The notes below the pieces were generated by a model, which saw only the letters and a program-made list of their open reading frames with translations, was not told where the DNA came from and searched no databases. From a virus: DNA of 44,905 nucleotides. Positions 1 through 44,905 of this stretch are shown here, in pieces. Positions within the stretch are counted from its first letter, which is position 1. Each line of letters starts with the position of its first letter. The stretch spans positions 1 through 44,905 of the IMG/VR virus record IMGVR_UViG_3300042198_000071; one strand, 5' to 3'. A program made the translations under genes and the position numbers.

Positions 1-131
1 CCTCGGAGTTGAGCATGTTGCGGCGCATCCGCTGACTGTCGACACCCGAGCGGGCGCTGAGCAGTCGCTCGGCAAGCTGCTGCTTGGACATTTCGAGGGA
101 GAACACGGCCACGGGCAGTTTGCTGTCCACT
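1..131 (-). pseudogene. dnaB: DnaB helicase fragment, copy A, cut by window edge
   Basis: Read leftward, this is the same coding sequence as the start of the dnaB fragment at 2417-3092: the stretch after the Walker A motif, with FSLEMSKQQLAERLL followed by the arginine-rich helix. It runs off the left edge. No N-terminal domain or Walker A motif lies to its right, where unrelated repeat sequence begins at 132. The same protein segment occurs 2961 bp downstream, so this copy may be a second cassette unit or an assembly branch through the repeat. Confidence 0.75.
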
Positions 132-226
132 GCTGTAAGATGACGATCAAAATGGCAAGCCGCGACAGATCGCGTCAAACCTCGTCAATGTTCTGATGGG
201 GCCTGAAGTTACGATCAGCGGCGGGC

Positions 227-262
227 AAAAAAAAGCCCCCGACCAAAATGGCAAGCGGGGGC
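227..262 (-). terminator. Rho-independent terminator for the HTH operon
   Basis: On the minus strand a 7-bp GC stem (GCCCCCG with CGGGGGC, 14-nt loop) is followed by eight T residues. It lies just downstream of the HTH gene stop at 320 and would end the leftward operon from 2362. An identical copy is at 3188-3223. Confidence 0.85.
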
Positions 263-319
263 GTAAAAGGCGGGTTGGCTGGATCGGTATTTGGCAAACA
301 AACCGCGTTTTTGGGGGCG

Positions 320-628
320 TTAAACAGGGCGCCCCGCGCGCCGCCCCGCGCGCCGCGCGCTCCCCGCGCGCGAGAACAGACTGCCAATAAGCGCCTCGAC
401 GACCACATCCTGGTCGACCTGCCCGATCGCCGCCGCCACCTCGACCAGCCGATCCACGCTGATCACATGCCGGCCGGACAGCATCCGATGGACATTGGGC
501 TGGGCCATGCCGATCGCCGCCCCCAACTCCCGCTGCGTCATGCCGCGCTCAGCCATGGCGGCCTCGATGGCCCGCAGCACCCGGCCCTGGGCGTCGGTCG
601 ATGCGTCAGATGATGCGTCCTGTGTCAT
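320..628 (-). CDS. HTH (Cro/CI-type) DNA-binding regulator, 102 aa
   Basis: Residues about 15-80 form a five-helix HTH_3 domain, with ERGMTQRELGAAIGMAQP as helices 2-3 and LSGRHVISVDRLVEVA as helices 4-5. Proteins of this family bind operators as dimers. The last 14 residues (GSARRAGRRAGRPV) are Arg/Ala-rich and are encoded by the direct repeat. The start at 628 is preceded by AAAGGA, and ATGA overlaps the stop of the gene upstream, so translation is coupled. It is the last gene of the operon starting at 2362. It could autoregulate through the palindrome at that promoter, but this is inference. Confidence 0.85.
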   Translation of the reverse strand: MTQDASSDASTDAQGRVLRAIEAAMAERGMTQRELGAAIGMAQPNVHRMLSGRHVISVDRLVEVAAAIGQVDQDVVVEALIGSLFSRAGSARRAGRRAGRPV

Positions 629-1110
629 CGCGGACTCTGATCCTTTTGTTCCGCCCAGACCCACGCCAGACACTCCGACAGGTCGGCCATCCACGCCATC
701 GCCTCCCGCAGCTCCTCCGGCGGCAACAGGACCGCCGACGGCATGATCCGCGTGGCCAGCCAGGGTGTTGCGGGCTGCCGGCTCGCATCCGTCGCGTGCG
801 GCTGGACCGAGTGCATGGCCCGCCAGACCACCGCCCCACACCGGCTGTGCAGCGCCACCCCCAGCCAAACCACATCGACCCAGACCACCAGACGAGCCTG
901 CACCGTCACGGACAAACACCGCCCAGGCTCCGCCGCCCCAGACAGCCGCCACGGACGCGGGCCCGGCACAGGGACCATCGCCGCCCCCTCCCGGACGAGC
1001 TGCTCCACGATCGGCCCCAGCACCCGCCGGCTCGCCGGCTGAACATGCGACGCCGGTACCATGACCGAGTCCCCCGTCTCCAGGGTGATGTGCAGGATGT
1101 TCCGCACCAT
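625..1110 (-). CDS. Hypothetical protein, 161 aa
   Basis: I do not recognise the family. The protein starts MVRNILHITLETGDSVMVP and ends with an acidic/aromatic helix (PPEELREAMAWMADLSECLAWVW) before a charged tail. There is no signal peptide and no clear membrane segment, although residues 70-100 are hydrophobic and Trp-rich. It overlaps the gene upstream by one base (TGATG) and the HTH gene downstream by four (ATGA), so the three are expressed as one coupled unit. Codon use matches its neighbours. Confidence 0.75.
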   Translation of the reverse strand: MVRNILHITLETGDSVMVPASHVQPASRRVLGPIVEQLVREGAAMVPVPGPRPWRLSGAAEPGRCLSVTVQARLVVWVDVVWLGVALHSRCGAVVWRAMHSVQPHATDASRQPATPWLATRIMPSAVLLPPEELREAMAWMADLSECLAWVWAEQKDQSPR

Positions 1111-1529
1111 CAGACAATCTCCCCATCCCGAGGGCCGCCCACGAGACGGATCGACACACTGTCGAAATTACCCAGAGGCTTGCCGCCTCCGTTCTGGGTC
1201 CAGACGTGGCCATCAAGAGATAGCCACCCGCCGTGGCCATCGCCCACCCCACAGTCGACATCCTGAGTGGATGGATCGACGTGGTATTGGTCTCCATCCC
1301 ACACGGCGTCCACGATCCTCTTGCCACCCGCCATCTCGACCAGACGCGGGTCCGGGGTGTGCTCGGGCCAGTTCTGGCGATGGGTCTCCATCGCCTGCTT
1401 CGCCTCATCGGGAGAGGCTCGAAAGTACGACCAGGTGTGCCCCCGAAAATCGTAGTCCGGGGGGAACTCGCAGAGTTCTGGCGGAGCGTCGCCAGGGTAT
1501 GCGATGTAAGGGATGAGATCATCAGACAT
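1110..1529 (-). CDS. Hypothetical protein, 139 aa
   Basis: Unrecognised soluble protein rich in Asp, Gly, Pro and aromatic residues (PPDYDFRGHTWSYFRASPDE, then WDGDQYHVDP). It ends IRLVGGPRDGEIV, a C-terminal pattern I associate with small phage proteins of unknown function. The start at 1529 has GAGGAG a few bases upstream, inside a 37-bp leader that is duplicated in front of the next gene upstream. It is the second gene of the small leftward operon. Confidence 0.75.
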   Translation of the reverse strand: MSDDLIPYIAYPGDAPPELCEFPPDYDFRGHTWSYFRASPDEAKQAMETHRQNWPEHTPDPRLVEMAGGKRIVDAVWDGDQYHVDPSTQDVDCGVGDGHGGWLSLDGHVWTQNGGGKPLGNFDSVSIRLVGGPRDGEIV

Positions 1530-1541
1530 GTCAGGCTCCTC

Positions 1542-1578
1542 GCCCCTAAGTGTGCCCCGAGGCGCGGGCTGTGGATCA
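1542..1578 (-). repeat. Duplicated 37-bp gene leader, copy 1
   Basis: 35 of 37 bases match 2309-2345. Both copies lie directly in front of a start codon (1529 and 2297) and include a GCCC-N8-GGGC inverted repeat. The ribosome-binding GGAG lies just downstream of each. They look like a duplicated leader that could give two genes of one operon the same translational control. Confidence 0.7.
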
Positions 1579-1628
1579 GGCCGACTCCGGCCCTGGCCAT
1601 GGCCCCCCGTAGGGGGCTCTGGCGAGGG

Positions 1629-2297
1629 TCAGGACTCGAGGGCGGCGACCAGCGCGTCGGCCTCCTCGACGCCGATGTGATCACGAACCCAATCGGGGTC
1701 GGGCTCGCCATAGCGAGTCGTGTCGGCGGCCCCAGGATTCCGCTGCGGGCCAGTCTCCCTGACGACGCGGCTCATGCCGCAGCAGAGGCAGTGCGAGTGA
1801 TACTCCATGCCGGTCCCACCCGTGGACCACACGCCAGGATTCTCTCGGCAGCCGCCCTCATGCGCGGCGGACCAGTAATGCACCCCCATCGGGCACTCGG
1901 GCTCATCTGGCAGGATGTCGATCTCCGACTCGTCGCCCACCACCTCCGACTCGATCCGGGGATGATAGACCGCCACCTCGACCGACAGCCCGCCATCTTC
2001 GAGATCCCAGTCTCCGCGGCGAGCCCACCGCTCAGCGATGAGGACGGCCTCAAGGAGGCTGCGGCCACGGATGTCCCGATCTCCACCCTCGCCGCTGTCG
2101 ATCTCGGCAGCCCAATTGGTCGGGCCGGCGATGATCCGGTCCAGGAGGCCCGGCACCGATTCGATGTCGTCGGCGTCGAGCTGGGTCGACTCGTCTGGGT
2201 CGACGTAAATGTCGTCGATCATCTGGTCGAGCAATTCGTCCAGCTCGTCGGCGGTCAGGGCGGCCAGTTCTGCGGCAGTGTAGGACTTGATGGACAT
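1629..2297 (-). CDS. Hypothetical acidic protein with Cys motif, 222 aa
   Basis: The N-terminal third is very acidic and helical (ALTADELDELLDQMIDDIYV). The C-terminal part has a CPMGVHYW segment and a HCLCCGMSR knuckle (residues about 137-180) that could bind zinc. I know no family for it. It is the first gene behind the promoter at 2362-2389, with a leader of about 60 nt that contains one of the two 37-bp leader repeats. A small metal-binding regulator is possible but unproven. Confidence 0.75.
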   Translation of the reverse strand: MSIKSYTAAELAALTADELDELLDQMIDDIYVDPDESTQLDADDIESVPGLLDRIIAGPTNWAAEIDSGEGGDRDIRGRSLLEAVLIAERWARRGDWDLEDGGLSVEVAVYHPRIESEVVGDESEIDILPDEPECPMGVHYWSAAHEGGCRENPGVWSTGGTGMEYHSHCLCCGMSRVVRETGPQRNPGAADTTRYGEPDPDWVRDHIGVEEADALVAALES

Positions 2298-2308
2298 GTT
2301 CGACTCCT

Positions 2309-2345
2309 GCCCCTGAGTGTGCCCCGAGGCGCGGGCTGTCGATCA
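2309..2345 (-). repeat. Duplicated 37-bp gene leader, copy 2
   Basis: 35/37 identical to 1542-1578. It sits between the promoter at 2362 and the start at 2297, so it is transcribed as 5' untranslated sequence. Confidence 0.7.
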
Positions 2346-2361
2346 CCCGATCGACGCCCAG

Positions 2362-2389
2362 ATAATATCATATGTGATATGCGTGTCAA
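2362..2389 (-). promoter_or_regulatory. Sigma70-type promoter with internal palindrome
   Basis: On the minus strand, TTGACA (2384-2389) and TATTAT (2362-2367) are 16 bp apart. Most of the spacer is a 16-bp palindrome, ATATCATATGTGATAT on the plus strand at 2365-2380 (14 of 16 positions symmetric), a likely operator. It drives the operon 2297 to 320. The site is unlike the 17-bp operators elsewhere in the genome, so a different repressor is expected, possibly the HTH product of the same operon. Confidence 0.8.
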
Positions 2390-2416
2390 GGGGGGTGCGA
2401 AGGTTTTTTTTGCGGC

Positions 2417-3139
2417 TCATGCCCACTCCCGCGACAAGTTGAGGAAGCGTGTGGTTTTGCCGTCAAAGAGCAGTTCGACGATGCCGGTGGGGCCATTGCG
2501 CTGCTTGGCGATGATGATCTCCGACACGTTCTCCTTGCCGGCGTTTTCCGCAGCCCACTCCTGATCGCCGTTGTGGTAGTACGCCTCACGGTGGAGCATC
2601 ATCACCACGTCGGCGTCCTGCTCGATGGAGCCCGATTCGCGGAGGTCCGACAGCATCGGCTTCTTGCTCTCTCGGCCCTCGGGGTTGCGGTTGAGCTGCG
2701 ACAGGCAGATCACCGGCACCCGCAGTTCACGGGCCAGCGCTTTGACTGAGCGGCTGATGGCCGAGACTTCGGCCTGGCGGCTTTCGGAGCCGGGGAAACT
2801 CATGAGCTGCATGTAGTCGATGACAATGCACTGGATCGACTGCTGCGAAGCGAGGCGGCGGGCCTTGGCACGCAGCTCCATCGCGCTGATGCCCGGCGTG
2901 TCGTCGATGAACATCGGAGCCTGCGAAAGCTCGTCGGCTGTCTCCTGCAGGCGGGCAAGCTCCTCGGAGTTGAGCATGTTGCGGCGCATCCGCTGACTGT
3001 CGACACCCGAGCGGGCGCTGAGCAGTCGCTCGGCAAGCTGCTGCTTGGACATTTCGAGGGAGAACACGGCCACGGGCAGTTTGCTGTCCACTGCTGTAAG
3101 ATGACGATCAAAATGGCAAGCCGCGACAGATCGCGTCAA
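2417..3139 (-). pseudogene. dnaB: Truncated DnaB replicative helicase (C-terminal RecA core only)
   Basis: DnaB homology begins at about 3092 and runs to a normal C-terminus (FLNLSREWA). Visible elements are FSLEMSKQQL after the P-loop region, IQCIVIDYMQLM (Walker B, D-Y-M-Q-L), LARELRVPVICLSQLNR (motif H3), and LSDLRESGSIEQDAD with the arginine-finger region. The N-terminal primase-interaction domain and the Walker A loop are missing. Upstream of 3092 the frame runs into repeat sequence and opens only with a TTG at 3139. Without a P-loop it cannot be a working helicase. It looks like a captured piece of a bacterial dnaB, and its break point coincides with the three-way repeat boundary. Confidence 0.8.
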
Positions 3140-3332
3140 ACCTCGTCAATGTTCTGATGGGGCCTGAAGTTACGATCAGCGGCGGGCAAAAAAAAGCCCC
3201 CGACCAAAATGGCAAGCGGGGGCGTAAAAGGCGGGTTGGCTGGATCGGTATTTGGCAAACAAACCGCGTTTTTGGGGGCGTTAAACAGGGTGCCCCGCGC
3301 GCCGCCCCGCGCGCCGCGCGCTCCCCGCGCGC
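2962..3332. repeat. Direct repeat copy B (371 bp)
   Basis: Same as copy A at 1-371 with one substitution. The boundary between dnaB sequence and the 240-bp core is at 3092/3093, exactly where the third copy (44784) loses similarity. To its right lies the methylase remnant instead of the HTH gene. Confidence 0.95.
3188..3223 (-). terminator. Rho-independent terminator of the leftward early operon
   Basis: Minus-strand GC stem of 7 bp (3217-3223 with 3196-3202) followed by eight T residues. It lies 58 bp past the stop codon of the last gene of the operon that starts near 9564. Confidence 0.85.
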
Positions 3333-3595
3333 TGAGGAGAGCGGCAGTTATCGGGCTTCGGAACCAAATTAGCCGCCGCCAACGCCTCCGACATGACAGG
3401 GCTCACACTGTTGCCGACCATCCGCACCTGACCAGTCTTAGTGATGGGCCTGCCAGTGATGTCGTGGTCGATCACGTAGGAGTCAGGGAACCCTTGGGCC
3501 CACACGCTGGCCGCGCTCAGATGGGGGTGGTGCGCGTCTTTGAGACGCTTGATGAGGTTGCGGATTTCATCGGGGGCGGTCCAGATCGATGCCAT
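3281..3595 (-). CDS. C-terminal remnant of a DNA cytosine-C5 methyltransferase, 104 aa
   Basis: Residues 33-76 match the end of phage Dcm-type enzymes: AQGFPDSYVID, then QVRMVGNSVSPVMSEALAAAN (motif X, part of the S-adenosylmethionine fold). The catalytic PCQ and ENV motifs and most of the core are absent, so it cannot methylate alone. The chosen start at 3595 has GGAG six bases upstream; an ATG at 3601 is also possible. The last residues (GSARRAGRRAGHPV) come from the direct repeat, as in the HTH gene at 320. It may be a decayed gene whose two ends have been replaced, or a stand-alone subunit; decay seems likelier. Confidence 0.7.
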   Translation of the reverse strand: MASIWTAPDEIRNLIKRLKDAHHPHLSAASVWAQGFPDSYVIDHDITGRPITKTGQVRMVGNSVSPVMSEALAAANLVPKPDNCRSPQRAGSARRAGRRAGHPV

Positions 3596-3623
3596 GGTCA
3601 TCTCCAGAAATTGGTTGTGGTGC

Positions 3624-3956
3624 TCAGCCGATCGGTACCAACCCGTCGGCCGCGTCACGCATTTCGATGGCGAGGTTTTCACGAGAAAACGCTTCGTTTC
3701 GCAGGGATTCAGCCTCTTCTTCCAGTTCCGCTGCTTTCTGGAGCAGTTCGGACCTTCGCCACGTCACGCCGGCAAAACTCACCACCCTGTTGTTGGCCAC
3801 CAAAGTCGCGTGCCGCTCAAAGCACGTCGGCGAGCAGATGAGCTGCCCATGGTGCTCAGCGGCCCACCACCGGACGGGCATCACCACGCCGCAGATGGGG
3901 CAGTCCTGGGCCTCGAGGATTTGAACCGGGGGCATGTCGAGAAAGCACTGGGTCAT
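3624..3956 (-). CDS. Small zinc-ribbon/coiled-coil protein, 110 aa
   Basis: Two Cys pairs, CPIC (about residues 19-22) and CSPTC (about 41-45), suggest a zinc ribbon. It is followed by a charged helical stretch (LLQKAAELEEEAESLRNEAF) that should form a coiled coil. The start at 3956 has AAGGAG eight bases upstream. It lies between the methylase remnant and the tRNA genes in the early operon. Function unknown. Confidence 0.75.
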   Translation of the reverse strand: MTQCFLDMPPVQILEAQDCPICGVVMPVRWWAAEHHGQLICSPTCFERHATLVANNRVVSFAGVTWRRSELLQKAAELEEEAESLRNEAFSRENLAIEMRDAADGLVPIG

Positions 3957-3989
3957 GACGTGGCTCCTTTCAGAAGACCGATTCGGAAA

Positions 3990-4062
3990 TGGAGATGGTC
4001 CGGCTCGAACGGACGACTTCCTGCTTGCGGAGCAGGCGCTCTACCAACTGAGCTACATCCCC
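3990..4062 (-). tRNA. tRNA-Ala (anticodon CGC)
   Basis: 73-nt cloverleaf. The acceptor stem GGGGATG pairs with CATCTCC (one G-U). The D-arm TAGCTCAGTTGGTAGAGC is canonical, the T-arm is GTCCG-TTCGAGC-CGGAC and the discriminator is A. The anticodon stem CCTGC/GCAGG closes a loop TCCGCAA, giving anticodon CGC (codon GCG). Position 33, almost always U, is C here. The body is close to ordinary bacterial tRNA-Ala. No CCA is encoded. It lies in the early operon between protein genes. Confidence 0.85.
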
Positions 4063-4125
4063 GAGGCTTTCGAAAACCCCAGCCACGCCGGTCAGACGGG
4101 GCGGGGCGAAAAGGAGGAGTATGAA

Positions 4126-4197
4126 TAGCGGGAGCAGGATTCGAACCTGCGGCCTCCTGGGAATGAGCCAGGCGAGCTACCACTGCTCCATCCCGCC
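4126..4197 (-). tRNA. tRNA-Met (CAT), initiator-like
   Basis: 72-nt cloverleaf with anticodon loop CTCATTC (CAT) on a CCTGG/CCAGG stem, T-arm GCAGG-TTCGAAT-CCTGC, and acceptor GGCGGGA pairing with TCCCGCT. The first pair is a weak G-U, recalling the unpaired 1-72 of initiator tRNAs. The D-arm (GGAGCAGTGGTAGCTC) also resembles bacterial tRNA-fMet. The three consecutive G-C pairs of a true initiator anticodon stem are not fully present (a T-A pair is at the third position). It could instead be an elongator, or serve Ile after modification; I favour initiator-like Met. Confidence 0.8.
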
Positions 4198-4223
4198 GTA
4201 CCGGGCCGGGCGGTGCCGTCAAG

Positions 4224-4538
4224 TCACCGACCGACCCAGACCCTCGATCCGTCGAGAGTCAACCACCGGCCAGCCACTGCACGAGCCAGCCGAGGGCGTG
4301 AAAGCTGCCAATCAGGCCCGTGATGGCGATCGGAGCCAAGAGCCAGAAGATCAGGAGGTTTCGGAGGCCCACGAGCACATCGCCCCCCTTGGGCCAGACC
4401 ATGTCCGGCTTCGTCGTGTGGGCCCAGGGCCCCGCGTCGATCAGGATCCGAAGCCCACCAGACGCTCTGGGCCACGAACAGGTACCCGTAGCCACGCGCC
4501 ACGATGAAAACGATCGCTGGGAGTGTGGTGCCGCTCAT
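4224..4538 (-). CDS. Small putative membrane protein, possible frameshift
   Basis: The start at 4538 overlaps the previous stop (ATGA) and follows a GGAGGT site, so initiation here is credible. Residues about 6-27 (LPAIVFIVARGYGYLFVAQS) form a hydrophobic segment. Beyond residue 30 this frame turns into Pro/Arg/Gly-rich sequence. The next frame (open to a stop at 4259) instead continues with protein-like residues and a strong membrane stretch, LLIFWLLAPIAITGLIGSFH. A one-base shift near 4440-4460 would join two membrane segments into one protein ending at 4259. Sequencing error, mutation or programmed shifting are all possible. Confidence 0.5.
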   Translation of the reverse strand: MSGTTLPAIVFIVARGYGYLFVAQSVWWASDPDRRGALGPHDEAGHGLAQGGRCARGPPKPPDLLALGSDRHHGPDWQLSRPRLARAVAGRWLTLDGSRVWVGR

Positions 4539-4559
4539 CGCCCCACCTCCGGCATCTGC
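4533..4559 (-). repeat. 27-bp gene-junction repeat, copy 1
   Basis: Identical to 5245-5271. On the minus strand it encodes the last residues of the upstream gene (QMPEVGR), holds the GGAGGT ribosome site, and gives the overlapping start of the next gene. A weaker relative occurs at the 4993-4996 junction. Confidence 0.85.
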
Positions 4560-4996
4560 TTGAGCACACGCATCCACCGTCGCTTCGGCTCCGGCCTGCG
4601 AGCTGATGCCCTCGTCCGTGATGGACGCGACCACTCCCCGCCAGAAGTCAGGCCCATGTCCCGGAATCCAGCGGCTCGCAAGCTGGTCCCAGGCTCCTCC
4701 GGCAGCGTGTACGTCCACGCCTCGACGTAGCCGAGAGACTTCGCGGCGCGGCACAGAGCCCCGTAAAGCATCGAGCAGGCATTGTCGGCTCCATCGGTTG
4801 CGACGCGGGTGATGACGCCCCTGCCGGTCCCCTGCCAGACGCGGGGGGGATTGGCGAACACCGCAACCCCTCGGATCGCCCCGGCATCGTCAGCGACAGC
4901 GGCAGCAAACAGGCCACCCTGCAATTCCGGAAGATGCCGATGCGTGGCCCGGACGAACTGGACAGCCGCCTTCACGGTGATTGGAACAACCTTCAT
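4535..4996 (-). CDS. XF1762-like (GNAT-fold) protein, 153 aa
   Basis: Matches my recollection of the XF1762 family of phage/prophage proteins: an N-terminal AVQFVRATHRHLPE with the conserved His-Arg-His, then VFANPPRV, the block RVATDGADNACSMLYGALCRAAKSLGY, WTYTLPEEPGTSLRAAGF, and GGEWSRPSR. The fold is thought to be related to GNAT acetyltransferases, but substrate and reaction are not known. Its first seven residues (MKVVPIT) recur near the start of the DUF5131 gene. It overlaps both neighbours by four bases in a coupled chain. Confidence 0.8.
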   Translation of the reverse strand: MKVVPITVKAAVQFVRATHRHLPELQGGLFAAAVADDAGAIRGVAVFANPPRVWQGTGRGVITRVATDGADNACSMLYGALCRAAKSLGYVEAWTYTLPEEPGTSLRAAGFRDMGLTSGGEWSRPSRTRASARRPEPKRRWMRVLKQMPEVGR

Positions 4997-5250
4997 CGCC
5001 CCACCCCCGACTCCAGGCTCCCTCGTTTATAGGAATGAGGGTCAAAGCCATCGTCGTATCCATTTTGCAGGTGGTACTCCAAAGCCGCCCCGTCACATTC
5101 CGGGTGGAAGCGATTGCAATAAAACTCACCATCAAAAAGGCCTGTCGCCACTACGCATTCATCGCCCTTTGCGATGTCCTCGCCACACCAGATGCACCGA
5201 TGGGCTTTTCGCGTTCGTATTACCTTGGCTTCGAAGTTTTGGTGGCTCAT
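4993..5250 (-). CDS. Small zinc-binding protein, 85 aa
   Basis: The N-terminal half has KAHRCIWCGEDIAKGDEC, a CxxC knuckle, and a later FYCNRFHPEC provides a second Cys/His set, so one treble-clef or ribbon-type zinc site is likely. Similar small proteins starting with a basic stretch and CxWCG are common in phage accessory regions; function unknown. The start at 5250 is inside the 27-bp junction repeat with GGAGGT six bases upstream. It overlaps both neighbours by four bases. Confidence 0.8.
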   Translation of the reverse strand: MSHQNFEAKVIRTRKAHRCIWCGEDIAKGDECVVATGLFDGEFYCNRFHPECDGAALEYHLQNGYDDGFDPHSYKRGSLESGVGR

Positions 5251-5271
5251 CGCCCCACCTCCGGCATCTGC
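5245..5271 (-). repeat. 27-bp gene-junction repeat, copy 2
   Basis: Identical to 4533-4559. It provides the end of the DUF5131 gene and the ribosome site plus start of the 85-aa zinc protein. Confidence 0.85.
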
Positions 5272-6488
5272 CGCTTATCTATGTCTTTGGGCCATTCGGA
5301 CGGGTCGGAGCCTTTGCGGGAGCGGATGTCAACCACCTGCATGACCCTGTGCCGCGTGACGCCGGTCTCTGGGTTGTAAATGGGCGGCGGTGTCGGGTCG
5401 CCCTCAGGCTTGGAGCCGAGCTGCTTCACGAACACCGGCACACCCGCTGCTTCACACTGACGAACGATGCTCCTGATCCATGCGATCCGACACGGCCTCG
5501 CGCCGGGGCCTGATTCGCCGCCGACGATGACCCAGTCAAGAGCGATATCTCTGCGGAGCTTCTCGCCGTCGTTTGGGCATGTGGTGTCGTCGGCCAGGTT
5601 GGACGCGAACAGGCACTTGGGGCAAACCCGATGCGATGCGCGGTGTAGGTAAGGGCGCACATCGACTTCCTCCAGCAGCGGCTCTGCCGAGATGAACCGC
5701 ACCGCCGCCGGGCATCGCAGCAGGTGGGGAATCCTCGCGTCCGCCGTCGCCTGGTTTTCCACGCTCGCCCCGAGCCAGACGTTGGGGAGGGGCCATGGAA
5801 TGTCGTGAGGCACGACGGGACCAACAGTTTGCCAGCCAGAAGCTGGCCCCCCCAAGCGACGAGCCATCGCCCATCGGAAGCGAATCACGTCAACTGGCGT
5901 AAACTCTTTTTTCACAGTGCTCTGCACATGTGCGTCCGCTGCCGCCTGCAATTGTGATAAATACTCCGCCATCCGCTCAGGCCGCTTCGTCAGCACTTGA
6001 AACGTGTGCTGCGGCGCCAGGGCCATCACCGAGAACACCTGGTTGATGAACTCGAACGGCACCGCCTCATGGAACAGGTCGCTCATCGAATTGACCAACA
6101 CACGCCTCGGCTTCCGCCAGTGGAGCGGGTCCGTCAGCCGGTCGGGGACCATCCGCACCAAGCCTGTGAACACAGGCCGACCGCCGCGAACCTCGGCAAT
6201 GCGGATCGTTTCGCCGCTCTGTTTCTTCCGCAGGGCTGAGGCATAACTGAGGTTGTCCTCACGCTGGATTTGACTCACACTCCGCGTGTCGGTGGCGGTC
6301 ACGATCGGGGCATACTCCGGCCTGCCCATCGCCTCCAGCCGCCGGGCCATCCGGGCCGCGTAGCAGTTGAGGCAGCCGGGCGACACGGGCCTGCAGCCTA
6401 CCACGGGGTTCCAGGTCGCTTCGGTCCACTCGATGTTGCTGCTGCTGCTCATGGTGATCGGCACAACCTTCATCGTTGGAAAGCTCAC
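5247..6488 (-). CDS. DUF5131 / phage Gp37-Gp68 family protein, 413 aa
   Basis: The region after residue 19 (IEWTEATWNPVVGCRPVSPG) and the CLNCYAARMARRL block are the family signature. Cys32, Cys39 and Cys42 could coordinate an iron-sulfur cluster, and the family has radical-SAM-like features. Later conserved parts are WRKPRRVLVNSMSDLFH, VLTKRPERM, WLGASVENQ, RFISAEPLLEEV and WVIVGGESGPGARP. A CPKC...C insert near residue 290 looks like an added zinc knuckle. The substrate is unknown. A GTG start at 6488 overlaps the previous stop (GTGA) behind AGAGGT. An ATG at 6452 would give a shorter form with the usual family N-terminus. Confidence 0.85.
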   Translation of the reverse strand: MSFPTMKVVPITMSSSSNIEWTEATWNPVVGCRPVSPGCLNCYAARMARRLEAMGRPEYAPIVTATDTRSVSQIQREDNLSYASALRKKQSGETIRIAEVRGGRPVFTGLVRMVPDRLTDPLHWRKPRRVLVNSMSDLFHEAVPFEFINQVFSVMALAPQHTFQVLTKRPERMAEYLSQLQAAADAHVQSTVKKEFTPVDVIRFRWAMARRLGGPASGWQTVGPVVPHDIPWPLPNVWLGASVENQATADARIPHLLRCPAAVRFISAEPLLEEVDVRPYLHRASHRVCPKCLFASNLADDTTCPNDGEKLRRDIALDWVIVGGESGPGARPCRIAWIRSIVRQCEAAGVPVFVKQLGSKPEGDPTPPPIYNPETGVTRHRVMQVVDIRSRKGSDPSEWPKDIDKRQMPEVGR

Positions 6489-6859
6489 GACACCTCTTCA
6501 GAGAAAAGACCGCTTCCGTCAGGCTTGAAGCCACACACCTGCGACAGCCGATTGCGGTCGACCGTGAAATGTTCGGGGATAGTGGACTTCAGAAAGATGC
6601 CCATGCCCATGCCCATGCGGAGAACTGCGGGGGCGTAGCCGCTCGCTGCCCCAACCTTTTGCTCCACATGTTCGAGCGTGAAGTGTTTGCCGCTGTTGCG
6701 GTACGACCACGCCACCATCATCCAAACGCCAGCGCGGGTGAGGGCCAAGCCTTCATTAAGTTTGTTGTTGTCTATCAAGGGGCGAGCCTCCGCCGCTTCG
6801 CCATACCGAGATAGCAGCAGTTGCGGTAGCTGCAGCCGCTCTCCAGCATCTCCAGCCAT
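6485..6859 (-). CDS. Hypothetical protein, 124 aa
   Basis: The central and C-terminal parts look like a folded soluble domain (LNEGLALTRAGVWMMVAWSY, then KHFTLEHVEQKVGAASGYAP). A Met/Gly run MGMGMG comes from a short GCCCAT tandem repeat at 6600-6617. No known family. The first 30 residues overlap, in another frame, a small ORF with a better ribosome site (6775-6897), so the true start is uncertain and a frameshift joining the two is possible. Its stop overlaps the DUF5131 start. Confidence 0.6.
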   Translation of the reverse strand: MAGDAGERLQLPQLLLSRYGEAAEARPLIDNNKLNEGLALTRAGVWMMVAWSYRNSGKHFTLEHVEQKVGAASGYAPAVLRMGMGMGIFLKSTIPEHFTVDRNRLSQVCGFKPDGSGLFSEEVS

Positions 6860-6897
6860 TCACGGACGGTTGTGGGTTGCACAGTGTTGGATTCCAT
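6775..6897 (-). CDS. Small ORF, 40 aa, possible 5' part of the next gene
   Basis: MESNTVQPTTVREWLEMLES begins at 6897 behind AAAGGA at six-base spacing, the best ribosome site in this stretch. It then gives CSYRNCCYLGM and stops at 6775. It overlaps the start of the 124-aa gene in a different frame. It is either a real mini-gene coupled to its neighbour or the displaced N-terminus of that neighbour. Confidence 0.5.
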   Translation of the reverse strand: MESNTVQPTTVREWLEMLESGCSYRNCCYLGMAKRRRLAP

Positions 6898-6908
6898 CGT
6901 CGTTCCTT

Positions 6909-7139
6909 TCACGCCCCACGTCGGGGGCGGATGATGTGTTCCTGTTCGTACACTTCGATGTCTCGGAGCCTGTACCGCACAGGGCTCCGCAAGCCGCCGC
7001 CGATCCGGATGTAGGCCGGCCCCTTGGATGCAAGCCTCCAGTTCTGGAGCGTTCCCGGCGACACCGACCAGCGCTCGGCCAGCTGCTCAGACGTGAGCAA
7101 AACGTCGGCTGCTTCTGCTGTTTGAGTGGCGTTCACCAT
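6909..7139 (-). CDS. HTH DNA-binding protein, excisionase/AlpA-like, 76 aa
   Basis: LLTSEQLAERWSVSPGTLQN is a winged HTH (HTH_17, MerR/AlpA-like), followed by KGPAYIRIGGGLRSPVRYRL (wing) and DIEVYEQEHII. Small proteins like this act as excisionases or regulators in temperate phages. Being in the early leftward operon, as lambda xis is, supports but does not prove an excisionase role with the integrase at 16307. It starts one base inside the recT stop (TGATG). Confidence 0.8.
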   Translation of the reverse strand: MVNATQTAEAADVLLTSEQLAERWSVSPGTLQNWRLASKGPAYIRIGGGLRSPVRYRLRDIEVYEQEHIIRPRRGA

Positions 7140-8158
7140 CAGATCACCCCGCCGTCGTCATCGGCGACACGCTGATCCATGTCGGCGTCACGGTCGACAA
7201 CCTCGGCGTCGATGATGTCGTCGCTGGTGGACTGGGCCGCAGTCGCAGCCTGCCGCTGACCGCCACTCTGCTGTCCGGTCTGCTGGACCAGAGCCTTCGT
7301 CCGCTTGGGCGTGGCGGCTTTGTCGGCCAGCTTCGCCTTCATGGACTCCTTGACCTCCTCAAACTTCGCCATCGCCTCATCGTCCTTGGCGGTCTTGGCC
7401 GCGACGTAGGCCTTGCCGTAGTTGGCCTTGAGTTCGACCATGGTTTCAGAGGACTCGATCAGGTCGATGAACTCCACAACCGTCTCAGCCTCCAGCTTGT
7501 CGGACGTGGCCGGAGCCTGGGGCTTGACCTGCTCGACGAGCTTGGTGCGGCGCGGCTCCTCGAGGCTGTTCGGATTGCTGACGAACTTGGCGTCAGCCGG
7601 GACGACGTTGACAGGGCCCTTGGGCTGTCTGCCAGAAAACACCGCGCTGCAGTTGATGGGGATGTCCGCGACTTCCTCGGCGACATACATTCCGCTGGTC
7701 GCTCCCGGGAACACAGTGCGAACGCCCTCGCTGATGCACCGGCTGCGGAGCATCTGGCGGGGGTACTTGCTCCACATTGTGTTCTTGGTCACCTCAGCCT
7801 TCTTCGCTCGATTCAGGTCCCAGTTGATGCGGACGGCACCGCCCGCAGGATGACTGAACGTGGCGTCAGCGACGGTGTCATCGAGCACATGCCATTCAAC
7901 CTTGCCGCCGGCGGAGAAGAAGTCCCGCAGCATGGCCTCAGACTTCTTGGCTGGCCGATTGTGAACGATGTGGTAGTCACGCGCAGCGATGGCCGGGTGA
8001 CACCCCTCAGCCTGGGCGACGAGCATGAGCGACAGGGCCTTCTCGGGCGTATCGAGACCGAACAAGCCGGACTTGGCGATGGCCATGGCCATGCGTTCGA
8101 GGTCGCCCATGGGAATCATGGCGGTGTTGTTGCTGGATGGCACGAGTGCGGTGGACAT
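7139..8158 (-). CDS. recT: RecT-family single-strand annealing protein, 339 aa
   Basis: The N-terminal core carries the family pattern: IAKSGLFGLDTPEKALSLML, the AEGCHPAIAARDYHIVHNRP block, KKSEAMLRDFFSAGG and a basic RSRCISEGVRTVFPG. The C-terminal 120 residues are low-complexity and Ala/Lys/Gln-rich. Such proteins anneal complementary single strands during recombination. The start at 8158 has GGAG seven bases upstream; the frame is open further, but without a ribosome site. It pairs with the exonuclease directly upstream (8230-9168), as in classical exonuclease/annealase modules. Confidence 0.85.
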   Translation of the reverse strand: MSTALVPSSNNTAMIPMGDLERMAMAIAKSGLFGLDTPEKALSLMLVAQAEGCHPAIAARDYHIVHNRPAKKSEAMLRDFFSAGGKVEWHVLDDTVADATFSHPAGGAVRINWDLNRAKKAEVTKNTMWSKYPRQMLRSRCISEGVRTVFPGATSGMYVAEEVADIPINCSAVFSGRQPKGPVNVVPADAKFVSNPNSLEEPRRTKLVEQVKPQAPATSDKLEAETVVEFIDLIESSETMVELKANYGKAYVAAKTAKDDEAMAKFEEVKESMKAKLADKAATPKRTKALVQQTGQQSGGQRQAATAAQSTSDDIIDAEVVDRDADMDQRVADDDGGVI

Positions 8159-8229
8159 GATGGACTCCGAGTATGGTGTGGGATGGGGTGGATAGCAGGA
8201 CGACGGGACACGGGACAACAACCGTCGCT

Positions 8230-9168
8230 TCACGCCATGACGTCGATGTTGACGCCCTTCTTGAGCGTGACACGGAAGTTGCGGTACGGCTTGCGGGTGT
8301 ACGCGACCTCAGCCTCACCGACGATGCCGGCGGAGATGGAACCGAGGTTGGTGACGACCTTCTCCGCGTCGCCGATGATGGTGAGCAGTTCCGACCGGGC
8401 CGCTTCCTTTCTCTCGCCAGCCTTGGCCTCATCGTTGGATGCCCGCTTGTATTCCGCGATCAGCGTTTCGATTCGCTCATCACCACAGGCGTCGAAAACC
8501 TTGCCGGGCTCGGCGTGGCTGTAGAGCCGCTTGATCACGTCGGCATCGCGGGCGTAGTCGGGCTGGGGCTCGACGCCCTGATCGACCGACACCCAGAACG
8601 CCTCGGCGACAGTCAGGATGCGGGCACAGATTTGTTCATCGAACTTGCGGTAGATGGTGACGACGCGGTTGCCTCCGACGAGCGCCGCGATCACGCACCA
8701 GGTGCGGCCGGAGACGAGCATCTGATGTTGAACCTGCAACTCGATGTGGGGCGGGGCCTCGACCTCGCCATCGTCGCCCACCAGCCAGCCGTCACGGAAC
8801 ACGAGGGCATCGACGTTCTTGACTTCGAGGATGCCGGGTCCATCTGGATGATCGACGACCTCATAGTCGAACGACGAGCCGAGCCGCAGCCCTTCGATCC
8901 GCATGTACTGGTTCAGCCGGCGGACCTGAAATCCCATGTCCTCGCCGATGCCCTTGGCGATCACATCCTGGAGCCGGTTGCCCCAGACCATCCGTTCATT
9001 CTCTTCGATCCGGCCAAGGTCTCCGGACTGCTTGCGATGCCACAGTTCAAACGGAGTGCAGTACGGCGAGCAGCCGAACAGGGCGGAAACTTCGGTGCTG
9101 GTCAGGTCGGCGGCCCGGAGCTTGAGCCAGTGTTCCTGATTGTCGGGGGTGAAGCGGGTACGACGCAT
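8230..9168 (-). CDS. YqaJ-type viral exonuclease, 312 aa
   Basis: A lambda-exonuclease-like PD-(D/E)XK fold. The N-terminal EHWLKLRAADLTSTEVSALF with FELWHRKQSG is typical of YqaJ. The active site is visible as Asp101 (GSSFDYEV), Glu115 and Lys117 (ILEVKN), with the helper block HIELQVQHQMLVSG. It resects duplex ends to single strands for the RecT protein encoded next. The C-terminal third (ERIETLIAEYKRASNDEAKA) is a coiled coil also found in such enzymes. First recombination gene of the early operon. Confidence 0.88.
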   Translation of the reverse strand: MRRTRFTPDNQEHWLKLRAADLTSTEVSALFGCSPYCTPFELWHRKQSGDLGRIEENERMVWGNRLQDVIAKGIGEDMGFQVRRLNQYMRIEGLRLGSSFDYEVVDHPDGPGILEVKNVDALVFRDGWLVGDDGEVEAPPHIELQVQHQMLVSGRTWCVIAALVGGNRVVTIYRKFDEQICARILTVAEAFWVSVDQGVEPQPDYARDADVIKRLYSHAEPGKVFDACGDERIETLIAEYKRASNDEAKAGERKEAARSELLTIIGDAEKVVTNLGSISAGIVGEAEVAYTRKPYRNFRVTLKKGVNIDVMA

Positions 9169-9204
9169 GGCGGTTCCTCTGTTACGGGGTGTGGTGGGTG
9201 TGGG

Positions 9205-9510
9205 TCAGACGGCGGAAGTGGTGGCAGGAGCAGCGGAAGCCGCTTCGACGAGGTCGGCGATCTCAGGCAGGTCTTTGTTGAACTCCTGAAAGAAGTCGTC
9301 GGTGAGAAACGCCGTCACGGTCCCGTTGGTGTAAATGCGACCGCGGCGCTCGATGGGGCCCGGAAGCATCAGTTTCAGGCAGGCGATCAGAGACTTCTCG
9401 TGTGAGACGTTGTGGATCGAGACCTCACATTCAAGGTCCAACGGGATTCCGTTCTGGTCGAGCTTGTCGGCCAGATTCCTCAACATGATGGCGGCGTGGC
9501 TGGTAGTCAT
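9205..9510 (-). CDS. Hypothetical protein, 101 aa
   Basis: First gene behind the leftward early promoter at 9564-9592. A small soluble protein with an amphipathic N-terminal helix (AIMLRNLADKLDQNGI) and a beta-rich middle (LECEVSIHNVSHEKSLIACL). No family recognised. Its position resembles early accessory genes upstream of recombination functions. Confidence 0.75.
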   Translation of the reverse strand: MTTSHAAIMLRNLADKLDQNGIPLDLECEVSIHNVSHEKSLIACLKLMLPGPIERRGRIYTNGTVTAFLTDDFFQEFNKDLPEIADLVEAASAAPATTSAV

Positions 9511-9558
9511 GGCGGTGACTCCTGAACAGGGGTGTGGGGTACGACTCTTCGCAACGAT

Positions 9559-9575
9559 GGTGAGTTTTACTCAAC
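9559..9575. promoter_or_regulatory. 17-bp operator (early left, site 1)
   Basis: GGTGAGTTTTACTCAAC, matching the genome-wide operator at 14 of 17 positions. It overlaps the -10 of the leftward early promoter. Confidence 0.65.
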
Positions 9576-9592
9576 ACTCAGGACGATGTCAA
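9564..9592 (-). promoter_or_regulatory. Leftward early promoter (PL-like)
   Basis: Minus strand: TTGACA (9587-9592), 17-bp spacer, TAAAAC (9564-9569). It is flanked by two operators whose centres are 41 bp apart (about four helical turns), which would favour cooperative repressor binding. It drives the recombination and accessory operon 9510 to 3281. Confidence 0.7.
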
Positions 9593-9599
9593 GGCCCCG

Positions 9600-9616
9600 A
9601 ATGAGGAATTCGCAAC
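9600..9616. promoter_or_regulatory. 17-bp operator (early left, site 2)
   Basis: Minus strand GTTGCGAATTCCTCATT. It lies just upstream of the -35 of the leftward early promoter and is the only clear site whose consensus orientation lies on the minus strand. Confidence 0.6.
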
Positions 9617-9672
9617 AAAAATTATCCACAATGAGATGCCGTGAGGTGACGCCGACGGTCTACAGCGTGAAA

Positions 9673-10263
9673 TCAGGGGCGAATCCAGAGGACCGGGGAA
9701 ACAGACGTGATGTCCACGGACTCCTCGGCCTCGCCTGTTGCCGGCAGCAGCAGTGAGTAACGCTCACGCCTCAACCCGCGTCGCACGTAGGCCAGACGGG
9801 TCTTATCATCCGCATCGACGACAGCCAGCCGACCGATGCACTCAGCAGGCGTGGTTTCCGTACCGACTACCAGTAGCGCCCCGTCCATGTAGGCCAACGC
9901 ACTGCCAGACGATCGAGCCAGCAGTCCATAGGCCCCGGTAGGTGTATCCAGCGGGACCGTCACCCTGTCGATGGGCGACTTGGGGTCCATGTGGATGATG
10001 CCCCGATGATCGACCACGCCGACGACATCAACTGCAGCGCGGTGTTTTCTGGCAGACAGCCCAAGGGCCCTGTCAACGTCGTCCCGGCTGACGCCAAGTT
10101 CGTCAGCAATCCGAACAGCCTCGGCTGCTGACACTTTTCGCTTGCCGTGGATCGCGTAGCTGAGCGACGCCGGATCAATGCCGAGCCGCCCAGCAAACTT
10201 CCGCTGAGAAATGCCGCGCTCGGCGAGGACGGACTTAAACCACGCGGTGTCAACCTTGGTCAT
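9673..10263 (-). CDS. CI-like phage repressor (HTH + S24-like domain), 196 aa
   Basis: Residues about 8-65 are an HTH_3 domain (GISQRKFAGRLGIDPASLSY, then KRKVSAAEAVRIADELGVS). Residues about 85-190 look like the S24/LexA dimerisation fold (TGAYGLLARSSGSALAYMDG, LLVVG, GRLAVVDADDKTRLAYVRRG). The usual G-D-S-M around the catalytic Ser is replaced by SSGSA, and the catalytic-Lys region reads YVRRGLRR without Lys, so self-cleavage is doubtful. The start at 10263 has AAGGAG seven bases upstream. Divergent from the Cro-like gene, it is the expected master immunity repressor and likely ligand of the eleven 17-bp operators. Confidence 0.85.
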   Translation of the reverse strand: MTKVDTAWFKSVLAERGISQRKFAGRLGIDPASLSYAIHGKRKVSAAEAVRIADELGVSRDDVDRALGLSARKHRAAVDVVGVVDHRGIIHMDPKSPIDRVTVPLDTPTGAYGLLARSSGSALAYMDGALLVVGTETTPAECIGRLAVVDADDKTRLAYVRRGLRRERYSLLLPATGEAEESVDITSVSPVLWIRP

Positions 10264-10299
10264 GAACAGACTCCTTGTGCTCCCAGATCGATCCTTATT

Positions 10300-10316
10300 G
10301 TTGCATTTTTAGCAAC
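10300..10316. promoter_or_regulatory. 17-bp operator (immunity region, site 1)
   Basis: GTTGCATTTTTAGCAAC, an almost perfect inverted repeat (GTTGC / GCAAC) between the repressor and Cro-like genes, near the expected repressor-maintenance promoter. Confidence 0.75.
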
Positions 10317-10381
10317 AGACCGCAAGCGAAATTGTGGATTTCCAGTCCGGATCAGAGGGTGGGTTTTTACCTGATGAGCCA

Positions 10382-10410
10382 TTGCATCGTTGTTGCGAAA
10401 TGCGTAACAT
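10382..10410 (+). promoter_or_regulatory. Rightward promoter of the Cro-like gene (PR-like)
   Basis: TTGCAT (10382-10387), 17-bp spacer, TAACAT (10405-10410). Transcription should start about seven bases later, at or next to the ATG at 10417, giving a leaderless message. The operator at 10392-10408 covers the spacer and -10. Confidence 0.65.
10392..10408. promoter_or_regulatory. 17-bp operator (immunity region, site 2)
   Basis: GTTGCGAAATGCGTAAC, an inverted repeat with GTTGC/GTTAC half sites. It overlaps the -10 of the promoter for the Cro-like gene. Confidence 0.75.
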
Positions 10411-10416
10411 GCCCCC

Positions 10417-10719
10417 ATGAGCAGCACCAGCACCAGTCTCGGACCCCACACTCCGGCAGCCCTTGTCGTCCATCGTTTTGGTGGATGCCGGGCGTTGGCC
10501 AAGCTCCTGCAAATCTCTCCGTCTGCTGTGAGCCGCTGGAACAAGCCGCGCTCCGAAGGCGGCACGGATGGCCTGATTCCCTCGAGGAAACAGCATGCAA
10601 TCCTGCAAGCCGCCAGGGACAAGGGTCTCGACCTGACCGCCGATGACCTGATCGGCCAGCCCCAGTTGAGAACCGCGACCGACGCCGCTGATCCACAGCC
10701 CCAGACCGCCGGGGCTTGA
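10417..10719 (+). CDS. Cro-like HTH protein, 100 aa
   Basis: HRFGGCRALAKLLQISPSAV with SRWNKPRS is an HTH of the Cro/YdaS kind, followed by IPSRKQHAILQAARDKGL and LTADDLIG. The Pro/Ala-rich tail lacks structure. Placed divergently from the CI-like repressor, as Cro is in lambdoid phages, it probably turns down early or repressor transcription. No ribosome site precedes the ATG; the promoter -10 ends six bases upstream, so leaderless initiation is likely. Confidence 0.8.
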   Translation: MSSTSTSLGPHTPAALVVHRFGGCRALAKLLQISPSAVSRWNKPRSEGGTDGLIPSRKQHAILQAARDKGLDLTADDLIGQPQLRTATDAADPQPQTAGA

Positions 10720-10746
10720 CCACCCTGAAAATTTTTTGCGGGGGGT

Positions 10747-10763
10747 ATTGCGTTTTTCTCAAC
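10747..10763. promoter_or_regulatory. 17-bp operator (replication operon)
   Basis: ATTGCGTTTTTCTCAAC. It covers the -35 and spacer of the rightward promoter for the replication genes. Confidence 0.75.
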
Positions 10764-10775
10764 ACATGGAATAAT
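10748..10775 (+). promoter_or_regulatory. Rightward replication-operon promoter
   Basis: TTGCGT (10748-10753), 16-bp spacer, AATAAT (10770-10775). It faces the small gene at 10824 and the replication genes beyond. Confidence 0.6.
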
Positions 10776-10823
10776 GCTCAACGTCGAGTCAACACACCCC
10801 CCCCTTTCTCAGGAGCCACCGCC

Positions 10824-10916
10824 ATGCGTCAGTTCATCGAATCCTGCCGTTTCTGGGCATGCACACTGCTTTGCCTTGGGACCGATCCGAATCACCCGGA
10901 CTACCGTGCTGAGTGA
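10824..10916 (+). CDS. Small ORF, 30 aa
   Basis: MRQFIESCRFWACTLLCLGT is followed by a polar tail ending YRAE. The ATG at 10824 has CAGGAG seven bases upstream, and the gene is first behind the replication promoter. The hydrophobic stretch is short and Cys-rich, so membrane association is possible. No family recognised. Confidence 0.55.
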   Translation: MRQFIESCRFWACTLLCLGTDPNHPDYRAE

Positions 10917-10963
10917 CCGCCACATGAACCGCCCGCTCATAGTCATTAGACGAAGAAGCGATC

Positions 10964-11284
10964 ATGCCACTCGCCCGCAAACGTCCCCGCACGCTCGACA
11001 TCGCCCCGCAGGTTGAACGCGATCCCGAAGTACCCCCAGCGATTCCGGTCTATCAGGCGGCCATCCAGTACGGCATCATCGCCGACTGGTTCGAACAAAG
11101 GCCCATCACCAAGGACGCCCACCGGCTCGACGCGGAGGCGTTCGACCTCTTCAACCGTGCCGAGGCCCAGCTTCGAGAGTCGATCCGGCAAGCCGTGCTG
11201 ATGGGCGAGAAGGGCGACCGCCACCGCATGAAGCTCCGGTACATTCCCCGCCACATGCTCGGACTGGATGGAGGCTGCGCATGA
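10964..11284 (+). CDS. Hypothetical protein, 106 aa
   Basis: A basic start (ARKRPRTLDIAPQV) is followed by helical, charged sequence (YQAAIQYGIIADWFEQRPIT, then LFNRAEAQLRESIRQAVLMG). No family recognised. The stop overlaps the helicase start (ATGA), so it is translated with the helicase and may assist replication. Confidence 0.75.
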   Translation: MPLARKRPRTLDIAPQVERDPEVPPAIPVYQAAIQYGIIADWFEQRPITKDAHRLDAEAFDLFNRAEAQLRESIRQAVLMGEKGDRHRMKLRYIPRHMLGLDGGCA

Positions 11285-12678
11285 CTTTCGCGCTCCGGCC
11301 GTACCAGACCGACATCATCACCGAGACACGCGCGGCACTGTCCCGAGGCGTCCGCAGTGTGCTGATTCAGTCCCCGACCGGTAGCGGCAAGACGGCCCTG
11401 ACCGCGTTCATGCTGGGCACGGCCCGGAGCCGCGGCAAGCGGGCATGGTTCATCGTCCATCGCCGTGAACTGATCAAACAGTCGGCCAAGACGTTCGACC
11501 TTGCAGCCACACCACACGGCATCATCTCCGCCGGGTTCCTGCCGCGACCGAGCGAGCTGATCCAAGTCGCGTCGATCCAGACCCTCACCCGCCGGCTGAC
11601 AGCAATCCAACCACCTGACTTGATCGTCTGGGACGAGTGCCACCACTGCGCATCGACGTCCTGGGCACAGACACAGGCTGCGTTCCCAAAGGCCCTTCAC
11701 ATCGGCCTCACCGCCACCCCTGAACGGCTGGATGGACGCGGGCTCATCGACCACTTCGACGTCATGATTAAGGGGCCCGACGTCCGCTGGCTGATCGACC
11801 AAGGCTTTCTTTCCGAGTATCGGTACTACGCGCCGTCCACCGTGCAACTGGTCGGCGTCAACCCCATCGCCGGCGACTTCAACAAGAAGAGCCTGGGGGC
11901 CGCGATGGACCAGCCCACGATCACCGGGGACGCGGTACAGCACTACCTGCGTCTGGCTCGGGGCAAACGGGCCGTCGTGTTCGCGGTCAACCGCATTCAC
12001 AGCCAACGCGCCGTCAGCCAGTTTCTAGCGGCCGGCGTCCCGGCTGAGCACGTGGACGGGGAGACTCCGACTGAGCAGCGGGACGCTGCCATCGACCGCT
12101 TCGCCAGAGGCCAGACGCTTATTCTGTCGAACGTCGATCTGTTCGGCGAGGGTTTCGACCTGCCGGCTATTGAGGCCGTCATTCTGCTTCGCCCTACCCA
12201 GTCGCTCGGGCTGTACCTCCAGCAGGTCGGACGGGCCTTGAGGCCGTCACCGGGCAAGGAACACGCCATCATCCTCGATCACGCCGGCAACGTCGCTCGG
12301 CACGGCATGCCCGACGACCCGAGGGACTGGACCCTTGACGCCAAGCCTCGTGCCAAGCGGGGCAAGTCGGACCCCACCCTGAGCGTGCGAATGTGCCCCA
12401 AGTGCTATGCCGCGATGCCCAGCGGCAAGCCGGTGTGTGTGGTCTGCGGCCACATCTTCGAGGTCGAGCAGCGTGAGATCACGGAAGCGGATGGCGACCT
12501 TCAGGAAGTGACGAAGGAGCAGATCGAGCAGATGCGCCGGAGCCGGTTCAAGGAGCAGGCCCAGGCTCGGACTGTGGAGGAACTGGAACAGATCGGCAGG
12601 GCGAGGGGGTACAAGTCGCCTCGTCGCTGGGCGGAAGCGGTGATGGCCGGACGCCGGGCAAGGAGAATCGCATCATGA
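11281..12678 (+). CDS. SF2 DEAD/DEAH-type helicase, 465 aa
   Basis: Motif I SPTGSGKTAL (about residues 30-39), motif Ia HRRELI, motif II DECHH (about 117-121), motif III TATPERL and the C-terminal helicase motifs DLFGEGFDLP and QQVGRALRPSPGK are all visible. After residue 370 comes a four-Cys zinc site (CPKC...CVVC). Proteins of this build (UvrB/RecG/Res-like SF2) are common in phage replication operons and unwind or remodel DNA with ATP. It overlaps both neighbours by four bases. Confidence 0.88.
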   Translation: MTFALRPYQTDIITETRAALSRGVRSVLIQSPTGSGKTALTAFMLGTARSRGKRAWFIVHRRELIKQSAKTFDLAATPHGIISAGFLPRPSELIQVASIQTLTRRLTAIQPPDLIVWDECHHCASTSWAQTQAAFPKALHIGLTATPERLDGRGLIDHFDVMIKGPDVRWLIDQGFLSEYRYYAPSTVQLVGVNPIAGDFNKKSLGAAMDQPTITGDAVQHYLRLARGKRAVVFAVNRIHSQRAVSQFLAAGVPAEHVDGETPTEQRDAAIDRFARGQTLILSNVDLFGEGFDLPAIEAVILLRPTQSLGLYLQQVGRALRPSPGKEHAIILDHAGNVARHGMPDDPRDWTLDAKPRAKRGKSDPTLSVRMCPKCYAAMPSGKPVCVVCGHIFEVEQREITEADGDLQEVTKEQIEQMRRSRFKEQAQARTVEELEQIGRARGYKSPRRWAEAVMAGRRARRIAS

Positions 12679-12968
12679 TGAACCTCTGGACCACGGCGGA
12701 CATCACGGATGAAGTCCTCGACGCGATCATGGGCCGGGGCTGTCTTGGTGCGACCTGCATGGAGCTACGCAATCACTTCGGATACGCATGGACAGCGGTC
12801 CAGCAGTCGCTCCAGACGCTCAAGGCTGACGGCATGATCTGCAAACGACAACAGCGACGGGGCGGCCACATCGTCTATCTCGGGATACCCGGACCGCACA
12901 TCGCAGCCCGGTCATCCCCCCATTCGGAGTTCAACCATGTCAAGGAAAGTCGGCGACATCTCCGTTAA
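12675..12968 (+). CDS. Winged-HTH-like protein, 97 aa
   Basis: The pattern ITDEVLDAIMGRGCLGATCM, then LRNHFGYAWTAVQQSLQTL, KADGMICKRQQRR and GGHIVYL looks like a winged helix with a beta wing. It starts within the helicase stop (ATGA) and runs 32 bases into the next gene. It may be a DNA-binding accessory replication factor; the family is not firmly identified. Confidence 0.65.
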   Translation: MMNLWTTADITDEVLDAIMGRGCLGATCMELRNHFGYAWTAVQQSLQTLKADGMICKRQQRRGGHIVYLGIPGPHIAARSSPHSEFNHVKESRRHLR

Positions 12969-13161
12969 AACCGGAACCTACGAGAAGAACGGCCAGACCA
13001 AGGGCAAGTGGAAAACCATCGGCGCGCTCATGGAGAACGACGAGGGCCAGTACTTCCTGATGCTCGACGCGACGGTCATATCGATGCAGCTTTTCGCGCT
13101 GGCCAACAAAGACCGTGACAGCCACATCACCTGCTCGGTGTTCACCGACAACCGGCAGTGA
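12937..13161 (+). CDS. Conserved phage hypothetical protein, 74 aa
   Basis: Starts MSRKVGDISVKTGTYEKNGQ and continues KGKWKTIGALMENDEGQYFL. I recognise this layout (TGTYxKxGxxKxxW..G.L...DG) from small proteins in phage replication modules, possibly single-strand-DNA-binding-like, but no function is established. It overlaps the preceding gene by 32 bp. Confidence 0.7.
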   Translation: MSRKVGDISVKTGTYEKNGQTKGKWKTIGALMENDEGQYFLMLDATVISMQLFALANKDRDSHITCSVFTDNRQ

Positions 13162-13176
13162 GCCCCACCCATCCCC

Positions 13177-13512
13177 ATGACCACCGAACGCGACATCCAG
13201 AACGCCATCCGCATCGCGGCGACTGCTGCGGGCTCCAGGCTGTTCCGCAACAACGTCGGGGTCCTGCTCGACCAGCGTGGCCAGCGGATCGCCTACGGGC
13301 TCTGCCACGGCTCCAGCGACCTGATTGGGTGGACGCCCCGTGTGATCGGCGGGATCCCCGTTGCGGTGTTCACCGCCATTGAGGTCAAGAAGCCCGGCGG
13401 ACGGCTGGAGCCGCACCAGCGGCAGTTCATCGAACAGGTACTTGCTGCTGGCGGAATCGCAGGCCGGGCCACAAGCGAGGCTGAGGCGGTCGCACTACTG
13501 ACCAAACAGTAA
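13177..13512 (+). CDS. VRR-NUC domain nuclease, 111 aa
   Basis: A short single-domain VRR-NUC protein: N-terminal RDIQNAIRIAATAAGSRLFR with FRNNVGV, then GLCHGSSDLIGW (catalytic Asp), TAIEVKKPGGRLEPHQRQFI (E-x-K) and a final AGGIAGRATSEAEAV. Such stand-alone phage enzymes are PD-(D/E)XK nucleases, thought to cut branched or flap DNA during replication. It lies directly before the primase-helicase. Confidence 0.85.
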   Translation: MTTERDIQNAIRIAATAAGSRLFRNNVGVLLDQRGQRIAYGLCHGSSDLIGWTPRVIGGIPVAVFTAIEVKKPGGRLEPHQRQFIEQVLAAGGIAGRATSEAEAVALLTKQ

Positions 13513-13535
13513 CGCCATACCGATCGACCAGAGAC

Positions 13536-16073
13536 ATGCCCATCGACTTCCAAGCCATCGCAGCCGACCTGTTGAGCCAGGCCCGAAGCCTGCTCCCTCA
13601 GTGGTTCCCCCAGGGCAGGTTCATGGGCCGCGAGTTCGTCGTGGGCAATCTTGCAGGCGACCCGGGTGGCTCGCTGTCGATCAACACTGAGACGGGCCAG
13701 TGGGCCGACTTTGCCGGTGGAGCCAGAGGCGGCGACCTCGTCGCGCTGTACGCCGCCATGAAGGGCATCAGCCAGGCCGACGCCGCAAGGCAACTGTCGG
13801 GCTCATCCTCGCAGCCGCGAACGCCGGCACGAAAACCACCAGCCCGCAAGACGACCATCGGCTTGCCCCCGGCGGATGCCCCATCTCCAGACTTCTCACA
13901 CAAGGTCCACGGCCCCGCCTCGTCACACTGGACCTACCGCACCGCGGACGGTCAGGTTATCGGGCACATCAGCCGTCACGACCCGAGGCAGCCGGGCGAC
14001 CGCAAGCAGATCATCCCGTGGGTCTGGAACGTGACGGACCGAAGGTGGTGCAACCTCTCGTTTGAGAAGCCCCGTCCGCTCTACGGTCTGGACCTGCTGG
14101 CAGCGAACAAGACGGCCCCGGTCCTGATCGTGGAGGGCGAAAAGGCCGCCGACGCCGCACGCCAGATCGTTGGCGACCGCTACGTCGTCATCACATGGCC
14201 CGGCGGATCGAAGGCCGCGCATCACGTGGACTGGACGCCAGCCCACGGCCGCAGGCTGCTCCTGTGGCCTGACGCCGACCGCCACCAGTACGGCAGCGGA
14301 CACGCCATGGCGGGCCAGCAGATGCCCTACGAGGAGCAGCCGGGTCACGCCGTCATGGTGCAGATCGCGGGCCTGCTCCGTCCGCACTGCCCCGAGATCA
14401 AGATTCTGGACGTGCAAGACGTGGAGGCTGACGGCTGGGATGCGGCGGACGCCTTGGCCGAGGGCTGGGACTGGCCCCGCCTGCTGGAATGGGCACGGCC
14501 ACGCGCTCGAGTCTGCGGGGCGATGCCGGTTGACGAGGAGCCTGAGCCGGAGATGGAAGAGCCCGGCGAATGCGAGCCCGGCCCACCACCGCAGCAATAC
14601 GACGCATTCGTCCCGATCACACTGGGGCAGCGCGACGCTTATGGGCGACTGGTTTTGTCGAAGGACCGCACCTTGCCGACTGCCGTGGCCTACGTCGAAC
14701 AGTTCCACCGGCATCCACAGGGCCTGATGACGCTCCACTACCATGCGGGCCGGTTCCTCGCATGGGAGAACAACCGTTGGGCGGAGATGGAGGACGCTGC
14801 GCTCAAGGCCAAAATCCATCCTTGGCTTCACAATTCGGTCCAGCAGCGTCTGAACAAGCAGACCGGGGAGTATGAGGCATCGCCGTTTCCCGACAACTCC
14901 GCGTCAATCAACAATGCCATCGACGCGCTGCGCAACCACACGATGTTGACACAGGACGTCCAGCCGGCCTGCTGGCTCAGCGGGGACTCACCAGCCCCGG
15001 ACCTCGACCCGAACCATATCATCGCATGCCGATCGTTCCTGCTCCACTTGCCGACCATGCAGCGCATCGAGCCGACGCCGCGGTACTTCAACACGGCCGC
15101 CCTGCCGTTCGACCACGATCCATCAGCGGGCCTGTCGAGTCGGTGGGTCAACTTCCTTCAAGACCTATGGGACGACGACCTTGAGTCGATGGACCTGCTT
15201 CAAGAGTGGTTCGGCTACTGCCTCGCCCCGGACACGTCTCAACAGAAGATGATGCTGATCGTCGGCCCCAAGCGGTCTGGCAAGGGCACAATCGCACGGA
15301 TTCTGCGGGCACTGGTCGGAGAACAGAACGTGGCCGGCCCAACCGTCGAAAGCATCGGCGAGCAGTTTGGTCTCCAGCAACTCATCGGCAAGAGCTTGGC
15401 GATCGTGTCTGACGCCAGGTTCTCCGGCAATGACATCCAGATCATCACCGAGCGTCTGCTGTGCATCAGCGGCGAGGACACCCTGACCATCCGACGCATG
15501 TACACGAATCACGCCACGATGAAACTCCCGACCCGGTTCACGTTCCTCTCGAATGAGCTGCCACGGTTCGCCGACGCATCCGGGGCACTCGTGGGCCGGT
15601 TCGTTATGCTCAAGCTGGAGGAGTCGTTCTATGGGCGCGAAGATCCAAAACTGACGCCGCGCCTGCTTGAGGAACTGCCGGGCATCCTGAACTGGGCGAT
15701 CGAGGGTTGGCATCGCCTGAAGGAACGCGGCCGGTTCAAGCAGCCCACCATCTCAGAGCAGATGCTTCAGGAGATGGACGACTTGGCGAGTCCGGTGTCG
15801 GCGTTCGTTCGCGACCGATGCGAGGTCTGCTCGGGACACCGTGTTTCGACGGACGAACTGTATGCGGCATGGAAAACGTGGTGCGAGTCCGAGGGCAAAC
15901 ATCCGACAGCCAAGAACGTGTTTAGCCGCGACCTGACGGCGGCATTCCAGCGCATCCGCCGCATCCGCAACTCGCACACCGGCGATTCAAGCTACGAAGG
16001 CATCAGCCTTCGCGGATCAGCCGGGGCACTGGACGAGTACCCGACTTACGACCACCTCTACTCGCCGTCCTGA
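13536..16073 (+). CDS. Primase-helicase (TOPRIM + SF3), 845 aa
   Basis: The N-terminus (about 1-90) resembles the primase entry domain (FAGGARGGDLVALYAAMKG). About residues 185-250 are TOPRIM-like (PVLIVEGEKAADAARQIVG, then LLLWPDADRH). The C-terminal half is a D5/P4-type SF3 helicase: Walker A GPKRSGKGTIARILRAL near 575, Walker B KSLAIVSDAR, motif C FLSNELPRF, then GALVGRFVMLKL. It should prime and unwind at the phage origin. No zinc-finger Cys cluster is visible at the N-terminus, so template recognition may differ from CHC2 primases. Last gene of the rightward operon. Confidence 0.88.
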   Translation: MPIDFQAIAADLLSQARSLLPQWFPQGRFMGREFVVGNLAGDPGGSLSINTETGQWADFAGGARGGDLVALYAAMKGISQADAARQLSGSSSQPRTPARKPPARKTTIGLPPADAPSPDFSHKVHGPASSHWTYRTADGQVIGHISRHDPRQPGDRKQIIPWVWNVTDRRWCNLSFEKPRPLYGLDLLAANKTAPVLIVEGEKAADAARQIVGDRYVVITWPGGSKAAHHVDWTPAHGRRLLLWPDADRHQYGSGHAMAGQQMPYEEQPGHAVMVQIAGLLRPHCPEIKILDVQDVEADGWDAADALAEGWDWPRLLEWARPRARVCGAMPVDEEPEPEMEEPGECEPGPPPQQYDAFVPITLGQRDAYGRLVLSKDRTLPTAVAYVEQFHRHPQGLMTLHYHAGRFLAWENNRWAEMEDAALKAKIHPWLHNSVQQRLNKQTGEYEASPFPDNSASINNAIDALRNHTMLTQDVQPACWLSGDSPAPDLDPNHIIACRSFLLHLPTMQRIEPTPRYFNTAALPFDHDPSAGLSSRWVNFLQDLWDDDLESMDLLQEWFGYCLAPDTSQQKMMLIVGPKRSGKGTIARILRALVGEQNVAGPTVESIGEQFGLQQLIGKSLAIVSDARFSGNDIQIITERLLCISGEDTLTIRRMYTNHATMKLPTRFTFLSNELPRFADASGALVGRFVMLKLEESFYGREDPKLTPRLLEELPGILNWAIEGWHRLKERGRFKQPTISEQMLQEMDDLASPVSAFVRDRCEVCSGHRVSTDELYAAWKTWCESEGKHPTAKNVFSRDLTAAFQRIRRIRNSHTGDSSYEGISLRGSAGALDEYPTYDHLYSPS

Positions 16074-16170
16074 TGCTACCCCGCCTGCTACCCCGCACAT
16101 TCCCGGCGATCTCATTTTATCCGTTCGTCATGTCTCACTTATCGCGTATCCGCAAGGCTTTACGTCAGAA

Positions 16171-16216
16171 CTGGGGAACCAGGATTCGAACCTGGACTAG
16201 CTGATCCAGAGTCAGT
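16171..16216 (-). other. attP core: 3' part of tRNA-Gln(CTG)
   Basis: On the minus strand, an anticodon arm (CTGA / TCAG stem around loop CTCTGGA, anticodon CTG), a variable region, a perfect T-arm (CCAGG-TTCGAAT-CCTGG) and the acceptor 3' strand TTCCCCA are present. The 5' half of a tRNA is absent. It stands immediately in front of the integrase gene. Phages that insert into tRNA genes carry just such a 3' fragment, which rebuilds the tRNA after insertion. Confidence 0.85.
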
Positions 16217-16259
16217 TAAAGCCAATTCACGGCAATCCACGGCTTGCCATTAAAGCCAA
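16216..16259 (+). repeat. Candidate integrase arm-binding sites
   Basis: TTAAAGCCAA occurs at 16216-16225 and again at 16250-16259, 34 bp apart. An inverted TAAAGCC lies on the other side of the core at 16156-16161. Between the direct copies is an inverted repeat GGCAA...TTGCC. Repeats flanking a tRNA-type core are what a tyrosine integrase and its excisionase would bind. Confidence 0.6.
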
Positions 16260-16306
16260 CTAAGGCTATGACTTGTGACTACCCGCAACACACCCGAGGT
16301 CACGCC

Positions 16307-17440
16307 ATGTCACGAAAATCTGCTACCCCAGTGCTACCCGCCGCAGCTTCTGGCCGCACATCAGATCCCGACGGCAAAGTGCCGGGGCTGGCTCTGCGAA
16401 CGAACCAGCGAGGCTCCGCATGGTATCTCTACTACCGCACCCGGACGGGCCGGCAGCGGCGACCGAAGCTGGGCAACCTCGAGATCATGACCCGCACCGA
16501 GGCGCGTGAACTCGCACGGGAGATGCTGGTCGCAGTCGCACGCGGGGAAGACCCAGCCGCGGTGCATCGCCGCAGCCGCCGCACGGTGGCACAGATGATG
16601 GAGCGGTTCGAGCGGGAGCATCGCCCGCACATCAAGGACCGAACTTGGACGGACTACGCCAGGATCATCGACTTGCACATCCTGCCGACGCTGGGGCGTC
16701 TGAACCTGTCCGACGTGACCCGGGACGACGTATCGGCCTTGCACCTCAAGATGCGGGACACCCCGTATCAGGCGAACCGAATGGTCGCCGTTCTCCACAA
16801 GGCGTTCGAGATGGCGACGGACTGGGGCTGGATCGACGCCAATCCGGTCCGCGTTCGCCGGTACAAGGAGCACCAGCGGCGCAGATACCCCCAGCCGGAC
16901 GAGGCTTCCCGGCTTCTGGCGGCTCTACAGGACGTCCGGGCCGACCAACCGTACTTTGCAGCCTTGGTCGCACTGCTCATCTTCACGGGCTGTCGTCTGA
17001 ACGAGATCATGCACGCCCGATGGGACTGGGTCACCGGCGACGGCTTGCACCTGCCAGACTCCAAGGGCGGGGCCAAGATCGTCCCGCTGAACAGCTACGC
17101 GCGAGAGGTCTTGCGGGAACTGCCGCGACAGACCGGGAACCCCTACATCATCTGCGGACGCCGACGCGGTAGGCCAATGCAGTGTCCGACAGGGTTGTGG
17201 TCCGACCTGATCCGACGAGCTGGCATCACGAACCTCCGCATCCATGACCTGCGGCGGTACTACGCATCGGTCGCGCTCGGCCGCAATTTGGCCCTCGAAA
17301 CAGTGGGCCAGCTTCTCGGCCATCGTCAGGCCCAGACCACGAAGCGGTACGCATTCCTGATGACGGACGCGGCATCGGCGGCATCGCAGATCGTGGGCGA
17401 GGCCATAAAAAAATCCGGCTCCCGCGAGGCAAACGGGTAG
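16307..17440 (+). CDS. int: Tyrosine integrase, 377 aa
   Basis: An N-terminal arm-binding/DUF4102-like region (PGLALRTNQRGSAWYLYYRT) is followed by a core-binding SAM-like domain (VAQMMERFEREHRPHIKDRT). The catalytic domain has Arg in FTGCRLNEI, HDLRRYY (H-x-x-R), LLGHRQAQTT and the nucleophile Tyr in TKRYAFL. The start at 16307 has GAGGT seven bases upstream; an in-frame ATG at 16244 would begin inside the arm repeats. It lies beside the tRNA-Gln-type attP, so insertion into a host tRNA-Gln gene is expected. The stop codon lies inside a leftward terminator hairpin. Confidence 0.9.
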   Translation: MSRKSATPVLPAAASGRTSDPDGKVPGLALRTNQRGSAWYLYYRTRTGRQRRPKLGNLEIMTRTEARELAREMLVAVARGEDPAAVHRRSRRTVAQMMERFEREHRPHIKDRTWTDYARIIDLHILPTLGRLNLSDVTRDDVSALHLKMRDTPYQANRMVAVLHKAFEMATDWGWIDANPVRVRRYKEHQRRRYPQPDEASRLLAALQDVRADQPYFAALVALLIFTGCRLNEIMHARWDWVTGDGLHLPDSKGGAKIVPLNSYAREVLRELPRQTGNPYIICGRRRGRPMQCPTGLWSDLIRRAGITNLRIHDLRRYYASVALGRNLALETVGQLLGHRQAQTTKRYAFLMTDAASAASQIVGEAIKKSGSREANG

Positions 17441-17445
17441 CCGGA
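17407..17445 (-). terminator. Terminator of the leftward lysis operon, inside the int 3' end
   Basis: Minus-strand stem TCCGGCT/AGCCGGA (extended by CCC/GGG) followed by seven T residues. It overlaps the last codons and stop of the integrase gene, so two convergent transcripts share this DNA. Confidence 0.85.
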
Positions 17446-17472
17446 CGAAGCGAAAGGAAACATGTGCGGTTG

Positions 17473-17703
17473 TTATTCGCCGAGTACCCCCGGCCCCGAC
17501 AGCCACCAGCCGGGGAGTACCCGGACACGCTCCGCAGTCAGCACGTCCTTGCGTCTCACCCAGATGACGACCTCAGCCTCTTCCGCCACGCGGTGCGGGA
17601 TCGTCGGGTTTGGGATCGACGCCTGCGGGGTGATGCAGCCGGATAGCATCGCGGAGGCGAGCAGCACGGCGACGATCATCATCGTTGACAGTTTCTTCGA
17701 CAC
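17473..17703 (-). CDS. Small lipoprotein, candidate outer spanin (Rz1-like), 76 aa
   Basis: From a GTG at 17703 behind GGGAGG, the protein begins VSKKLSTMMIVAVLLASAML and reaches a lipobox (AMLSGC) at Cys23, followed by a Pro-containing exported part. It lies partly inside the 73-aa gene upstream in another frame, the nested arrangement typical of Rz/Rz1 spanin pairs. It would be lipid-anchored in the outer membrane and help disrupt the envelope at lysis. The assignment rests on architecture, not sequence identity. Confidence 0.65.
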   Translation of the reverse strand: MSKKLSTMMIVAVLLASAMLSGCITPQASIPNPTIPHRVAEEAEVVIWVRRKDVLTAERVRVLPGWWLSGPGVLGE

Positions 17704-17794
17704 CTGTGCGGCCCTCCCGAAGGACATCGAAATACGCCCGCGCCACGCCACGAGCGATGGCGTAGGCGATGGACTCCAGCAGCCCGAAGCTCAC
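17573..17794 (-). CDS. Small phage protein, possible spanin partner, 73 aa
   Basis: LLESIAYAIARGVARAYFDV at the N-terminus is a long amphipathic/hydrophobic helix. A charged segment follows (VNDDDRRRAARLRDAIRLHH) and then a Pro/Gly tail that overlaps the lipoprotein gene. Similar short proteins with AxARxYFDVL are common near lysis genes of phages. The start overlaps the stop of the holin-like gene (ATGA). Inner spanin or holin accessory are both possible. Confidence 0.65.
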   Translation of the reverse strand: MSFGLLESIAYAIARGVARAYFDVLREGRTGVEETVNDDDRRRAARLRDAIRLHHPAGVDPKPDDPAPRGGRG

Positions 17795-17985
17795 TTTGCC
17801 CCGGCCTGTTCGGACGTGACGTTGTTGTCCCGCGCGAAAATCAGGCCCAGGCCGGCCATGACAGCGGAGATCGTGGAGGCCCAGTCGATGGCCTCGACGC
17901 CGCCGCCGGCGAATGCCGAGAATGCGGACGCTCCAGCGGTGAGGATCGCGGCGATGCCCATCAGGGTGGTCTTGCGGCTCTTCAT
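17791..17985 (-). CDS. Holin-like small membrane protein, 64 aa
   Basis: A short basic start (MKSRKTTL), a first hydrophobic segment (MGIAAILTAGASAFSAFAGG), a turn, then a second (ISAVMAGLGLIFARDNNVTS) and a soluble tail: the plan of a two-helix phage holin. The start at 17985 has GGAG eight bases upstream. An operator at 18020-18036 lies in front, and the next gene overlaps by four bases. No endolysin gene follows, which leaves the lysis enzyme unidentified. Confidence 0.7.
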   Translation of the reverse strand: MKSRKTTLMGIAAILTAGASAFSAFAGGGVEAIDWASTISAVMAGLGLIFARDNNVTSEQAGAK

Positions 17986-18019
17986 GGCTTGGCTCCAGAG
18001 GGGGTGAACGGGATAGCGA

Positions 18020-18036
18020 GTTGCGATTATCTCAAC
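18020..18036. promoter_or_regulatory. 17-bp operator in front of the holin-like gene
   Basis: GTTGCGATTATCTCAAC, one of the best matches to the consensus. A TTGAGA -35 lies inside it on the minus strand, but I see no good -10 at 16-18 bp, so it may act on a weak promoter or as a transcription block. Confidence 0.7.
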
Positions 18037-18050
18037 ACCCGCGATGAATT

Positions 18051-18326
18051 TCAAGGCGCGATCGGCGGCTTCCACACCCCGGTTCGGACGAGCGAGTAGA
18101 TCGCCCCCAAGGTGACGGCGATCCAGAGCACCCACCGGAGCACCCGCGACAGGATCGAAACCGTAGTGACGAAGCCCCTCACGCTGTCCCACGCATGGAT
18201 GACCTCAGCCATCTTGGCGATGGTGTCCGACTGGGCTTTGAGCTGGTCGGATTGGGCCTGCATCTGGCTGACCAGATCGCCGATCCGCGCTTCCAGAGAC
18301 TCCATGCGAGCGTTCAGATCGTCCAT
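18051..18326 (-). CDS. Coiled-coil plus transmembrane protein, 91 aa
   Basis: Residues 1-45 are a heptad-like coiled coil (MESLEARIGDLVSQMQAQSD, then QLKAQSDTIAKMAEVI). Residues 55-82 include a membrane segment (VLRWVLWIAVTLGAIYSLV), with a short Pro-rich end. This order is seen in phage holin-associated or hemolysin-XhlA-like proteins. It lies between the tail fibre and the holin-like gene. A lysis accessory role is likely but unproven. Confidence 0.65.
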   Translation of the reverse strand: MDDLNARMESLEARIGDLVSQMQAQSDQLKAQSDTIAKMAEVIHAWDSVRGFVTTVSILSRVLRWVLWIAVTLGAIYSLVRTGVWKPPIAP

Positions 18327-18371
18327 GAATCACACCTGATGGATGATGGGTTGAACGGACAGACGAAGCCA

Positions 18372-19559
18372 TCACACCTGATGGCCAAACACAATGACGC
18401 TGACGGCAGCCTGATCCACCGAAGAGGGATTCGTGTTGCCGTAGGACGTCTTGATTCTGACGGACCCCGTGGTGCGGGCAAACTCATAGGCGATGCCGAC
18501 CGTTGTGCTCGTGTCTCGCACCATGGCCACCGCCGCAAAGTTTGTATTCGCAAACGGCGTCGTGAAGGTGATCGTGTAGTCGCCGACCCCGTTGTCGGTG
18601 ATGTCGGTGACGTTCTCGCTGGCCTGAATCGACGGCACGCCGCCGGAGATGGTGAAGTAGACCCACGCCTTCGCTACGCCTGCATGATGCTTGATCGTCC
18701 CCACCGGAGCCACGCGCCCCGCATCGGTCCCGGTCTTGGTCTCCGCCGATGTCGCCAGTTCCACCACGCCGGTCGCTGAGGTGGTTGCGTCCTGCTTGAT
18801 GGCATCGAACGCCCCGGCCGCTGTCGTCTGACCCGTCCCGCCCTTGGCCACGGGGACGGTGTTCTCCACCGCTACGGTTCCAAGGCCCAGGGTCGTCCGC
18901 TGAGCCGCAGCGTCCGCGTCGTCCAGCAGTGCCCGGCCCGCCGCCGTCAGGGTGGTGGTAGCCCACGTGGTCGATGACGACAGGTAGGGAAGCAGGTTCG
19001 TCGCCGGGGTGATGTCCGACAGCTTTGCAGGCGTCACCGAGGCATCCGCCGGGACCGCCAATTCGGTCGATCCGAGAGCGACGTTCTCGATGCCGTCGCC
19101 GTCGCTGTTCCAGCGCAGCACCTTGAGGGCCGCCGGGACAGGCAGCGACGTTGACACGCCGACCACGGTTTCCGGCAGCTTGAGCGATCGGTCAATCTCG
19201 TCCTGCTGACGCAGGGAGATCATCGTGACGCGATCCAGAGCCGTCTCCACCGTCTCAGCGAAAAACGCCCCCTGATTGCGGTAATCCGTCTCCTGGAGCA
19301 TCGCCACGTTCAACCGCAGCGTCAGCTTGTAGCCGTCAGCCAGATTGCCCGCTGTGAGCGTGATGGACCCGCCGCCCGCGTCTCCGGCCCCGGTGACGGT
19401 ATAATCGTCCCCGAGTGCCAGCACTGTTTCAATGTCGTCGGTATCGCGGACGGTGACCAGCAGGTCGGCGTCGTCGAAGATGCGGAATGTGTAGTCGTAG
19501 GTGTCCGTCGCGCCGTTGCCGGTGTAGTCGTTTCGCCGGTTGGTGTTCTGTACGGTCAT
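18372..19559 (-). CDS. Tail fibre protein with T7 gp17-type N-terminus, 395 aa
   Basis: The first 130 residues fit the T7-type fibre attachment domain: YTGNGATDTYDYTFRIFDDA, LALGDDYTVTGAG, FFAETVETALDRVTMISLRQ and DEIDRSLKLPE. The middle has typical fibre repeats with AKGGTGQTTAAGAFDAI. The last 100 residues, beta-rich and ending FGHQV, should be the receptor-binding tip. The start at 19559 has AGAGG upstream; a longer in-frame opening at 19586 lacks one. It has its own operator-covered promoter at 19593-19622. Confidence 0.85.
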   Translation of the reverse strand: MTVQNTNRRNDYTGNGATDTYDYTFRIFDDADLLVTVRDTDDIETVLALGDDYTVTGAGDAGGGSITLTAGNLADGYKLTLRLNVAMLQETDYRNQGAFFAETVETALDRVTMISLRQQDEIDRSLKLPETVVGVSTSLPVPAALKVLRWNSDGDGIENVALGSTELAVPADASVTPAKLSDITPATNLLPYLSSSTTWATTTLTAAGRALLDDADAAAQRTTLGLGTVAVENTVPVAKGGTGQTTAAGAFDAIKQDATTSATGVVELATSAETKTGTDAGRVAPVGTIKHHAGVAKAWVYFTISGGVPSIQASENVTDITDNGVGDYTITFTTPFANTNFAAVAMVRDTSTTVGIAYEFARTTGSVRIKTSYGNTNPSSVDQAAVSVIVFGHQV

Positions 19560-19592
19560 GTCGTCACCTCTGATGCGATTCACCATGATGCG

Positions 19593-19622
19593 AGTATATC
19601 AACCCAATGTGATTTTCTCATT
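19593..19622 (-). promoter_or_regulatory. Tail-fibre promoter with 17-bp operator
   Basis: Minus strand: ATGAGA (19616-19621), 17-bp spacer, TATACT (19593-19598). The operator AATGTGATTTTCTCATT fills 19606-19622 and also contains the stop codon of the polyvalent gene. Confidence 0.75.
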
Positions 19623-22600
19623 TATCTTTCGGTGGCCCAAACAGCAGCGGCCTTGGATCACCGCCATGCTGGGACATGTAGACGATGCCTTCGATCGTCT
19701 TGACAGCCTGCCCGGTCGGAAGATGGAACAGGATGCCCGAGGTCTTGGCGGCGGCCTTGAAAAGCCCCCAGTCGAGTTCGCCCTGACCGACCTGCATGAT
19801 CAGGTCGCTGGCAGCCTTGAACCCGCCAAGACCAGCAGGCCCGCTGTAGCGGTATCCTTCAAAGGCTCCAGCCAGGTCGCGGATACCGAGGAAGTTGCCC
19901 GCCATCATCGACAGATGTTCCTTGATCATGATCGACACGAACCCATCATTGTCGTCATCGTCTCCGGACGACATGAGGGCACGCGACGCAGCGACCATCG
20001 CCGCCGGCAGCGAGTAGAGCAGGATGAAGTCTCCGGCGAGCTTGGCGATGGCAGCGGGTGACCACTCGTTTCTCCGGGCCGCCGCGATGGATTCCGCCGT
20101 CGCCTGATAGGTCGCAGAGAAGTAGGCGTAGAACACGGTGAACGCCTGAAACATCCGACTGCGCTGGACGCCGGACAGGTCTTTCCGCAGGCCCGACGAC
20201 TGAGCGTCGATCACCGCCTGATCAGCCATCGCAGATGCATCTTCTTCCGACCTGTTCTTTGCACGGGCGTTCTCGTATGCGGCCAGCCACGTGGGGATAT
20301 CAATCATCAACTGCGACCGCGTCGTCATGTAGTACGCCCAGGCTTGCACGTTCTGATGCCAGTCGTTGCCGCGGACCTGATTCAAGACCTCGCTGGCTTC
20401 TCGGATCTGGGTGGTGGCGCGGTTTTTCATAAAGCTCGACCGGGCCTGAATGAACTCGAACACCGACTCAGCGCGGCTCGGATCATGGAACGCCCGGACC
20501 ACAGCCCGATTGAACGCCTTGACGCCGACACGCCGCATCGACTGGCCGACGCCAGTAACCTGCATCACGGCGGTAGACGCGCTGAAACCGGTCGTGGCGA
20601 TGCTGACGCCGTTGCGGACCCACCTGAGGAACTTGTCCGCACCGCTGTCGGCAAGATCGGCAATCGCCACATCCTGAATGAGCGTGCGCATCTCCCGGAG
20701 CACCTTCGGTCCCATATGATCCTGAATCAACGTGGCGAACCGATCGTTCCTCAGCAGCTTGTTGAAGTCCATCACGGCTTCGCGGTGCGTCAGGTCGTGA
20801 ATGACCTGTGCGACATGCGTGCTCACCACATCCAGCGACAGCAGAAGCGGCTTGCCCAGGCCCTCGCCACGCTCCTTTACGTGGTTCTTCTTCGTGCTTG
20901 CGCTCGTCGCCCGGCCGAGGTAGTAGAGCTTGGCCAGCGACTGCTCGTTGAGCTGACCTGCTTTGGGCGACCGATCAGAGTCATAGGCGATCGGGAAGTA
21001 CCCGCCGGCCAGCTTGCCGAACTTCGTCACGATCTCGGCGGCCTCCACCTTTTCGGGTGGCACACCCTTGACGCGGGTTTCAAGGGCCGCGATCTCCGGC
21101 CAATACTCGTTGATCATGTCGAAGATGCCTTGAACCAGTCCCCAGTCCGACTCGTCCAGCGTGTCGAGGACGGCCTGAACCTGCGCCTCGTCCCACCCTT
21201 CGCCGGACATCAGGCGTTCGCGGTTGCCCTCGTTGCCCCAGTTCAGGGCCACGCACAGCCTGGACTCAAGGTTCAGCGACCGCTTGATCTGCTCGACGTA
21301 GACCTTTTTGCCGAGGCTTTCAGACTTGCCCCACGCATCGAACAGGCTCTTGATCTTGTCCGCCGCCAACTGCTTCATCTCAACTTCCTTGTCCGCCGCC
21401 TCGTTGAGCGGACGCACAAGCAGTTGCCACAGCACGCCGCCGTCCTCGTCGCCGTCCATCTGGCGAGCCCACGACGACAGTTTCCGATGCGCCGCAAGGA
21501 ACCCTTCGACGCCGTCGATGACTTTGTCCAGCTTCGTCCGCTCGGAGGCGATATTGACCTGACGCCGTTTGGGAACGTTCTCGCGGATCGATGCCTCGGC
21601 CTTTGTCAGGGCCTCGTCCAGGTCCCGCAGTTCCTTCTGCTTGAGCAGGGTGTTCTTGAGATCGGCCAGATGCTCAAGCTGCTTGGCGGCCAGATAGACG
21701 GCCTCCAGCTTCTCCAGCGGCATTTCACGCCAGTTCTCGCGGTCGGCTTCATCGAGCAGCCGCTCGTCGATGTCGAATTGGAAGTCGTCGCCCTGCTGCT
21801 CCTTCTGGCGTTCGATCCACTTCCGCAGGCCCTCGCGCTTGTCGAGCTGCTTGAGTGTGACCGTGGCGAACTCGTACCGCCGCATCAAGCCGTCGATCTG
21901 TTCGAGGTAGTCACCCTTGGCCTTGCCGATTTTCTGCCGAACCGACGCCGTCTCGAACCGGCGCATGAACTTGGCGTACTTCTTGGCCGCGTCCCGGGCC
22001 TCGACCGCCGCCCGGTACAACTCGTGGTTGAGCAGTTCCTTCTGCTTCTGTTTGAACGCCTCCTCCAAGTCGCCAGACAGCATCGCTTCCACCGCCGCCT
22101 TGGACGCCCGAGCCTGAGCCCGCAGGTACAGGCCAGGCTTGATGTCCCGGACCTTCTGGCCGGCCACGATGCCCATAGCCTGACCACGGATGGCCATCAG
22201 GTTCGGCACACGCAGAGGCCCGCCAGCGACCTTGCGGACCACGTTGCGGAACACCGACTGCCGACGTTCGAACAAATGCTTGAGTTCCAGCATCAGCACC
22301 TTGGACCGCTTTTCGCCGTGGACGGCCTTCTGAGCCGCTTCGGAGATGGAACCATCCATGGCCGGGTCCGGGTACTTCTCCAGCATCCTGCGGTCAACCT
22401 CCGCCCGGATTGCCGCTTCCATCGGGACAGTGCGAATCAGCGTCTCCACCAGCACGTCACCGCTGGCGAAGCCGAACAGCTCGGCGGCGACATCCACGTC
22501 AACGCCGCCGGTGGCCGAGTAAATGTAGGGTCCGCCATGGCTGGGATTGCGAGGACCGGGGAGCTTCTTGAGGATGTGTTCGCCATACCGCTCGACCAGA

Positions 22601-25600
22601 GACGCCTTGGACAGCTTCACCGGGTTGCCTGGGACAGGGTTGCCGTCAGGCAGCTTGCCGTGCTGGAGATGAGCCAGAGCGACGTACTCGGGAATCGGGT
22701 AGAACTCGGGCTCGACATCCTGACGAATCTTCGCCTTCTCTTCTTTCCACCACTTCTTCCGCTCACGCGCGATCGAGTGCATCACCTGCTGCTGGACCTC
22801 CTCCTCAGCAGCCAAGCGAGCATCGGCCACAGCTTCCGTGTACGCCGCAAACTGCTGGTCGGTCATGCCTGCGGCGGCAGCCGACTCGAACACCGGAGCC
22901 ACGCCAGCTTCTGTTTCGGCAGCGTCGATCTCCTCCTGTGTGGCGACCATGCGGTCCATGACGGCCCGAACCTCGTCGGAGATGTTCGCACGGCGGCCAG
23001 CCATGGAACGATAGATCGCCAGCAGCCACACGCGAAACGCAGCAAACGCCCGGCGCAGCGACGACGACGGGGCGTCGCCATTGAGCAGGTAGTTCTCGAA
23101 CGTCTCAGCCCACTTTTCATGGTGCTTGACGGTGATCTCGTCCCTGCTCTTGACCTCCAGAAACTCCAGGATCGTCTGCCAGTCAGCCTTCACGTCCTCA
23201 GTCGCCGCCGCGTCTTGAGCGAGATCAGCAAACACCTCAAGGAACATATGCCCCGACTCGTGCAGGAACGTCGAAAGATCGGCGTTCTCCGTGAACCGGA
23301 TCGTCATCTTGCGATCTTCGCCCCAGCGGATGGAGCCACGCTTTTCGTCGTTGGGGGCGGATTGAAACATCACCCCCTCCGCCGCCTTCTCCTCGTTCAC
23401 CTTCAGCGAGCCGCGATCGAACGGAACCTGCTCCAGCGCGTCGAGCGGAACGCTGATATCTTCACCCACCAAGTTCCCGTTCTCGACCGAAAACGGGCGG
23501 CCGTAGATCGTCATCTCGTGGCCGTGGAACAGCCTCTTTGACTCGATCATGTCGAGCGGGGCTTCCTGATCTTTGCGGCTGACGGCGTTGCGGTAGAGCC
23601 ACGCGTACATCAGCATGTCGGGCGGGGTAGACGAATCACGCAGCCACTCGTCGACGCGGTCCTCAAGCCGCTGCCCCTCGCCTTTGATCGCTTCCTCGAT
23701 GGCGGCTTCGTAGGTTCGGCCCCACCTGCCACGCTGATCCTCGGCTGCATCGTTGTTGACGCCGATGCCAAGGGCGCGAATCCTGGACTTCTGCTCCGTC
23801 GTCAAGCCCTCGAACTCGTCCGCGGAGATCGTGAGCGTATCGCTCTCCAGCGTGTTGTCGTAGTTGTCTCTGCCGTAATCGAGCATCAGCACTTCCATCG
23901 CCTCACGCGCCGACAGTTGGAAGTACGGGTTGTCCTTCAACCACTCGCGGACGGCCTTGCGGCTGTAGGTCTTGACCGCAGGCTGAATCTTGGGGTTGCT
24001 GTCCTCCAGCACTTCATCAAACTGATCGTACTGGCTCTTTGCCCGCTCCTGAATGTCCCGGACGAAACGCGGGGCGTACCGCTCCAACAAGTCCTTTGCA
24101 GACATCCCGACCCGAGACGCCATCGCATTGAAGCCGCGCTCCAGCAACAATGCGTACTGTTCAGCCGTGCCCGCATTGAAGCCTGACTCCACAAGCTGAG
24201 CTACCACGCCCTTGCGGATATCCGCCGCCAAATCATCTTCCGCACCAGACTTCGCCTGCTGGCCCTGCTGGGCTTCGGCTTGGGCCTCCACCCACGCCTT
24301 AGCCTCGCGCGGCGTCATCATGTCGTGAGACAGCCGCAGGTCATCCGCCAGCCCACGGTGAGCGTCCGTCGCCGCGATCTTGGCGGCGTAGGCTCCGGTC
24401 GGGATTACCAGATCATGCCCTGCCTCGACCGCCTGATCGTAAGCCGCCCCGTCGCCAAGCACCTCCTCAGCAACCTTGCGCGGGTCCTGCCCAACCGACT
24501 GGAAATACTCGGTCCATGCCTGAGCCGGGATGTAGACATTCTCAACCGGCCCGTCCTTCGTCAGATCGTTCACCAGCGACTGCATCCGATCCGGGAGCCG
24601 CTGCTGGACCTTGGACTTGGCGACCGTGCTGGACAGGGCCTCGAAGAACGACTGCTGCCGCTGAGCGTTGACAGCCTCGTACCGGCCCGCCAGAGCCGCG
24701 TTGAGGGTCGCACCGCCGGCGGGAACCATGGCGAACGCAACGAACTGCTGCATGAACTCGTCAGCCGTCGTGAACTCGTAGGTGTCGTCCAGCGTCGTGG
24801 CGTAGCGGACGGCCTTGGCGACCTCCTCTTCGCCAATTTCGGCCAGCACGCCGTTCCAGCCCGACGCCTGCCCCAGCTTCGACGTGAAACGGGCGAAGGT
24901 GCTGGTCGGGTTCTGCCGCAGCCACCGAACCGCCGCCCATGTCTTGAGAGCCGCGACCTTGTCGGCCAGCGGAATCTTCGAGATGCCCTTCTGGATCAGC
25001 CCACCCGCCGACCGCTCGGTCCAGACCTCGATCGTGTTCCCGAGCCCGGCCTTGGCCAGAGCCTCGACGAACCCATCGCCGGGGTCAAGGATCGTCCGTT
25101 GGATCGTGCCGTCGTCCATCACTTCCGCGCCGACCGCCGGTGTCATGCGGCTGATGACCTCACCCACCGCCCTGGGAGCAAGAGCGACTTGGGCCTGTAC
25201 CGCGGCACCGCCAGCCGCGCCTACCATCGCCGCCGCACGCCGCCCCATGGTGATGCCGATCCGGCGACCGGCCACCTTGCTCATCCAGTCCGTGAGGAAC
25301 GCAATGGAGCCATTCGTCACGCCCTTGCGTGCCGCTGTGTAGATGCCGCCCGTCAGGGCCAACTCGCCAGCAAACGCCGGGAGCTGGACGACGATGTCGG
25401 CCACGCCGCCCATGAACGTCGAGCCACGCCGGACATCGTTGTCGAACTGGAGCAGGAGCTTCAAGTCAGCCGGCGTCTCCTCCCCGGCTGAAAACCGCGT
25501 CATGGCCCCGTACAGGTCAAACGCCGCCTGAGCCTCTGGAGCCGCAGCGAGGAACGGCGCCAGCTTCTCGGGGGTTTCAGCCAACTGGACAATCGTTTCC

Positions 25601-26265
25601 GCGACACCCTTGGGGTCGGACGGGAGGTAAATCTTGCTTCTATCCTCGCCTTCGGCGACCCACTGTTCCGTCGCCTTCTGCTCCTCCTGTGTAACCGGCA
25701 GTGACCCTTGAGGCCCGAACTGTGTCGCCATCCGCAGGAACGACACGAGCCGGGACACGGGCTTGCGGAAATTGATCGGAGCCGAATCACGCTCGACCGT
25801 CATGCCGGACTCAGTCGCCATTCGCCGCAGGCTGTCACGGACCTCGGGCGAAAACATGCCATCACCCAGCGAGGCGTCGGCAATCTCTTCATCGGTGACA
25901 GTGATCTTGGCCAGCTCCTCGAGCGCGTCGAGATCGTCTTTGGCGATGCCGAAGTTGTCTTTGACCTGGAGCCAGTTCCCCAGCTTCGGCGACCGCTCGT
26001 AGAGCCCAGCCATGTCCCGCATGTAGACTTGACGCTCGACCTCCGGGAGATTCCGCTCCACCACGTCCGCAGGCAAACCGCTCCTCTTGGCCAGATTGAT
26101 AGCCTTGGCCCGCTGGTCTGGGTTGATCCCCGCCGACAGGTAGGCCGACGCATTGAACCGCACGCGGGCCGCCTGCTCCTGCCGGTCCAGCAGGGCCTCG
26201 TACTCGTTGACTTCGGGCGTAGCGGGCATGCCGCTGACGATGTTGTCGTACTCGTTATTGGGCAT
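19618..26265 (-). CDS. Giant polyvalent internal virion / DNA-ejection protein, 2215 aa
   Basis: Very large for a podovirus internal protein (T7 gp16 is about 1300). Residues about 285-360 hold hydrophobic Ala/Gly-rich stretches (DIVVQLPAFAGELALTGG, VGAAGGAAVQAQVALAP) that may enter membranes. Near residue 1000 is a zinc-protease-like FLHESGHMFLEV (HExGH). Long charged coiled coils fill about 1150-1650. The C-terminal part (about 1850-2200) resembles the terminal domain of large phage polyvalent proteins, with a membrane-like GDFILLYSLPAAMVAASRAL. It is last in the virion operon after the gp15-like and gp14-like genes, the position of T7 gp16. Probably ejected with DNA. Confidence 0.8.
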   Translation of the reverse strand: MPNNEYDNIVSGMPATPEVNEYEALLDRQEQAARVRFNASAYLSAGINPDQRAKAINLAKRSGLPADVVERNLPEVERQVYMRDMAGLYERSPKLGNWLQVKDNFGIAKDDLDALEELAKITVTDEEIADASLGDGMFSPEVRDSLRRMATESGMTVERDSAPINFRKPVSRLVSFLRMATQFGPQGSLPVTQEEQKATEQWVAEGEDRSKIYLPSDPKGVAETIVQLAETPEKLAPFLAAAPEAQAAFDLYGAMTRFSAGEETPADLKLLLQFDNDVRRGSTFMGGVADIVVQLPAFAGELALTGGIYTAARKGVTNGSIAFLTDWMSKVAGRRIGITMGRRAAAMVGAAGGAAVQAQVALAPRAVGEVISRMTPAVGAEVMDDGTIQRTILDPGDGFVEALAKAGLGNTIEVWTERSAGGLIQKGISKIPLADKVAALKTWAAVRWLRQNPTSTFARFTSKLGQASGWNGVLAEIGEEEVAKAVRYATTLDDTYEFTTADEFMQQFVAFAMVPAGGATLNAALAGRYEAVNAQRQQSFFEALSSTVAKSKVQQRLPDRMQSLVNDLTKDGPVENVYIPAQAWTEYFQSVGQDPRKVAEEVLGDGAAYDQAVEAGHDLVIPTGAYAAKIAATDAHRGLADDLRLSHDMMTPREAKAWVEAQAEAQQGQQAKSGAEDDLAADIRKGVVAQLVESGFNAGTAEQYALLLERGFNAMASRVGMSAKDLLERYAPRFVRDIQERAKSQYDQFDEVLEDSNPKIQPAVKTYSRKAVREWLKDNPYFQLSAREAMEVLMLDYGRDNYDNTLESDTLTISADEFEGLTTEQKSRIRALGIGVNNDAAEDQRGRWGRTYEAAIEEAIKGEGQRLEDRVDEWLRDSSTPPDMLMYAWLYRNAVSRKDQEAPLDMIESKRLFHGHEMTIYGRPFSVENGNLVGEDISVPLDALEQVPFDRGSLKVNEEKAAEGVMFQSAPNDEKRGSIRWGEDRKMTIRFTENADLSTFLHESGHMFLEVFADLAQDAAATEDVKADWQTILEFLEVKSRDEITVKHHEKWAETFENYLLNGDAPSSSLRRAFAAFRVWLLAIYRSMAGRRANISDEVRAVMDRMVATQEEIDAAETEAGVAPVFESAAAAGMTDQQFAAYTEAVADARLAAEEEVQQQVMHSIARERKKWWKEEKAKIRQDVEPEFYPIPEYVALAHLQHGKLPDGNPVPGNPVKLSKASLVERYGEHILKKLPGPRNPSHGGPYIYSATGGVDVDVAAELFGFASGDVLVETLIRTVPMEAAIRAEVDRRMLEKYPDPAMDGSISEAAQKAVHGEKRSKVLMLELKHLFERRQSVFRNVVRKVAGGPLRVPNLMAIRGQAMGIVAGQKVRDIKPGLYLRAQARASKAAVEAMLSGDLEEAFKQKQKELLNHELYRAAVEARDAAKKYAKFMRRFETASVRQKIGKAKGDYLEQIDGLMRRYEFATVTLKQLDKREGLRKWIERQKEQQGDDFQFDIDERLLDEADRENWREMPLEKLEAVYLAAKQLEHLADLKNTLLKQKELRDLDEALTKAEASIRENVPKRRQVNIASERTKLDKVIDGVEGFLAAHRKLSSWARQMDGDEDGGVLWQLLVRPLNEAADKEVEMKQLAADKIKSLFDAWGKSESLGKKVYVEQIKRSLNLESRLCVALNWGNEGNRERLMSGEGWDEAQVQAVLDTLDESDWGLVQGIFDMINEYWPEIAALETRVKGVPPEKVEAAEIVTKFGKLAGGYFPIAYDSDRSPKAGQLNEQSLAKLYYLGRATSASTKKNHVKERGEGLGKPLLLSLDVVSTHVAQVIHDLTHREAVMDFNKLLRNDRFATLIQDHMGPKVLREMRTLIQDVAIADLADSGADKFLRWVRNGVSIATTGFSASTAVMQVTGVGQSMRRVGVKAFNRAVVRAFHDPSRAESVFEFIQARSSFMKNRATTQIREASEVLNQVRGNDWHQNVQAWAYYMTTRSQLMIDIPTWLAAYENARAKNRSEEDASAMADQAVIDAQSSGLRKDLSGVQRSRMFQAFTVFYAYFSATYQATAESIAAARRNEWSPAAIAKLAGDFILLYSLPAAMVAASRALMSSGDDDDNDGFVSIMIKEHLSMMAGNFLGIRDLAGAFEGYRYSGPAGLGGFKAASDLIMQVGQGELDWGLFKAAAKTSGILFHLPTGQAVKTIEGIVYMSQHGGDPRPLLFGPPKDK

Positions 26266-27982
26266 TTTGGCTCAGTTTAAGTCGATAGACGACCAGAATG
26301 TTGGACTCGTTCACGGGTCTGCCTTTGGACCTCAAGGCCTTGACAATCTCCGCGCGGTCCTTCGCGGGCACGTCGGACGGCTCGACCTCGAACGCGAACT
26401 TCTCGGTGTCCGGGTTGAGGAAGTCCAGACCGAGGAACGTCTCTTTGATCCGATTCTTGATCAGCAGGCGGTCGGCGATGGCTTGCACCTCCAGAGGGGA
26501 TGCTTCCCGGCCCTCGCTCAATTGGAACTGCGCGACCTCATTGTCAAGCGATCGACGGAACAGGAGCACCTGCTTGTACTGATCCTCGTCGTCGTCGAGC
26601 TTGACCGCCGGATCGAGGCCCACGGCAGCCAATGCATCGTTCGCAACTTGATCAGACGTTCGGATACCCGCCAGCAACTTCTCGGCCTTCTCGCCGCCCC
26701 GACCATTGACAGCCTGCTGACGCATCGACTGCTGCATGTCGTACAACTGCCGGAACTCGGCGGCGGGCAGATTGTGACGCTCCAGCAGCAGGTCGCGCCG
26801 CAGGAACTCCGCCTGAGTCTCAGGGTTGATCGCCTGCATCCGGATCGCGTCGTACCTCGCCCAGGTCGCATCATCCATCACCGGCTCTTTGCGTTCACGC
26901 AGCTGCTCGGCACGGCGCTCCAGTGCCTCTTGCTGATCAGGGGCAAGCTGGGTCCACCCTGCCCGCTGGATTCGATCGACCTGACCGCCGGCGTTCTCAA
27001 GCTGACGCCACGCACTGTTGAACAGCTCCTGATTCTGATCGGCCTCCACGCGCCGCTTTTCAGCCCATCGCTGCTTGATCTCGGTGATGGCGATGTCCCG
27101 GACCTTGGGATCCGAAACATCCTGACGCACACGGTTGACCGCATCGGACTCGCTGGCGGTCAGAGCCATCAGGCCATCGGCGATGCGCTGGCCACGCCCC
27201 AGGGCTCCGACCTGCTCGATCTTCGCCTCCATGTCGGCCAGCTTGTCGCCGGGGATCAGGCCCTTGTTAGCGTCAAAGTACGCCTTCGCTTGCTCGTCCT
27301 TCCCGTTGGCAATCATCCGTTCGATAATACCCACATGCGTCACCCCACTAGCCTTCTCGACGGCAGCCTTGACGACAGCCGGGTCTTGACCTTCCAACGA
27401 CTTCACGATCGCCGCCGTCTGGTTCGACAACTCGAGCCGGACGCGGTCAGGGTCGTCATAGTTGGCGATGGCCGCAGCAGCCGAGTTCTCAATCTGAGCC
27501 GTCGTCATCGCCTTTTCGTAGGCGACTGTTTCCCCGGCAACATGAGACTCCACACGGCGGGCCATCTCCATCCGGAACCTGGTCGCACGCTGGTTGAACG
27601 CCTGCCGCTGGTACTCGTTGGCCAGACCTGCGGCAATCTCGGACACCTGCTTGTCGTAGTCGGCGTAGACCGACTGAGCCGCACCGATCGCGTTCTTGCC
27701 ACGCTGAGCCAGCAGGCCCGCCTTGGCGTCGAAAATCCGCGTCTGCTCGAACTGGTACAGTCCGTTCGTCGCTTCGTCCACCATGGCCGCGTTGGCGCGT
27801 GCCGTGGCCTCGTCAGCCCGATCACGCTCAGTCATGGCGATCCGAGATATGGCGTCCGTCGCCTGACCCAGCCCGCGAGCAACGGCCCCGGTGTCGCGCG
27901 GAGCCGCAGACTCCGGCAGGTATGGCGTGCCCAAGCCCTGCTGTTGAACCTTCTGGCCGCCATAGGTGGGGACGGTGGGCAT
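26255..27982 (-). CDS. Internal virion protein, T7 gp15-like by position, 575 aa
   Basis: Mostly long alpha helix (ARANAAMVDEATNGLYQFEQ, then RQAFNQRATRFRMEMARRVE). The N-terminus is short and unstructured (PTVPTYGGQKVQQQGLGTPY). This build (helical, no catalytic motif) and the place between the gp14-like and giant proteins match podovirus core/ejection proteins. The start at 27982 follows GGGGGT; the open frame upstream has no such site. The end overlaps the next gene by 11 bases. Confidence 0.8.
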   Translation of the reverse strand: MPTVPTYGGQKVQQQGLGTPYLPESAAPRDTGAVARGLGQATDAISRIAMTERDRADEATARANAAMVDEATNGLYQFEQTRIFDAKAGLLAQRGKNAIGAAQSVYADYDKQVSEIAAGLANEYQRQAFNQRATRFRMEMARRVESHVAGETVAYEKAMTTAQIENSAAAAIANYDDPDRVRLELSNQTAAIVKSLEGQDPAVVKAAVEKASGVTHVGIIERMIANGKDEQAKAYFDANKGLIPGDKLADMEAKIEQVGALGRGQRIADGLMALTASESDAVNRVRQDVSDPKVRDIAITEIKQRWAEKRRVEADQNQELFNSAWRQLENAGGQVDRIQRAGWTQLAPDQQEALERRAEQLRERKEPVMDDATWARYDAIRMQAINPETQAEFLRRDLLLERHNLPAAEFRQLYDMQQSMRQQAVNGRGGEKAEKLLAGIRTSDQVANDALAAVGLDPAVKLDDDEDQYKQVLLFRRSLDNEVAQFQLSEGREASPLEVQAIADRLLIKNRIKETFLGLDFLNPDTEKFAFEVEPSDVPAKDRAEIVKALRSKGRPVNESNILVVYRLKLSQNAQ

Positions 27983-27983
27983 G

Positions 27984-28469
27984 TTATTTGACCCCCTTCG
28001 CCGGACCCATGTAGTACCGCAGCATCGCTGCGTTCGACGCACCGCCGAGGATCGTGCCGAACGCGCCTTGGACGCCCTCGCTTGCCGCAGCCTGACCCTG
28101 CATCTTGAAGCCGGACGCCTGAGCCTGGTATCCGAACGCTTCACGCGCGGCGTTGTTGCGGATCGTCACCGCGTCCAAAGCCCCCATCTTCGCCGTGTCC
28201 ATCTGGACTTCCAGCGCCGACCCGTCGTTGACGTCCACACCCTGGCCAGCGAATGCCGCACGCTGGGCCCCGATCATGCCACGAACACTCTGCCGCTGGC
28301 GATACTCCGCCTCCTTGCCACGGACGATCGCGTCGTCGGCCTGCATGGTGGCGACTTTGGCGTTGTACTTGGCGAGCTTCTTGGCGTTCGATCCGTTGAA
28401 AATCGACCCCATCGCACCAGAAGCGGTGCTGGCCGCAGACATGCCCATGATGGCTGATTCAACACCCAT
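27984..28469 (-). CDS. Internal virion protein, T7 gp14-like, 161 aa
   Basis: The pattern ATMQADDAIVRGKEAEYRQR, then IGAQRAAFAGQGVDVNDGSA and DAVTIRNNAAREAFGYQAQA, is the recognised gp14-like core protein signature of many podoviruses. The N-terminal 40 residues are small and hydrophobic (MGMSAASTASGAMGSIF), fitting a membrane-active ejection protein. The start at 28469 has GGAG seven bases upstream. It ends one base before the next start. Confidence 0.85.
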   Translation of the reverse strand: MGVESAIMGMSAASTASGAMGSIFNGSNAKKLAKYNAKVATMQADDAIVRGKEAEYRQRQSVRGMIGAQRAAFAGQGVDVNDGSALEVQMDTAKMGALDAVTIRNNAAREAFGYQAQASGFKMQGQAAASEGVQGAFGTILGGASNAAMLRYYMGPAKGVK

Positions 28470-28488
28470 GGTCAGCTCCTCGACCTGT

Positions 28489-31032
28489 TCATCGTGACCC
28501 ACTCACAACGCCGGACGGAACGATCGCCAGCACAGTCAGCGGCAGCGGATCAGACTGCCGGACGAACACGCGGCCATTGTCGTCCCAGCTTGACGACACG
28601 TTCACCTTGATCGTTCTCGTAGCAGGCTCAACCGGCTTGTCCCACCCTTCGCCCGATCGCTGTTTGTGCTCGGTCAGGTGGTTCTCGTCGGTCCCGATCA
28701 GCACGCCGCGGCTCGACTCGACCATCAGTGACACCTCACCGATCAGCTTCCGCTTGTCGGTCAGCGTCTCGCCGTTGGGGTTGTCCATCGACAGCGTCTC
28801 AATGTCCGCCTCGATCGGCAGGCCGGCGTGAATCACCGCGTAGTGACGGCTCAGGGTGATGGCCCCGCTTTCAACGACCCGCTGCGGATCGACGTTCCCG
28901 TCCGCCAGGATCGACACCGTCTCGCCCTCAAGGTGGTCCAGTCCGGACACCTGATCGACCGCCATGGCAAAGTCGCTGATGGCCACCCCACGAAACGCCG
29001 TCGCCACGTCCTTGTGAGCCCGGACCGAAACCTGAGTCCCCGACGCCCGGGCCGTGATGCGACATCGCAGCGTGTCAGCGCCGACCGTCAGGTGGACCTC
29101 GTTGCCCACGTCCGACGTCTGGAAGTAACTGGCCGAACAGGTGAGCGTGAGGGTTTCACTCGGCGTCCACGTCGTGCCGCCAGTCAGCGTGACGGTTCGG
29201 CCGGCGTCGGTGTTGCGGCCGTCGTAGCTCAGGCCCGAATCGACGAAGAACGCATCGGCAATTTCAGCGAACCGACGCGACTTGAACCGCTCGATGTAAC
29301 GCTTGGACGCGCCGTCGATCATCCGCTTGACGACCACGTACACCGCATCTTCGTCGCCCTCGGGCACGACGCAGACGTTCTCGAACAGGCCCGACGTGTC
29401 ATGCCGATGCCAGCCCCAGACATCGTGCTCGCGGATGTAGGTCAGGCCCAGCAGTGCCCCGTCGTTGCGGACGGCCCACACCACCGAATGAGGAATCTGG
29501 GCGAAGTCCCAGTCCACGATCGAGTAGCCGTCGAACAGGTGGTCGGCAAACACGGTCAGGTCTTTGCCCGCGTAACCGTCCGACTCAAGGTCGTACCGCA
29601 GATCGCGGATGACCGAGCCTCGCGCCTGAACGTACAGGGCGCTGTTGCCGATCAGAATCGGAGCCAGCCGACTGGCCCCGCTGTAGCCCTGCTGACGCAG
29701 ATTGATGGCGGTCGGCCTCAGCACCCCGTCAGCGTCACCGTCTGCGGTCCACTCGCCTCCAGACGTCAGCACGACGAGCCGCCCGACCTCGAAGAGATGC
29801 CGCACAGCGTTGACCTGCCGACCCGCGACAGAAAACGTCACCGCGTCGTCATCCTGAATCGGCGACCGGATGTTGAAGTTGTGAAAGTTGCCCGTCTGGG
29901 AAAGCCAAATCTTTTCCGGCTGATCCTCCGTGGCCCCGAACGCCAGCCGCTGCTGCGTGTAGGCCACAGCCCCAGGGTAGGCCGACTCAAACGGATTCCG
30001 GTACACCGGTGGCGTGTCGGTGGTGTCAGGCTCCACGCCATCGTCCACAAACGAGGGATTGCCCACAGCCACGGCAGGCACGGTCCCGACAAAGCCGTAG
30101 ACCCCGTTCTTGGTCCTGTAGATGTTGTACTCGACCGCCCCGGCCACAGCCGTCCATGAGACGGTGATCGGTGCCGCACTCGATGGCGCCGTCGCAATGT
30201 CCACGCTCGCCCACACGTAGTCCGACCACGCCTTCCCGCCCGATGTGTACGTCGTGTACCCGGTCCCGTTGACGCCATTGAGGGAGAACGAATTGGCGTT
30301 GATGACCGTGACGGTGTAGGTGTTGCCGTTGAGTTCCACCATGCCGCCCACGTCTTTGATGCGGACGACATCGTTGGTGGCGAACCCGTGACCCGTGCAG
30401 GTGATGACGACCGGGTTGGCCTTCGTCGCGCCGGTGATGGTCTTTTCCGCCCCGGCCCCGACAAGGCTCTCTTCGTAGGTGTCCTCTTTGACGGCGGTGA
30501 CGGCGTAGCGGATCTGAGTCGATCCGTTGTTCGGATTCGTGCCCGTGATGCCGGTGGGCCGGTCGATGCTCGGCTCGAAGCTGATCTCCTCCAGCGTCCA
30601 CGAGTCATGCCCAGCACGCCGCAGCTCGCGGGGGGCGTAGGATTGATGCACGATCGTCACGACATCCCCGGATTGCACGTACTGGAGATCGGCCAGATCA
30701 TCCTCTTGGTACGGGGTGACAATCTCGTAGGGATTCCCGCCGCTCTCGATCTGGACGCCGGCCCGGATCACCCGCATGTATTCATGCCCGAACTCCAGAA
30801 CGTAGGTCTGTTCCGAATTGAACGCGAACCGGATCAGCCGCACCGCCTTGGTGGAGTCCTTGACCTCCGTGATGAACTCACTGCCGGGGCGATTCGTCAC
30901 GCCGCCGCCTCGCATGACAATGAAGTTGCGGCAGGTCCGGAGGCCCGTGTAGTACTTGCTCTGGTCGACACGCGCGTAGAGCGACGGGGCAATCTCGCCG
31001 CCGGAGAAACTACGCTGGATCGCGCTGGGCAC
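28489..31032 (-). CDS. Tail tubular protein B-like (T7 gp12-type nozzle), 847 aa
   Basis: The N-terminal SFSGGEIAPSLYARVDQSKY with RNFIVMRGGGVTNRPGSEFI is the hallmark of this family, and the central VAYTQQRLAFGATEDQPEKI with GEWTADGDAD is typical too. Residues about 195-265 hold an inserted Ig-like/FCCH module (VVITCTGHGFATNDVVRIKD). It should form the tail nozzle. GTG start at 31032 behind AAGGAG. It lies between tail tubular protein A and the core proteins, the usual order. Confidence 0.88.
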   Translation of the reverse strand: MPSAIQRSFSGGEIAPSLYARVDQSKYYTGLRTCRNFIVMRGGGVTNRPGSEFITEVKDSTKAVRLIRFAFNSEQTYVLEFGHEYMRVIRAGVQIESGGNPYEIVTPYQEDDLADLQYVQSGDVVTIVHQSYAPRELRRAGHDSWTLEEISFEPSIDRPTGITGTNPNNGSTQIRYAVTAVKEDTYEESLVGAGAEKTITGATKANPVVITCTGHGFATNDVVRIKDVGGMVELNGNTYTVTVINANSFSLNGVNGTGYTTYTSGGKAWSDYVWASVDIATAPSSAAPITVSWTAVAGAVEYNIYRTKNGVYGFVGTVPAVAVGNPSFVDDGVEPDTTDTPPVYRNPFESAYPGAVAYTQQRLAFGATEDQPEKIWLSQTGNFHNFNIRSPIQDDDAVTFSVAGRQVNAVRHLFEVGRLVVLTSGGEWTADGDADGVLRPTAINLRQQGYSGASRLAPILIGNSALYVQARGSVIRDLRYDLESDGYAGKDLTVFADHLFDGYSIVDWDFAQIPHSVVWAVRNDGALLGLTYIREHDVWGWHRHDTSGLFENVCVVPEGDEDAVYVVVKRMIDGASKRYIERFKSRRFAEIADAFFVDSGLSYDGRNTDAGRTVTLTGGTTWTPSETLTLTCSASYFQTSDVGNEVHLTVGADTLRCRITARASGTQVSVRAHKDVATAFRGVAISDFAMAVDQVSGLDHLEGETVSILADGNVDPQRVVESGAITLSRHYAVIHAGLPIEADIETLSMDNPNGETLTDKRKLIGEVSLMVESSRGVLIGTDENHLTEHKQRSGEGWDKPVEPATRTIKVNVSSSWDDNGRVFVRQSDPLPLTVLAIVPSGVVSGSR

Positions 31033-31043
31033 CTGTCACTCCT

Positions 31044-31652
31044 TCACGCGCGGGCCTTGATCGACCCGGAGATCGGTTCGGTATCCTTGCGCCGCTCGTT
31101 GGCCGCGATCGCCTTGGCCTCGCTGATGGCTGCCCGGTACTGCTGGTCCGCTCGGGACCTCAGGGAGTCGCTGACCGCCAGAGGCATGGCGATGTACCAC
31201 GCCAGCCGCCACGTCAACGCATCGACGAACGCCGCGTCATAGCGGCTTGTGTCCTCGATGCGGGCCGTGTATTCGAAGATCGCCGATTCCTGATCGGTGT
31301 AGATCAGCCTGCCCGCCGAATCGTGCCCGATCTGGAACGGGGGAGAATCAGCGTCCTGCCGGCCCGTGACCGTACACACGCGACGGACAAAAATGCAGTC
31401 GGTCGGGTAGCGGTAGCTGAACTCCCACTGATGCTCCCAGTCCTGTCCTTCGGACAATGACACCAGCTGACCAGCGGCGTACTTTGTGGCGAACGGCCAA
31501 GGTGCGTCACGCAAGACGCGGTCCCGGGCCTGTGCGTAGAACAGATTGATCTGCTGAGCCTCTTGGCTCGACTCATCGAAACTGGCGATCGGACGGTTGA
31601 TCCCGATCGCAGCCAAGGCCATGTTTGCGATCTGAATCTTGGAGGCAGACAC
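31044..31652 (-). CDS. Tail tubular protein A-like (T7 gp11-type gatekeeper), 202 aa
   Basis: IANMALAAIGINRPIASFDE, then ARDRVLRDAPWPFATKYAAG and WEFSYRYPTDCIFVRRVC are the family pattern, and the C-terminal half is helical. It forms the adaptor ring under the portal. A GTG at 31652 has AAGGAG eight bases upstream; the longer open frame from 31709 crosses a strong hairpin and is unlikely. Confidence 0.85.
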   Translation of the reverse strand: MSASKIQIANMALAAIGINRPIASFDESSQEAQQINLFYAQARDRVLRDAPWPFATKYAAGQLVSLSEGQDWEHQWEFSYRYPTDCIFVRRVCTVTGRQDADSPPFQIGHDSAGRLIYTDQESAIFEYTARIEDTSRYDAAFVDALTWRLAWYIAMPLAVSDSLRSRADQQYRAAISEAKAIAANERRKDTEPISGSIKARA

Positions 31653-31677
31653 TGGATCGCTCCTTGTCGCGGCGTGC

Positions 31678-31709
31678 GTGGGGCTCCGGTCCGCCAACCA
31701 GAGCCCCAC
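31678..31709. other. Strong hairpin between virion genes
   Basis: GTGGGGCTC (31678-31686) and GAGCCCCAC (31701-31709) form a perfect 9-bp stem with a 14-nt loop. No T tract follows on either strand. It lies in the 78-bp gap between the 79-aa gene and tail tubular protein A and could be a processing or attenuation element, or a factor-dependent terminator. Confidence 0.6.
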
Positions 31710-31730
31710 ATGCGCACACCCGCGTCAGTC

Positions 31731-31970
31731 TCAGATCGTGCCGTTGAAGTCGGCCGGGGCAGAGGCGTCGGTCGGCTTGCCGGGGCTCTTGGGTTTGCCG
31801 GGCTTGGCATCGCCGCCGGGCTTGACATCGCCGCCAGGAGCGGCAGGCTTGGCGGCCTCGACGACCATCCAGTTCTTGGAGAAGTCCGCGTCGCGCCGAA
31901 GTTCGAAAACCTCGCCGGGCTCGCGGAGAATGGCACCGTAGTAACCGCGCTTGGTCGCACGCACCTTCAT
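31731..31970 (-). CDS. Small head-region protein, 79 aa
   Basis: MKVRATKRGYYGAILREPGE with VFELRRDADFSKNWMVV is a small beta fold that I associate with short proteins next to capsid cement genes. The second half is low-complexity Pro/Gly/Lys (VKPGGDAKPGKPKSPGKP). Function unknown; it may be a minor head component. Confidence 0.75.
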   Translation of the reverse strand: MKVRATKRGYYGAILREPGEVFELRRDADFSKNWMVVEAAKPAAPGGDVKPGGDAKPGKPKSPGKPTDASAPADFNGTI

Positions 31971-32016
31971 GGGACACCTCATCAGAGATCAGGAATCGTT
32001 GCACAGACGCCGCGAA

Positions 32017-32442
32017 TCAGTCGTTGGACTGAACGGCGGCGACGACGCCAGCGGTGATTTTGCCGGCGGTCGGGCTGGTGCCGGTGACGTCGTAGTAGAG
32101 ACGCAGGTAACGCTCGGTGGTGCCGCGGGGAATGCGGTCGATCGGAGCGATGTAGCCGGCGACGAGGCTGGCCAGGGGCACGGTGACGGTGAGGACGTCC
32201 TTCGCGCTAGAGAAGCCGGTGTTGTCGTCGGTCTGGACCTTGATGGTCAGGCTGGTCAGATCGGCGAACGCCTCGACCACCTGAATGAGCAGCGGGATGT
32301 CGGACAGGCCGACGTCCTGAGCCAGCGGAGCGGCAGCGCCGACCGGAGTGCCGGGGACTCCGAGGTCGATGGTGTTGGTCGAGGCGGCATCGGCAGTGAT
32401 GGCCTGAGCGTCGGAAAACAGGTTCTGCTTGTCGAGGATCAT
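32017..32442 (-). CDS. Bbp16-family capsid cement protein, 141 aa
   Basis: MILDKQNLFSDAQAITADAA is the family start. The rest is a beta-rich fold (LTSLTIKVQTDDNTGFSSAK, RYLRLYYDVTG, AGKITAGVV). In the BPP-1 group this protein decorates and stabilises the capsid. GGAG lies eight bases before the start at 32442. It has its own promoter/operator at 32481-32510. Confidence 0.85.
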   Translation of the reverse strand: MILDKQNLFSDAQAITADAASTNTIDLGVPGTPVGAAAPLAQDVGLSDIPLLIQVVEAFADLTSLTIKVQTDDNTGFSSAKDVLTVTVPLASLVAGYIAPIDRIPRGTTERYLRLYYDVTGTSPTAGKITAGVVAAVQSND

Positions 32443-32480
32443 GGCGTTGCTCCAGTGGGGGTGTTCTGCTGACAGTGGTG

Positions 32481-32510
32481 ATCCTAATACGTCGTTGCGG
32501 AAATCTCAAT
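32481..32510 (-). promoter_or_regulatory. Late promoter with 17-bp operator (cement/tail genes)
   Basis: Minus strand: TTGAGA (32504-32509), 17-bp spacer, TAGGAT (32481-32486). The operator GTTGCGGAAATCTCAAT is 32494-32510. Just upstream is the CGATGCCCCA block shared with other late promoters. Confidence 0.75.
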
Positions 32511-32572
32511 GGGGCATCGTGTGGGGTTGGCGGCATGCAGTTGTCAAGCAATCCTTGACTACTGGCTGTGGC

Positions 32573-32815
32573 TCACTCCTCCGTCCCCGGCAACCAGTCT
32601 TTGCTGAACGTCTCATGCGTGTGCGCCGGAAGCTCGCCTTCTTCATGGCTCACAGGCGGCTCGAAGATGTACCACTTGCTGTCCGTCACTCGCTGCTGCG
32701 GTGAATGCCACACGAGAGTGTCACCATCTTGGGCGGGATACCCCATTCTCGCGTCGATGATCGCAGCGGCGGATTGAGCGTCGGCGAGAGTGTCAAAGAC
32801 GAGGCAGGTTCTCAC
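32573..32815 (-). CDS. Hypothetical protein, 80 aa
   Basis: TCLVFDTLADAQSAAAIIDA begins a small alpha/beta fold with GYPAQDGDTLVWHSPQQRVT and WYIFEPPVSH. No family recognised. Its start overlaps the stop of the Ig-like-repeat gene by four bases, so it may be a partner or chaperone of that protein. Confidence 0.7.
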   Translation of the reverse strand: MRTCLVFDTLADAQSAAAIIDARMGYPAQDGDTLVWHSPQQRVTDSKWYIFEPPVSHEEGELPAHTHETFSKDWLPGTEE

Positions 32816-35298
32816 GCGGCACCTCCGATCAGCGTGTGCCAGGCGGTGAGCTGGGCATCGGTCAAAGTGCCGGCCCGAAGCATGATGGGTCCAAGCTGGC
32901 CCGTCATCGGCTGGACCGCGGTGCCCGCGGAGTTCCTTGCCCCGATGTAGGGCATCACCGGGAAGTTAGCCGACGAGAATGCCCCGGAGCCCAGAGAGCT
33001 ATTCGTGCCACCAGAGAGCCCACCCAAAGAGAACGGCGTGCCTCCATCGATGCAGACCCTCACGTTGTCCGTGCCGCTGCTCGCGGTGAGGAAGGCTGAG
33101 ATCACGACGGTGTGCAGAGCCCCGTTGTTGAGTTGTCCGCTGCCCCCACCAGAGAGCCCTGTGGGGGTCGCATGGATCAGCAGGTTACGTGATCCAGACA
33201 CGCCAAACCCAACCCTGAGTCTTCCACTGCTGTTGACCGTTGTGTTGTCCGTGCAGTTGAGCATCACGCTAATCGACGGCGAACCTAGAAGGCCGAAGAT
33301 GTTCATGGCCGTCGCGTGCGTGGTTTTTATGGAAAAACCGATCGAATACCCGCCCCCCGTAACCACCTGCGTCGGGAAGCTCAGCGGCACGCTGCTCGCG
33401 GTCATCCAGCGGGTTCCGTCGAATCCAAGCATGGGGCGGCCGCCGGCGTCGGTGGCGGCCCAGGCGGAGCCGTTGATGAGTTTGGGCCGGACGCTGGCGG
33501 TGAGCTGCGAGGCGTAGCTGTCTGCCCCGGCAATCTGGTCGGCCACGCTTGCCGCCCACGCCTCGGTGTTGGGGCTGTTAATCGTTGGCAGTGTCGCATC
33601 GCCGTTGGCCGCGGCAAGGATGTCGTAGGTCTCGCTGTTGCTGTTGCCGTTGGCGACAGCCAGTGTGCCGGTGTGAGCAACCCGCAGCCGCCGCCCGATC
33701 GACCAAGCATGGGCGAACGCAGGATGGCCGGCGTCGATGTATCGGTCATAGGCCAGTCGCGACAGGTCGTAGGCGTCTTGAGCGTAGTCGCTGCCGCTCC
33801 ACACGGTCACGCTGATGGTGTAGAACGCAGTGCCCAACCCTGAATAATCGAACGTGCTGGTCGTCTGGGCGGGCTGATGCTCGCCATCCACGTACCACTC
33901 GTAAACGTACCCGCCAGCGCCGCCCGAGGCGTTGGCCACAAGTGTCTCGCCAGCGCCCGCCACGATCTCGACCGCCAGCGGCTCTAAAACGGTCAGTTCG
34001 TAGACATCCGAATCCACGGTCGTTGATCCGTCGCCGACGCGGACAAACACTTCGTACGTGCCCGGCGTTTCACCCGAATAGTCGTACGTGCTGGCGGTCG
34101 CCCCCGGAACAGGGTCGCCATTAGAGTACCACTGGTAGGTATAGCTGCCGCTCGCGCCGCCGGTGACGTTCGCCGTCAATGTCCCCGCATTATCGTCGGA
34201 GATGGAGACTTCCAAGGCACTTGCGGTCCAGACGTCCACCGAATCCGACCACCGAACATCCCCCGCCGAGTCGGACACTTGCACGCGGATATTGTGCGAT
34301 CCGGGAGTCAGGCCAGAGTAGTCGTAGCTGGCGGTCGTCTGCCCCAGGTCGTTTGAGCCATCGACCTCCCACAGGTACTCATAGACGCCGTCGCCGCCGG
34401 TGACGTTCGCGGTGAGTGTGCCAGCGCTGTTGTCGGAGAGCGTAACCAAAACAGGCGGCAGGACCGTGACGCTCATTGTGGTCTGGGTCAGCACCGCCGA
34501 GGGGCTGCGGACCTCCAGGCGGACCGAGTACGTTCCAGACGGCCACTGGAGCCAGTCGTCGCCATCTTCGTTGAGGCTGACGGACAGAAAATCAAAGTAC
34601 GTCTCGTGTGGCCCGCCGGAGTTTGTGTTCTGGTCCAGTTCCAGAACGTCATCGACGTACCACTTGAAGTTGAAGTAGTCGTTGGGCGTGGTGTCCGGCG
34701 GCCAGTGGCGGACCTTGCCCTTGAGTTCTTTCCACCCCACGACGTCGATGATCGCCCGCCGAACCAGCGTCAGCGTAAACTCGCTCGAATCCGCCGTGTT
34801 GAGGCCCTGCGTGACGGTGACGGTCACGGCATAAGTGCCGAACGAGTACCCCTCGTAGTCCAGCGTCCGGCTGGTCCCTGTCTGCACCGAGACGGCGTCC
34901 ACGAACCACTCGTAGTCATCCATCCCTTCCGGAGACGCCTCCAGCTCGAACGCGGCGACGTTCTGAGTGATCGTCGGGAACGCACCCACGCCAAGCTCGA
35001 TCGACGTTTCCCCCGTCCGCCCGCCGCTGTTCGTGCCGATCAGCGTCACGACATACGTGCCCCACTCGAACCCGCTGTAGTCCAGTTGGTCGCTCGTCCC
35101 GTTCTGGACCGTCACCCCGTCGACCTTCCACTCGTAGTTGGCCAGGCCCGCCGGGAGGCCCAGCAGGTAGTCATCAGCAATGATGTCTTGGATGCTCACG
35201 TCGAGCGGAGCGCTGCTGGACAGCGAGCCCAAGTTCAAGTGCATCCCCAGCATGTTCCGGGGCGTGCCTGGCATCGAAAGAGATCGACGGTTCCGCAT
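32812..35298 (-). CDS. Ig-like (PKD-type) repeat protein with lectin-like C-terminus, 828 aa
   Basis: About six beta-sandwich repeats of 80-100 residues run from residue 20 to about 520. They share a core Y-x-W-x-V-D-G ... LDYSG ... GTYxVxVxV and SDNSAGTLTANVTGG-like openings. The last 220 residues (GGRPMLGFDGTRWMTA, GGGYSIGFSI, QLGPIMLRAGTLTDAQLTAW) look like a LamG/concanavalin-type sugar-binding domain. Located between capsid-side genes, it may decorate the head or form a fibre that binds host surface or polysaccharide. The start at 35298 has only a weak ribosome site. Confidence 0.75.
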   Translation of the reverse strand: MRNRRSLSMPGTPRNMLGMHLNLGSLSSSAPLDVSIQDIIADDYLLGLPAGLANYEWKVDGVTVQNGTSDQLDYSGFEWGTYVVTLIGTNSGGRTGETSIELGVGAFPTITQNVAAFELEASPEGMDDYEWFVDAVSVQTGTSRTLDYEGYSFGTYAVTVTVTQGLNTADSSEFTLTLVRRAIIDVVGWKELKGKVRHWPPDTTPNDYFNFKWYVDDVLELDQNTNSGGPHETYFDFLSVSLNEDGDDWLQWPSGTYSVRLEVRSPSAVLTQTTMSVTVLPPVLVTLSDNSAGTLTANVTGGDGVYEYLWEVDGSNDLGQTTASYDYSGLTPGSHNIRVQVSDSAGDVRWSDSVDVWTASALEVSISDDNAGTLTANVTGGASGSYTYQWYSNGDPVPGATASTYDYSGETPGTYEVFVRVGDGSTTVDSDVYELTVLEPLAVEIVAGAGETLVANASGGAGGYVYEWYVDGEHQPAQTTSTFDYSGLGTAFYTISVTVWSGSDYAQDAYDLSRLAYDRYIDAGHPAFAHAWSIGRRLRVAHTGTLAVANGNSNSETYDILAAANGDATLPTINSPNTEAWAASVADQIAGADSYASQLTASVRPKLINGSAWAATDAGGRPMLGFDGTRWMTASSVPLSFPTQVVTGGGYSIGFSIKTTHATAMNIFGLLGSPSISVMLNCTDNTTVNSSGRLRVGFGVSGSRNLLIHATPTGLSGGGSGQLNNGALHTVVISAFLTASSGTDNVRVCIDGGTPFSLGGLSGGTNSSLGSGAFSSANFPVMPYIGARNSAGTAVQPMTGQLGPIMLRAGTLTDAQLTAWHTLIGGAA

Positions 35299-35318
35299 GG
35301 TGCATCCGGTTCCGGAGA

Positions 35319-35822
35319 TCAGTACGACACAGCCAGCACGTTCGCACTGGTTGCCGAGGAGTTCTTGTTCGCCTGGAATTGCAGCTTCTGCCCGCACAGG
35401 CCATCGACCACGACAGCCGCCACGCCGCCGGCCGACACCGCCACCTTGACGATCAGGCTCGACCCTTCAAGCCCCTTGTCCGAGTCGATCGTGATGCCCG
35501 AGCAGAACCGCCACGTCTCGCCGCCGACCGTCATGTATGTCGTGCCCAGCGTGCAGGTGAGCGAGCAGAGTTCGATCGGGATCCAATACTCCGTCCGGCC
35601 GACCAGCACGCTGTTCCATCCGATCAGCAGCACCTTGATCGTCTGCGTCGAGGAGCCCTGCCCGACCGGAACGATCTGGACCATGTTCTTCACGTCGCTC
35701 AGCAGCCCAGTGTTCGGAGCGTTCGTCCCGGGAGCCGGGGCCGTGAAGGAGTCGCCAGTCTGCCATGTGTCAAACACGAGGCTCAGGCGATCTCGTCGTG
35801 TGGCGGGGAACACGCTGCTCAT
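35319..35822 (-). CDS. Putative virion protein, 167 aa
   Basis: Beta-rich, with LSLVFDTWQTGDSFTAPAPG, VLLIGWNSVLVGRTEYWIPI, LGTTYMTVGGETWRFCSG and LQFQANKNSSATSANVLAVS. No family recognised. It lies directly downstream of the major capsid gene beyond a terminator and ends 20 bp before the Ig-like-repeat gene, so head decoration or an anchor for that protein is plausible. Confidence 0.7.
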   Translation of the reverse strand: MSSVFPATRRDRLSLVFDTWQTGDSFTAPAPGTNAPNTGLLSDVKNMVQIVPVGQGSSTQTIKVLLIGWNSVLVGRTEYWIPIELCSLTCTLGTTYMTVGGETWRFCSGITIDSDKGLEGSSLIVKVAVSAGGVAAVVVDGLCGQKLQFQANKNSSATSANVLAVSY

Positions 35823-35844
35823 GGCTTGATACTCCTCATCAGGG

Positions 35845-35876
35845 AAAAACCCACCACCCCGTCAAGGGCGGTGGGT
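35845..35876 (-). terminator. Terminator after the major capsid gene
   Basis: Minus-strand stem ACCCACC/GGTGGGT (extended by CCC/GGG) followed by five T residues, 20 bp past the capsid stop. It would reduce transcription into the downstream virion genes. Confidence 0.8.
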
Positions 35877-35896
35877 CGTGAATCATCCGTGACCGA

Positions 35897-36892
35897 TCAG
35901 GACACCGTCTCTTCCGTGTTGACGATGGCGTCGCACTCGCGGATCGGGATGCCCTGGAAGGACATCAGTTCCTCGCCGGCGACTTCGCGCAGGCTCAGGT
36001 CCACGTTGGTCTTGTTGTGGGCCTGCTTGTGAAGGAACTTCTTGATCGTGCTGTTGCAGTAGATCGCGGCCTTGCCGTTCATGACACGGCGCTGACGCAG
36101 GGCGTAGTAGCCGTCGATCATGAGTTCGAGCAGCTTCGCGCCGGTCGAAGCGTCGGACTTCAGCTCGCTGACGTCGATGTTGCAGATGCGGCTGACGTAC
36201 CGCCAGTCGCGGACGGACAGGCCGACGTTCCAGCAGAACTTCTCGCGGTAAACGTCGTAGGGGTTGCCGTCAGCATCCGCAGCGACGTCTTTGCCCTTGT
36301 CCTCACGCTGGAGGCCGGCCATGGACCCATTGGGGTAGAGCATATGGCAGGTGTTTTCGCCCCAGACGATGAACCAGATCGACGTGTTGTCCGATCCGGC
36401 ACCGCCGCCCTTGATGACCTGGCTGCCGTTGGAAGCCGTCGAAGAGTTGAACCGGGGAGCGAGGCCGATGAACTTCTCGGGAGCGGTGGCCGTGTCGTTG
36501 TAGAACAGGCCGGTGGCCATCTCCTGATTCATCGTCTCGATGAACGGGATCGACTCGCTGAGGCGAATCGCGGCCTTGTCGGGGTGGTTGTCGATGATCG
36601 CAGCGTCCACCTGAGACCACGCTTCAAGCATGCCGGTGGTGTCGTACACCTGGGCCGTGGTGCTCTTGCTGACCGGGACGCCCTGGTACAGCTTGCGCCA
36701 GATGGCTCGGGGGAGGCCGGTGCGAACGGTGGTCTTGTGCCGGGTGCCGTCATTGCACTCGACGGTGATGGCGTCCTGCAGAATGGGGTTGATCTGGGCC
36801 AGCATCTCGATGATGGTGGCGATCTGATGGTCTTTGTTTTCCCGACGCATCGTGTCAGCAAGCGTCAGGTACGTGTTGCCGATTGTAGCCAT
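35897..36892 (-). CDS. Major capsid protein (Bbp17-like), 331 aa
   Basis: ATIGNTYLTLADTMRRENKD at the start, then VRTGLPRAIWRKLYQGVPVS, STTAQVYDTTGMLEAWSQVD, EKFIGLAPRF and IPIRECDAIVNTEE at the end, make the BPP-1-group capsid protein recognisable. It should have the HK97 fold. No long N-terminal delta domain is present; a separate scaffold gene lies upstream. A strong terminator follows. Confidence 0.9.
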   Translation of the reverse strand: MATIGNTYLTLADTMRRENKDHQIATIIEMLAQINPILQDAITVECNDGTRHKTTVRTGLPRAIWRKLYQGVPVSKSTTAQVYDTTGMLEAWSQVDAAIIDNHPDKAAIRLSESIPFIETMNQEMATGLFYNDTATAPEKFIGLAPRFNSSTASNGSQVIKGGGAGSDNTSIWFIVWGENTCHMLYPNGSMAGLQREDKGKDVAADADGNPYDVYREKFCWNVGLSVRDWRYVSRICNIDVSELKSDASTGAKLLELMIDGYYALRQRRVMNGKAAIYCNSTIKKFLHKQAHNKTNVDLSLREVAGEELMSFQGIPIRECDAIVNTEETVS

Positions 36893-36943
36893 GGTCTTTT
36901 ACCTCTCGTTGGAGTGGTTGTTGGGTCCGAAGTTGGAGTTGGA

Positions 36944-37627
36944 TCAGGTGTTGGGGTAGAGGATTTCCGCTGGAGACTTGGGAGGACCTGATGTGGGCTT
37001 GCCGTTGATCGGGGTGTCCTCCGCCATCGCCTTGCCGATCGCGGCAAAGCACCGCACGAGTTCAGGATGGTTCCCGAACCCGGTTTCGTTGAGAGCCTGC
37101 TTGAGAGCCGGGGAAGCGAATCGCTCCACCGCCAGTCGGCAGTGCTTGACCGTCGCCGGGAATTGGTCGCCGCCGATGTCCTTGTCCGCCTTGACCGCGG
37201 ACTCCCAGTCGCCGACCTGCTTGGCCCAGGTCTCCTGCTGGGCCTTGACCGCAGCGACACGGGCCGACGCTTCCTGATCGAGCAGCTTCTGGGCCTGCTC
37301 TTGCGACAGCCCCAGATCACGAGCCCGATCCGAAATCGCCTTGATGTCCGCTTCGCCCAGCCCCGATTCCTCAGGAGCCTTGAGGTCATAGACCTCCGGG
37401 ACTCCTGCGGGCTTGTCGGCGTCGGGCTTGGCCGCTTCCGGTGCAGCCGCGTCGGGCTTGGCCGCGTCGGGTGCGGCATCCGAATTGGGCTGCTCCGACT
37501 TGGCCTGTTCAGGGGCCGGAGACGACGGATTGGCGTTGCCGGCCCCAGGCTGACCGCCTGTTGCTCCAGCGCCGCCGGCTGCCTCGGTGTTGTTCTGGGC
37601 AGCGAGAATGGTGTCGGCCACGGTCAT
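36944..37627 (-). CDS. Scaffolding / head assembly protein, 227 aa
   Basis: The first 90 residues are a disordered Ala/Pro/Asp/Lys stretch with tandem AAKPDAAAPE-like units. A helical C-terminal part follows (AISDRARDLGLSQEQAQKLL, AVERFASPALKQALNETGFG), ending SPAEILYPN. Acidic, helical and directly before the capsid gene, it fits a scaffold. The start at 37627 has GGAGG seven bases upstream; the promoter at 37651-37679 gives a short leader. Confidence 0.8.
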   Translation of the reverse strand: MTVADTILAAQNNTEAAGGAGATGGQPGAGNANPSSPAPEQAKSEQPNSDAAPDAAKPDAAAPEAAKPDADKPAGVPEVYDLKAPEESGLGEADIKAISDRARDLGLSQEQAQKLLDQEASARVAAVKAQQETWAKQVGDWESAVKADKDIGGDQFPATVKHCRLAVERFASPALKQALNETGFGNHPELVRCFAAIGKAMAEDTPINGKPTSGPPKSPAEILYPNT

Positions 37628-37644
37628 TGGGAAACCTCCACGGT

Positions 37645-37679
37645 GTTGTGATTGTCTCAATACTGATCGCGTAGTTCAA
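37645..37679 (-). promoter_or_regulatory. Late promoter with 17-bp operator (scaffold/capsid)
   Basis: Minus strand: TTGAAC (37674-37679), 17-bp spacer, GACAAT (37651-37656). The operator GTTGTGATTGTCTCAAT (37645-37661) covers the -10 and not the -35, unlike most late sites. The CGATGCGCCA block precedes the -35. Confidence 0.65.
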
Positions 37680-37699
37680 TGGCGCATCGCGCATCGCCG

Positions 37700-38023
37700 T
37701 TATTTCTGAGCCGAGCCCGCCCGCTTCGCCTGTAATTCTCGCTGATGGGCGAGTTCACGGAATACCTCCTGCTGAGCCAGCAGGTACAGGTCTGGGCAGT
37801 GCCGGTGGATGTCCGCCAGAACCTCGAGTCCGACCGATCGCTTGCCCTCAAGAAAGAACGTCTCCGATGATCCAGTGAACGTGGACTGGTAAATCCGGCA
37901 CCGGGCCAGCAGACGCCACAGCAGACGGCGACCGGGGACAGTCCCCATCACCGCACGCAGGTCGCTCGCGGCTTGTTGCTCGTCAAACTGCTGGTCGGGG
38001 TGGATGCGTTTCTTGCGGCTCAT
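37700..38023 (-). CDS. Bbp19-family protein, 107 aa
   Basis: DLRAVMGTVPGRRLLWRLLA, then IYQSTFTGSSETFFLEGKRS and HCPDLYLLAQQEV are the signature of this BPP-1-group protein. Its role in the head module is unknown; it is always near the portal and capsid genes. The ATG at 38023 fits the family start better than the one at 38035. Confidence 0.85.
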   Translation of the reverse strand: MSRKKRIHPDQQFDEQQAASDLRAVMGTVPGRRLLWRLLARCRIYQSTFTGSSETFFLEGKRSVGLEVLADIHRHCPDLYLLAQQEVFRELAHQRELQAKRAGSAQK

Positions 38024-38064
38024 GGCGGCGAACACTCCATCTGGCGATCAGGGCTGGACGACGA

Positions 38065-38964
38065 TCAGGGCTGGACGACGAGGAAGCTGATCTTGTGGGC
38101 CGAGTCGAATGCGGCTGATGCGTGAGCGTTCCGGACGGTGATTGTGCATGACCCGGCACCAGGCACGATGGACGTGATCACCGGAGTACCGGCCCCGCTG
38201 TTGACATTGATCGAGGCCAGCACGATGGACGTGGCCGCGATCAGCGTGTTGGTCAGGGTGATGGTGTACGTGCCAGCCGCCGCCGTCGTCTTGGACTCGG
38301 TGGTGATCACACCCACGGGCTTTGAGATGGTCACCGCGTCCGACACAGCCGTCCCAGTCCCGCCGTCCATGGTCAGGCTGCCGCCGGAGATGTCGAGGCC
38401 CGCAGCGGCTTCGACGGCTTTGCCGGCGACGACTTTCTCGGCTGAGTTGGTGGTCACGAACTTGAGGTAGCTGTTGGCCCCCTCGGTCACGTCGAGGGCA
38501 GACGCGAGGTTGTCGCCCAGGACCAGCTTGCCCACGCCGGTCGCAAGGCTGGCGAAACTCAGCGTGCCGTCCTTGGCCAGCAGCCCGTCGATGGTCACGC
38601 CGGCATCGGCAGTCACTTCACTGATCAGATCGACCTTCGCGCCCGTCTCCGTGATCTGAAACGGGATGCCGCCGTCAAGGTTCATCCACGTTTCGAACGT
38701 ATCAGACGCATCAGACAGAGCCGTCACGATGGTCCCCGACGTGTAGGCCGAGCAACGGAAGCGGTAGACACCAGCCGTCACGATGCCGGAGGCCGAAACA
38801 GTGAATGTCCCGACAGGCTCCCATGCCGAAGTTCCGATACCACGCTCCAGGACCACGGTCCCGCTGAACGTGCCGCTCACGGAGTACGTGGCGGTCTCTT
38901 TCGGACGCACGTTGATCGACGCGCTCACGCCTGTCGCGGTGAAACTCTTGGTGATTAAACTCAT
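38065..38964 (-). CDS. Putative virion protein, beta-rich, 299 aa
   Basis: The first third is a small beta domain (FTATGVSASINVRPKETATY, VVLERGIGTSAWEPVGTFTV). The rest has repeated short beta turns (TIDGLLAKDGTLSFASLATG, ISGGSLTMDGGTGTAVSDAV) as in fibre or head-fibre shafts. It ends TITVRNAHASAAFDSAHKIS. No family recognised. GGAG lies eight bases before the start at 38964. A decoration or fibre role is inferred from composition and its place between portal and Bbp19-like genes. Confidence 0.7.
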   Translation of the reverse strand: MSLITKSFTATGVSASINVRPKETATYSVSGTFSGTVVLERGIGTSAWEPVGTFTVSASGIVTAGVYRFRCSAYTSGTIVTALSDASDTFETWMNLDGGIPFQITETGAKVDLISEVTADAGVTIDGLLAKDGTLSFASLATGVGKLVLGDNLASALDVTEGANSYLKFVTTNSAEKVVAGKAVEAAAGLDISGGSLTMDGGTGTAVSDAVTISKPVGVITTESKTTAAAGTYTITLTNTLIAATSIVLASINVNSGAGTPVITSIVPGAGSCTITVRNAHASAAFDSAHKISFLVVQP

Positions 38965-38990
38965 GTTTGGCTCCGTTCTGTTGATGGTTG

Positions 38991-40670
38991 TCACATCGCA
39001 CTGGTCAACTGCGTCAGCGCACTGTCGCGTGACGTGTCGGTCTCAGAAAGCAGCTTCGCACCCTTGGCCGCCTGCTCCAGCATCGCAAGCTGCTGGGCCT
39101 GCGCCTGCTGGGCCGCTCGCATCTGGCGAATCTGGGCCACCGCCTCATCGTCCCGCACGATCGACGGAGGCACGCCCAGCGCGTCGCCGTACTCGTCGAG
39201 GGCTTGGTCGAGGTCCACCTTGTCCAGCGCCTCGGGGGACGCTTCGGCCAGCGAGCCGGCAAACCCGACGAACCGCTCGATGTTGGCCGTCGCCATCATC
39301 TTCTGAGCCTGCGACATGATGCTGATATACTCGACCTTCAGCGGCATGCCCTGCAACTCTTCCGGCGGCTCGGGGATCAGGCCGCGGCGTGACATGATTG
39401 CAAACACCCGGTCAATCAGCGGGTCCAGAAGCTCGTCGTTCAGGCGCTCAAGCACCGGCCCCAGCATCAGCATCTTCTCTTCGTGCCGCTCGGCGATCTC
39501 CCGGGCCGTGATCTCACGCCGGTCACTCATGGCCAGCATGAGGAACAGGTCCTTGTAGAACGCCGCATTCACGCGGGACTGCGTCTCTTGGATGTCCGTG
39601 ATGGCCGCGCCGATCTCGTACCGCACTTCATGGGCCGGACGGAACCCCGCCTGACCGTTGACGGAATCGACGTAGGTGATGCCGCCCGGCAGCAGGTTCG
39701 CTTCGTAACCTTTGAGCGACGTCGGGGCGATCATGGGCGGATCGACCATCTTGTCGATGGCCTTGGTCTTGGTCTTTTGCTGGAACTGGAGCATCTTCAC
39801 GTCGCCCAGCGCCGCAATGCCGGGGCTGTCGGTGCCGTAGACGTCCTCGCTGGCGGTGTGCCACCGGGGGCAGAGGATCGGGCACTCGTCGTACCCCGAC
39901 TCTCGCAAGAACAAGCCGTCAGGGGCACCGAACTCGTAGTGGCACGAGAGCCACGGCTTGTACCGCGACTCAAGTTTCGTGTCGTCCCGCTGATCGTTGG
40001 GCTTGATGACATGCACCACCTGGACCCACTGCTCGTAGTGGCCCTGCTCCCACATCCGCCGGACGGACGGGCTGATGTTGCGGAACCGCTGCTCGTCGCT
40101 CCCGCCCGGCTGCCCGAACTCCTGGACGATCTGGCGGACCGTCATCTCGTACTCACGAGCGAACGTGGTGGGCCGAAGCCGGTGATCGTTGGCGATCATG
40201 TACGACCCGACCGGGTACGAGTAGCACCGGATGACGTCCGTGTCGTCCTCGAACACACCAATCGGGGCGGTGCCGAACACGCCGCAGTCGCCGTAGACGG
40301 TGGGGAGCACGTTGTAGAGGTTCGATTTGGCGAACACCATGAGCATGCGGCTCGTCACCCACGACAGCCACATCTTTGCCCGCGGGGCCTCGGCGATGTC
40401 CGGATCAGGTGTCGTCAGCCGCACCCACGGCCGGGCCGGTGAGGTGATACCAGAGTGCATGCCCGCTTGGAGGACACGGGCCGCCATCTGCCCGGTGTTG
40501 TCGACGATCTTGTTGTACCGCTTCTGGCCACGGTTGCGGTCGGTCACCAGCCAGCGGGACCGCACCGGCAGGTAGTAGTCGCTCAACTCCGTCCAGTGCG
40601 AAATGAACGACGAACGCTCATTGCGGAGCTGTTCGATCATCGACTCATACTGCTTGCGGCGTGTGTCCAT
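38991..40670 (-). CDS. Portal (head-to-tail connector) protein, 559 aa
   Basis: HWTELSDYYLPVRSRWLVTD, then NTGQMAARVLQAGMHSGITS and PARPWVRL are the recognised start of podovirus connectors of the BPP-1 group. Later come GVFGTAPIGVFEDD, MLQFQQKTKTKAIDKMVDPP and LPGGITYVD. The last 80 residues are a helical barrel (AQIRQMRAAQQAQAQQLAML). It forms the dodecameric portal that receives the terminase. ATG at 40670; an in-frame GTG at 40697 is an alternative. Confidence 0.9.
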   Translation of the reverse strand: MDTRRKQYESMIEQLRNERSSFISHWTELSDYYLPVRSRWLVTDRNRGQKRYNKIVDNTGQMAARVLQAGMHSGITSPARPWVRLTTPDPDIAEAPRAKMWLSWVTSRMLMVFAKSNLYNVLPTVYGDCGVFGTAPIGVFEDDTDVIRCYSYPVGSYMIANDHRLRPTTFAREYEMTVRQIVQEFGQPGGSDEQRFRNISPSVRRMWEQGHYEQWVQVVHVIKPNDQRDDTKLESRYKPWLSCHYEFGAPDGLFLRESGYDECPILCPRWHTASEDVYGTDSPGIAALGDVKMLQFQQKTKTKAIDKMVDPPMIAPTSLKGYEANLLPGGITYVDSVNGQAGFRPAHEVRYEIGAAITDIQETQSRVNAAFYKDLFLMLAMSDRREITAREIAERHEEKMLMLGPVLERLNDELLDPLIDRVFAIMSRRGLIPEPPEELQGMPLKVEYISIMSQAQKMMATANIERFVGFAGSLAEASPEALDKVDLDQALDEYGDALGVPPSIVRDDEAVAQIRQMRAAQQAQAQQLAMLEQAAKGAKLLSETDTSRDSALTQLTSAM

Positions 40671-40709
40671 GGTGCCGTCCGTTCTGTGGTTGCTCACTGG
40701 CCCAGCCGG

Positions 40710-40967
40710 TCACTGGCCCAGCAGGGTCTTACGCTGGCCAGACACCTGGCCCACGTCACCGAGCGGGCCGGTCAGGATCGTGTCCGACCGCCCATACGCA
40801 CCCATCGCCTTCTTGCGGGTCCGGTCCCGGCTCATGGCCGCTTCCGGCTCGCCGCTTTTGGCGTTGGGCATCGTCGGCATCTTGGTGGCTTTGTTCATGG
40901 CCGCAGTCCCAGCCGACATGCCGCCGCCGATCAGTGCCCCAGCGATGATTGCGGTCTCAATGCCCAT
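40710..40967 (-). CDS. Small hydrophobic/basic virion-region protein, 85 aa
   Basis: MGIETAIIAGALIGGGMSAG begins with a Gly-rich hydrophobic segment, followed by AAMNKATKMPTMPNAKSGEP and a basic, helical end. Small proteins with such an N-terminus sit beside portal genes in related phages; function unknown. GGGGGT lies six bases before the start at 40967. An overlapping micro-ORF precedes it. Confidence 0.65.
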   Translation of the reverse strand: MGIETAIIAGALIGGGMSAGTAAMNKATKMPTMPNAKSGEPEAAMSRDRTRKKAMGAYGRSDTILTGPLGDVGQVSGQRKTLLGQ

Positions 40968-41004
40968 GTGCGACCCCCTGTTCAACGCCCGCTTCAATGC
41001 CCAT
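40957..41004 (-). CDS. Micro-ORF, 15 aa
   Basis: MGIEAGVEQGVAHGH starts at 41004 with GGAGG seven bases upstream and stops at 40957, overlapping the next start at 40967 in another frame. Both ORFs begin with the same eleven bases (ATGGGCATTGA), so it looks like a partial duplication of the start region. It may serve translational coupling. Confidence 0.45.
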   Translation of the reverse strand: MGIEAGVEQGVAHGH

Positions 41005-41515
41005 CGTCGATCCTCCGGTCCAGTCGCCGCGCGTAACAGCGGTGAGTTTCGAGATACCCCATCCCCTCAAAGATGCGGGAGATGTCGCGGTTGGCCGTCG
41101 TCTGACGGACCACCACCTCCACGCCCTCATTGGCCAAAGCCTCGTCCGCAAACCGGATCAGCCGCAGGCCCGTCGAGCCCAGCCGGTACTCCGGCAGGAT
41201 GAACAGGGCGTCCTGACACGCTTGCAAGCACCGCCGGCTGTGAAGCGACGTGCTGACGATGAACACCGAGTAGCCGATCAGCCGGCCCCACTCAGTCCGG
41301 GCCGTGTAGCAGCGGAGCAGGCCCATGTCCTCAAGCTGCTCATACTGCTCGGTCGCCAGGTCCAGCGGAACGCCGGGCAACATGCCCGTCTCGTCGTGGT
41401 TGGCGGCACAGATCGGCTTGATCTCCGACCACAAGCCGGCCACCCGCTCTTGCTGGATTCTGGGCGTCTGAAGCTCCATGCGATCCATGCTCCAACCGGC
41501 TATGACAACCGGCAC
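40994..41515 (-). CDS. GNAT-family N-acetyltransferase, 173 aa
   Basis: The acetyl-CoA-binding core is visible as GYSVFIVSTSLHSRRC, then DALFILPEYRLGSTGLRLIR (motif A, with R-x-G-S-T-G in place of the usual Q/RxxGxG/A) and VVVRQTTANRDISRIFEGMG, with YLETHRCYARRL at the end. GNAT proteins of this kind recur between terminase and portal genes in related phages; the target is unknown. A GTG at 41515 lies seven bases past the promoter -10, suggesting a leaderless message; ATGs at 41488 and 41479 are alternatives. Confidence 0.8.
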   Translation of the reverse strand: MPVVIAGWSMDRMELQTPRIQQERVAGLWSEIKPICAANHDETGMLPGVPLDLATEQYEQLEDMGLLRCYTARTEWGRLIGYSVFIVSTSLHSRRCLQACQDALFILPEYRLGSTGLRLIRFADEALANEGVEVVVRQTTANRDISRIFEGMGYLETHRCYARRLDRRIDDGH

Positions 41516-41522
41516 ACCGCCG

Positions 41523-41551
41523 ATACTATCAGGCGTTGTGGTTTTCTCAAT
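41523..41551 (-). promoter_or_regulatory. Late promoter with 17-bp operator (GNAT/portal)
   Basis: Minus strand: TTGAGA (41545-41550), 16-bp spacer, TAGTAT (41523-41528). Operator GTTGTGGTTTTCTCAAT at 41535-41551. The CGACGCACCA block lies upstream of the -35. Confidence 0.75.
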
Positions 41552-41588
41552 GGTGCGTCGATCAGGCCACTCCCATCATCCACTCCCC

Positions 41589-43160
41589 TCAAAACGGCTC
41601 GTACTCCCGCCGGGCGAACTGCTGGACGGAACCACCGCGGCTCCTGCCATCAGCACCACGCGGTGCTACTGGGTAGGCAAACGTCAATGCAAGGGCGTCG
41701 GCCCGGTCTGGTGAGGACAGCCCACGCTTCTTCATGTCGTCCTTTCGCTCCAAGACAATCTCGTTGTGGACGTTGTAGCCGTACTCACGTGATTCCAACT
41801 GCGACTTGAGGTCGTGGTCACGCTCGATCGCACCGCCTGTCCGCAGCCAGGTCCGCATCTTCGCCCACATCTCCGCCGCCTTGTTCGCTACTGGCTCGGA
41901 GTCCGGTGGCGGATTGTCCGACGTGCCGCCGAAATGCACCTCGATCACGCGGAGGCCAAGCTGCCGCAGCCGGTCGATCACGCCGCCACCCACGCCGGTC
42001 GCGTCCACAAAAACCGCGTCGGCCTGCTCTTTGAGCATGATCTCGGCCACCCTGCCCGCCAGCGTCATCAGGTCCACGCCACGCAGCCGCACAGTCGGCA
42101 CCGACCTGGCATCCCGGCCCCGGCGAACCTGGATCACCGACTCGTGGTCGCCGTACCGGGCCACGTCCACGCCCAGCACAACCGGGTCGGTCATCAGTGG
42201 CACTTCCTCTCGCTCCATCGCCGCATCGATCACATTAGAGGGGATAAACTGCATTGAGCCGGCGGATGGGAACTGGCCACGGATGCGGACCCGAACAAAG
42301 TCCGAGTCCTCGCCGTAGTCCTCGACCCACTGTTGGAACTGGGCCTGATTGGTCCCCTCCACCGTCCGGGAATCGATCTGCCGATGGTTCCACCGGTGCG
42401 ACAGACGCCCGAAGCACTCACGGAACCGGCCGCTGTTGCGTGTGGGGTTGCCGAACGCGGCCCAGATGATCTCCGTGTCGGCGTCGGTCAGGGCACCTTC
42501 AGCGACTTCCCAGACCGCATCAGCGATTGCGCTGGCCTCGTCGAACACCAGCAGCAGCCGCCGGCCCTGATTGTGCAGGCCGGCGAACGCCTCAGTATTG
42601 GTCTCAGACCACGGGATCGAGTCCGTCCGCCACGTCTTTTCGTGCTTGGGATCCATCGACGCCAACGAGGTCGCTGTGAATCTGAACCAGTGGGCATTGA
42701 TTGCCAACCGATGCCATTTGGCCAGCTCGGGCCAGGTTTTGGTCCGCAACTGGGCCTCGGTGTTGGCCGTCACGACGCCCTTGCAGCCCTCGTACGTGGA
42801 CATGGCCCAAAGCACGATCCACGAGACGAAAGCCGACTTGCCGATGCCGTGGCCGGAGGCGACGGCGATCTTGATCGGATCAGTCTTGGGCCGCTCCATG
42901 TGCCAACCGACAGATGGGGCTGCAACTGGAGCCGCCGCCATCGCCCCGCTCACAGCGGCTTGAAGCGGCTTGCCGGCTTGAAGAGCCTCGCCAATCTGAC
43001 ACAGGACGTCGCACTGCCACTGACGCGGGCCGGTGTGGCCCTCAAGCTCGGTCCCCGCCTCCCCCCAGGGGAACGCGAACAGGACGAACCCAAGCGGGTC
43101 GTGTTGGAACCCAGCAATCGTGGCGATCAGCTCGTCCTCGATCTCAGCTTTGGTGGGCAT
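41589..43160 (-). CDS. terL: Terminase large subunit, 523 aa
   Basis: Walker A GHGIGKS at residues 103-109, a Walker B-like LLLVFDEASAI near 195, and the RNase-H-type nuclease residues in VVLGVDVARYGDHESVI and DAVFVDATGVGGGVIDRL, with a late SPDRADALALTFAY. It packages DNA into the prohead with the portal. The start at 43160 follows AGAAGAG; the open frame upstream runs through another small gene and is not used. The N-terminal 95 residues hold a Gly/Ala-rich linker. Confidence 0.9.
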   Translation of the reverse strand: MPTKAEIEDELIATIAGFQHDPLGFVLFAFPWGEAGTELEGHTGPRQWQCDVLCQIGEALQAGKPLQAAVSGAMAAAPVAAPSVGWHMERPKTDPIKIAVASGHGIGKSAFVSWIVLWAMSTYEGCKGVVTANTEAQLRTKTWPELAKWHRLAINAHWFRFTATSLASMDPKHEKTWRTDSIPWSETNTEAFAGLHNQGRRLLLVFDEASAIADAVWEVAEGALTDADTEIIWAAFGNPTRNSGRFRECFGRLSHRWNHRQIDSRTVEGTNQAQFQQWVEDYGEDSDFVRVRIRGQFPSAGSMQFIPSNVIDAAMEREEVPLMTDPVVLGVDVARYGDHESVIQVRRGRDARSVPTVRLRGVDLMTLAGRVAEIMLKEQADAVFVDATGVGGGVIDRLRQLGLRVIEVHFGGTSDNPPPDSEPVANKAAEMWAKMRTWLRTGGAIERDHDLKSQLESREYGYNVHNEIVLERKDDMKKRGLSSPDRADALALTFAYPVAPRGADGRSRGGSVQQFARREYEPF

Positions 43161-43195
43161 TGCGGCTCTTCTGGGGTTAGCGGCTCTTCCGGGGC

Positions 43196-43348
43196 TCACA
43201 CAAGCCGGACAGGGATGCCGCGATCGACCGCGGCGGCGGCCATGCAGGGCGGCGCGAAAAACCAGCCGTCGTCGAGCATGATCTGCCAGCGGCTTGCGGT
43301 TGGTGCGGTGCTCGTTGTGGGTTGGCTCATCGTTGTGGGTTGGCTCAT
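43196..43348 (-). CDS. Small protein, 50 aa, between terminase genes
   Basis: The N-terminus is an exact tandem duplication (MSQPTT twice, from an 18-bp DNA repeat at 43311-43346). Then WQIMLDDGWFFAPPCMAAAA and VDRGIPVRLV look like a small folded unit. GGAGG lies seven bases before the start at 43348, and ATGA overlaps the small terminase stop, so it is co-translated with packaging genes. No family recognised. Confidence 0.65.
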   Translation of the reverse strand: MSQPTTMSQPTTSTAPTASRWQIMLDDGWFFAPPCMAAAAVDRGIPVRLV

Positions 43349-43920
43349 ATGACATCCTCCGGTGTGGGTGTGATGGTGGGTGTGACGGTGGCGACGATCT
43401 CAGGCAGAGCAACATTCACCGCTGGCCCCTGAGGCGATGCCCCAGGCCCGACCAGTCGCCGCTCCCGGGCCATCCGCAGCCGCTCGGCCAAGCGGTCACC
43501 GACGTCGATCTCCAGCCTGTCCGAGAAGAGCCGCAGGTGCTTGCCCAGCAGCTCGAGCGCACGCAGGGCCGTGGGCATGTCGCCATCCTTTTCACACTTT
43601 TCGGCGATGCGGTTGATGCGGTCTATCACCGACTCGGCGGTGATGGCAGTCTTGGCCGCCCTCGCCTCCATGTGCTTGCGGACGACCTTGGCCACTTCGG
43701 GCCGGCGCAGCAGAAGTGCCCCTGTTTTGTGCGGCCTCGCGTACCCAGCGCGTTCCGCCGCCGCGGTCGCATTGAGGTCCACCAGGTACTCGCGGGCAAA
43801 GATGGCGTGTTTTGGCGCCAGCCCGTCGATCGGACGGGTGACAGCAGATCGCCGCGGCCGCCGGCGGCGTGGCTTCACGTCAGTCGTGTTGGTGGTCGCA
43901 GTGTTGGCGGTCTTTCCCAC
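43345..43920 (-). CDS. terS: Terminase small subunit, 191 aa
   Basis: After a basic leader (KPRRRRPRRSAVTR) comes the DNA-binding HTH typical of terminase_2 proteins: PKHAIFAREYLVDLNATAAA, ERAGYARPHKTGALLLRRPE and VAKVVRKHMEARAAK. A helical oligomerisation part follows. It recognises phage DNA and guides the large subunit. No ATG is available; a GTG at 43920 lies eight bases past the promoter -10 with no ribosome site, pointing to leaderless initiation. The repeat-rich DNA upstream is a candidate recognition site. Confidence 0.8.
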   Translation of the reverse strand: MGKTANTATTNTTDVKPRRRRPRRSAVTRPIDGLAPKHAIFAREYLVDLNATAAAERAGYARPHKTGALLLRRPEVAKVVRKHMEARAAKTAITAESVIDRINRIAEKCEKDGDMPTALRALELLGKHLRLFSDRLEIDVGDRLAERLRMARERRLVGPGASPQGPAVNVALPEIVATVTPTITPTPEDVI

Positions 43921-43928
43921 GCGGGCAT

Positions 43929-43959
43929 ATGATACCGCCAGTGATGCTGAAATCTCAAC
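43929..43959 (-). promoter_or_regulatory. Packaging-operon promoter with 17-bp operator
   Basis: Minus strand: TTGAGA (43953-43958), 18-bp spacer, TATCAT (43929-43934). Operator GATGCTGAAATCTCAAC at 43943-43959. The transcription start should fall at about 43921, directly before the GTG at 43920. Confidence 0.75.
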
Positions 43960-43960
43960 G

Positions 43961-44008
43961 CCGCGTCGAACCGCGTCGAACCCCCACATCCTCGAACCGC
44001 GTCGAACC
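43961..44008. repeat. CCGCGTCGAA repeats upstream of the packaging promoter
   Basis: CCGCGTCGAA occurs twice in tandem (43961-43980) and again at 43997-44006. The first copy adjoins the operator and overlaps the block shared by late promoters, so these may be activator sites. Confidence 0.6.
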
Positions 44009-44106
44009 ACACACTCAAAACACCCTAACATCACCCGACTGTATTTTGTACCTAACAAAGACCGTAACAAGAGCCCAGACCCCCTCATAACCTGCAAATT
44101 TTGCAG

Positions 44107-44443
44107 ACAGTGTAGGGATAGTGCTGGGATAGTGCGGGGATCCCTACACTGTCCAACTATAGATTCTACAACGAGTTAACCCCGACAGTGTAGGGCAGTG
44201 TAGGGATGTTTTGCATCTGTTGCGCCAACTATTCATCTTGACCCTAACATATACCGTATTCTATTTCCTCTTTTGTTAGGTGTCTGTTACCTCTGACTTT
44301 TGAAATCAGTTTTTTCGAGATGATCCCTACACTGCCCTACACTGAAATTCGCAAGTGCATTGATTTTAAAGCAGTTACAACAACAAAAACAGTGTAGGGA
44401 TGCCAAAAACGATCCCTACACTGCCCTACACTGCCCTACACTG
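44107..44443. repeat. Cluster of ten 10-bp repeats (CAGTGTAGGG), direct and inverted
   Basis: CAGTGTAGGG lies at 44108, 44186, 44196 and 44390. Its complement CCCTACACTG lies at 44142, 44325, 44335, 44414, 44424 and 44434. Degenerate copies are at 44120-44140. They form three sets that can fold as hairpins, for example 44107-44119 with 44140-44152. The DNA between is AT-rich compared with the genome. No protein gene is visible from 43921 to 44510. A replication origin or the terminase recognition site are the likeliest roles. Confidence 0.85.
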
Positions 44444-44510
44444 TTTCAGGGTGCCCGTTCCGAACGGGGCGGATATGCTGGCGCTGGCTCCCAGTCACAG
44501 GAGGTCCGTT

Positions 44511-44744
44511 ATGCGTCGTCTCGCCAAGTGGTACCGCGTCGTCGCGTCAGTGATACGAGACATCAAACCCAACCGCCAGGAGGCGGGGTGGGCCGTGGCG
44601 ATCCTAGCCGGGCTTGTGACCGGCTGGCTCATGGAGTGGTTCGGCTGGGGCGGCTCAGGAGGCTGGGGCTCAGGCTGGACGATCGCGGCCTCGCTCGTCG
44701 CATGGGCGGCGGCGTGGATGGCCTGGGCCTGCTGGGTGGATTGA
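44511..44744 (+). CDS. Small membrane protein, 77 aa
   Basis: MRRLAKWYRVVASVIRDIKP is a basic start. Two hydrophobic segments follow, AVAILAGLVTGWLMEWFG and TIAASLVAWAAAWMAWACWV, joined by a Gly/Trp/Ser loop. An AGGAGG site lies six bases before the ATG. It is the only rightward gene in this part. Its Trp-rich two-helix form resembles small holins or superinfection-exclusion proteins; expression in the lysogen is conceivable. Confidence 0.65.
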   Translation: MRRLAKWYRVVASVIRDIKPNRQEAGWAVAILAGLVTGWLMEWFGWGGSGGWGSGWTIAASLVAWAAAWMAWACWVD

Positions 44745-44783
44745 TGGGGGCCGGCGGGGCCGGGGTGGCGGGGAGTGATTGCG

Positions 44784-44905
44784 GCTGTAAGATGACGATC
44801 AAAATGGCAAGCCGCGACAGATCGCGTCAAACCTCGTCAATGTTCTGATGGGGCCTGAAGTTACGATCAGCGGCGGGCAAAAAAAAAGCCCCCGACCAAA
44901 ATGGC
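44784..44905. repeat. Repeat copy C, truncated by window end
   Basis: Matches 132-252 and 3093-3213 except for one extra A in the poly-A run (nine instead of eight). The match stops on its left exactly at the dnaB/core boundary of the other copies. It ends in the middle of the terminator stem-loop, so the window end overlaps its beginning. Confidence 0.95.

Follow-up and report, generated by a model that had tools for sequence, protein, structure and literature searches.

The tRNA-Gln half in front of the integrase gene

In the phage DNA analysed here, a stretch of 44,905 bases that we call the window, an integrase gene (int) stands directly behind half of a tRNA gene. Is this half part of a working phage attachment site (attP), which of the surrounding repeats would the integrase bind, and into which host gene would the phage insert? 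The features that bear on these questions are the following.

13536-16073, plus strand: DNA primase gene, on the far side of the site from int (open reading frame list, domain and sequence searches)
16074-16093, plus strand: candidate left arm pair, TGCTACCC at 16074-16081 and 16086-16093, 12 bp apart (sequence repeats)
16171-16215, minus strand: 3′ half of a tRNA-Gln(CTG) gene, from position 28 in the anticodon arm to G73 (sequence, ARAGORN, Rfam)
16198-16218, no strand assigned: predicted core, the inverted repeat TAGCTGA / TCAGTTA flanking the anticodon loop (sequence; role proposed)
16205-16211, minus strand: anticodon loop, predicted 7-bp overlap (crossover) region (sequence; predicted from repeat ends in two integrated relatives, L008 and L009)
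16216-16225, plus strand: first copy of TTAAAGCCAA, touching the core (sequence)
16234-16246, plus strand: possible IHF site, one mismatch to WATCARNNNNTTR (weak)
16250-16259, plus strand: second copy of TTAAAGCCAA (sequence)
16307-17440, plus strand: int, a tyrosine integrase of 377 aa with Arm-DNA-bind_3, SAM-like and Phage_integrase domains (sequence, domain search)
16321-16339, plus strand: candidate right arm pair, TGCTACCC at 16321-16328 and 16332-16339, 11 bp apart (sequence repeats)

Read on the minus strand from 16215 to 16171, the half begins with an anticodon arm, CTGA-CTCTGGA-TCAG, which corresponds to tRNA positions 28-42 and places the anticodon CTG at 16209-16207. C43 and a variable loop of 4 nt follow, then a perfect 5-bp T-arm (CCAGG-TTCGAAT-CCTGG) and the acceptor strand TTCCCCA, with G73 at 16171. 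An earlier note on this DNA had described 46 bp of tRNA sequence; the anticodon arm, T-arm and acceptor strand proved real, but only 45 bp are safely tRNA because the 27:43 pair would be an A:C mismatch. The same note's placement of an attP in the 3′ half of a tRNA-Gln(CTG) gene is supported. The half has neither a 5′ half nor an encoded CCA, and int starts 91 bp past it. ARAGORN called no tRNA at 16171-16215, and the Rfam tRNA model scored the half at 21.1 bits, below the gathering score of 29; both outcomes are expected because only half a gene is present. Intact tRNA-Gln(CTG) genes in Methylorubrum and Sinorhizobium replicons were 86% identical over 43 nt and have their anticodon at the corresponding position. 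T-arm motifs of this quality occur five times on the two strands of the window: in this half, in the phage's two real tRNA genes and at two other places. RNA folding was uninformative (z -1.24). The stretch recurs, identical letter for letter, in another IMG/VR contig of this phage (L002/L007). The predicted core is symmetric at 6 of 7 positions of its inverted repeat, and G+C between the arm pairs is 51%, against 63% for the whole window.

The open reading frame of int is complete, and R230, K253, H313, R316, H339 and Y348, which we take to be the catalytic R, K, H, R, H and Y, were kept in a three-sequence alignment. We set its start at ATG 16307 because GAGG sits 7 nt ahead of this codon and because L029 agrees; among relatives whose site can be read, it is the nearest.

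Phages that practise tRNA-dependent lysogeny integrate at a short core, break the host tRNA and replace it with one of their own; excerpts of PMC10865867 describe a core of about 10 bp together with a phage tRNA of the same isotype. This phage does encode two tRNAs. However, these are Ala(CGC) and Met(CAT) rather than Gln, and the site holds the full 3′ half, so that the tRNA would be rebuilt on integration. We consider this explanation scarcely credible here.

Candidate arm sites and a smaller repeat

We found TGCTACCC four times in the 44,905 bases (both strands searched), always at this site and in one orientation. The copies start approximately 134 and 122 bp to the left of the core and 113 and 124 bp to the right, the left pair beginning directly after the primase stop codon and the right pair falling within int codons 5-11. 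Repeated arm-type sites are thus present on both sides of the core, as sequence repeats only. Shuffled versions of the window contained a mean of 0.49 copies, and at least four in 0 of 100 shuffles, although the motif was picked after being seen; for this reason the weight of the arm-site case lies on the relatives described below. In phages HP1 and P2, too, tandem pairs of arm sites flank the core, which in HP1 lies in the anticodon loop; this is a likeness of layout.

The earlier note had instead proposed TTAAAGCCAA as the arm sites. The repeats that it reported are there: two exact 10-bp copies lie 34 bp apart on the int side, an inverted partial copy (GGCTTTA) lies near the core at 16157-16163, and TTAAAGCC occurs nowhere else in the window. 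Yet both full copies are on one side of the core, whereas related integrases have tandem pairs on both sides at the place where the window has TGCTACCC, roughly 100-150 bp from the core. L029 keeps the TGCTACCC pairs and lacks TTAAAGCC on both strands of its 9.2-kb locus. The arm-site part of the proposal is not supported by the comparison with L029. The four TGCTACCC copies in two tandem pairs probably form the better arm-site set, TTAAAGCCAA probably does not serve the integrase in this way, and a genuine attP with TTAAAGCCAA arms strikes us as very unlikely. The copy of TTAAAGCCAA that touches the core is perhaps an excision-factor site.

Between the two TTAAAGCCAA copies lies the possible IHF site. 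The window has no exact match to WATCARNNNNTTR, which we take to be the IHF consensus. Among related loci, exact WATCARNNNNTTR occurred in 17 of 54 spacers on the right and, in viral loci, in 6 of 32 on the left, compared with 1 of 191 controls. The window itself has the one-mismatch site, and help from IHF at its attP is a suggestion.

Because the right TGCTACCC pair lies inside the first codons of int, bound integrase would cover the start of its own gene. In KplE1, the start of the integrase gene intS likewise overlaps the recombination site, and self-repression by IntS is reported in the part of PMC2951348 considered here; that overlap was tested and involves the promoter, whereas the window's candidate arm pair sits in the first codons. 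For IntS of ICEMlSymR7A, self-repression is drawn in a model in the excerpt of PMC11963761.

tRNA halves and arm pairs upstream of related integrases

Related integrases were drawn from viral contigs, from named genomes and from genomes of the class to which a Rhodospirillaceae genome belongs. In that class, 23 of 289 genomes had a match at E 1e-60 or better, and 12 loci were fetched; in the search of named genomes, the best near-full-length match was 38% identical. Twelve loci (L001, L002, L004, L007, L026, L027, L028, L036 and L082-L085) were left out as coming from the same phage, as duplicates or as fetched for other ends. The 86 loci that matched were reduced to 80 by merging identical integrase starts, and to 74, the window included, by dropping the six with less than 330 bp of upstream DNA (L003, L025, L030, L039, L074 and L076). 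Apart from the window itself, these integrases are 30-47% identical to that of the window. The loci are related to each other, so the locus counts given here are not independent. We also grouped integrases of at least 250 aa by single linkage at 70% identity, which gave 31 groups, of which 30 were eligible and the largest had 26 members.

An antisense tRNA T-arm was found upstream of int in 54 of 74 loci, compared with 1 of 299 control windows; a T-arm in the sense direction preceded int in 2 of 74, and 20 of 74 had no antisense tRNA upstream of int. ARAGORN identified three of the 54 as intact tRNA genes (L037, L071 and L080), the remaining 51 being halves. On the int side, an exact 8-mer repeated at 11 bp was present in 42 of these 54 loci and in 0 of 191 controls; with up to one mismatch allowed, the figures were 52 of 54 and 9 of 191. 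The two loci without such a pair, L037 and L080, both have intact tRNA genes, and every tRNA half had one (51/51 with up to one mismatch, 42/51 exact). By group, the antisense T-arm and the 11-bp pair occurred together in 20 of the 30 eligible groups; one of these (L071/L080) has an intact tRNA-Leu, which leaves 19 of 30 with a half and a pair. No antisense T-arm was found in the other 10 of 30 groups, nor was their attP.

When near copies were counted too, 37 of 51 viral loci had arm pairs of like sequence on both sides of the site, whereas none of the 14 genome loci did; shuffles gave 0 of 20 per locus. Integration would account for the absence from genome loci, because it should place the left pair at the other extremity of the element. 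A separate test for flanking pairs found none in 10 of 11 genome loci, the exception being L018, and the far end was checked for L008 and L009. The motif of the pair differs among other relatives (TGCGCGAA, TGCGCCC, TGCTTCCA, TGCTACCT, TGCTTACA, TGGTACC), and tRNA targets, judged by anticodon, include Gln, Met, Phe, Arg, Lys, Thr, Asn and Leu. L029, a different phage whose integrase is 47% identical to that of the window, combines a tRNA-Arg(ACG) half with TGCTACCC pairs on both sides, the right pair in the same first int codons as in the window. The closest integrases (50-51%; L003, L004 and L030) come from loci that begin within about 60 bp of int, and no att site was seen in them.

The two integrated relatives show the outcome of recombination. 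L008, from a Neomegalonema metagenome-assembled genome, is an 8.4-kb element with a tRNA-Arg(TCT) half adjoining int and an intact tRNA-Arg at the far end; 48 bp are identical between the half and the intact gene, and an arm pair (GGTGGTAC..) is present at both ends. L009, from Pseudoruegeria, is a 15-kb element in tRNA-Lys(TTT), again with a 48-bp identical repeat and the intact tRNA far from int; GTGGTAGCC-type pairs mark both ends, the int-side pair less exactly. In both, int is at the end opposite the restored tRNA and the arm pairs are kilobases apart. The repeats stop at tRNA positions 30 and 31, respectively, and so point most naturally to a crossover within the anticodon loop. In the window, by comparison, the two arm pairs together span 266 bp, a closeness shared with the other uncut phages. 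This arrangement supports phage DNA in its unintegrated form, as the earlier note had it. An uncut attP is the best reading of the window's tRNA half. Together, these data make us highly confident that 16074-16339 (266 bp) is the attP of a temperate podovirus-like phage, with TGCTACCC as its arms and tRNA-Gln(CTG) as its target.

Arms and tRNA targets appear to part company within integrase groups. In the 26-member group of L066, 15 loci use Met(CAT) and 10 use Phe(GAA) although their arms are nearly the same; L037, one of the Met members, holds an intact tRNA gene. The four members of the L089 group have Thr(TGT), Lys(CTT), Lys(TTT) and Thr(CGT), again with nearly the same arms. As far as these sequences tell, candidate arms in both groups follow the integrase and cores do not. 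A tentative extension, which we think possible but would not favour, is that an integrase lineage keeps its arms and gene order and swaps the tRNA half of its attP. In the window and L029 the right pair lies in the int coding sequence, so the site would fix the first residues of the integrase, and bound integrase would cover the gene start. The window would then represent a move into a host with a CCA-less tRNA-Gln gene, unlike the Alphaproteobacteria of many relatives. We make no claim that tRNA swapping is unreported.

Several relatives depart from the common arrangement. In L065 (3682-3920), perfect TGCGCCCT arm pairs flank a stretch in which no tRNA half could be recognised, and the target there may not be a tRNA. 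In L037 (3607-3914), a shorter tRNA-Met fragment sits to the right of the intact tRNA-Met and is itself flanked by two arm pairs. An intact antisense tRNA-Leu(CAA) replaces the half upstream of the integrases of L071 (3599-3684) and L080 (3603-3689). In L018 (about 9471-9740 of a Pseudovibrio genome contig), arm pairs flank a tRNA-Lys half, as in an uncut or tandem element. L016 (9487-9563) and L073 (about 40-110) have tRNA-Met in the int direction, opposite to the usual one; it is intact in L016.

Predicted insertion, host and known systems

In the reaction that we propose, the N-terminal domain of the integrase would bind the TGCTACCC pairs on both sides and its catalytic part the core around the anticodon loop. 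The attP would recombine with the matching place in a host tRNA-Gln(CTG) gene. The phage 3′ half would restore the tRNA at one end of the prophage, where the primase side and the left arm pair would also lie, and the host's own 3′ half would be displaced to the int-side end. Such restoration and displacement were seen in L008 and L009, not in the window's phage; since the window's attP has the same order as theirs, its prophage should place int away from the restored tRNA.

We searched for the host gene with the 45-mer of the half. There were 0 exact matches in genome contigs. With up to three mismatches, it was found in 0 of 15 genomes, in 0 of 398 genomes from the phylum of a Neomegalonema genome (G001) and in 0 of 40 from the phylum of a Sumerlaeota genome (G003), other phyla being hardly sampled. 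Among the matches that BLAST listed on plasmids and phages, none was both full-length and nearly identical. The host attB, which the earlier note had called predictable, thus stands as a prediction, but no genome searched carries it. The virion proteins resemble those of epsilon15 and Pseudomonas podoviruses, a likeness from which no host can be named.

GTT stands at the end of the window's half, whereas CCA follows position 73, or the place of that position, in 52 of 53 other loci, three of which have intact genes. This may point to a host tRNA-Gln gene without an encoded CCA, and such a host would stand apart from most Proteobacteria; alternatively, the phage copy may simply differ. The missing CCA, and the failure to find a host with the same half in the genomes searched, would also suit a relic, that is, a decayed phage tRNA gene or an old recombination scar that is no longer an attP. 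We consider a relic highly improbable: the T-arm, anticodon stem and G73 are perfect, the integrase gene is complete and keeps the residues common to its relatives, and both arm pairs are intact with the expected geometry.

With the uncut attP as the preferred reading, the arrangement is a known one, of which the window is a well-supported fresh example: tRNA halves in attP, anticodon-centred sites and paired arms are all described in the portions considered of PMC4383910, PMC3706429 and PMC11963761. In the excerpt of PMC3706429 on cluster J mycobacteriophages (Omega, BAKA), which use tRNA-Leu, the core (44 bp there) spans the anticodon loop to the tRNA 3′ half, and putative arm sites form direct-repeat pairs on both sides with a consensus starting TGC, as in the window. 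Arm-like sites also occur at their int start, inverted there and direct in the window, and their attP lies 3′ of int rather than 5′. The attP of ICEMlSymR7A is of similar size (283 bp), has several arm motifs and lies upstream of intS, and its arm consensus, TGKTGGTATC, is close to the GGTGGTACC and TGGTAGCC pairs of L008 and L009 (PMC11963761, in part). It differs in having five arm sites, against the window's two pairs, and in belonging to an integrative and conjugative element in tRNA-Phe, according to a reference title. Islander islands likewise have a tRNA 3′ fragment in attP, with the restored tRNA and the displaced fragment marking their ends, and 2083 listed islands have an anticodon-centred site (PMC4383910, in part); Islander is defined on integrated islands, whereas the window is the uncut form.

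The window offers a precise, testable attP for this phage, with a core and four predicted arm sites, and it predicts a host marker: a tRNA-Gln(CTG) gene that ends in the 45-nt half, probably without an encoded CCA. The relatives differ separately in arm motif, in integrase and in tRNA target; as a set, they could serve to study site choice by the arm-binding domain and could also show how integrases change tRNA targets.

Elsewhere in the window, positions 3990-4197 of the minus strand hold the two phage tRNA genes, and a minus-strand open reading frame of 2215 codons adjoins the tail genes (19618-26265). Positions 1-329 have an exact second copy at 2962-3290, and 227-252 are the same as the final 26 bases (44880-44905); this may be a repeat at which assembly opened or wrongly joined the circular genome.
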